Shown here one piece after another: positions 1 to 33,266 of a stretch of 33,266 nt of DNA. Below the pieces are notes generated by a model that was not told where the DNA came from, made no database searches, and saw nothing but the letters and a program-made list of their open reading frames with translations. The DNA comes from a virus, in IMG/VR virus record IMGVR_UViG_3300020439_000039, positions 1 through 33,266 of that record. The stretch is one strand, 5' to 3'. Within the stretch, counting starts at the first letter, position 1. The number at the start of each line of letters is the position of its first letter. Made by a program: the position numbers and the translations under genes.

Positions 1-118
1 AAACCATTTAATCTGCGGGACTTAAATTTTGATAATCCAGAGGATAAGAAACGATATGCAGAATATCGTAAACAAAGAGATTCTGGTCCTATCAAGATAA
101 ACTTAAACAATAAACAAT
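1..118. repeat. Terminal direct repeat, left copy
   Basis: Bases 1-118 match 33149-33266 with one difference (G at 42, A at 33190, GAG versus GAA, both Glu). The repeat lies inside the 3' end of the scaffold gene. It shows that the contig closes into a circular or terminally redundant genome of about 33,148 bp. Whether this is a real virion end or an assembly overlap cannot be told from sequence, but a gene running cleanly through the junction favours assembly overlap of a circularly permuted genome. Confidence 0.95.
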
Positions 119-120
119 AA
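1..120 (+). CDS. Scaffold-like protein, C-terminal 39 codons (continues from 32555)
   Basis: The reading frame is open from base 1 and stops with TAA at 118-120, encoding a charged tail that ends in LNNKQ. It is the 3' end of the gene starting at 32555, reached by joining the two contig ends in frame. It lies 12 bases upstream of the capsid gene, the expected place for a scaffold. Confidence 0.85.
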   Translation, partial: KPFNLRDLNFDNPEDKKRYAEYRKQRDSGPIKINLNNKQ

Positions 121-132
121 TAGGAAAATAAA

Positions 133-984
133 ATGGCAAACGAAACAACATCCTCAACGCTCTCGGAACTATATACTGAGATCGTTGCAGAAGCATTATT
201 CGTAGCATCAGAGCAATCTATAATGAGACCTCTTGTACGAAACTATGCTATACAAGGTGGTGGAAAGTCAGTTGAAGTTCCGATATATGCAACTGTTTCA
301 GCAAGTGCAGTATCAGAAGCATCTGATCTATCCAACACAGAAGTAAATCCTACTTCAGTTACAATAACTGCAAGTGAGAACGGTGTTATGACAACTCTTA
401 CAGATCTAGCAAGAAATTCAGCTCCAAGAAATGTAGCTGGAGATATTGGTAGATTGTTTGGAGAAGCTATCGCTAAAAAACAAGACTTAGATATTACAGC
501 TCTATTTGATGGTTTTTCAAATACAGTTGGATCTACGGCGGCGGCAGTAACTGTTGAACACTTTTTTCAAGCTATCGCAACATTAAGAAGAAACAATGTT
601 CCTTTAAATGATGTAGCGGCAGTATTTCATCCAGATATTGCTTATGACCTTAAAAAAGGCATAACAAATACATTCGCAACTTCTGGAAATGTATCTGATT
701 TAGCAAACGAAGCGTTAAGAAATGGTTTCATTGGAACTTTAGGTGGAATCAGAATCTTTGAAACTTCTAATATTGCAAATACTGGAAACGCAGGTGATTA
801 CAAATCAGCTATGTTCCACAGAGATGCGCTAGGAATGGCGATGATGCAAGATTTAAAAGTTGAAACGCAGAGAGACGCAAGTTTACGAGCAGATGAAATT
901 GTAGCGACAGCAGTTTATGGTGTAGGTGAATTACACGATACTTATGGTGTTGAAATACAAGGTGATTCTAGTATAGTAAGCTAA
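133..984 (+). CDS. Major capsid protein (HK97-fold type)
   Basis: This 283-aa protein follows the scaffold gene and precedes the connectors, the usual place of the major capsid protein. The Shine-Dalgarno-like TAGGA upstream supports the ATG at 133. The sequence is Ala/Thr/Ser-rich with a polar N-terminal arm. A basic stretch near residues 30-60 includes GGGKSVEVPIYA, and the end (VGELHDTYGVEIQGDSS) is a beta-rich segment typical of HK97-fold capsids from marine siphophages. It has no protease-like prodomain, consistent with a separate scaffold. Assignment rests on gene order, size and composition, so the fold itself is inference. Confidence 0.85.
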   Translation: MANETTSSTLSELYTEIVAEALFVASEQSIMRPLVRNYAIQGGGKSVEVPIYATVSASAVSEASDLSNTEVNPTSVTITASENGVMTTLTDLARNSAPRNVAGDIGRLFGEAIAKKQDLDITALFDGFSNTVGSTAAAVTVEHFFQAIATLRRNNVPLNDVAAVFHPDIAYDLKKGITNTFATSGNVSDLANEALRNGFIGTLGGIRIFETSNIANTGNAGDYKSAMFHRDALGMAMMQDLKVETQRDASLRADEIVATAVYGVGELHDTYGVEIQGDSSIVS

Positions 985-994
985 TAATCATATT

Positions 995-1020
995 CTTATG
1001 GGCGAGAAATCGCCCATAGG
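995..1020 (+). promoter_or_regulatory. Stable GAAA-tetraloop hairpin after the capsid gene
   Basis: The arms 995-1005 and 1010-1020 pair over 11 bp. The inner eight pairs (ATGGGCGA / TCGCCCAT) are perfect, one outer pair is G-U, and the loop is GAAA, a GNRA tetraloop. No T-tract follows, so it is not a classical intrinsic terminator. It sits between the capsid stop and the next gene's AAAGGAGG, where it could stabilise the capsid mRNA 3' end or tune readthrough. Confidence 0.75.
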
Positions 1021-1033
1021 GCAAAGGAGGAAA

Positions 1034-1219
1034 ATGGAAACTGTAAAATTAACAAATGGAAAAAAGACTATTGTTAGAACTAAAGAACAGTATGAGTCTA
1101 ATAAATCAAAGTTTGAACAAAGAGGATTTAAAGTACAATCAAATGTAAAAGAAAAGATTGTTGAAGTCTTGAAACCAAAGAAGAAAAAAAATGTTAAAAA
1201 AACTAAAAAAAAGAATTAA
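1034..1219 (+). CDS. Small Lys-rich protein downstream of capsid
   Basis: The protein has 61 aa. The ATG at 1034 was chosen because a near-perfect AAAGGAGG lies just upstream at 1023-1030. An in-frame ATG at 998 has no ribosome site and sits inside the hairpin stem. The N-terminal half (METVKLTNGKKTIVRTKEQY) looks like a small beta domain, and the last 20 residues are almost all Lys with a few Val/Pro/Asn. In head operons small genes at this spot often encode neck or decoration accessories, but I do not recognise a family. Confidence 0.7.
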   Translation: METVKLTNGKKTIVRTKEQYESNKSKFEQRGFKVQSNVKEKIVEVLKPKKKKNVKKTKKKN

Positions 1220-1251
1220 GAAGTTTATTAATTGGATCGTAGGTAAATATT

Positions 1252-1737
1252 GTGGCTAATTTTACTGGATCAAATGTTATAACTGCAAGTGATGTTACTA
1301 AATATCAACCTGATATTTTTGGATTCGGTATTGCTTCAACTGATACTGAAACAACTAATTTCTTTGCACAAACAACAAATGATATTTTAAGACAATTAAG
1401 AATAGAGTGGTGGCCTACTTATAAGATGAATGTATTTACTGATATTACAGTTCTTAATACAAATGAGATGGTAAATACAAAAGTCAATTTAGATCAATTT
1501 GAGAGATCTGGTGTTTATTATTTTATTGGAAAATTTATGGCTCCAGCATTAACAAAATTTAGACCTGAAGCTGATAAAGATAGATTTGAGAGAATGGGCG
1601 AATATTATATGTCAGAATATAATAAGGAATGGCAATCAGTATTAGAAGATGGAGTTGAGTATGATTCAACTGGAGACGGAACAATTGTCAAGAATGAACG
1701 AGAGCCATTACACGGCGCAAATAGATTAATAAGATAA
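1252..1737 (+). CDS. Probable head-tail connector/adaptor protein
   Basis: This 161-aa protein starts with GTG at 1252, with TAGG upstream. It lies between the capsid and a gp10-like protein, where siphophages carry the adaptor that docks to the portal. The middle has YYFIGKFMAPALTKFRPEADKDRFERM, a helical segment reminiscent of connector proteins. It overlaps the next gene by one base (TAATG). The role is inferred mainly from position and size. Confidence 0.6.
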   Translation: MANFTGSNVITASDVTKYQPDIFGFGIASTDTETTNFFAQTTNDILRQLRIEWWPTYKMNVFTDITVLNTNEMVNTKVNLDQFERSGVYYFIGKFMAPALTKFRPEADKDRFERMGEYYMSEYNKEWQSVLEDGVEYDSTGDGTIVKNEREPLHGANRLIR

Positions 1738-2204
1738 TGGCTGTTAGTGTCATTATAAATTCTAATGCAAAACAAGTACAAAAAAAATTAGATAGATTCT
1801 TTAATAAATTTCCCGGTATTACAAGAAAAGGTTTAGCTCAAGCTAGTTTTCAATTACAAGCTATAATCAAAGAATTAACTAATAAAGGATTAGATGTAAA
1901 TAGAAGGAGATTTGCTCCTTATTCTGAAGGATACATTAGTAAATTACAAAGAGAAGGTAAATCAACCCGGGTAGATCTAAAATATTCTAATGACATGATG
2001 AATAGTTTAACTGGTAAAGTTCAATCTAATAAAAAAGCAATAGTATTTTTTAACAGAGGAGAGATGAGGGAGAGAGCTCTATTTAATCAATTTCTTAATT
2101 CTCCGCGTAGAGAATTTTTTGGCTTCAGTAAAAGAACAGAAAAGATTATACAGAAACAATTTGTAAAATTTATGGAAAAAGAAATAAGGAAATTTAAGAT
2201 ATGA
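1737..2204 (+). CDS. HK97 gp10-like neck / virion morphogenesis protein
   Basis: This 155-aa basic protein has an N-terminal amphipathic helix (KQVQKKLDRFF) followed by RRRFAPYSEGYISKL. That motif resembles the 'F.p.s..Y...K' signature of phage virion morphogenesis and gp10-like proteins, which connect head to tail. Start and stop overlap both neighbours by one to four bases, indicating translational coupling. The gene lies exactly before the tail-terminator candidate, as in HK97-like modules. Confidence 0.7.
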   Translation: MAVSVIINSNAKQVQKKLDRFFNKFPGITRKGLAQASFQLQAIIKELTNKGLDVNRRRFAPYSEGYISKLQREGKSTRVDLKYSNDMMNSLTGKVQSNKKAIVFFNRGEMRERALFNQFLNSPRREFFGFSKRTEKIIQKQFVKFMEKEIRKFKI

Positions 2205-2638
2205 GTACTAGAGAAAATATAGCTTCTAATATTGCTTCAACGATAAGTGGTATTACAAGCCCATCAATAAAAAAGGTAACTAGACAACCGTTTGATTTGG
2301 ATGAATTATCAGATAAACAATATCCAGCAGTTATTGTGCAAACAAGCGAAGAAACTCGTGAAGATATTGAAATGGGAGATGGGGCTAAAAGAAGGCAGGG
2401 TACGATAGATTTTATAATAAGCGGTTTTGTAAAAGGAGCAGAATCAAATATTGACACTTTAAGAAATCAATTAATCACGAGTATTGAAACTGAACTAGAA
2501 TCTGATATTACTAGAAGTGGTAATGCACTTGATACAGAAATTATATCTGTTGAAACTGATGAAGGGACTTTATTCCCTATTGGTGGGATCAGGATGACTA
2601 TTCGGTGTATTTACACATTTGAATCGGGAACACCTTAA
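2201..2638 (+). CDS. Probable tail terminator / tail completion protein
   Basis: The product has 145 aa. The pattern PAVIVQTSEE, a strand with FIISGFVKG, then a helix IDTLRNQLITSIETELE and a terminal IGGIRMTIRCIYTFESGTP is what I recall for tail terminator proteins, which cap the tube and join it to the head. Position between the gp10-like and tube genes fits. It overlaps the upstream stop by four bases (ATGA). Confidence 0.65.
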   Translation: MSTRENIASNIASTISGITSPSIKKVTRQPFDLDELSDKQYPAVIVQTSEETREDIEMGDGAKRRQGTIDFIISGFVKGAESNIDTLRNQLITSIETELESDITRSGNALDTEIISVETDEGTLFPIGGIRMTIRCIYTFESGTP

Positions 2639-2650
2639 TAGGAGATAAAG

Positions 2651-2845
2651 ATGGCTGATAAAAAAATTATAGATAAAATCAAAAAAAAGATAGATAAAAT
2701 AGAACAATTACATGATAAAGAAAGTTTACTTTGCGAAGAAGTAAAAGATCTGTTAAATGAGATGGAAGGAAATGTCGTTGAAGAAGAAGAAGATTGGGAT
2801 GAAGATCTTGAAGAAGAAGAATTTGACGATGAAGAAGATAAATAG
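2651..2845 (+). CDS. Small acidic coiled-coil protein
   Basis: This 64-aa protein has a strong AGGAG upstream. The first half is a Lys-rich amphipathic helix, and the second half is almost entirely Glu/Asp (EEEDWDEDLEEEEFDDEEDK). It sits between the tail terminator and tube genes. No family is recognised. The polarity suggests a chaperone-like or assembly role, but that is a guess. Long minus-strand reading frames here are artefacts of the GAA/GAT repeats. Confidence 0.65.
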   Translation: MADKKIIDKIKKKIDKIEQLHDKESLLCEEVKDLLNEMEGNVVEEEEDWDEDLEEEEFDDEEDK

Positions 2846-2871
2846 TATAAGGAAAAATATAGGAGAATAAA

Positions 2872-3258
2872 ATGGCAGTACACCACGGAAAAGAAGGTCA
2901 AGTTACAATCGGCGGAACAGCAGTAGGCGAATTAACTTCGTTCACTCTTGAAACGACGGGAGATGTAGTTGAAAGCACAAAAATGGAAGATGGAGCAAAA
3001 TCTTTTATCGCAGGAAGAACATCTTTTTCAGGAACTTTAGAAATGCACTTTGATGAAACTGATTCGGCTCAAACACAAATGACGGCTGGATCTTCATTAG
3101 CATTTAAACTATTACCTGAAGGAAGTTCTACTGGAGACAGAAAATTTGAAGGAAGTGGGATTATTACTGGAATGTCAGTAAATCAACCTTTAGATGGAAT
3201 TGTTGCTAGAAGTGTTACATTTCAAGGAACTGGAGCTTTAACAATTGGAACTGAATAA
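2872..3258 (+). CDS. Major tail (tube) protein
   Basis: This 128-aa protein is preceded by TAGGAGAATAAA. Its beta-rich pattern (GQVTIGGTAVGELTSFTLET, then TFQGTGALTIG at the end) and its position upstream of the frameshifted chaperone and tape measure identify the tube protein. It contains GRTSFSGTLEMHFDE, like the central sheet of tube proteins in lambda/SPP1-like tails. It is short for the family (often 130-250 aa), which suggests a minimal tube domain without decoration. Confidence 0.8.
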   Translation: MAVHHGKEGQVTIGGTAVGELTSFTLETTGDVVESTKMEDGAKSFIAGRTSFSGTLEMHFDETDSAQTQMTAGSSLAFKLLPEGSSTGDRKFEGSGIITGMSVNQPLDGIVARSVTFQGTGALTIGTE

Positions 3259-3264
3259 TAATTT

Positions 3265-3606
3265 ATGTCAATAATAGACAGAGCTAAATCTCATTTTGAG
3301 AGTTTAGGAGTCCAAGATATTGAGATAGAAGAATGGAAGGATGATGAGGGTAAACCTACTGTTATCTATTGGAATCCAATTACATTAGCAGAAAAGAAAA
3401 AATTATTTAGTAGATCTGATAATCTAAATGATGTTGGATTGTTAGCTGATATTGTAATTATGAAAGCTTTAGATAAGGACGGAAATAAATTATTTCATAC
3501 TACTGATAGACTAGATATTATGAATAAAGTAGATTCTGATGTTCTTGCTAAGATAGCGGCGGCGATGGTTCAATCTCCTACTGCTTACGAGTCAAAAAAA
3601 AACTAA
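3265..3606 (+). CDS. Tail assembly chaperone, zero-frame product (gpG-like)
   Basis: This 113-aa protein lies between tube and tape measure. In siphophages this slot encodes the tail chaperone made as a short form and a longer frameshifted form. It stops at 3604-3606 right after a run of nine A. The ending LAKIAAAMVQSPTAYESKKN is typical of a linker into the T domain. The ribosome site before the ATG at 3265 is weak, so coupling from the tube gene is possible. Confidence 0.8.
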   Translation: MSIIDRAKSHFESLGVQDIEIEEWKDDEGKPTVIYWNPITLAEKKKLFSRSDNLNDVGLLADIVIMKALDKDGNKLFHTTDRLDIMNKVDSDVLAKIAAAMVQSPTAYESKKN

Positions 3607-3761
3607 ACACTACACCTGAATTAAGAAATATGCTAATACTAGCTGATAGGTTAAAAATAACCTTATCACAAGTATTAGATATGACCGAAGTAGAATATAA
3701 CTTGTGGTTAGGATATTTAATGCTAGAAAAAGATGAATATGATAGAAAAAAACCAATGTAG
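3265..3761 (+). CDS. Tail assembly chaperone, -1 frameshift product (gpGT-like)
   Basis: A -1 slip at 3597-3603 continues translation from codon CTA at 3603 for 52 codons to TAG at 3759-3761, giving about 165 aa. The extension reads MTEVEYNLWLGYLMLEKDEY near its end, matching the T-domain pattern 'm...E...W.aY..lE' known from tail chaperones. The extension has no good start codon of its own and fills the gap before the tape measure. By analogy with lambda gpG/gpGT, the long form would bind the tape measure and the tube protein. Confidence 0.8.
3597..3603 (+). promoter_or_regulatory. Canonical -1 ribosomal slippery heptamer A AAA AAC
   Basis: In the zero frame the codons are TCA AAA AAA AAC TAA, so the heptamer A AAA AAC is correctly phased immediately before the stop. 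This is a classical X XXY YYZ site. No strong downstream stem-loop is obvious. The adjacent stop codon and the long A run may be enough for slippage. Confidence 0.82.
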
Positions 3762-3764
3762 ATT

Positions 3765-5594
3765 ATGGCACAAAATTTAGTTTTAAATATATTAGCAAAA
3801 GATAAAACGAAACAAGCTCTTGCTGGAGTTAGAGCTGGACTAGCAAGATTAAGAACATCTATATTTTCAGTACAATCAGCTATCGTAGGTATTGGAGCTG
3901 GAGTAGCAGTAAGATCATTTATTAATGTAGGTAGAGAAGTAGAACAATTAAGATTAAGATTCTTTTTCTTATTTGGATCTGTAAATGAAGGTCGTAAAGC
4001 TTTTGATACATTAGTTAAGTTTGCTGGAAGAGTCCCTTTTTCACTTCAAGAAATTGCTCAAGCTTCAGGTAATCTTGCAGTTGTTTCAAAAGATGCAGAA
4101 GAACTTGGAACTAATTTAGAATTAGTAGGTAATATCGCCGCCGTAACTGGAATAGATTTTAGGATAGCGGCGGAACAAGTTCAAAGATCTTTATCAGCAG
4201 GTTTAGCTTCAGCAGAAATATTTAGAGAACGAGGTGTTAGAGCTATGCTTGGTTTTAAATCAGGAGTATCTCTTAACGCAGAACAATCAGCAGAAGCTCT
4301 ATTAAAAGTCTTTGGCCCGGGTGGAAAGTTTGGAAAAGCGGCGGAAGTATTGGGAACAACTTTTGACGGAACTTTATCAATGATTGGAGATAAAATTTTC
4401 CAATTCAAATTAGAAACAAATGAAGCTGGATTTTTTGATTTCGTAAAAGGTGGATTAATTACAATCAATAAACTCGTAGATGAAAATCAAAAAGTATTAA
4501 GAGATTTTGCACAAAATTTAAGTAAAGGATTAATCACATTTATTGAAGAAGCAATAGTAGGATTAGTGAGTGTTGTAAATGCTATAAAGATTGTATTTAA
4601 AACAATAGGATCTGGAATTGCTGGAATCATAGATATAATAAATTTTTTACCTCCAGTTGTGAGAGAGATGGGTATTATTGGATTCTTAATGCTAGGAACA
4701 AAAGGAAGAGTTGTAGTTTTTACAATAGGTCTAATATTTAATCAAATAGGTAAATTATTAAAAAAACTTGGAATAGAAATAGATCTAGGTTTTATGAAAT
4801 CATTGGAAAGCGCTAATGGAGAAGTAAAAGGAATAAGAGATGTTTTTGAGCGAGTAAAAGAAGAAATAGAAAAAAATACTATTGAAGTTTCTGAAATGAA
4901 AAAAGAAGTAGAAAAAGCTAATGAAGCGGCGAAAGCTTTAGAGAGAAATATATCTCCATTCAGAAAAGAACTAGAAAAATTAAATGAGGATTCTCTCAAA
5001 AAATTAACAAAATTATCAGATCAAGCATTTCAAGTTATTAATATGGGTATTCAAGGAATGTCAAAAGGAATTGCAGAAACAATAGTATTAGGAAAAGATT
5101 TAGGAACTTCTTTTAAAGTTTTAGGAGAACAGATCTTAATAAAAATTATATCAGCTTTAGTTGAGATTGTGGCAAAAATAGGATTACAAATATTACTTGA
5201 ACAAACTGCTATTGCTGAATTGCTTGTAAAATTAGGAATAGAAAAACAAATAACAGCTGAAAAAGAAAAACAAAATAAAGCTCAAAAAGATAAAAATAAA
5301 CAAGCTTTTATTTCTATGTTACTAGGTGTTCCTGCATTTGCAAGTGGAGGAGCTCTAATGGCTGGACGACCAGCAATTGTAGGAGAGAGAGGACCAGAAT
5401 TATTTGTTCCTAACTCTACTGGACAAATTACTCAATCTGCAAGAGGTTTAGGAGGAAGAGCTGTCAATGTAAACTTTAATATAAATACAATAGACTCAAG
5501 AGGTTTTGATGAAGCTCTAGTAGAAAATAGAGGAACAATTACTTCTATTATAAATAATGCTTTAGCTGAAAAAGGTAGAGGAGGGATGATATAA
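3765..5594 (+). CDS. Tail tape measure protein
   Basis: This 609-aa protein follows the chaperone. The N-terminal LNILAKDKTKQALAGVRAG is the common start of tape measures. The middle holds hydrophobic stretches at roughly residues 255-345, then a Glu/Lys coiled coil. Near residues 530-555 is AGRPAIVGERGPELFVP, a hallmark of tape measure C-termini. By the usual 1.5 angstrom per residue relation it would set a tail of about 90 nm, which is an estimate. No lysozyme or peptidase motif is visible. Confidence 0.92.
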   Translation: MAQNLVLNILAKDKTKQALAGVRAGLARLRTSIFSVQSAIVGIGAGVAVRSFINVGREVEQLRLRFFFLFGSVNEGRKAFDTLVKFAGRVPFSLQEIAQASGNLAVVSKDAEELGTNLELVGNIAAVTGIDFRIAAEQVQRSLSAGLASAEIFRERGVRAMLGFKSGVSLNAEQSAEALLKVFGPGGKFGKAAEVLGTTFDGTLSMIGDKIFQFKLETNEAGFFDFVKGGLITINKLVDENQKVLRDFAQNLSKGLITFIEEAIVGLVSVVNAIKIVFKTIGSGIAGIIDIINFLPPVVREMGIIGFLMLGTKGRVVVFTIGLIFNQIGKLLKKLGIEIDLGFMKSLESANGEVKGIRDVFERVKEEIEKNTIEVSEMKKEVEKANEAAKALERNISPFRKELEKLNEDSLKKLTKLSDQAFQVINMGIQGMSKGIAETIVLGKDLGTSFKVLGEQILIKIISALVEIVAKIGLQILLEQTAIAELLVKLGIEKQITAEKEKQNKAQKDKNKQAFISMLLGVPAFASGGALMAGRPAIVGERGPELFVPNSTGQITQSARGLGGRAVNVNFNINTIDSRGFDEALVENRGTITSIINNALAEKGRGGMI

Positions 5595-6214
5595 TGGCTG
5601 GTGCATTTCCAATAAATAATTCTGCTTTTGAAACTTTAGGAATCAAATCTTTACAAAATACAATATTAACAAAATCTATAAATGGCAAAAAATTATCAAG
5701 ACAAGTTGATAATCAAAGATTCGGTTTTACTGCAAGAATAATTACTGCAAAAAGATCTGATGTATATGGAGAACTAATGGCTTTTATAATGAAACAAAGA
5801 TCATCAAAAGAAAATTTTACAATTATTCCTCCAGAAGTAAAAAGTACAAGAGGTTCTGAAACACAAGTAGTTTCTGTAAATGGATCTCATACTGCTGGAG
5901 ATAATACGATTGCTATGGACGGATTCGGCGCTGATGGTGCGGGAAGGTTTAAGGCGGGAGACTTAATTAAATTCGCTTCCCACACTAAAATTTATATGAT
6001 TGTAGAAGATGTTACATCTTCTTCAAATGCTTCAACAGTTACGATAGAGCCACCTCTTATAAATGCTTTAGCAGATGATGAGGTTGTTACTTACAATAAT
6101 GTTCCTTTTACTGTTCATTTAACAAATGATATTCAAGAGTTTGGAGCAGTTGGAGCTGATAAAGATGGAAATCTTTTATATGAATTTGAATTAGATGTTG
6201 AAGAAGCAATATAA
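5594..6214 (+). CDS. Distal tail / tail-tip protein
   Basis: The product has 206 aa. GAGGAGGG lies inside the tape measure end and the start overlaps its stop (TAATG), so the genes are coupled. The N-terminal half looks like a distal tail domain, with a central insertion around GSHTAGDNTIAMDGF. The C-terminus returns to a beta domain ending YEFELDVEEA. In siphophages the gene after the tape measure is usually the Dit hub. The position is good, the sequence assignment moderate. Confidence 0.6.
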   Translation: MAGAFPINNSAFETLGIKSLQNTILTKSINGKKLSRQVDNQRFGFTARIITAKRSDVYGELMAFIMKQRSSKENFTIIPPEVKSTRGSETQVVSVNGSHTAGDNTIAMDGFGADGAGRFKAGDLIKFASHTKIYMIVEDVTSSSNASTVTIEPPLINALADDEVVTYNNVPFTVHLTNDIQEFGAVGADKDGNLLYEFELDVEEAI

Positions 6215-6428
6215 GATAAAATATTTTATGAATGCAGATATACTAGCTGAAGAAATAGTTGATGCTGATAAAATTGATGTAGAAAAATTAAAATTAAATG
6301 AACATGATTTTCCTACAAAAAATGCAGAGTTTAAAGTAAATGGAGATATAAAAATTATAAGGAAGAGTATAGAAGATTATGGCGAGAACACTAACAACAG
6401 CAGTATCAAATCATCTAGCGACAAATGA
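6195..6428 (+). CDS. Small acidic tail-region protein overlapping both neighbours
   Basis: The protein has 77 aa. It overlaps the previous gene by 20 bases and the next by 50. The core QYKIKYFMNADILAEEIVDADKID looks like a real folded segment with non-random codon use. The start is uncertain: ATG at 6195 has no ribosome site, and an in-frame ATG at 6228 would remove most of the overlap. No family is recognised. Similar tiny genes sit between tail-hub genes in gene transfer agent-like tail modules. Confidence 0.55.
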   Translation: MLKKQYKIKYFMNADILAEEIVDADKIDVEKLKLNEHDFPTKNAEFKVNGDIKIIRKSIEDYGENTNNSSIKSSSDK

Positions 6429-6945
6429 TATTAGACCTATTCATTTGCTCAGCATTGGATTTTCTACACCAGTTAATTTAACTGATAATAGTTTTGATTT
6501 AACTTCTTCTATATCTGGATCTAGTAAAACTTACACAGCATCTCCATTTTTAATTAGTGTTCCTGAATTTGAAGAACAAACAGATGTAAGTAAATCAAGT
6601 ATTAATATATTATTATCTGGAGCTGATACGACTTTTATATCAGTAGTTTTAAATGAGAATATAGTAAATGATACTGTTGAATTATTTAGAGGTTTTTTAG
6701 ATTCTAATAATGCTCTTATTGCAGATCCTATTTTATTATACTCAGGAAATATTGATACATTTCAGATTGAAGAATCTACAAATAGTTCAAGTATTAATTT
6801 AGCAGTTGTTTCACATTGGGCTGATTTTGAAAAAAAATCAGGAAGGCAAACAAATAATAATTCACAACAAAGATTTTTTAGTACAGATGTCGGAATGGAT
6901 TTTGCATCTCAAACTGTATTAGATATTAAATGGGGTAGAGAATAA
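6379..6945 (+). CDS. Tail hub protein, DUF2163-like
   Basis: This 188-aa protein has AAGGAAGAG upstream. The C-terminal KKSGRQTNNNSQQRFFSTDVGMDF matches, as I remember it, the end of DUF2163-type tail proteins ('R.tn..sQ...f..D.gf'). It precedes the large hub protein, as in GTA/alphaproteobacterial siphophage tail tips. Likely a structural part of the baseplate hub. Confidence 0.65.
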   Translation: MARTLTTAVSNHLATNDIRPIHLLSIGFSTPVNLTDNSFDLTSSISGSSKTYTASPFLISVPEFEEQTDVSKSSINILLSGADTTFISVVLNENIVNDTVELFRGFLDSNNALIADPILLYSGNIDTFQIEESTNSSSINLAVVSHWADFEKKSGRQTNNNSQQRFFSTDVGMDFASQTVLDIKWGRE

Positions 6946-9119
6946 TGGGCTTTCCTAATCCTTTTAAAGCGGTGAAAAAAGTATTTAAACCTGTCGTAAA
7001 AGTTTTTAGAGCAGTAAAAATAGGTAATTTTCTTAAAGGAATAAATCCATTTGTAGCTTTAGGTATTTTTGCAGTTGGATGGCTATTTATGAGATCTATA
7101 AGAAATCCTGAAGTTCCTGATTTTGGAACGAATGATTTTGAAGAAACTGAAAAAGGAATATTAGTAAATAAACAATCAAACAACGCATCTATCCCAGTTA
7201 TTTATGGAACAAGATTAATTGGAGGAACAAGAGTATTTATAGAAACATCAGGTACTGATAATGAATTTTTATATATAGCTTTAGTTTTAGGAGAGGGAGA
7301 AATAAATGGAATATCTGAAATTAGAGTTGATGATAAAGTAGTTACATTTACGGGAGCTATGGCTGATAATACACAAAGAACAGTTGCGAGTTCAGATTCT
7401 AATTTTTATAAAGATGGTCAAAGCTATATAACGATAGAACCTCATTTTGGAACGGATGCTCAATCTAGTTCATCTTTATTGTCAACATTATCATCTTGGG
7501 GTACTAATCATAAATTATCTGGAATAGCATATCTTGCTTTAAAATTTAAATGGAATGCAGATATTTTTGGAGGAGTTCCAGTTGTTCAAGCAAAAGTTCA
7601 AGGAAGAAAAATAGTTACTTTAGCATCAGATCTATCTGAAGAAACTGCAAATTTTTCTACTAATCCAGCATTTTGTATTTTAGATTATTTAAGAAATGAG
7701 AGATATGGAAAAGGAATTGCTACTGCAAATATAGATCTTCAAAGTTTTAGAGATGCTTCAGTTATTTGTTCAACTCAGGTAACACCTTTTAGTGGAGCTT
7801 CGCAAATAAATATTTTTGATACAAACGCAGTTATAGATACATCAAAAAAAGTTATAGATAATGTAAGAGATTTATTGAGAGGATGTAGAGGTTATCTTCC
7901 ATATGTCCAAGGTAAATATAGATTAGTTATTGAAACAACTGGATCAGCTTCTATAAGTTTATCGGAGGATGATATTATAGAAGGATATTCTCTAGCTTCT
8001 CCATCTAAAAATACAAAATATAATAGAGTTATAGCAACATTTATAAATCCTGATCGTAATTTTCAAGCAGATCAAATAACATTTCCTCCAATAGACGATT
8101 CAAGTTTACCTAGTGCAGATCAACACGCAACTATGAAAACTGCTGATGGAGGTTTTTTATTAGAAGGAAGATTTGATTTTAAAACTATTACAAGTCCATA
8201 TCAAGCAGAGGAGATGGCTGAAATTATTCTTCGTCGTAGTCGTGAAAGTATTGGATTAAATATAAGAGTCTTTAATGCTTATTCTTTACATATTGGAGAT
8301 ATAGTAAATATATCTATTGCTAGTTTAGGATTTTCATCAAAAGCTTTTAGAGTCTTATCAATGACTTTTAATGAAGATTATACAATATCTTTAAATCTTG
8401 TAGAACATCAAGATAGTTTCTATACCTTCGCAACAAAAGGACAAGTATCAAGTACTCCTACAACTAATTTACCTAATCCTTTTTCTATTCAACCACCAGC
8501 TTCTATAACATTATCAGATGAACTTATAGAATATGCAGATGGAGTTGTTTTAACTAGATTAAATATTTTAGTTGGAGCTAGTACGGATCAATTCGTCCAA
8601 TATTATCAAGTTGAAGCTAAGAAAAGTACTGAATCAGATTTTAAGATTATTTCAAGTGGAACGCAATTAAATCACGAATTTATAAATGTAGTTGATGATG
8701 CTACTTATAATGTGAGAGTAAAAGCTATAAATAGTTTTGGAGTGAGTTCATCATATATAACTGCTAATAGAAAAATTATTGGAGCAACAGAAATACCTAG
8801 TGATGTAACAGATCTATCAGTTTCTTTAGTTGGATCTAATCAAATGGAATTAACTTGGACACCAGTTTTAGATCTTGATATATCTTGGTATGAAATTAGA
8901 TTTCAAAATGTTACTAGCGGATCTACTTGGAATGAGAGTTCTCCCTTAGCAAAAGTAGTAAGAAGAAAATCTAATAGTGCAGTAGTCAATTTTGCTACTG
9001 GTACTTTTTGTATAAAAGCAGTAGATAAATTAGGAAATACAAGTGCAAATGCTTCATTTGTAACTACTAATATAAGCGGACAAGCAAATTTTAAACAAAC
9101 ACAGGTATTTAGCGAATAA
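6945..9119 (+). CDS. Large tail-tip hub protein with fibronectin III-like domains
   Basis: This 724-aa protein overlaps the upstream stop by one base. A basic N-terminus is followed by a hydrophobic stretch at about residues 34-49. Next comes the tail-hub signature ASIPVIYGTRLIGGTRVFIE and EFLYIALVLGEGEINGISEI, which resembles TipJ/gpJ-like proteins. Two fibronectin type III-like domains lie at roughly 515-610 and 617-712 (NQMELTWTPVLDLDISWYEI). It likely forms the tip that docks the fibres and opens the envelope path. No lysozyme motif is visible. Confidence 0.85.
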   Translation: MGFPNPFKAVKKVFKPVVKVFRAVKIGNFLKGINPFVALGIFAVGWLFMRSIRNPEVPDFGTNDFEETEKGILVNKQSNNASIPVIYGTRLIGGTRVFIETSGTDNEFLYIALVLGEGEINGISEIRVDDKVVTFTGAMADNTQRTVASSDSNFYKDGQSYITIEPHFGTDAQSSSSLLSTLSSWGTNHKLSGIAYLALKFKWNADIFGGVPVVQAKVQGRKIVTLASDLSEETANFSTNPAFCILDYLRNERYGKGIATANIDLQSFRDASVICSTQVTPFSGASQINIFDTNAVIDTSKKVIDNVRDLLRGCRGYLPYVQGKYRLVIETTGSASISLSEDDIIEGYSLASPSKNTKYNRVIATFINPDRNFQADQITFPPIDDSSLPSADQHATMKTADGGFLLEGRFDFKTITSPYQAEEMAEIILRRSRESIGLNIRVFNAYSLHIGDIVNISIASLGFSSKAFRVLSMTFNEDYTISLNLVEHQDSFYTFATKGQVSSTPTTNLPNPFSIQPPASITLSDELIEYADGVVLTRLNILVGASTDQFVQYYQVEAKKSTESDFKIISSGTQLNHEFINVVDDATYNVRVKAINSFGVSSSYITANRKIIGATEIPSDVTDLSVSLVGSNQMELTWTPVLDLDISWYEIRFQNVTSGSTWNESSPLAKVVRRKSNSAVVNFATGTFCIKAVDKLGNTSANASFVTTNISGQANFKQTQVFSE

Positions 9120-9919
9120 TGGCAAATTTTGAAGGAACAAGAGATTCTAATGTAGCTTTATCAGTTGATAACCAAGCTAGAAAAGTTTTGATATTAGATA
9201 CAATAACTAGATTTGACAGTACTGTTGGAAACTTTGAATCTGCTGAAGGATTATTTGATTTAGGAGGAACTGATGAAACATCTAATCCTACTAATTTTGA
9301 TGGTAATATTCAAGGTTCAGGTTTTTATACATTTTCAAATACTCTATCTTTAGATGATATTTATGATGTAAGTTTAGGAGCAATTCTAGGAATGAGTGCT
9401 GAAGATGAATATGATTTATTTGATTCAGGACGAGGAGCTACTTTATTTGAAGATGCCAAAGCTCCGTTTGATGGATCTAGTGAGATCCAATGTGGAGCAG
9501 AGATACAAGTAGGAGCTGATAATACAGATCTTGCAAATATCTCATCATTCCAGAAAATTGCTCAACAAAGTACAATCAAAGGGCGATTTTTTAAATTTAG
9601 ATGTAAAATTACTTCAGATAATAATAAAGTTAGAGCTAAAGTACATGATTTAAAATTTACAGTTAATTTTGAAAAGAGAGTAGAATCTGGAGAAGATATT
9701 ACATCATCAGCTTCAGGAACAACAATTACATTTACGAATGGATTTTTTGCTACTCCTTCCATTGGAATTGCTGGTCAAGGTATGCAAACTGGAGATTATT
9801 TTTCTATTACATCTAAATCTAAAACGGGATTTACAATTCAGTTCTTTAATGCTAGTAATACAGGAATAAGCAGAATTTTTGATTTTCAAGCAGTAGGACA
9901 TGGTTTGAAATCAACTTAA
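9119..9919 (+). CDS. Tail-tip / fibre-base structural protein
   Basis: This 266-aa protein starts within the stop of the hub gene (TAATG). Repetitive beta-type sequence with many Gly/Asp (FDLGGTDETSNPTNFDGN) is followed by a C-terminal domain with GEDITSSASGTTITFTNGFFATPSIGIAGQGM, a motif I associate with phage tail proteins that sit against the hub. Its role is likely an upper baseplate or fibre-attachment component. Confidence 0.65.
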   Translation: MANFEGTRDSNVALSVDNQARKVLILDTITRFDSTVGNFESAEGLFDLGGTDETSNPTNFDGNIQGSGFYTFSNTLSLDDIYDVSLGAILGMSAEDEYDLFDSGRGATLFEDAKAPFDGSSEIQCGAEIQVGADNTDLANISSFQKIAQQSTIKGRFFKFRCKITSDNNKVRAKVHDLKFTVNFEKRVESGEDITSSASGTTITFTNGFFATPSIGIAGQGMQTGDYFSITSKSKTGFTIQFFNASNTGISRIFDFQAVGHGLKST

Positions 9920-9937
9920 AATAAGGTATAAGAAATT

Positions 9938-10249
9938 ATGGCTCAAGTATCAGATGTAACATTAGACAACCAAGGATTTGCAAGTTTCAGAACAGAACTT
10001 AATAATATTCTTGCGGCGATCAATTCTTCACATGTAGGAAGTTCAGCTCCCGGTTCAGCAACTTCTGGAACGATCTGGGTAGATAATTCTAGTTCAGGAA
10101 CACTTGCTGTTAAGATCAATGACGGATCTGATAACTTAACTTTATTTAGTATTAATACATCAACAAATGCAATTACTCTTCCCGGTGGTGTAAGTATAAC
10201 GGAATCCGATCCAAATGCGATTCCTTTTGCAATAGCTTTAGGAGGATAG
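9938..10249 (+). CDS. Small fibre-associated protein
   Basis: This 103-aa protein contains SSAPGSATSGTIWVDNSS and then DGSDNLTLFSINT, a beta segment often seen in phage fibre proteins as 'P..p..G.lWvd...g.lk.ydgt...w'. It opens the fibre region, so it may be a short fibre subunit or a fibre-attachment protein. An antisense reading frame of similar length is a shadow. Confidence 0.65.
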   Translation: MAQVSDVTLDNQGFASFRTELNNILAAINSSHVGSSAPGSATSGTIWVDNSSSGTLAVKINDGSDNLTLFSINTSTNAITLPGGVSITESDPNAIPFAIALGG

Positions 10250-10573
10250 ATGGCGAATAATTTTTTATCAACAGAAGTATCGTTAACTAATGCTTCCGAA
10301 ACAACAATCATATCTGCAACAAGTAATAAACAAATTATTGTAGGATTAAATTGTGCTAATACTGGTACAGCTACTCTTACTTTAGATGTCACATTGAGAG
10401 ATGGATCTAATGATTTTAAACTTGTTAAAGGTGTTTCTATTCCACCTAATTCAAAAGTGGAAATAGTAAAAGGAAAAATTGTTTTGGGATCAGGTTATAG
10501 TTTGAAGGCACAATCAAGTGCATCAGGCGGAGATGTAGATCTAGTTGTTGGACTATTAACAGATGTAGCATAG
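10250..10573 (+). CDS. Small beta-rich structural protein
   Basis: The product has 107 aa with a perfect AGGAGG upstream. The regular beta pattern (TLDVTLRDGSNDFKLVKGVSIPPNSKVEIVKGKIVLGSGYSL) is what is seen in small virion beta-sandwich proteins of marine phages. It is adjacent to the fibre genes and probably a virion protein. No family name is certain. Confidence 0.65.
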   Translation: MANNFLSTEVSLTNASETTIISATSNKQIIVGLNCANTGTATLTLDVTLRDGSNDFKLVKGVSIPPNSKVEIVKGKIVLGSGYSLKAQSSASGGDVDLVVGLLTDVA

Positions 10574-10581
10574 GAGATTAA

Positions 10582-10770
10582 ATGGAAGAAAAAGATAATA
10601 TTCTTTATGTTGGTAACAAACCGGGTGTAAATGATGTTGATTGTTATCATAAAAAAAGTATATCGCAGAATGTATTTATAGAAGCAAATAGTAACGCATT
10701 ATTTGCTGGTCCTCTTACAGTTACTGGAACAATGACAATAGAATCAGGAGCGACAGTTGTAATAGTATGA
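10582..10770 (+). CDS. Short fibre-accessory protein
   Basis: This 62-aa protein is preceded by TAGGAG. The C-terminus LFAGPLTVTGTMTIESGATVVIV is a repeating beta motif like those in short tail-fibre caps. It overlaps the next gene by four bases (ATGA). Probably a structural partner of the glycine-rich fibre that follows. Confidence 0.6.
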   Translation: MEEKDNILYVGNKPGVNDVDCYHKKSISQNVFIEANSNALFAGPLTVTGTMTIESGATVVIV

Positions 10771-12152
10771 GTAAGATAGAAGTAAATGAAATAGTAAAAT
10801 CATCAGGGTCAACACTTACTTTAGGTGGATGCGGGACAGCAGTTACTTTAGGAAGTGGAGCTACACAAACGGGATTCGGTCGTACTGGAACAGTAGATTG
10901 GCAAACTGGATCAATTAAAACTTCAACTTTTACTGCCGTAGATGGTCAAGGTTTTTTTGCTAATACTTCTGGTGGAGCATTTACAATGAATTTACCTTCA
11001 GGAAGTGCAGGATCAATAGTATCTGTTGTAGATTATACAAATACTTTTCAAACAAACAATTTAACAATATCGCCCAATGGATCACAAAAAATAGGTGGAA
11101 CAAATGCACCCGCGATATTAAACACTGAGGGACAATCAGTAACTTTTATTTATGTTGATGACACAGAGGGTTGGAAAAATATTCAAGATTCAACAAGTAA
11201 CGAAATAGGACAAACTTTTATAACTGCAACTGGTGGTGATGCAATAGTTACATCTGCTTGTGGAAATTTTAAAACTCATATATTTACTTCACCCGGAAAT
11301 TTTGCTGTTTCATCTACTGCAACTTGTGCTGAAAATGCTAAAGCAGATTATGTAATAGTTGCTGGAGGTGCATCAGGAGGAACTGGTAGAGGTGGTGGAG
11401 GCGGAGCTGGAGGTTTTAGATTATCAAATGATACTTGTACACCAGCACCTACTATGTCTCCATTATCAAATCCAACTGGTGTAACAATTTCAGTTCAAAC
11501 TTATCCAATAGTCGTAGGAGCGGGAGGTGCTGCGAGACCATATCCTCCAGCTAACATAGGAAACCCGGGTAGTGTTTCAAGTGCTTTGGGATTAACTTCT
11601 GCTGGTGGAGGTGCAGGAGGTTCAGGTCCAAGTATTGCAACAGCAGAAGATGGAGGTTCAGGTGGTGGAGGTAATTTTAATGTTCCCGGTAGTGGAGCAA
11701 AAGGCTCAGGAAATGTTCCTCCAGTTAGTCCGCCACAAGGTAATGATGGTTCAATTTCATGTAGCGCCGCGCCAAGTAGTCCACCTGATAGACACGGTGG
11801 TGGTGGTGGTGGAGCAGGAGCAGTAGGTGGTGTAGGAAGTAATCACGAAACTGGTGGAGCTGGTTCTTTTGTAGCTGATGCTTTTATTGGTCCAACTGCA
11901 CCAAGTTATGGATCACCCGGCCCAGTATCTGCAACAAGATATTTTGCAGGAGGCGGAGGAGCTGGATTTGAAGGAGGTCCAACTGGAGGTGCTGGTGGTG
12001 CTGGTGGAGGTGGTGCCGGTGGAAGTACTGGTAATGGAACTGCTGGGACTACAAATACTGGCGGAGGTGGTGGAGCAACGGGAGAGAATAATCCATCATC
12101 ATCAGGAGCTGGTGGTTCTGGAATAGTAATGATAAGATATAGGTTTCAATAA
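10767..12152 (+). CDS. Glycine-rich tail fibre/adhesin, paralog 1
   Basis: This 461-aa protein is the first of three tandem paralogs. The N-terminal half (to about residue 145) is a beta domain with VKSSGSTLTLGGCGTAVTLG and FGRTGTVDWQTGSIKTSTFT, shared by all three. Residues about 195-445 are very Gly-rich (GGGG, GGAGG), which may form polyglycine helices as in some phage receptor-binding tips. The end GGSGIVMIRYRFQ is also shared. A PPVSPPQGN motif lies in the Gly region. Likely receptor-binding, by analogy. Confidence 0.8.
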   Translation: MSKIEVNEIVKSSGSTLTLGGCGTAVTLGSGATQTGFGRTGTVDWQTGSIKTSTFTAVDGQGFFANTSGGAFTMNLPSGSAGSIVSVVDYTNTFQTNNLTISPNGSQKIGGTNAPAILNTEGQSVTFIYVDDTEGWKNIQDSTSNEIGQTFITATGGDAIVTSACGNFKTHIFTSPGNFAVSSTATCAENAKADYVIVAGGASGGTGRGGGGGAGGFRLSNDTCTPAPTMSPLSNPTGVTISVQTYPIVVGAGGAARPYPPANIGNPGSVSSALGLTSAGGGAGGSGPSIATAEDGGSGGGGNFNVPGSGAKGSGNVPPVSPPQGNDGSISCSAAPSSPPDRHGGGGGGAGAVGGVGSNHETGGAGSFVADAFIGPTAPSYGSPGPVSATRYFAGGGGAGFEGGPTGGAGGAGGGGAGGSTGNGTAGTTNTGGGGGATGENNPSSSGAGGSGIVMIRYRFQ

Positions 12153-12154
12153 TT

Positions 12155-13540
12155 ATGACGAGTGAAATAAAAGTAAATAAAATTGTTAAATCTTCAGGTT
12201 CTACTTTGACAATAGGAGGATGTGGAACTGCTGTAACTTTAGGTTCAGGAGCAACTCAAAGTGGTTTTGGAAGATCTGGTTCAGTAGATTGGCAAACAAC
12301 AATAAAGACATCTACATTCACAGCAGTAAATGGAGAAGGTTATTTTATTAATACAACGGGCGGAGCTGTAACTGTAAATTTACCAGCAGGATCAGTAGGT
12401 GCGATTATAGCTCTTAAAGATTATGCACAAACATTTGATTCAAATAATTGCACAATTTCTGCAAACGGATCAGAAAAAATTGAAAATTTAACGGATGATT
12501 TAATTTTAAGTACGGAAGGAGTCGCTATCACTTTAGTATATGCAGATGCAACTAGAGGATGGCAATCTGTTAATAGTAATGAAGTAAAAAATAGTTTAAA
12601 ATATGTAACTGCGTCTGGAGGAAATACTACTGCAACTGTTGGAGATTTTAAAGTACATACATTTACAAGTCCCGGCAATTTTTGCGTTTCTTGTGCAGGA
12701 AGTGTAGGAGGATCAAATACAGTAGAATATTTAGTTGTAGCAGGAGGTGCAGGTGGGTCAACTGGTGGAGGAGGTGCAGGTGGATTTAGATTTGCATCAC
12801 CATCAATAGCACCCGCGACTTATCCTGCAAAACCTTTAGCGGCACCAGCTTCTTTACCAGTTTCAGTTCAATCATATCCAATTGTAGTAGGTGCTGGTGG
12901 AGCAGATGGAAGCCCAACTGGTTCTTCTGATGGTGGATCAGGAGGAACTTCATCATTTAGTTCAATAACCTCAGCAGGAGGTGGAGGTGGATCAAGATCA
13001 GGAAGTCCACAAAACGGTGTAGCTGGTGGATCAGGCGGAGGAGCAGGATCAGATGGAAGTGGAGCAACGGGTGGTGCAGGAAACACACCTCCAGTATCTC
13101 CAGCTCAAGGTAATAATGGAGGTGGTTCACCAAGTTCTTGTCACCAAGCGGCAGGAGGTGGTGGCGGAGCTACCGCTGTTGGAGCAAATGGCACACAAAA
13201 TCCAAGTCCCGGTAGCGGAGGAGGAGTTGGAGGTAATGGTGGAGCAGGAGGTGGTTTGCCAAATGCCTTTGGAACTTCTGGAGAAAGTTGTGGATCACAT
13301 TATTATTTTTCAGGTGGTGGAGCAGGAGGATCAAATGTTCATAGTGGATGTGGATCACCAGCAGGACGAGGATCAGGTGGATTAGGTGGTGGTGGACAAG
13401 GTGGTCGTACAAATGGTCAAGTAGGATGTAATGGAACAGCAAATACTGGTGGTGGAGGTGGAGGCTCAGAATATGATGCTGGTAGTGCAGGTAATGGTGG
13501 AAGTGGTATAGTGATAATAAGGTATAAATTTCAAAATTAG
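12155..13540 (+). CDS. Glycine-rich tail fibre/adhesin, paralog 2
   Basis: This protein has 461 aa, the same length as paralog 1. The N-terminal domain is very close (VKSSGSTLTIGGCGTAVTLG) and the end is GGSGIVIIRYKFQN. Between them lies a Gly-rich region with PPVSPAQGN. Differences are concentrated in the Gly region, where loops presumably contact receptor. Reading frames on both strands across this region are artefacts of the GGT/GGA repeats. Confidence 0.8.
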   Translation: MTSEIKVNKIVKSSGSTLTIGGCGTAVTLGSGATQSGFGRSGSVDWQTTIKTSTFTAVNGEGYFINTTGGAVTVNLPAGSVGAIIALKDYAQTFDSNNCTISANGSEKIENLTDDLILSTEGVAITLVYADATRGWQSVNSNEVKNSLKYVTASGGNTTATVGDFKVHTFTSPGNFCVSCAGSVGGSNTVEYLVVAGGAGGSTGGGGAGGFRFASPSIAPATYPAKPLAAPASLPVSVQSYPIVVGAGGADGSPTGSSDGGSGGTSSFSSITSAGGGGGSRSGSPQNGVAGGSGGGAGSDGSGATGGAGNTPPVSPAQGNNGGGSPSSCHQAAGGGGGATAVGANGTQNPSPGSGGGVGGNGGAGGGLPNAFGTSGESCGSHYYFSGGGAGGSNVHSGCGSPAGRGSGGLGGGGQGGRTNGQVGCNGTANTGGGGGGSEYDAGSAGNGGSGIVIIRYKFQN

Positions 13541-13550
13541 GTAAAATATT

Positions 13551-14894
13551 ATGAGCACATTAAAAGTAAATACATTAACAGTAAAATGCGGATCTACAAT
13601 TACGATTGGCGAAAGTGGTAAAACTGTTCAATTAGCAACTGGTGCAAGTCAAACTGGCTTTGGTAGAACGGGAACTGTTGATTGGGAAACAAGTAGTATT
13701 AAGACATCAACATTTACTGCAACTAATGGCGAAGGTTATTTTTGTAATACTACTGCTGGATCTTTTACAGTTAATCTTCCAGCGGGAAGTGCAGGAGCTA
13801 TCGTTGCAGTATCTGATTATGCAAGAAAATTCTCAACAAATAATTTAATAATTAGTCCAAATGGATCTGAAAAAATTGGTGGAGTTGATTCAAATGCCAC
13901 TCTTAGTACTATTGGTCAATCAGCTACTTTTGTTTATGTTGATTCAACAAATGGATGGATTAATATTCAAGAGACATCAAATTCAGTAACTGGACAACCA
14001 CCTTTTATTACAGCAACGGGAGGTACAATTTCTAATACTCCTACTTGCAGAATACACACATTTACAAGCCCGGGCACTTTTTGTGTTTCAGGAGTGAGTT
14101 CAACACCAGCCAATAATGCAGTTGCTTATATGGTAATCGCTGGAGGCGGTGGTGGAGGAGGAGGTGGCTGTGGTGGTGATGCTGGAGGTGGCGGTGGAGC
14201 TGGAGGTTTTAGAGAAGGTAGAACAGCACCAATAACTCCTTACACAGCAAGTCCATTAGCAGTAGCAACTGGAATTACAGTAACAGCTCAAGGTTATCCA
14301 ATAGTAGTTGGAGCTGGAGGCGCTGGAGGAAGTGGGCCGGGAAATGGAACAACTGGTTCTGGATCAAGTGGTTTATGTATATCATCCTCTGGAGGAGGTT
14401 TTGGCAAAGGAAGTACGGGAGCACCACATCCTGCTGGAGATGGAGGATCAGGTGGTGGTGGTAGAGGTGGAGGAGGAATCCCAGCCGCGGGTGGTTCTGG
14501 AAATACTCCACCAGTTTCGCCATCACAAGGAAACAATGGAGGAGTAGGTGGTTCTCCTGCTGGTCCAAATGCACAGAGTCCTGATAATGCAGGTGGTGGT
14601 GGAGGAGGTGCTGGAGCAGTTGGCGATAATGCTGGTCCCGGTGATGATGGAGGCGATGGAGGAACGGGAGTTGATTCATCAATTAATAATGTATCTACTG
14701 GATATGCTGGTGGTGGAGGAGCTTCAGGTTTTCCCGGCGGTTCAGCAAATAAAGGTGGAGGTGCTGGAACAAACTTACCATCAACAAGTACAGGAACTGC
14801 TGGTACTGCCAACACGGGCGGTGGCGGTGGAGGTGGAAGAAATGGAGGAACTGGAGGTTCTGGAATTGTTATTATAAGATATAAAATAGCATAG
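13551..14894 (+). CDS. Glycine-rich tail fibre/adhesin, paralog 3
   Basis: This 447-aa protein starts after a TTAGG-containing gap. The N-terminal domain is more diverged (VKCGSTITIGESGKTVQLAT) but keeps FGRTGTVDWETSSIKTSTFT. The Gly-rich half contains PPVSPSQGN and runs of up to nine Gly, ending GGSGIVIIRYKIA. Together with paralogs 1 and 2 it forms an array that could assemble as a heterotrimer or provide alternative specificities; that is inference. Confidence 0.8.
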   Translation: MSTLKVNTLTVKCGSTITIGESGKTVQLATGASQTGFGRTGTVDWETSSIKTSTFTATNGEGYFCNTTAGSFTVNLPAGSAGAIVAVSDYARKFSTNNLIISPNGSEKIGGVDSNATLSTIGQSATFVYVDSTNGWINIQETSNSVTGQPPFITATGGTISNTPTCRIHTFTSPGTFCVSGVSSTPANNAVAYMVIAGGGGGGGGGCGGDAGGGGGAGGFREGRTAPITPYTASPLAVATGITVTAQGYPIVVGAGGAGGSGPGNGTTGSGSSGLCISSSGGGFGKGSTGAPHPAGDGGSGGGGRGGGGIPAAGGSGNTPPVSPSQGNNGGVGGSPAGPNAQSPDNAGGGGGGAGAVGDNAGPGDDGGDGGTGVDSSINNVSTGYAGGGGASGFPGGSANKGGGAGTNLPSTSTGTAGTANTGGGGGGGRNGGTGGSGIVIIRYKIA

Positions 14895-14931
14895 TTGATA
14901 AAAATTTTAAATATGATAAGGAGTTAATATT

Positions 14932-15360
14932 ATGGCACATTTTGCAAAAATAGGAATGAATGGAAAAGTTATTCAAGTTACTACTATGAGTAATGAAGTA
15001 ATGAAGGATGACCAAGGTAATGAAGTAGAAGCTAATGGTCAACAATGGCTAGAGAGACACAATAACTGGCCGTCTCAAATGTGGATTCAAACTTCATACA
15101 ATACATCACAAAACAAACATTCTTCAGGAGATGATTCAAAAGCATTTAGAGGCAATTATGCTGGTATAGGTTATACTTGGGACGAAGATAATCAAATATT
15201 CTGGCCGAAACAACCTTTCCCTTCTTGGGTAAAAGATCTTGATACTGCTAGTTGGAAATCTCCAATCGGAGATGCTCCTGAATTAACAGAAGAAGAAATA
15301 GAAGAAGATAAAAGATATAATTGGAATGAAGGAACTCAAGCTTGGGATCTGACAAACTAA
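14932..15360 (+). CDS. Virion structural protein of marine-phage type
   Basis: The product has 142 aa and AAGGAG is upstream. The pattern MAHFAKIGMNGKVIQVTTMSN, then IQTSYNTSQNKHSSGD, then FRGNYAGIGYTWDEDNQIFW and PFPSWVKDLDTASWKSPIG matches a family I recall from marine cyanophages and pelagiphages, in which these proteins are virion structural. It ends YNWNEGTQAWDLTN. It probably attaches to or decorates the fibres. Confidence 0.75.
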   Translation: MAHFAKIGMNGKVIQVTTMSNEVMKDDQGNEVEANGQQWLERHNNWPSQMWIQTSYNTSQNKHSSGDDSKAFRGNYAGIGYTWDEDNQIFWPKQPFPSWVKDLDTASWKSPIGDAPELTEEEIEEDKRYNWNEGTQAWDLTN

Positions 15361-15367
15361 TTGATGT

Positions 15368-15880
15368 ATGGTGGTTATTGAACAAAATATATTATCAAAA
15401 ATAGATTTATATGTTGGCAATATTGAAATGCCAAAAGGTTTTGAAATAGATAGAGAAGTTTTAAAAAAAGATATACTTACTCACATCATACAAGATTGTC
15501 CATTTCCCTTTTCAAGAGAGCATGATAAATTAAATACTTATTTAAGAGAACATATTTTTTTAGATTATAAGTTTACATTGATTAATAAATTATCAACTGG
15601 ATATATGTTTAAACCTAATGAATCTAATTTTCCTGATTCTGATAATAATAAAATTGATTTAAGAAATTCGCCAGATTATGTGATGCTCTATGGAGTTGAT
15701 GTTTCTAATTGTCAAATAAGAATTTATTATGATGATAATAGAAGAGCTGGAAGGAGCTGGGATTTACCTTTGGAAAATAATAAATTTATTTTATTTCCCA
15801 GTACTCTTATCTATCACATAAAAAATAATCAAAAAGAAAAACTGAATTTTATTCTTAAAACTACTTATGAATATATCTAA
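15368..15880 (+). CDS. Hypothetical protein, oxygenase-like C-terminal half, motif incomplete
   Basis: This 170-aa protein opens the four-gene oxygenase cluster. The C-terminal half (RSWDLPLENNKFILFPSTLIYHIKNNQ) resembles the last strands of a double-stranded beta-helix oxygenase, with H150 as a possible distal metal ligand. I see no HxD pair, so it may be inactive or a partner subunit. It overlaps the next gene by 14 bases. Alternative: an unrelated phage protein. Confidence 0.5.
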   Translation: MVVIEQNILSKIDLYVGNIEMPKGFEIDREVLKKDILTHIIQDCPFPFSREHDKLNTYLREHIFLDYKFTLINKLSTGYMFKPNESNFPDSDNNKIDLRNSPDYVMLYGVDVSNCQIRIYYDDNRRAGRSWDLPLENNKFILFPSTLIYHIKNNQKEKLNFILKTTYEYI

Positions 15881-16505
15881 TTATTATTGGTATTTTAAAT
15901 CTGCATTAACTCCTAAATTTTGTGATGAAGTTATTAAATATGCTAATCAACAAAAAGAAGTTATGGCTAGAACTGGTGGATATGGCGATAGAAAATTAAA
16001 TAAAGAAGAAGTCAAGAATCTACAAAGAAAAAGAAAATCAGATTTAGTTTGGTTAAATGATTTATGGATTTATAAAGAATTACATCCTTATGTGCATGAA
16101 GCAAATAAAAATGCAGGTTGGAACTTTGATTGGGAAAGATCAGAATCTTGTCAATTTACGAAATATAAACTAAATCAATATTATGATTGGCATTGTGATA
16201 GTTGGGATAAACCTTATGATCGCAAAGATCCAAATCATCCTGAACACGGTAGAATAAGAAAACTTTCTATGACTTGTCAATTAACAGATGGCTCAGAATA
16301 TCAAGGTGGAGAATTAGAATTTGATTTTAGAAATTATGATCCACATATGCGAGACGAATCAAAACATAGAATACAATGCAAAGAAATATTGTCCAAAGGA
16401 TCTATCATTGTATTTCCTAGTTTTGTATGGCATAGAGTAAAACCCGTAACATCAGGCACACGATATTCATTAGTCGTATGGAATATAGGAAGGCCGTTTA
16501 GATAA
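15867..16505 (+). CDS. 2-Oxoglutarate/Fe(II) oxygenase, prolyl-hydroxylase-like
   Basis: The protein has 212 aa. The metal and cosubstrate signature is visible: H109 and D111 (WHCDSW), H189 (FPSFVWHRV) and R199 (TSGTRYSLVVW). The layout matches P4H/PKHD-type hydroxylases, which hydroxylate protein side chains using 2-oxoglutarate and O2. It is one of three such genes in a row, after the fibre genes and before the lysozyme. The substrate is unknown; a virion protein is one possibility. Confidence 0.85.
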   Translation: MNISNYYWYFKSALTPKFCDEVIKYANQQKEVMARTGGYGDRKLNKEEVKNLQRKRKSDLVWLNDLWIYKELHPYVHEANKNAGWNFDWERSESCQFTKYKLNQYYDWHCDSWDKPYDRKDPNHPEHGRIRKLSMTCQLTDGSEYQGGELEFDFRNYDPHMRDESKHRIQCKEILSKGSIIVFPSFVWHRVKPVTSGTRYSLVVWNIGRPFR

Positions 16506-17137
16506 TGTATATTAATAATCATTTTAGCACAGCAATTTGGACAGAACATAAACCTGAATTTGTTAAATCTTTAAACAAAGCTAGTAATAAATATATTAGT
16601 GATGCTCGTAAAAGAAATAAAGAACATATAAAAAAGTTTGGCGACTTTGGTATATCGCATCATTCAACACCATTAACACAAGATAATGATTTTTTAGATT
16701 TTAGAAATTATATTGGTCAAAAATCTTGGGAATACTTAGATCATCAAGGTTATGATATGACACAATATACAACTATCTTTTCTGAATTGTGGGTTCAAGA
16801 ATTTTCAAAAAAAGGTGGTGGACATCATTCCGCACATATACATTGGAATCAACATGTATCAGGTTTTTATTTTTTAAAATGTTCAGATAAAACTTCTTAT
16901 CCAATATTTCACGAACCAAGAACTGGTGCTAGAGCAACAAAATTAAAACTAAAACCAGATATGAAAGGTATATGGGGTGGAACAGAACTTGTTCATTTTA
17001 AACCTAGCCCGGGTACATTAATTATATTTCCCGGTTATTTAGAACATGAATTTGCAGTAGATTTTGGAAAAGAACCATTTAGATTTATACATTGGAATAT
17101 ACAAGCAGTTCCAAAAGAGATGGCTAAAGATGTTTAA
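16505..17137 (+). CDS. 2-Oxoglutarate/Fe(II) oxygenase, TIGR02466-like
   Basis: This 210-aa protein overlaps the upstream stop by one base (TAATG). HIHWNQHVSGFYFLK at residues 111-125, the segment IFHEPRTG, then FPGYLEH ending at H181, and R193 in FRFIHWN form the pattern of the putative 2OG-Fe(II) oxygenases often found in cyanophages and pelagiphages. H111 or H113 and H181 are candidate metal ligands, R193 a candidate 2OG ligand. The substrate is unknown. Confidence 0.75.
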   Translation: MYINNHFSTAIWTEHKPEFVKSLNKASNKYISDARKRNKEHIKKFGDFGISHHSTPLTQDNDFLDFRNYIGQKSWEYLDHQGYDMTQYTTIFSELWVQEFSKKGGGHHSAHIHWNQHVSGFYFLKCSDKTSYPIFHEPRTGARATKLKLKPDMKGIWGGTELVHFKPSPGTLIIFPGYLEHEFAVDFGKEPFRFIHWNIQAVPKEMAKDV

Positions 17138-17750
17138 AAAAAATAAATATGCAATAATTCGTAAAGCTATTGATAAAGATTTAGCAACATTCTGTATGAA
17201 TTATATATTAATGAAAAAACAAGTTTATGATACTTGTTTGCAGGACAGATATATATCTCAATTTGAAACAATGTTAGGTTATTATGAAAAAGATAATGAA
17301 CAAATACCTAATACTTTTTCATTCTACTCTGATATTGCTATGGAGACATTAATGTTAAAATGTCAACCTATTATGGAAAAAACTACGGGATTAAGTTTAT
17401 ATCCAGCATATACTTATGGAAGAGTATATAAAAAAGGAGATATTTTAAAAAGACATAAAGATAGATTTAGTTGTGAAATATCAACAACTATGAATCTTGG
17501 CGGAGATAAATGGGCAATTTATTTAGAACCATCTGGAGCTGAAGGAAAAAAAGGTATCAAAGTTGATTTAGACCCGGGCGATATGCTTGTTTATAGAGGT
17601 TGTGAATTAGAACATTGGAGAGAAAAATTTAAAGGTAAATGTAATGTTCAAGTATTCTTGCATTATAATAATAAAAAAACAAGATTTGCTAAGGAAAATA
17701 TCTTTGATCGGAGAAAACATTTAGGACTACCAAATTGGTTTAAAAAATGA
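17130..17750 (+). CDS. 2-Oxoglutarate/Fe(II) oxygenase, hydroxylase-like
   Basis: The product has 206 aa from the ATG at 17130, chosen over an upstream in-frame ATG at 17064 because it overlaps the previous stop by only eight bases and starts the domain cleanly. H109 and D111 (RHKDRFSCEIS) form HxD, and H162 (CELEHW) is the distal ligand. DLDPGDMLVYRG is the strand before it. The usual Arg after the distal His is not evident; K168 or K170 may substitute. Confidence 0.8.
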   Translation: MFKKNKYAIIRKAIDKDLATFCMNYILMKKQVYDTCLQDRYISQFETMLGYYEKDNEQIPNTFSFYSDIAMETLMLKCQPIMEKTTGLSLYPAYTYGRVYKKGDILKRHKDRFSCEISTTMNLGGDKWAIYLEPSGAEGKKGIKVDLDPGDMLVYRGCELEHWREKFKGKCNVQVFLHYNNKKTRFAKENIFDRRKHLGLPNWFKK

Positions 17751-17760
17751 TAAAAAAAAC

Positions 17761-17801
17761 ACGGGGGGAGAGATACCACATACCACCATCTCTCTCTCCG
17801 T
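17761..17801 (-). terminator. Strong hairpin with A-run on its left flank; minus-strand terminator candidate
   Basis: Arms 17761-17774 and 17788-17801 pair over 14 bp with two G-U pairs around a 13-base loop. The left side is preceded by eight A, so on the minus strand the stem is followed by a run of T, as in an intrinsic terminator. On the plus strand no T-tract follows. It lies between the last oxygenase and the lysozyme, so it may block antisense transcription or act as an mRNA structure. Confidence 0.6.
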
Positions 17802-17839
17802 ATTATGATAAATAAATTAAAACATAATAAGGAGTTGGT

Positions 17840-18268
17840 ATGGACAAAGTTAAAGAACGAATCAAATCGCATGAAGGGTTTAGGGATACTGTGTATTCCG
17901 ACAGCTTGGGTTTTGCTACTATTGGCTACGGCCATCTTGTATTACCCGACGATCCTTATGTTGAAGGTGTTGTATATCCTAAAAACGATCTTGAAAAAGT
18001 TTTTGATAATGATTTTAAAATAGCTTTAAGATCTGCTGAAAGTTTATTGGAGGGTATAGATCATAATGAAGATATAAAAGGTGTAATTGTTGAAATGTGT
18101 TTCCAATTAGGAAAACCACGAGTTATGAAATTTAAGAAAATGTGGGAAGGTCTTAAAGAAAAAGATATGCAAAAAATGGCTTCAGAAATGATTGACTCTA
18201 ATTGGCATAAACAAACTACAAAAAGATGTGAATCATTGGCGGAGATAATAGCAAATACTTATATATAG
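17840..18268 (+). CDS. Endolysin, T4-lysozyme type (GH24)
   Basis: The protein has 142 aa. AAGGAG sits upstream of the ATG. The catalytic triad is visible at E12, D21 and T27 in HEGFRDTVYSDSLGFATIGYGH (written across two stretches), one residue off the T4 lysozyme numbering E11/D20/T26. It cleaves peptidoglycan at the end of infection. There is no signal peptide, so release depends on a holin; a holin candidate lies at 20235-20612. Confidence 0.92.
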   Translation: MDKVKERIKSHEGFRDTVYSDSLGFATIGYGHLVLPDDPYVEGVVYPKNDLEKVFDNDFKIALRSAESLLEGIDHNEDIKGVIVEMCFQLGKPRVMKFKKMWEGLKEKDMQKMASEMIDSNWHKQTTKRCESLAEIIANTYI

Positions 18269-18276
18269 GAGATAAT

Positions 18277-18369
18277 ATGATGCTAACTAAAAAACAAAAG
18301 AAACTTCCTATGGCTTTACAAAAAGCTATTATGAAGAAAAAGAAAAAGAAAAAGAAAGCGAGGAAATAA
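18277..18369 (+). CDS. Tiny Lys-rich peptide 1
   Basis: The product has 30 aa, with TAGGAG upstream. A short helix (LPMALQKAIM) is followed by eight Lys and then ARK. It overlaps the next start (TAATG). The Lys codons alternate strictly AAG/AAA. The function is unknown; it may bind nucleic acid or membranes. Confidence 0.6.
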   Translation: MMLTKKQKKLPMALQKAIMKKKKKKKKARK

Positions 18370-18434
18370 TGCCTTATCATTATGGACATAGCAAAAAGAA
18401 GAAAAAGAAGAAAAAGAAAAAGAAGAAGAAATAA
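18369..18434 (+). CDS. Tiny poly-lysine peptide 2
   Basis: The peptide has 21 aa: eight mixed residues (MPYHYGHS) and then 13 Lys. It overlaps genes on both sides by one base (TAATG twice), indicating coupled translation in this chain. The function is unknown. The frame is short enough that expression is uncertain, but its perfect fit between two coupled genes supports it. Confidence 0.5.
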   Translation: MPYHYGHSKKKKKKKKKKKKK

Positions 18435-18616
18435 TGGTTAAAGCATCTTCAATAACTAATATTATTAAAGATCTCAAACCAAGACAAAAGAAAACTATGA
18501 GAGCTCACGCAAGACATCATAGTTTAAAACATATGAGATCTATGGCTAGAGCTATGAAAAAAGGAAGAACATTTGCTCAAGCTCATAGATCTGCGATGAG
18601 AACAACTGGAAAATAA
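18434..18616 (+). CDS. Small basic protein
   Basis: The product has 60 aa. It is rich in Arg, Lys, His and Met (LKPRQKKTMRAHARHHSLKHM, then GRTFAQAHRSAMRTTGK). Small proteins with this 'GrtF.qAH..A' ending are, from memory, common in phages, but I cannot name the family. The start overlaps the previous stop by one base. A DNA-binding or packaging role is possible. Confidence 0.65.
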   Translation: MVKASSITNIIKDLKPRQKKTMRAHARHHSLKHMRSMARAMKKGRTFAQAHRSAMRTTGK

Positions 18617-18805
18617 ATGGCAAGAAAAAAGAAAAGAAGAACTGTTCCAAAAGATAAAAAGACGGGTATTCCTAAAAAATATCTATCTGGATTGAAAGGA
18701 TCAAGAAGAACAAGAAGAGCTAGACTCATTAAAAGGGTTTCTTCCATTTATAGATCTGGAGGATTCATTCCAAGAGATTTATTAAACAGAAGGACAAAAG
18801 CATAA
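18617..18805 (+). CDS. Small basic protein with PKKYLSGL motif
   Basis: The protein has 62 aa and begins directly after the previous stop. It contains VPKDKKTGIPKKYLSGLKG, a motif I remember from small marine-phage and algal-virus proteins. It is followed by an Arg-rich helix and a SGGFIPRDLL tail. It is highly basic. Function unknown. Confidence 0.65.
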   Translation: MARKKKRRTVPKDKKTGIPKKYLSGLKGSRRTRRARLIKRVSSIYRSGGFIPRDLLNRRTKA

Positions 18806-19053
18806 TGGCAAGAAAATTTAGACGACCTTTATCAGCGGCGACAAGAGCTACTTTAAGAAGAAAAGCTAAAGCTAAAAAAGGTGTTACATACGGACAATTA
18901 GTAAAAGTTTATAGACGGGGCCAAGGTGCATTTCTTGGCGGAGGCAGTAGGAGAGTTCCTATGGCGGCTTGGGCTATGGGAAGAGTTAATAGTTTCCTTC
19001 GTGGTTCAAGAAAACACGATACTGATTTAAGAAGAAAGCGAAGAAAAAGATAA
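18805..19053 (+). CDS. Small basic protein, TYGQL / AWAMGRVNSF type
   Basis: The product has 82 aa. An Arg/Lys-rich start is followed by TYGQLVKVYRRGQGAFLGG and PMAAWAMGRVNSFLRGSRKH, segments I associate with a recurrent marine-phage family. It overlaps its upstream neighbour by one base. It may form one functional unit with the preceding protein. Function unknown. Confidence 0.7.
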   Translation: MARKFRRPLSAATRATLRRKAKAKKGVTYGQLVKVYRRGQGAFLGGGSRRVPMAAWAMGRVNSFLRGSRKHDTDLRRKRRKR

Positions 19054-19250
19054 TGCCTAGTCCTTCTCAAAAAAATAAAGAACATTTAATTAGAATAGAA
19101 GGAGAGATAGCTTTATTAAAACACGAGATTCAAACAATTCGTGGAAATCATCTTGCACATTTAGATCAAAGAGTATCAAGAATGGAAAAGGTTATGTGGA
19201 CGATCTGCATGGTCGCTGTAACTCATCTTCTATATACAGTTCTCAATTAG
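19053..19250 (+). CDS. Small coiled-coil membrane protein
   Basis: The product has 65 aa. A helical coiled coil at residues 10-45 (IRIEGEIALLKHEIQTIRG) is followed by a hydrophobic segment at about 47-64 (WTICMVAVTHLLYTVLN). This layout is like small holin-accessory or spanin-like proteins. It lies in the lysis and basic-protein region. The specific role is unknown. Confidence 0.65.
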   Translation: MPSPSQKNKEHLIRIEGEIALLKHEIQTIRGNHLAHLDQRVSRMEKVMWTICMVAVTHLLYTVLN

Positions 19251-19279
19251 TTGCTTTTATATAAATTTCACTTTATAAG
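19251..19279 (+). promoter_or_regulatory. Candidate sigma70-type promoter
   Basis: TTGCTT at 19251-19256 and TATAAG at 19274-19279 are separated by 17 bases. The next gene starts at 19286, about seven bases after the -10 element, so the transcript might begin at or near the ATG. There is no Shine-Dalgarno before that ATG, which fits a leaderless message. Confidence 0.5.
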
Positions 19280-19285
19280 TGTACT

Positions 19286-19987
19286 ATGGCTTATAAAAGG
19301 ATACTCGTAATTAGCGATATGCACATCCCGTACCATCATAAAGACTCATTAGAGTTTTTAAAATGTGTAAAAAAAGAATTTAAACCTGACTTCATTGTTA
19401 ATATTGGAGATCTTTTAGATTTTCACGCAATCAATATGCACACACACGATCCAGATCTTTATTCACCCGGGCATGAGCTCAATGCTTCAAAAAAATATAT
19501 CAAAGAATTAGAATCTATATTTCCCAAAATGATTGAAGTAGATAGTAATCATTCTAGTCTTGTTTATAGAAGAGCTGTTAAGTTTGGAATGAGTCGTCAA
19601 TTCTTAAAAGACTATGGAGATTTTCTTGGAACAAAGAAATGGAAATGGATTGATGATTTAACTCTTCAAATGTCAAACGGACAAAAATGTTTTTTTACAC
19701 ACGGTAGATCTGCTGATGTTTTAAAAGTATCTCAAACTATGGGAATGTCTGTAACGCAGGGACATTACCACACGGCGTTCACAATTAAATATTGGGCTAA
19801 TCCAGATTCTATTTTTTGGGGTATGAATGTAGGATGTTTAATAAATCAGAAATCACTATCAATGAGTTATGCTAAGAATTTTCGTACAAGATTTATTTTA
19901 GGTTGTGGAATAATATTAGACGGTATTCCACGGCTTTTACCTATGGTCTTGAATAATAAGGGAAATTGGATTAAGAAGATAGTATGA
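19286..19987 (+). CDS. Calcineurin-like metallophosphoesterase
   Basis: The protein has 233 aa. The metal ligands are visible: D11 and H13 (ISDMHIPYHH), D42 (NIGDLLDFH), N88/H89 (DSNHS), H139 (FFTHG), H160 and H162 (QGHYHTAF). This is the classic D-H / GD / NH / H / GHxH set of phosphoesterases acting on nucleic acids, nucleotides or phosphoproteins. The start at 19286 is needed to keep the first motif. The substrate is unknown; a DNA-ligand or nucleotide pathway is possible. Confidence 0.88.
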   Translation: MAYKRILVISDMHIPYHHKDSLEFLKCVKKEFKPDFIVNIGDLLDFHAINMHTHDPDLYSPGHELNASKKYIKELESIFPKMIEVDSNHSSLVYRRAVKFGMSRQFLKDYGDFLGTKKWKWIDDLTLQMSNGQKCFFTHGRSADVLKVSQTMGMSVTQGHYHTAFTIKYWANPDSIFWGMNVGCLINQKSLSMSYAKNFRTRFILGCGIILDGIPRLLPMVLNNKGNWIKKIV

Positions 19988-20250
19988 CCTTTGAAAAAGA
20001 CCCTCCAAAAGGCAAAATAAGAGCTTTTAAGAGGGGTTCAGCACTAGATAAGCAGATAGGTGGCTCTCACTACAAAAACGGAAAAATAGAGCCTATACAG
20101 TTGATTGTATCACATAAGCTTGATTTTATAGATGGCAATATTGTCAAATATGCAGTAAGAAAAAAGAATTACGAATCAGATAGAGAACGATATGAAAAGA
20201 TTAAACATTATTGTGAATTGGCTTTGGAGTTAAAATGTGGTTCACATTAG
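19984..20250 (+). CDS. DUF3310-like nucleotide-kinase-associated protein
   Basis: The product has 88 aa and overlaps the phosphoesterase stop by four bases. It contains the hallmark GGSHYKNGKIEPIQLI, then DFIDGNIVKYAVRKKN and ERYEKIKHYCELAL, which I recognise as the DUF3310 pattern of phage proteins. Family members are often near nucleotide metabolism genes. The biochemical activity is unknown. Confidence 0.8.
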   Translation: MTFEKDPPKGKIRAFKRGSALDKQIGGSHYKNGKIEPIQLIVSHKLDFIDGNIVKYAVRKKNYESDRERYEKIKHYCELALELKCGSH

Positions 20251-20612
20251 GTAAATTAGCATTAAAAACTGGTGCGGAAATATACAAAAACAAAAAAAGA
20301 GCAAAACTTTTAGAGAGTGAAGCAGAAGTCGCACACATGGAAAGAGCGATAAAAGGTGAAGTAGAATGGAAACAACAAGTAGTAACCTCACAAAAAAACG
20401 ACTTAAAAGATGAAATAGTTTTAATAATTATTAGCATCCCACTTTTGATCGCAGGATGGGGAGTTTTTAGTGATGATCCAGAAATAATTGCAAAGTTAGA
20501 TAAGTTCTTTGAACAAATAAATAATTTTCCCCTTTGGCTACAAGGATTAATTATTGGTGGTTATTCAACTGTTCTTGGCATAAAAGGCGTAAATACTTTT
20601 AAAAAAAGATAA
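20235..20612 (+). CDS. Putative holin (3TM/GTA type)
   Basis: The product has 125 aa. An amphipathic N-terminal half ends in EVEWKQQVVTSQKNDLKDE, and two hydrophobic helices follow at about 61-79 and 99-117. The order 'EW..q....K.dE...l..siPl' is that of holins related to gene-transfer-agent release. It overlaps the DUF3310 gene by 16 bases. It lies 2 kb after the lysozyme, so lysis genes are not adjacent. Confidence 0.7.
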   Translation: MWFTLGKLALKTGAEIYKNKKRAKLLESEAEVAHMERAIKGEVEWKQQVVTSQKNDLKDEIVLIIISIPLLIAGWGVFSDDPEIIAKLDKFFEQINNFPLWLQGLIIGGYSTVLGIKGVNTFKKR

Positions 20613-20646
20613 TTAAATATACTTAAATTTGTGTTAAGAACAAAGT

Positions 20647-20883
20647 ATGAACGATTTTATACTTGTAGATGCACAATTCTTCTTTGCACCTTTGGATGAT
20701 ACAGAGCCATTAGGTAAAGCAATAAGCATATCTTTTTTAGACAAGTATCCTACATTTAATCATAAAGAAGAAATACTTAAAAACTTTGAACAAAACGGAT
20801 TAGTACTTTTAGACTATGAAATTACTTATAGACCACTAAAACAAAATGATGATTTAGCTCCTTATAATGTAACTAGACACTAA
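20647..20883 (+). CDS. Hypothetical 78-aa protein
   Basis: The sequence FILVDAQFFFAPLDDTEPLGKAISISFLDKYPTFNHKEEIL contains no known motif. The end VTRH overlaps the minus-strand gene by four bases, so the two transcription units converge directly without a terminator. The codons resemble the neighbours and it is likely a real gene. Function unknown. Confidence 0.6.
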   Translation: MNDFILVDAQFFFAPLDDTEPLGKAISISFLDKYPTFNHKEEILKNFEQNGLVLLDYEITYRPLKQNDDLAPYNVTRH

Positions 20884-20990
20884 AAGATAATAGATCCTAA
20901 AATAAATCCTACAACAAAGCAGATCCACTCTCTCCTATAATGTAATTCAAGAGCTTTCCAATCGCTTTTTGTTTTTCCAAAATATAACAT
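20880..20990 (-). CDS. 36-aa single-pass membrane protein, end of the minus operon
   Basis: On the minus strand GGAGGGATA precedes ATG at 20990-20988. The 36-aa product has a charged N-terminus (LYFGKTKSDWKALELHYRRE) and a hydrophobic tail of about 14 residues (WICFVVGFILGSIIF). Its ATG overlaps the stop of the upstream gene by one base. The strong ribosome site and coupling support expression. It could be a small toxin-like, exclusion or lysis-related peptide; this is a guess. Confidence 0.65.
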   Translation of the reverse strand: MLYFGKTKSDWKALELHYRREWICFVVGFILGSIIF

Positions 20991-21364
20991 TATCCCTCCG
21001 ATAATTTGTTAAATTCTAAATTCTGTCTTACTTCGCTTTGTAATAACATAATTTTAGTTTTAAGCTTATCCCAATCAACCTTGCAATTCAAATGTTTAGT
21101 TTTAGCTTGGGATAACTCTTTTGTAAGTTCATCCATAGAAGCATCAGTAATTATAAGAGCTTTTATTTCTTCAGCAGATCTTTTTGTTGCATCAGTTTTA
21201 AAATGTAAATATAATTCTGCGTGTTTCTTTTTAACTCTATCTTCCATATCAGTAAGATGAGCATAAGCGGATGTGTAATATTTTGATGATTGATCTAAAA
21301 GAGTATTTATCTTTTTTCTATCAAAAGTTAATGCGTCTATATTAGAACTGATCGTTCCACTCAT
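20990..21364 (-). CDS. Coiled-coil protein in recombination operon
   Basis: The start was set at 21364 (third of three successive ATG, preceded by GGGAG), giving 124 aa. A longer form would start at 21391. The sequence is helical with heptads (INTLLDQSSKYYTSAYAHL, then MEDRVKKKHAELYLHFK) and a second helix with W105-region VDWDKLKTKIMLLQSEV. It lies downstream of a nuclease and a possible ssDNA-binding protein, so a recombination-mediator role is possible but unproven. Confidence 0.6.
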   Translation of the reverse strand: MSGTISSNIDALTFDRKKINTLLDQSSKYYTSAYAHLTDMEDRVKKKHAELYLHFKTDATKRSAEEIKALIITDASMDELTKELSQAKTKHLNCKVDWDKLKTKIMLLQSEVRQNLEFNKLSEG

Positions 21365-21824
21365 CATCATCTCCCATTGGAATCTTATCATCCATATTAT
21401 CCAGATCTTGTTTTGTTATAGGTTTTGAATTATCTGGAGCAAAAGATTGAGCTACTGCTGGAATAGATTCATCTACTCTCTTAAATGTACCTAGATTCCC
21501 TCTTTTTTGATATGGTCTTTTCATCCTGAATACTTCTATCAATTCAAGATTCTCTCCATATTTAGGTTGTTGGAATGGTTCTTGAATAATGTATTCTTTT
21601 TTACAAACCCATCCTTGATTCGCATATTGTTGGATTTCAGGTTGCTTCCACCACTGCATTGGCATTTGTGAGGGTTTAAATTTTCTTTTAGTAATAGAAC
21701 AAGTATATTCTATTTCCGTAAGATTTCTCTCATATTCAGCTATGGGTGCTTTTCTTCCAGTATTCCAGATCTTATTAGATTTACAAGCTACATAAGGATC
21801 TTTTTTTTTATTATAGTTAGACAT
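21342..21824 (-). CDS. Acidic-tailed protein, possible ssDNA-binding or recombination partner
   Basis: The protein has 160 aa and AAGGAG lies upstream on the minus strand. The middle is basic with Trp and Cys (YTCSITKRKFKPSQM, WVCKKEY). The C-terminus is DDKIPMGDDDEWNDQF, an acidic tail ending in Phe that recalls bacterial SSB tails (ending in DDDIPF). It sits between the nuclease and the coiled-coil gene. No OB-fold motif could be confirmed, so the call is tentative. Confidence 0.5.
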   Translation of the reverse strand: MSNYNKKKDPYVACKSNKIWNTGRKAPIAEYERNLTEIEYTCSITKRKFKPSQMPMQWWKQPEIQQYANQGWVCKKEYIIQEPFQQPKYGENLELIEVFRMKRPYQKRGNLGTFKRVDESIPAVAQSFAPDNSKPITKQDLDNMDDKIPMGDDDEWNDQF

Positions 21825-22602
21825 CTCTCTTATTCTCCTTCTTCCATTTTTTTACTTTATCATTAAATTTAAGTTCAAGATTCTCTAAATATCTTGAAGC
21901 CTTAAATCCTCTAAATAACGCATCATCTATTTTGAGTTTCATCATTGAAACTTCTTTATTGGAATCTTTAGGAACATTAACTATTCCAAGATACGATATT
22001 TTAAAGTCAGTTGTTTCTTCTATAAATCTTCTATAAGTTTCTAATTGAATCGCTTGATCTACATAGAAATCTTTAGAAGTTTTTGTATCTAAAAGAGCCA
22101 TTTTACCTTTCCAACTCTTTTTAGTTACGATTAGGTCAAGACAACCCGCTACATCATACTTTTTACTATATAGAGGGAGTTCGCTAATTACCATCTCAAA
22201 CCCAGTTGACTTCCACCACTTAAGCCATTTTGATGTCATAGTTTTTAGCGGTTCACTACTAGGTATAGCGGGTTTCTTACCCTTCACATAAAGATCTATC
22301 CATTCATGCAGATTAGTTCCAATATCTCTTGCATAATCTTCAAGATCATTTGTTTGAAGCTCTACTTTTTTAATTAGATTATTTATTTCATCTATTGGTT
22401 TTTTATCATTAATCAGGACATTCTTTAATCCCTCTAAAACCATTTTTCTTTTCCAAAATAATAATCCATTCTTATTTTGATGATTACCTATAATAGTTGT
22501 TACACTAGTTTTAGGTTCTCCGTTTACATTATATCTTTTCCCAAAAACTTTAGGATTATAAAGTATATTGTCTCCGTTTTTATTTGTTAACTTTTGACTC
22601 AT
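21817..22602 (-). CDS. PD-(D/E)XK exonuclease (RecB/Cas4-like)
   Basis: The product has 261 aa. Nuclease core residues are visible: H99 in GTNLHEWIDLY, D156 in AGCLDLIV, D172-T-K174 in LLDTKTSKDFY, then Q187-Y190 in QAIQLETYRR. This is the order of RecB-type PD-(D/E)XK exonucleases used by phages for recombination or end processing. GAGG is upstream on the minus strand. The gene overlaps its neighbours by 23 and 8 bases. Confidence 0.85.
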   Translation of the reverse strand: MSQKLTNKNGDNILYNPKVFGKRYNVNGEPKTSVTTIIGNHQNKNGLLFWKRKMVLEGLKNVLINDKKPIDEINNLIKKVELQTNDLEDYARDIGTNLHEWIDLYVKGKKPAIPSSEPLKTMTSKWLKWWKSTGFEMVISELPLYSKKYDVAGCLDLIVTKKSWKGKMALLDTKTSKDFYVDQAIQLETYRRFIEETTDFKISYLGIVNVPKDSNKEVSMMKLKIDDALFRGFKASRYLENLELKFNDKVKKWKKENKRDV

Positions 22603-22903
22603 CTTCTACCTCTTTATGTTTAAAAACAGAAAACATCCATTTAAAAGAAAATTTTAAATATTTAGATGCTCTCATTAATTTAGGAATACTGATTCCATTA
22701 GATCCTTTTTCATATTTCTGGATCTGTTGGAATGTTACTCCGATTGCATTTGCGACTTTTGTTTGAGTTTTATCTCTTAACAATCGTACAAATCTTATTC
22801 TTGCTCCTATAAGAGAATTTATTGTAGATTCATCATTTGGATCTAAATGATGTTTTTCTCTCAATTCAGCGATTCTTCTTTTTACTTCTTTTATATCATT
22901 CAT
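22580..22903 (-). CDS. XRE-family transcription regulator (repressor/Cro-like)
   Basis: The start was set at 22903 (AAGGATAATT before ATG), giving 107 aa. This avoids the overlap with the lipoprotein gene required by the longer form from 22948. Residues 33-90 form an XRE helix-turn-helix with LIGARIRFVRLL, TKVANAIGVTFQQIQKYEKG and ISIPKLMRASKYL. The 'GVTFQQIQKYEKG' pattern is typical of alphaproteobacterial XRE proteins. It likely controls the divergent promoters at 23718-23997. Confidence 0.85.
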   Translation of the reverse strand: MNDIKEVKRRIAELREKHHLDPNDESTINSLIGARIRFVRLLRDKTQTKVANAIGVTFQQIQKYEKGSNGISIPKLMRASKYLKFSFKWMFSVFKHKEVEDESKVNK

Positions 22904-22911
22904 AATTATCC

Positions 22912-23187
22912 TTAATTCATTACGGAGTGATTGCGTCCGATCATACATTTTCTATAAATATCTGTGTATTGAGTCTCAGCTCTTGGACTCATTATCCAAA
23001 AACCTATATTGCCAAAGAATGATGTATTTTTTTCTGCAAACTCTTTACAAAGAATTTTATCGTTAGTTATAAATTCTGCATTTGAATTTTCAAATTTAGA
23101 TCTGCCGTTTGAATCTATTAATGGATCGTATGAAGCACATCCATTTAATAAAGTCGCGAATAACCCTACCACCAAAAGTTTTTTCAT
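22912..23187 (-). CDS. Phage-encoded lipoprotein
   Basis: The product has 91 aa with GAAGGG before the ATG. A signal peptide with lipobox LLNG-C puts Cys17 as the lipidated residue (MKKLLVVGLFATLLNGC). The mature part has YDPLIDSNGRS and a C-terminal YRKCMIGRNHSVMN, a pattern I recall from small envelope lipoproteins of marine bacteria ('y..C...RGy.vln'). It lies next to the repressor, suggesting a role in the infected cell's envelope such as superinfection exclusion. Confidence 0.75.
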   Translation of the reverse strand: MKKLLVVGLFATLLNGCASYDPLIDSNGRSKFENSNAEFITNDKILCKEFAEKNTSFFGNIGFWIMSPRAETQYTDIYRKCMIGRNHSVMN

Positions 23188-23214
23188 TTTTTTCCCTTCT
23201 ATACTTTTTGATTC

Positions 23215-23472
23215 TCAAACATCTTGAAAGCTAGAATCTTTTTCTTTTCTTCCAATTTTCTCAACATTTCTTTTACCTTCCTGATCCGATCTGTTGTCTT
23301 GAAGTATTGTTGAGATTGTTTGAGGTTTTTTACCGTATTTAGTTGCATATAACCTCTCTATTGTATTTCCGATTTTGAATATCGGAGTATTTGGGTGGAA
23401 TACCACTCCAAATTTCTTTTTTGCATCTTTGAGTAAATCAAAGTTTTTTGTTCCTAAAATTAATTTACTCAT
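23215..23472 (-). CDS. Hypothetical 85-aa basic protein
   Basis: GAGGAGA lies upstream on the minus strand, and the start overlaps the previous stop by one base. The sequence starts MSKLILGTKNFDLLKDAKKKFG and ends in a charged stretch. It is short and basic and may bind DNA. No family is recognised. Confidence 0.6.
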   Translation of the reverse strand: MSKLILGTKNFDLLKDAKKKFGVVFHPNTPIFKIGNTIERLYATKYGKKPQTISTILQDNRSDQEGKRNVEKIGRKEKDSSFQDV

Positions 23473-23717
23473 TAGATTCTCCTCTCTATGATTGTAAGAT
23501 CTAGTGCATGGACTATAAATTCTCCATAATTTTTAGTCTTAAATTCAAAAAACTCTTCATCTATTTGATCGTCATAGAAATCTTCTTTTAAGTGTTTTGA
23601 ATATAGAGTTAAGGTTTTCGGAGCTTTTATATTATCCGAAAATAACCTTCCATCTATCTCTTTTACTCTTGATAGATTTGCTCCCTTTTTTATTTTATAA
23701 ATGATTTGATTAATCAT
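23472..23717 (-). CDS. Hypothetical 81-aa protein, first gene of the minus operon
   Basis: The start was set at 23717 because AAGGAGG lies just upstream; the longer frame from 23750 includes that site in its coding part. The product contains INQIIYKIKKGANLSRVKEI and later YDDQIDEEFFEFKTKNYG. It is the promoter-proximal gene of the minus-strand operon, so it may be an early protein. No family is recognised. Confidence 0.65.
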   Translation of the reverse strand: MINQIIYKIKKGANLSRVKEIDGRLFSDNIKAPKTLTLYSKHLKEDFYDDQIDEEFFEFKTKNYGEFIVHALDLTIIERRI

Positions 23718-23997
23718 TATTCCTCCTTTTTTTTTGTTATCCATTTTCAAACATTCTCAAATTCAGGTTGAAAAGTCAATATGAAATAACTCAATAAAAT
23801 CAAGGTTTTTAGAGGTATGATTCAAGTAAAATTAGAAAATGTAGTGATTATTTTGATTGATTCGTATATGATCTTGCTATGATTCGTTTTAAAGGATATA
23901 AAGAAAATAAACCCTTAATAGGTTATTTTTTTAGTTATCCTTTAGTTTATATAAACATGACTTGGGTTATTCCCTTAACCCAAGTCGGAAAGGATAA
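23718..23997. promoter_or_regulatory. Divergent control region between the two early operons
   Basis: These 280 bases hold no gene. They contain: (a) a pair TGATTCGT at 23858-23865 and 23880-23887, 22 bp apart, with a related TGATTC at 23818; (b) a candidate promoter with TTGATT at 23853-23858 or 23857-23862 and TATGAT at 23878-23883, spacing 19 or 15; (c) the 9-bp inverted repeat TAAAGGATA / TATCCTTTA (23890-23898, 23936-23944); (d) the 11-bp inverted repeat listed separately. On the minus strand TTGACT lies at 23779-23774. Operator and promoter calls are inference. Confidence 0.6.
23959..23986 (+). promoter_or_regulatory. Perfect 11-bp inverted repeat before the early plus operon
   Basis: GACTTGGGTTA (23959-23969) and TAACCCAAGTC (23976-23986) are exact reverse complements around a six-base loop. 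It ends just before the GGAAAGG ribosome site of the gene at 23998. It could be a repressor operator or an mRNA leader hairpin occluding translation. Confidence 0.75.
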
Positions 23998-24270
23998 ATG
24001 CTTAGTAAAAGGATAAAAAGTCTATACGGAAATCTAATAGCAGTTCAGGGTAGATATGTAGATCTTTGCATTAAATTAAAAGAAGATCTTAAACTAGAAT
24101 ATAAGAAGGATTATATGATAGTTGCTCACACTCAATTAGATAAACCCATAAGAACGATCAATATTCCAGATAAATTTAATGGAAAATTAAATGTTCTATA
24201 TTATTATTACTGGAAACCAGTAGATAAAAATCAGAGTTCATTATGGGAAAATACAGATCTAAAAAAGTAA
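23998..24270 (+). CDS. Hypothetical 90-aa early protein
   Basis: A strong AAAGGA precedes the ATG. The sequence (LSKRIKSLYGNLIAVQGRYV, then KLEYKKDYMIVAHTQLDK and VLYYYYWKPVDK) contains no known domain. It is the first gene of the plus early operon and follows a strong hairpin, so its synthesis may be regulated. Overlaps the next gene by 28 bases. Confidence 0.65.
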   Translation: MLSKRIKSLYGNLIAVQGRYVDLCIKLKEDLKLEYKKDYMIVAHTQLDKPIRTINIPDKFNGKLNVLYYYYWKPVDKNQSSLWENTDLKK

Positions 24271-24512
24271 AAGAATATATGAGATCTGTTGCAGAACTGG
24301 GATGTATTTGTTGTGGAAGGACTCCTGAGCTCCATCATCCACGATTTAATGTAGGATTATCTCAAAGAGGAGATGATATGGATGTAATTCCTTTATGTCC
24401 TGAACATCATAGATACGGAAAAATATCAATACATTTAGGAAAAAAGGAATTTGTAAAAAGATTCGGAACTGAAAAGGAATTAGTAGAAAAGGTAAAAAGG
24501 ATGCTAGAATGA
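24243..24512 (+). CDS. HNH-like nuclease, DUF968/Ref type
   Basis: The product has 89 aa. Zinc and catalytic residues are visible: C21-C24 (CICC), HH31-32, then C52 and HH55-56 (IPLCPEHHRYG) and H64 in SIHLGKKEF. This matches the compact HNH proteins related to Ref recombination enhancement factors ('CC...HH.r...D...iPLC..HHr'). It is likely a nickase or recombination endonuclease. It overlaps neighbours by 28 and 4 bases. Confidence 0.8.
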   Translation: MGKYRSKKVKEYMRSVAELGCICCGRTPELHHPRFNVGLSQRGDDMDVIPLCPEHHRYGKISIHLGKKEFVKRFGTEKELVEKVKRMLE

Positions 24513-25069
24513 GATCTGGATATTTTCTTGCCTTTAGATCTGTTTGGAGACATCCAGCTTTTAAAAATCTAATTGAGTCAGCAATATGGCTATATATTGT
24601 TTCAAATGCAACCCATCAGGATAAAGAACTTAAATTTATGGAAAATCCAGTATTTGTAAAAAGAGGAGAATTGATATTTCCAATAAGAAAAAATGCGAGT
24701 ATTTGGAAAATGCCATATTCTAGTATGAGATTATTCATACAGAGGTTGAAAAGGAAGAAGATGATCACGACAAGATTAGCCACTATAAACCCACATAGAG
24801 ATCATAAATATAAATCTGTAACGGTTATTTCCGTTGTAAATTATGATAAATTTCAACAATATGATCCAAATGAAGCTCGTAAGATGCCCACTAGCGGACA
24901 GTTACTAAGTAATAATACTAATACATATACTAATATTAGTTTAGCAAATGTGGATAAAAGCGAATATAAGATTATAGAAAGCTGGGGCGATGAACAAATA
25001 ATTTTAAAAGATGGAAAAAAATATAGGAAGCATAAATGGAAAAAGATCCCATTAGAATTGATAAAATAA
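24509..25069 (+). CDS. Replication-type winged-helix protein
   Basis: The product has 186 aa. The N-terminal FLAFRSVWRHPAFKNLIESA is followed by a winged-helix pattern, RGELIFPIRKNASIWKMPYS and MRLFIQRLKRKKMITTRLA, then VTVISVVNYDKFQ. This is the pattern of phage replication-initiator N-terminal domains. The C-terminal half is charged and lacks an ATPase. It likely binds the phage origin and recruits host replication; the phage has no polymerase of its own. Confidence 0.7.
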   Translation: MRSGYFLAFRSVWRHPAFKNLIESAIWLYIVSNATHQDKELKFMENPVFVKRGELIFPIRKNASIWKMPYSSMRLFIQRLKRKKMITTRLATINPHRDHKYKSVTVISVVNYDKFQQYDPNEARKMPTSGQLLSNNTNTYTNISLANVDKSEYKIIESWGDEQIILKDGKKYRKHKWKKIPLELIK

Positions 25070-25200
25070 AATGTCCAACTTGTAAAGGGATGGGATTCTA
25101 TCAAGTTGATTATGCTCTTACAAAAGAAGAAACTCACGCAAGATGTGATGATTGTAATGGAAAAGGTACTTTAGATGTTGAAAAGAAAAAAGAGATATAA
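25036..25200 (+). CDS. DnaJ-like zinc-knuckle small protein
   Basis: The product has 54 aa, with GGAAG upstream of the ATG. Two CxxCxGxG-like knuckles are visible (CPTCKGMGF and CDDCNGKGTL), the zinc motif of DnaJ proteins. It overlaps the previous gene by 34 bases and the next by 26. It is too short for a J-domain; its role may be as a zinc adaptor or replication-accessory peptide. Confidence 0.75.
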   Translation: MEKDPIRIDKIKCPTCKGMGFYQVDYALTKEETHARCDDCNGKGTLDVEKKKEI

Positions 25201-25459
25201 ACACGCATTAATAAATAAAAAAAAATATTATTTCTATACTATCCGTTGGAGCGATATTACGGGTGATGCTGGTCATAAAACTAAAGAAGAAATGGAGAAG
25301 CTCCCAATTGCTAAAATGATAACTCAAGCTTATGTATTTAAAAAATCAAAAAAATATTTAATTACATTTAGTTCTTATGATGAAACAGATGAAGTATTCA
25401 GCGATACAAATATATTTCCCATAGGTTGTATAGACAAAATGGAGAAAATTGAGATCTAG
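25175..25459 (+). CDS. Hypothetical 94-aa protein
   Basis: The sequence contains YTIRWSDITGDAGHKTKEEM and later LITFSSYDETDEVFSDTNIFPIGCI, a layout resembling small phage proteins of unknown function with a 'W.DI.GD' start. It overlaps both neighbours. The start codon is within the zinc-knuckle gene. Function unknown. Confidence 0.65.
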   Translation: MLKRKKRYKHALINKKKYYFYTIRWSDITGDAGHKTKEEMEKLPIAKMITQAYVFKKSKKYLITFSSYDETDEVFSDTNIFPIGCIDKMEKIEI

Positions 25460-25559
25460 CTTAATAATAATATTATTGTTGTTTTTAATATCTTGTAGTA
25501 AATATGAGGTAGATCCAACTATGACTATAATCAGAACGATAATTACAAATGGAAATTGA
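25449..25559 (+). CDS. Tiny lipoprotein, TTG start
   Basis: The product has 36 aa. TTG at 25449-25451 is preceded by GGAG, and the frame runs to TGA at 25557-25559. A short basic start is followed by a hydrophobic core and lipobox (SSLIIILLLFLIS-C16), leaving a 21-residue mature peptide. It overlaps both neighbours by 11 bases. This is the second lipoprotein candidate in the genome; it is not close to the lysis genes. Start codon and short length make it tentative. Confidence 0.5.
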   Translation: MRSSLIIILLLFLISCSKYEVDPTMTIIRTIITNGN

Positions 25560-26691
25560 ACAAGCGGATATAAATTCTATAAAACCCTATAAGAATAATC
25601 CAAGAAAATTATCTGATAAAGCAATTACAAAAGTTGCTAATTCAATAAAAGAATTTGGATTTAGACAACCGATTGTAGTAGATAAAGATAGAATTATAGT
25701 AGTAGGACACACAAGATTTAGAGCTTCAAAACAATTAGGGTTAAAACAAGTTCCAATAACAATAGCAAAAAATTTAACTCCATCTCAAATAAATGCTTAT
25801 AGAATTGCTGATAACAGGACCAATGAAGAAGCAGAATGGAACGATGATTTATTAAATGTAGAAATAAAAGAACTACAAACTCAGGACTATGCTTTAGAAG
25901 TATTAGGATTTGATGATAGAGAATTAGATAAGATATTATTTGAAGAAAAAACTGGACTTACTGATGACGATTATATTCCAGATGATCCTGAAAATATTAA
26001 AACAAAAGAAGGAGATATAATCCATCTTGGAGAACATAGATTATTATGTGGAGACTCTACTATTGAAGATAATTACATAAAATTGTTAAATGGAAAAAAA
26101 CCCAATATGGTCTTTACAGATCCACCATACGGATTAGGTTATGAATATAATCTACATGTAGATAGAGCTGGAGATGAATATACAAAATTTTGTGATTCTT
26201 GGTTTAATCTAATACAAAAATACAGCGATTTTATTTTTTTAACAGCTGGATGGAAATATAATAAATTTTGGTTGATGAAGGAGCCTACTGATATTTTCTA
26301 TTGGTTAAGTAGAAACAAACAATCAGGTGGGAAGCTCTCGCATTTTAGAAAAGTAGAACCTATATTTTTATGGGGTAAACCTATTGGCTATCCTAAAAGA
26401 TTATATAATTTAGATTATTTTGATTTTATGGGAGATAGATTAGATAAATTAAGAGAGCATCATACTTGTCCAAAACCAGTTAAATTTATTATGGAAGCTA
26501 TTAGTCTTTTAGATAAAAATAGTATAGTATTGGATGTCTTTTTAGGATCAGGAACTACTATTATTGCTTGTGAAAAAACTGATAAGATCTGCTATGGGAT
26601 AGAAAAAGATCCTAAATATTGTGATGTTATAATTCAAAGGTGGGAAGAATTTACGGGTAAAAAGGCAGAATATCAAAATGGACAAAACTAA
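25549..26691 (+). CDS. ParB-like domain fused to a DNA methyltransferase (N6-adenine/N4-cytosine type)
   Basis: The protein has 380 aa. Residues 1-90 form a ParB-like domain with NPRKLSDKAITKVANSI and VGHTRFRASKQLG. From about 155 there is a methyltransferase with GEHRLLCGDS, DPPY at 191-194 (catalytic) and FLGSG at 331-335 (SAM). Motif IV comes before motif I, as in beta-class amino methyltransferases. It could protect phage DNA from host restriction or regulate transcription. The target sequence is unknown; N6-A versus N4-C cannot be told from DPPY alone. Confidence 0.88.
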   Translation: MEIEQADINSIKPYKNNPRKLSDKAITKVANSIKEFGFRQPIVVDKDRIIVVGHTRFRASKQLGLKQVPITIAKNLTPSQINAYRIADNRTNEEAEWNDDLLNVEIKELQTQDYALEVLGFDDRELDKILFEEKTGLTDDDYIPDDPENIKTKEGDIIHLGEHRLLCGDSTIEDNYIKLLNGKKPNMVFTDPPYGLGYEYNLHVDRAGDEYTKFCDSWFNLIQKYSDFIFLTAGWKYNKFWLMKEPTDIFYWLSRNKQSGGKLSHFRKVEPIFLWGKPIGYPKRLYNLDYFDFMGDRLDKLREHHTCPKPVKFIMEAISLLDKNSIVLDVFLGSGTTIIACEKTDKICYGIEKDPKYCDVIIQRWEEFTGKKAEYQNGQN

Positions 26692-27043
26692 GGCAAAAAC
26701 ACAAAAAAAACAAAATCAATTAGGACGACCTAGATTAAAGATAGATATAAATATTCTTGCTAATCTTGCTCAAATAGGATGTCCCGATTATGAGATTGCT
26801 AAAATTTTAAACATATCTCCAAGAACATTATCAAGGAATTATGCCGAATTTATTGATGAAAATAGAGAGAAGGGAAAAGCATCATTAAGAAAAAAAATGT
26901 GGGATAAAGCATTGAAAAAGGACAATACAATGATGCAGATCTGGCTTTCTAAAAATTATTTAGGATTCAAAGATAAGATAGAAACTACTGATGTCAAAGA
27001 GCCGATTCCTTTAGTAATAGAAGCTGAAGTAGATAATGGCTAA
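26678..27043 (+). CDS. Small terminase subunit (putative)
   Basis: The product has 121 aa. RPRLKIDINILANLAQIGC is followed by a helix-turn-helix (DYEIAKILNISPRTLSRNYAEF) and a helical segment (KGKASLRKKMWDKALKKDNTM), then WLSKNYLGFKDK, the ending common to small terminase subunits. It overlaps the methyltransferase by 14 bases. It binds DNA at packaging start and works with the large subunit encoded 2 kb downstream. Confidence 0.75.
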   Translation: MDKTKAKTQKKQNQLGRPRLKIDINILANLAQIGCPDYEIAKILNISPRTLSRNYAEFIDENREKGKASLRKKMWDKALKKDNTMMQIWLSKNYLGFKDKIETTDVKEPIPLVIEAEVDNG

Positions 27044-27173
27044 AAAAAATCTATTCGGTGTTAACACATATCACAAAAGGACGAGGAAGAAGCGCCCGGG
27101 TCGTCATACAAAAAAACCTAATAAAAATACAAAAGAATTTAAAAGGAAAAGATATAGAGGTCAGGGAAGATGA
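27036..27173 (+). CDS. Small basic phage protein, KKRPGRH type
   Basis: The product has 45 aa. KKRPGRHTKKPNKNTKEFKR and the end RYRGQGR match a small basic protein I recall from many marine phages. It overlaps both neighbours by eight and four bases, so translation is coupled to the terminase gene. Nucleic-acid binding is likely from charge. Function unknown. Confidence 0.75.
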   Translation: MAKKNLFGVNTYHKRTRKKRPGRHTKKPNKNTKEFKRKRYRGQGR

Positions 27174-27370
27174 AAAGATCTAATTTTTATCCTAATGGAG
27201 AGTTTATTCCACATAGACTTCCACAAGATTTTAGAAAAGCAATAGGAGAGTTTAGTTGTGGCAATTGTGGAGTCTTTTCACGAAAGCACGGATTCTGTTT
27301 CCAATTTAGAACAAGAGGAGTACGAGATACTTATGTTTGTAATAAATGGAGACGAAGAACTCTTAAATGA
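27170..27370 (+). CDS. Small four-cysteine protein (zinc or Fe-S)
   Basis: The product has 66 aa. Four cysteines lie in CGNCGVFSRKHGFC and then VCNKW near the end (spacing C-x2-C-x8-C-x13-C). The pattern 'C.NC......gfC..F....v.....C.kW' resembles small proteins of marine phages and also high-potential iron-sulfur proteins. Zinc binding is the simpler reading. The start overlaps the previous stop by four bases. Confidence 0.7.
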   Translation: MKRSNFYPNGEFIPHRLPQDFRKAIGEFSCGNCGVFSRKHGFCFQFRTRGVRDTYVCNKWRRRTLK

Positions 27371-27582
27371 AATATCTTTATATTCTGTTAATTTCAGCGA
27401 ATATTGAAGGATATTACACAATTAAATTAGATAGAGATCACTCCTATTATTGGTGTTCAGATCAAGCAGAAGCATGGATTAAAGAAAATGCAACTCATAC
27501 TTGGGAAGGACAACAAGGTTATTATCTAAATAGATCAGGAAAAAAAGAATTAGTTTTTGGATCTTATTGTGATAATAAATAG
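27367..27582 (+). CDS. Hypothetical 71-aa protein with hydrophobic start
   Basis: The first 12 residues (MKYLYILLISAN) are hydrophobic but too short and uncharged to be a clear signal peptide. The rest (YYTIKLDRDHSYYWCSDQAEAWIKENATH) has many aromatic residues and no known motif. It overlaps the previous gene by four bases. Function unknown. Confidence 0.6.
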   Translation: MKYLYILLISANIEGYYTIKLDRDHSYYWCSDQAEAWIKENATHTWEGQQGYYLNRSGKKELVFGSYCDNK

Positions 27583-27584
27583 AT

Positions 27585-27857
27585 ATGGCTAAATATAGAG
27601 GAAGATCAGTTAAACTCAATAAAGTACAAAGAGGAGATGTAAAAAAATTTAAAGTCTTTGTTCGTAATCGTAGGACCGGTAGAGTTCAGAAAGTAAATTT
27701 TGGAGCGAAGGGAATGTCTATTGGTCGTAATGATCCCAAAAGAAGAAGAAGTTTTTTTGCCCGTTTCCGTCCAATACTTGCAAAAGTTCGTGGTCAAAAA
27801 TCTTTGAGTCCCGCTTTTTGGGCTATGAGAACTTGGCGAAAAGGTTTTAGATTATGA
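27585..27857 (+). CDS. Small basic protein, DUF5754-like, cysteine-less
   Basis: The product has 90 aa. The start MAKYRGRSVKLNKVQRGDV, then KKFKVFVRNRRTGRVQKVNF and SIGRNDPKRRRSFFARF, match the marine-phage family I remember as DUF5754. Members usually continue with a Cys-containing 'RARH.C...YW.C' end. Here the end reads LSPAFWAMRTWRKGF without cysteines. Function unknown; basic charge suggests nucleic acid contact. Confidence 0.65.
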   Translation: MAKYRGRSVKLNKVQRGDVKKFKVFVRNRRTGRVQKVNFGAKGMSIGRNDPKRRRSFFARFRPILAKVRGQKSLSPAFWAMRTWRKGFRL

Positions 27858-28258
27858 AGAAGTTAGAGCTCTCCGATTCTACTGGGATACAGCTCCCAGC
27901 TAGGAATTTAATTACAATCATAGGTGCATGTTTGATTGGTGCTTGGTTTGGATTCGGAGTTATAGAGAGAATAAATGTATTAGAAACTCAAAATAAATTA
28001 AATTCAAAAGATATTGAGATGAATACTGAATTTAGGATTAAATGGCCACTTGGAGAACTAGGATCACTTCCAGCAGACTCAGAACAATTTTTATTGATTG
28101 AAGATCTTGTAAAAGATGTGGAAAAGATCCAAGAACAAATGGAATCAATGATGCACAATAAAGTCAATATACAAAGATTGCAAAAAGATGTAGATAAAAT
28201 TATAGATCAATTAGAAATTGTTAAAGATAAGGTAAGAGCTAATGGAAAAAATTACTGA
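27854..28258 (+). CDS. Membrane-anchored coiled-coil protein
   Basis: The protein has 134 aa. A single hydrophobic segment at about 19-38 (LITIIGACLIGAWFGFGVIE) is followed by a conserved-looking FRIKWPLGELGSLPADSEQF and a C-terminal coiled coil (VEKIQEQMESMM, then VDKIIDQLEIVKDKV). This layout recurs in marine phages in my memory. It may be an envelope-associated or spanin-like protein. Overlaps both neighbours. Confidence 0.7.
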   Translation: MKKLELSDSTGIQLPARNLITIIGACLIGAWFGFGVIERINVLETQNKLNSKDIEMNTEFRIKWPLGELGSLPADSEQFLLIEDLVKDVEKIQEQMESMMHNKVNIQRLQKDVDKIIDQLEIVKDKVRANGKNY

Positions 28259-28460
28259 AATTTGTGTTGCATTAATTATGATGCTTAATGGAGATATTAT
28301 TGAACATACTTATAAAGATAAGATGTCAGATTGCTTGAAGTCAAAGAGATTAGCAGAGCGAGAAGTACGACCTGATAGAGTCCAATTTTCTTGTAAAAAA
28401 GTAAAAGCAGAAACAGAAATCTATATGGGACAAAAAAAAATATTAAAGATTATTAAATGA
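28242..28460 (+). CDS. Hypothetical 72-aa protein, two Cys
   Basis: A short hydrophobic start (ICVALIMMLNGDIIEHTYK) is followed by SDCLKSKRLAEREVRPDRVQ and FSCKKVKAE, a pattern I recall from small conserved marine-phage proteins ('sCLk.kR....R.v.f.C..v.a'). It overlaps the coiled-coil gene by 17 bases. It may be periplasmic or structural; function unknown. Confidence 0.65.
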   Translation: MEKITEICVALIMMLNGDIIEHTYKDKMSDCLKSKRLAEREVRPDRVQFSCKKVKAETEIYMGQKKILKIIK

Positions 28461-28711
28461 TGAATAAATATTCAGATAAGGAACAAGTATTATTAAAATC
28501 ATTATCATCTAAAAAAATAAATCTGAAAAATAAAGGAACGGCAGATCTTGAAGTTCAAATAGAAACTCTTAAAAAAGAAATAGATACTTTAAAAACAATA
28601 ATAGATTTAAAGGATATGGAGATAAGTAAATTAAAAGAAAATGATATGAATGAATTTTTAAATGATTTAGCAAACAACACTCCGAATCAAGATCAATTTG
28701 AGAAAGTATGA
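28457..28711 (+). CDS. Small coiled-coil protein
   Basis: The product has 84 aa. A strong coiled coil at residues 28-60 (LEVQIETLKKEIDTLKTII, then DLKDMEISKLKEN) is followed by a polar tail. It starts with ATGATG, four bases into the previous gene's end. It probably assembles as an oligomer. Function unknown; its position upstream of terminase may indicate a packaging accessory. Confidence 0.6.
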   Translation: MMNKYSDKEQVLLKSLSSKKINLKNKGTADLEVQIETLKKEIDTLKTIIDLKDMEISKLKENDMNEFLNDLANNTPNQDQFEKV

Positions 28712-28714
28712 TAA

Positions 28715-28966
28715 ATGAAATTTGTATTAGTGATTATAATGTGTTCAGGTTATCAGGGATTGTGTATGGACCCGTACAAGTTTCCAGATCAATATGATGA
28801 TGTTTATAGTTGTCTTATAGATGGTTATCAAAAGTCAATAGAAAAAACAGAAGAAATAGGTCGTAAAGAAATTAATAAACATAAGATATTTTTTAAATTT
28901 GATTGTTATGAAAGTAAAGCTTACAAAACCGCAATTCAAGGTTTCAAACTCGCAGAAAAGATTTAG
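28715..28966 (+). CDS. Conserved small protein with hydrophobic start, upstream of terminase
   Basis: The product has 83 aa. It begins MKFVLVIIMCSGYQGLCMDP, then DDVYSCLIDGYQKSIE and KHKIFFKFDCYES, a layout I recall from small conserved marine-phage proteins with three or four Cys. It overlaps the terminase start by 59 bases. Likely exported or membrane-associated. Function unknown. Confidence 0.65.
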   Translation: MKFVLVIIMCSGYQGLCMDPYKFPDQYDDVYSCLIDGYQKSIEKTEEIGRKEINKHKIFFKFDCYESKAYKTAIQGFKLAEKI

Positions 28967-30188
28967 AGTTTTAATATCAGGAAGAAGATTCGGTAAGACT
29001 TATTTAACAATTGTAGAGATGATGAAACTTGCATCTCAATTAAATAAAACGATATGGTATGTAGCTCCAACTCTTAAAATGGCAAAAGAGATCTGTTGGA
29101 GTGATCTTAAAAGAGTTTTAGCAGAATATAATTGGATTGAAGATATTAATGAAACTACTCTTACAATAAGAATAAAAAAAACTGGAAGTACTATATCATT
29201 AAAAGGAGCAGAGAATTTTGATTCATTAAGAGGTACTGGATTAGATTTTCTTATTCTGGATGAGTTCGCAGATATTGATAAAAGAACTTGGTATGAAGTA
29301 TTAAGAGCTTCTTGTGCTGATAAAGAAGCCCGGGTTTTATTTACAGGAACTCCAAGAGGTTTTGGAAATTGGAGTTATGAATTATTTGTTAAAGGTAAGA
29401 ACGATCCTGAATGGGAATCTTTTCAATATACTACTTTAGAAGGCGGAATGGTTTCAAAAGAAGAATTAAATCAAGCTAGACAAGATATTGATATTAGAAC
29501 ATTTAGACAAGAATTTGAGGGAACATTTGAGAATTATGCTGGAGCTGTATATTATAATTTTCATTCTATTGAGAGTGTAACAAAAAAAGAAATAGATTGG
29601 AAAAAACCATTACATTTAGGTCTTGATTTCAATGTAGATCCAATGAGTGCTTGTGTAGCACAAATCCATAAAGATATAATTTATGTTGTAGATGAAATAG
29701 TTATTTATGGCTCTAATACTGATGAAATGTGCCAAGAAATAAAAGATAGATATGGAACAAAGATTCCAATAATTATCTATCCAGACCCAGCATGTAGGCA
29801 AAGAAAAACATCCGCTGGAGGAAGAACAGATTTATCTATCTTACAAAATTCAGGATTTACAGTTAAAGCAAAATTAAAACACACTCCAGTTAGAGATAGA
29901 ATAAATAATGTAAATGCGACTCTAAAAGATTCTAATGGCAAGAGGCATATTTTTATTAGCAATTCTTGTAAAACCTTGATAAAAGGTTTGGAGAGGCAAA
30001 TTTTTAAAGAGAATACTAATATTCCAGATAAAGAGGAGGGATACGATCATATGAACGATGCTTTAGGTTATCTTATAGATTATATAAAGCCATTGACAGT
30101 TCAAAGGATTAACACTATTCCTCAAAGATGGAGCATTAAACAAGGACAATATGGCATACGGCAAAGACGAGGCACTAGATACTCATAA
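28908..30188 (+). CDS. Terminase large subunit
   Basis: The protein has 426 aa from ATG 28908; a TTG at 28899 would add three residues. Walker A is SGRRFGKT at 24-31, Walker B LDFLILDEF at about 112-120 with E119 catalytic. The nuclease domain has GLDFNVDP (D240), D262/E263 and YPDPA (D293), then a distal DHMNDAL. It packages DNA into the head. The end overlaps the portal gene by 38 bases. Confidence 0.95.
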   Translation: MKVKLTKPQFKVSNSQKRFRVLISGRRFGKTYLTIVEMMKLASQLNKTIWYVAPTLKMAKEICWSDLKRVLAEYNWIEDINETTLTIRIKKTGSTISLKGAENFDSLRGTGLDFLILDEFADIDKRTWYEVLRASCADKEARVLFTGTPRGFGNWSYELFVKGKNDPEWESFQYTTLEGGMVSKEELNQARQDIDIRTFRQEFEGTFENYAGAVYYNFHSIESVTKKEIDWKKPLHLGLDFNVDPMSACVAQIHKDIIYVVDEIVIYGSNTDEMCQEIKDRYGTKIPIIIYPDPACRQRKTSAGGRTDLSILQNSGFTVKAKLKHTPVRDRINNVNATLKDSNGKRHIFISNSCKTLIKGLERQIFKENTNIPDKEEGYDHMNDALGYLIDYIKPLTVQRINTIPQRWSIKQGQYGIRQRRGTRYS

Positions 30189-31557
30189 GGATTATAAAGA
30201 AAATATTAATCAATGGGAGTATTACATACGAAGTTATAACGGAGGATATGACTACACATTAGGTCAATATCTTAATAGATACAATTTGGAGTTGGATAAT
30301 GAATTTAATCAAAGATTGGCGAATACTCCCTGCGATAATCATTGTAAAAATATTATTCAAATATATTCTAGTTTTCTTTTTAGAGCTAAAGCTAAGCGAG
30401 ATTTCGGATCAATGGCTGATGAAGTTAGCCTTGAATTTTTTATGAAGGATGCAGATCTTGAAGGTAATAGTTTTAACTCAGTAATAAAACAAGCTCAAAA
30501 CTACGCATCAATCTACGGTCATTGTTTTATGATTTTAGATAAACCTTCTATTCAAACAAGAACTAGAGCTGATGAATTAAATCAAGACATTAGACCTTAC
30601 ATATCTCTAGTTACTCCAGAAAATTGTTTAGATTGGAATTTTAAAAGAGAAGTCAACGGAAAATACTATTTAGATTATTTAAAGATTAGAGAAGAAGTTG
30701 ATAAAGACGGAGGTATTTATTTAAGAATGTGGTATCCTGATAGAGTAGATACAGTTTATCAAAAGGATAATGAAGAACCCACAGTTATAGATACTGCCAA
30801 TAATCCGATTGGCAAAATACCAGCAGTTATTTTATACAATTCTAAATCGCACAAGAGAGGAATTGGTCAATCGGACCTTACTGATATTAGCGATTTACAA
30901 AAAGCAATCTACAATGAATATTCAGAAATAGAACAATTAATTAGATTAACAAATCACCCATCATTAGTGAAAACACCGGGAGTTAATGCTAGTGCTGGAG
31001 CTGGTGCAGTTATTGAAATGCCTGAAGAAATGGAGCCGAATCTAAAACCATATCTATTACAACCTTCAGGACAAAATCTAAATGCAATTATGGAATCAAT
31101 TAAACATAAAGTTGAAGCTATAAATAGGATTGCTCATACTGGAGCCGTTAGAACTACAAGACAACAAGTTTCATCTGGAATAGCTTTACAAACAGAATTT
31201 GAATTATTAAATGCAAGATTATCAGAGAAGGCAGATAATTTAGAAATAGCAGAAGAATCATTATTTAGATTATATGCTCAATTTCAAAATACACAGTTTG
31301 ATGGAGAGATAGTTTATCCAGATAGTTTCAATATAAGAGATTATGCGACAGATCTACAATTCTACTCAATGGCAAAATCAATGAATCTTCAATCTCCTAC
31401 ATTTAATAAAGAAATAGATAAAGAAATCGTAAGATCTGTTATTGATGATGATGAATTATTAACTCAATCATTTGAAGAAATAGATGGACAAAATGAAGTA
31501 GGACAATTTACTGAAGATGAAGTTCAAGAAGAAGAAGTAAATGATGAAGAAGTATAA
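30151..31557 (+). CDS. Portal protein
   Basis: The product has 468 aa. It begins in the end of the terminase gene. The sequence has the helix-rich layout of SPP1/HK97-like portals: an N-terminal region, a stretch with QNYASIYGHCFMILDKPS, the wing, and a Gln/Glu helix (LQTEFELLNARLSEKADNLE) with an acidic C-terminal tail (EDEVQEEEVNDEEV). It forms the channel for DNA entry and for tail docking. Overlaps the MuF-like gene by one base. Confidence 0.88.
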   Translation: MAYGKDEALDTHKDYKENINQWEYYIRSYNGGYDYTLGQYLNRYNLELDNEFNQRLANTPCDNHCKNIIQIYSSFLFRAKAKRDFGSMADEVSLEFFMKDADLEGNSFNSVIKQAQNYASIYGHCFMILDKPSIQTRTRADELNQDIRPYISLVTPENCLDWNFKREVNGKYYLDYLKIREEVDKDGGIYLRMWYPDRVDTVYQKDNEEPTVIDTANNPIGKIPAVILYNSKSHKRGIGQSDLTDISDLQKAIYNEYSEIEQLIRLTNHPSLVKTPGVNASAGAGAVIEMPEEMEPNLKPYLLQPSGQNLNAIMESIKHKVEAINRIAHTGAVRTTRQQVSSGIALQTEFELLNARLSEKADNLEIAEESLFRLYAQFQNTQFDGEIVYPDSFNIRDYATDLQFYSMAKSMNLQSPTFNKEIDKEIVRSVIDDDELLTQSFEEIDGQNEVGQFTEDEVQEEEVNDEEV

Positions 31558-32546
31558 TGGCGGACAAAATTCAGAAGTTTGCAGAATACAGAATCAAAAA
31601 TCTTGATAGAGCTGAACAAGAATATTATAGAACACTCCAAAGAACATTAGATAAAATAGAAGATGATGTAATTAAACTTGCTGGACGAGATCTTCCAACT
31701 CAGCAGGGAAAATTAATAGAGCTTCAAGCGGCGATAGCAATAAGACCAAAGATTAGAACGATTCTAAATACAGAATATTTAGCTTGGGCTGATACAGTAA
31801 CAAAAAAAGGTTTTAATAAACAAGCAAAAAGAATAGAGAGAGCTTTTAGAGAGATAGGTAATATACCAGTTGAATTTATGGAGCTTACAAAAGGAGATCT
31901 AAATTTAATTAAGAATCTTAAAGTACAAACATTTACACAATTCAAAGATGTATCTAATACATTTACAAAAAGATTATCAGATAAGATTTATCAGAATACA
32001 TTAGTTGGCAGAGATTTTGTAGAATTAGAAAAAGAACTAAGACAAACTATTAATGGAATTTATAGTAAATCAGATGATCTTGAAGCACAAAAACTTGTAA
32101 ATTATGTGAAGAAAAATAAAAATGTAAGATCAAGACAATCACAAGTTGATAAAGCTATTCAAACATTACAATCTAAATTTGCAAGAGATAGAGCTGGAGA
32201 TAATATGAGAAAATATGCAAGTCAGATATTAAGTGATGGATTAAGAGAATTTGATGCCCAAGTGAATGCTAAAAAGGCAATAGATGCAGGATTAGAGTAT
32301 GTAAAATATCACGGAGATATAATTCCAACTACGAGAGAGATTTGTAGAAATATATTAAATGGTGTATATAGTAAACGAAATGGCAATCTATTTACGATTG
32401 ATGAAGTTAGAAAACTATGGAGAAGATCTTGGAAAGGCAAAAAACCGGGTGATCCATTTGTTGTTAGGGGCGGTTACAATTGCCGCCACGGATGGAGTTA
32501 TGTTAATATAGATTGGTATGATAATAATGGAAACTTACAAATATAG
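31557..32546 (+). CDS. MuF-like head morphogenesis protein
   Basis: The product has 329 aa and follows the portal. Two helical halves are followed by a C-terminal motif, TREICRNILNGVYSKRNGNL and GYNCRHGWSYVNIDWY, which matches the 'R..C...nG' and 'p.NCrh.w.p' MuF signature of minor head proteins. It binds portal and may enter the capsid. Position portal-MuF-scaffold-capsid is standard. Confidence 0.85.
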   Translation: MADKIQKFAEYRIKNLDRAEQEYYRTLQRTLDKIEDDVIKLAGRDLPTQQGKLIELQAAIAIRPKIRTILNTEYLAWADTVTKKGFNKQAKRIERAFREIGNIPVEFMELTKGDLNLIKNLKVQTFTQFKDVSNTFTKRLSDKIYQNTLVGRDFVELEKELRQTINGIYSKSDDLEAQKLVNYVKKNKNVRSRQSQVDKAIQTLQSKFARDRAGDNMRKYASQILSDGLREFDAQVNAKKAIDAGLEYVKYHGDIIPTTREICRNILNGVYSKRNGNLFTIDEVRKLWRRSWKGKKPGDPFVVRGGYNCRHGWSYVNIDWYDNNGNLQI

Positions 32547-32554
32547 GAGAAACA

Positions 32555-33266
32555 ATGTCAGATGACAATCAGGTTAATCAACCGAAAAATGATGCTCAAG
32601 CAGTTGAGGTAAAAGAAACTAAGACAGAGGAGAATCCGAAACTGAATCCGCAATTCACTCAAGAAGATTTAGATAGAATAATTAAACAAAGACTTGAGGC
32701 AGAAAAAGCTAAAAATCAAAGAGCTTTAGATGAAATAAAAGCAAAAGAAGCTGAAGCTCTTAAAGAAAAAGAAATTAAAGATGCAAAGACTAAAGCAGAT
32801 CTTGAAAATCTTATGAAATCAAGAATATCAGAAAAAGATATGGAGATTAAGAGAATGCAAGATATGATTAAAAAAGAAAAAGTAGATAATTCTATTTTAT
32901 CTGTCGCTTCAAAATATAAAGCTATAAATCCAGCTCAAGTCGTTGCTCTTACAAAAGATAAAGTAAGATATACAGATGATAATAGAATAGAGATACTTGA
33001 TAATAATAATAATATTAGGTATAACTCAAAGGGCGAACTCTTAACTATTGAAGAATCTGTTAAAGAGTTTTTAGATGCTAATCCACATCACCGTCAAGGA
33101 TCATTAGCTGGTTCAGGTAGCCAGAGTGCATTGGAGGGTAAAACCGTCAAACCATTTAATCTGCGGGACTTAAATTTTGATAATCCAGAAGATAAGAAAC
33201 GATATGCAGAATATCGTAAACAAAGAGATTCTGGTCCTATCAAGATAAACTTAAACAATAAACAAT
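32555..33266 (+). CDS. Scaffold-like protein (237 codons here, stop reached across the contig junction)
   Basis: TAGGAGA precedes the ATG at 32555. The frame runs 237 codons to the right end and is completed by TAA at 118-120 after circularisation, so the protein is 237 aa. It is charged and helical, with a coiled coil at about residues 45-110 (DRIIKQRLEAEKAKNQRALD, then SRISEKDMEIKRMQ) and a basic end. Scaffolding proteins have this composition and this place before the capsid gene. No protease motif is visible. Confidence 0.82.
   Translation, partial: MSDDNQVNQPKNDAQAVEVKETKTEENPKLNPQFTQEDLDRIIKQRLEAEKAKNQRALDEIKAKEAEALKEKEIKDAKTKADLENLMKSRISEKDMEIKRMQDMIKKEKVDNSILSVASKYKAINPAQVVALTKDKVRYTDDNRIEILDNNNNIRYNSKGELLTIEESVKEFLDANPHHRQGSLAGSGSQSALEGKTVKPFNLRDLNFDNPEDKKRYAEYRKQRDSGPIKINLNNKQ
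33149..33266. repeat. Terminal direct repeat, right copy
   Basis: Second copy of the 118-bp terminal overlap, differing only by A at 33190 (G at 42 in the left copy), a silent change. Its last base is the first base of the TAA stop that is completed at 119-120 after circularisation. Confidence 0.95.

Follow-up and report, generated by a model that had tools for sequence, protein, structure and literature searches.

A cassette of four overlapping genes, located between the tail fiber and lysis genes of a marine phage, in a virus record of 33,266 bases (IMG/VR IMGVR_UViG_3300020439_000039; the window, in what follows, is this whole stretch), codes for three predicted 2OG-Fe(II) oxygenases and a putative pseudo-oxygenase. 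On balance, we slightly favor reading this cassette as a prolyl-hydroxylase system dedicated to the fibers, with the pseudo-oxygenase as its partner; the activity is predicted, and its assignment as prolyl hydroxylation draws on the modeled fold of one of the enzymes (g4) and on the proline content of the fibers. More tentatively, we propose that marine phages possess an unrecognized, horizontally exchanged tail fiber prolyl-hydroxylation system, made up of several oxygenases and a pseudo-oxygenase partner, in which fiber prolines would have been gained with enzyme number and to which genes labeled ferrochelatase, and probably DNA endonuclease V, would belong.

2OG oxygenases are common in marine phages, and their roles are debated (repair, nitrogen sensing, or iron/heme metabolism). 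They have been read as nitrogen stress or repair genes (PMC3037559, PMC2984593) and as iron/heme partners of ferrochelatase (PMC9599517), a label used in that work for heme-related auxiliary genes and also relied on in a study of seasonal auxiliary and viral functions (PMC11561400). EGLN3-like oxygenases have been described as widespread in marine phages (Phold, PMC12774648), and Fe(II)-dependent oxygenases are listed in hypervariable islands with an inferred role in host recognition (PMC3909814), which agrees with the fiber linkage described here. Our evidence shifts these enzymes toward the virion, proposing a substrate and a target residue, and removes the misleading ferrochelatase label of phrog_2954. 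Virus-encoded prolyl hydroxylation of a viral protein is already known, and what would be new is a phage fiber system with a pseudo-oxygenase; in the open-access literature, we found no report of fiber hydroxylation in phages or of a relabeling of ferrochelatase, and nothing useful as a precedent for the pseudo-oxygenase. If true, the system would be the phages' equivalent of collagen modification, and oxygen-dependent fiber hydroxylation would couple the infections of abundant ocean phages to the supply of oxygen, iron, and 2-oxoglutarate.

Gene layout of the cassette

The four overlapping genes called in the initial annotation are present as open reading frames, all on the plus strand: g1 (15368 to 15880), g2 (15867 to 16505), g3 (16505 to 17137), and g4 (17130 to 17750), with overlaps of 14, 1, and 8 bases between g1/g2, g2/g3, and g3/g4, respectively. 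The list of reading frames starts g4 at a TTG at 17064; the ATG at 17130 aligns with the starts of the g4 relatives. The overlaps and the gene order suggest that the four genes form one operon. The annotated position between fiber and lysis genes is also borne out. Upstream on the same strand are three PF21722 (Gly_rich_2) proteins, the proposed substrates: glycine-rich fiber 1 (10767 to 12152; E = 7.8e-21), whose last 260 amino acids are 31% Gly and 9% Pro, fiber 2 (12155 to 13540; E = 5.7e-14), which has a relative in HTVC023P, and fiber 3 (13551 to 14894; E = 9.2e-15), which contains GNTPPVSPSQGNN. A small fiber-linked protein, S (14932 to 15360, plus strand; phrog_7759, E = 4.2e-34), lies between the fibers and the cassette, and downstream of g4 a Pfam Phage_lysozyme match begins at 17840. 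Elsewhere in the window, a 724-amino-acid protein of the tail region (6945 to 9119) contains a fibronectin type III domain, and a calcineurin-like phosphoesterase (19286 to 19987) follows the lysis genes.

Oxygenases g2 and g3

The count of three oxygenases in one overlapping cassette (g2, g3, and g4) holds by family matches, metal ligands, and the predicted fold of g4. g2 is matched above the cutoff by PF13640 (2OG-FeII_Oxy_3; Pfam E = 1.1e-14) and falls in phrog_61, and its ligands H109, D111, and H189, plus R199, are conserved in 73 relatives. Its PDB relatives are 3dkq and PiuC; the catalytic half is common to g2 and the PKHD-type hydroxylases YbiX/PiuC (3dkq, 9qn1), but g2 scores far below the NCBIfam equivalog cutoffs of the latter. 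g3 is matched above the cutoff by PF13759 (2OG-FeII_Oxy_5; 48.4 versus 27 bits, E = 1.3e-12). The TIGR02466-like pattern annotated in g3 does appear as a match, but at 50.1 bits it is below the curated cutoff of 62.5, and the motif is HxH...H (H111, H113, and H181, 99 to 100% conserved in 67 relatives), not HxD. HxH...H is common to both PDB relatives of g3, 3bvc and 2rg4, and may be a three-histidine iron site. By family match and metal-ligand motif, g2 and g3 are thus predicted members of the 2OG-Fe(II) oxygenase superfamily. The HxD...H motifs that had been seen in g2 and g4 are not chance motifs, since their residues vary little or not at all among 73 and 82 relatives, respectively.

The g4 family and the ferrochelatase label

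g4 belongs to phrog_2954 (E = 5.2e-51), which is named ferrochelatase, a label in use for marine phages; no Pfam 2OG model matches it. Across 54 aligned relatives, and also across 82, H109, D111, and H162 never vary, and H109-x-D111...H162 is kept in cyanophage relatives at 26 to 38% identity. Looking for the basic residue that would bind 2OG, we found R164 and Q174 invariant among the relatives. The AlphaFold2 model (pLDDT 89.9) has 2OG oxygenases throughout its PDB matches, with Z up to 17.1. Foldseek gave a Pseudomonas putida prolyl hydroxylase as the best match (4iw3/4j25); the matches to this enzyme and to PHD2 have Z of about 15 to 17. The VIA-align scores of SnoN (Z 17.1, root mean square deviation [rmsd] 3.9, 183 residues aligned), P4H (Z 16.6, rmsd 2.6, 161 residues), and PHD2 (Z 16.3, rmsd 2.9, 172 residues) are ties. 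The modeled likeness to protein hydroxylases is not enough to name the substrate, as antibiotic biosynthesis enzymes such as SnoN score equally. With the P. putida P4H that acts on EF-Tu and with PHD2/EGLN, g4 would have in common the fold over most of the protein and the HxD...H ligands; it differs in its low identity (10 to 15%), in being phage borne and linked to fiber genes, and in its substrate, which is a candidate.

PF00762 (ferrochelatase) was absent from g4 and from the whole window in a search that was positive in 8 of 14 control genomes. Because the triad is invariant, the model has a 2OG oxygenase fold, and PF00762 is absent, ferrochelatase is the wrong label for the g4 family (phrog_2954). 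A Bestrophin match (Pfam E = 0.00087) is below the cutoff and was taken as chance, and a profile search of g4 against PDB chains returned nothing meaningful.

A second label in these oxygenase clusters, DNA endonuclease V, is probably also wrong, judging from family matches: genes named DNA endonuclease or DNA endonuclease V in cyanophages and in 023Pt_psg01 (L007:2300-2815, L007:3423-4004, L183:8817-9338, and L003:4242-4721) match 2OG-FeII_Oxy_3 with E values from 4.7e-10 to 0.03. According to a review, denV is absent from cyanophages (PMC2984593).

A conserved pseudo-oxygenase, g1

g1 had been described as resembling only the C-terminal half of an oxygenase and as lacking HxD. The second part is correct: HxD and the other metal ligands are missing in 50 relatives, and no His is conserved in 50 to 62 relatives. 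The first is not, as the AlphaFold2 model (pLDDT 89.9) is a complete double-stranded beta-helix domain. Structurally, it is matched best by 2rg4 (Z 15.3, with an rmsd of 3.3 for 159 residues) and by 3bvc (Z 14.9, with an rmsd of 3.1 for 155 residues), so that the TIGR02466/PF13759 family, to which g3 is related by sequence, is the closest to g1 by fold, g1 differing in the lack of any metal ligand; AlkB and the chlorella virus hydroxylase vCPH (5c5t) are also among the matches. Structure prediction had been set beforehand as a test of the cassette, and both proteins modeled, g1 and g4, came out as double-stranded beta-helices. As the oxygenase fold is present in the model and the metal-ligand triad is absent, we consider g1 a predicted full-length pseudo-oxygenase, neither half an enzyme nor an oxygenase. 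When the FPS motifs of g1 and g2 are aligned, Tyr149 falls at the position of the distal His of g2/g3; the alignment score is not significant. Profile searches (Pfam, PHROG, and NCBIfam type) gave no family match for g1, a search against PDB chains gave nothing meaningful, and A2M_recep (Pfam E = 0.13) was rejected as a chance match.

g1 is under purifying selection and evolves faster than g2 to g4 (median dN/dS of 0.25 versus 0.16 to 0.18 for the enzymes). Its protein divergence tracks that of S best, with r of 0.72 for S-g1 versus 0.49 for g1-g2 and 0.45 for g3-g4. As a lead, S (14932 to 15360) and g1 (15368 to 15880) may interact.

Profile comparisons among g1 to g4 found no significant relation, the alignments being shallow and the test weak. 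A local duplication as their origin was set aside with the same qualification. The multistep pathway suggested in the initial annotation gained no support, the four families being mutually unrelated at the profile level; parallel modification of multiple sites fits equally.

Linkage to glycine-rich fibers and block exchange

Across IMG/VR and phage records, 66 of the 101 loci show the exact order g1-g2-g3-g4; contig ends truncate many of the remaining loci. Downstream of S comes g1 in 133 of 136 loci, and upstream of S comes a fiber in 125 of 128. Among the cultured phages compared, the best backbone relative of the window is Pelagibacter phage HTVC111P, with a near full-length match except for the region from about 10250 to 17755, where HTVC111P has a tail fiber and a glycosyltransferase in place of the fiber-oxygenase block; L224, L246, and L254 likewise carry a tail fiber and a glycosyltransferase in this slot. 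HTVC023P, of which 53,918 of 60,878 bases were compared at the protein level, resembles the window only in this block and in three small genes. By protein and DNA comparison, the segment from 10250 to 17755 is thus an exchangeable block with an HTVC023P-like interior and an HTVC111P-like backbone on either side, and fibers, S, and oxygenases travel as one block between phage backbones.

Loci were also collected with the lysozyme as the seed, which is neutral to the question, giving 50 with enough upstream sequence. Oxygenases were present in 8 of the 10 alleles with a glycine-rich fiber and S and in 0 of the 40 without (hypergeometric P = 8e-8, which is too strong a value, several of the loci being near-duplicates). 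No 2OG family turned up when 105 open reading frames of the alternative alleles were scanned with Pfam, and reduced alleles hold one or two genuine 2OG oxygenases each. PF21722 fiber, S, and oxygenases also occur together in the cyanophages S-RSM4, S-SM1, S-SSM5, and S-CAM8 and in phage DSL-LC04. The oxygenase clusters of pelagiphages and cyanophages (HTVC023P, S-SM1, S-RSM4, and syn9) contain the same gene families, several of them beside S and a PF21722 fiber, but are annotated as oxygenase, ferrochelatase, and DNA endonuclease V auxiliary genes.

Some small phages have the fiber and S without oxygenases. The small phages Greip, HTVC025P, CRP-207, and phiPsal1 have glycine-rich fibers but no Pfam-detectable oxygenase, and therefore modification is not required for the fiber to fold. 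Part of the linkage between fibers and oxygenases could come from hitchhiking.

Proline in the glycine-rich domain

Since proline targets predict more prolines with more enzymes, the prolines of the glycine-rich domain, taken as the final 260 residues of the fiber, were counted against the number of oxygenases. The sample, gathered with the S proteins of four lineages as seeds and completed with the other loci of the analysis, contained 274 nonredundant loci. Median proline was 0.017, 0.035, and 0.071 (1.7%, 3.5%, and 7.1%) for loci with 0, 1 to 2, and 3 or more oxygenases (n = 64, 92, and 118; P = 4e-23, uncorrected for relatedness), corresponding to 5.6, 11.3, and 17.5 proline sites per domain. 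Glycine was 0.34 in all three classes, GC content did not rise, and proline was the most shifted residue. The N-terminal part of the fibers showed no rise in proline (0.034 versus 0.025). Among the matches listed (25 of 40 families) for 103 open reading frames of the zero-oxygenase loci, nearly all downstream of S, there was no 2OG family. Phage Bellamy is proline rich with zero oxygenases nearby; it does have oxygenases, at a distance of about 9 kb and amid other glycine-rich proteins. No Pro-Gly enrichment was found in the fibers, so collagen-like Pro-Gly targets were rejected, as was a universal target motif: PP..SP..QGN is frequent (86 of 246 fibers), not universal, and GNTPPVSP is missing in several oxygenase phages.

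The trend might be a lineage effect: one widespread fiber family could owe its many prolines to structure and carry the cassette by chance, and the enzymes would then modify other fiber residues or something else. One clade indeed dominates (54 loci with 3 to 6 oxygenases and 7.7% Pro), and independent contrasts over all loci, truncated contigs included, were not significant (r = 0.07, P = 0.27); oxygenases are undercounted in these contrasts because many loci are truncated. With at least 3.5 kb of downstream sequence and S thinned at 85% identity, a filter chosen after the nonsignificant result, r rose to 0.37 (n = 98), and with both flanks present it was 0.44 (n = 67), with P of about 2e-4 in each case. 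Within clades, at 50 to 60% S identity, the proline differences were of mixed sign. Against a lineage effect, the trend persists across 30 S clusters (rho = 0.72), after removal of the g1 loci (P = 5e-8), and in the well-flanked contrasts, and proline is also high in the unrelated phages S-RSM4, S-SM1, and HTVC033P. We regard a pure lineage effect as unlikely.

Proposed function and alternatives

In the mechanism that we infer, the targets of g2, g3, and g4 would be prolines of the phage's own tail fibers, hydroxylated within the glycine-rich domain during assembly with 2-oxoglutarate, Fe(II), and oxygen from the host. g1 would act as a noncatalytic partner in substrate docking or complex formation, and the phage could benefit from a stiffer or altered receptor-binding fiber. 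Fiber, S, and enzymes would be inherited and swapped between backbones as one block. The initial annotation had left the choice between protein and DNA modification open and called the substrate unknown; the linkage to glycine-rich fiber genes and the rise of fiber proline with oxygenase number favor protein over DNA and would narrow the substrate to the glycine-rich fiber. Counting against fiber prolyl hydroxylation are the nonsignificant all-locus contrasts with their post hoc filter, the mixed signs within clades, the oxygenase-free glycine-rich fibers, the lack of Pro-Gly enrichment, the GNTPPVSP gaps, the SnoN tie, and the possible hitchhiking.

The closest known parallel is vCPH (5c5t) of Paramecium bursaria chlorella virus, which is virus encoded, has the same fold, and is among the structural matches of both g4 and g1. 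The idea attached to it, a virus hydroxylating its own proline-containing protein, is the one proposed here, with prolyl hydroxylation of a viral protein by a chlorella virus being cited in PMC9301287. vCPH differs in belonging to a large virus of a eukaryotic alga and in having a collagen-like substrate, whereas here a phage and a PF21722 glycine-rich fiber without Pro-Gly enrichment would be involved.

Other substrates have to be considered. In Foldseek, g4 is closest to a prolyl hydroxylase solved with EF-Tu (4iw3), and a distant chromosomal g4 relative bears a SEC-C motif, both of which would suit enzymes that hydroxylate host proteins, such as EF-Tu or ribosomal proteins, and take over translation, with an incidental late-operon placement beside the fibers. 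This would leave unexplained why oxygenases follow one fiber type in the same slot and why the proline trend is confined to the glycine-rich domain, and we find it rather unlikely. Modification of a surface glycan or small molecule, for receptor choice or superinfection exclusion, would parallel the glycosyltransferase found with a tail fiber in the same slot in HTVC111P, L224, L246, and L254; it also fits the oxygenases of hypervariable host recognition islands (PMC3909814) and the small-molecule oxygenases, such as SnoN, among the top folds of g4. It does not predict a proline rise in the glycine-rich domain and appears improbable to us. A metabolic role, in which ferrochelatase and oxygenases serve heme/iron use or the oxygenases tune 2-oxoglutarate/nitrogen signaling, has been proposed (PMC9599517, PMC3037559), and seasonal enrichment has been reported (PMC11561400); heme pairing loses its basis because neither the family nor the fold of g4 is that of a ferrochelatase, linkage to a fiber type is not predicted, and we judge such a role very improbable. 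An action on DNA or RNA (AlkB-like repair or base modification), although AlkB is among the structural matches of g1 and a repair role has been suggested for cyanophage oxygenases (PMC2984593), is the least credible, as g4 is matched best by oxygenases that act on proteins and small molecules and the cassette sits among fiber genes and moves with them.

Other genes of the slot and relatives of g4

In some alternative alleles of the slot (L221:3135-4938, L222:2384-4193, and L232:477-2292), the glycine-rich fibers are replaced by three similar proteins in a row, each of about 200 amino acids (MAFISNGTTILDNG...). In HTVC111P, an HlyC-type lysine acyltransferase (L186:4881-5288; PF02794, E = 2e-12) adjoins a tail protein, a position kept in its relatives, and is possibly another tail protein-modifying enzyme. 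The SEC-C relative of g4 is a gammaproteobacterial chromosomal gene with the motif at its C terminus (L198:5956-6699), located beside pantothenate synthesis-like genes; a cellular origin or a protein-binding relative is possible. Last, a contig of 59.5 kb in the Pelagibacteraceae genome AG-422-I02 (L189) codes for a g4 relative with 76% identity, which suggests phage DNA in a SAR11 cell.
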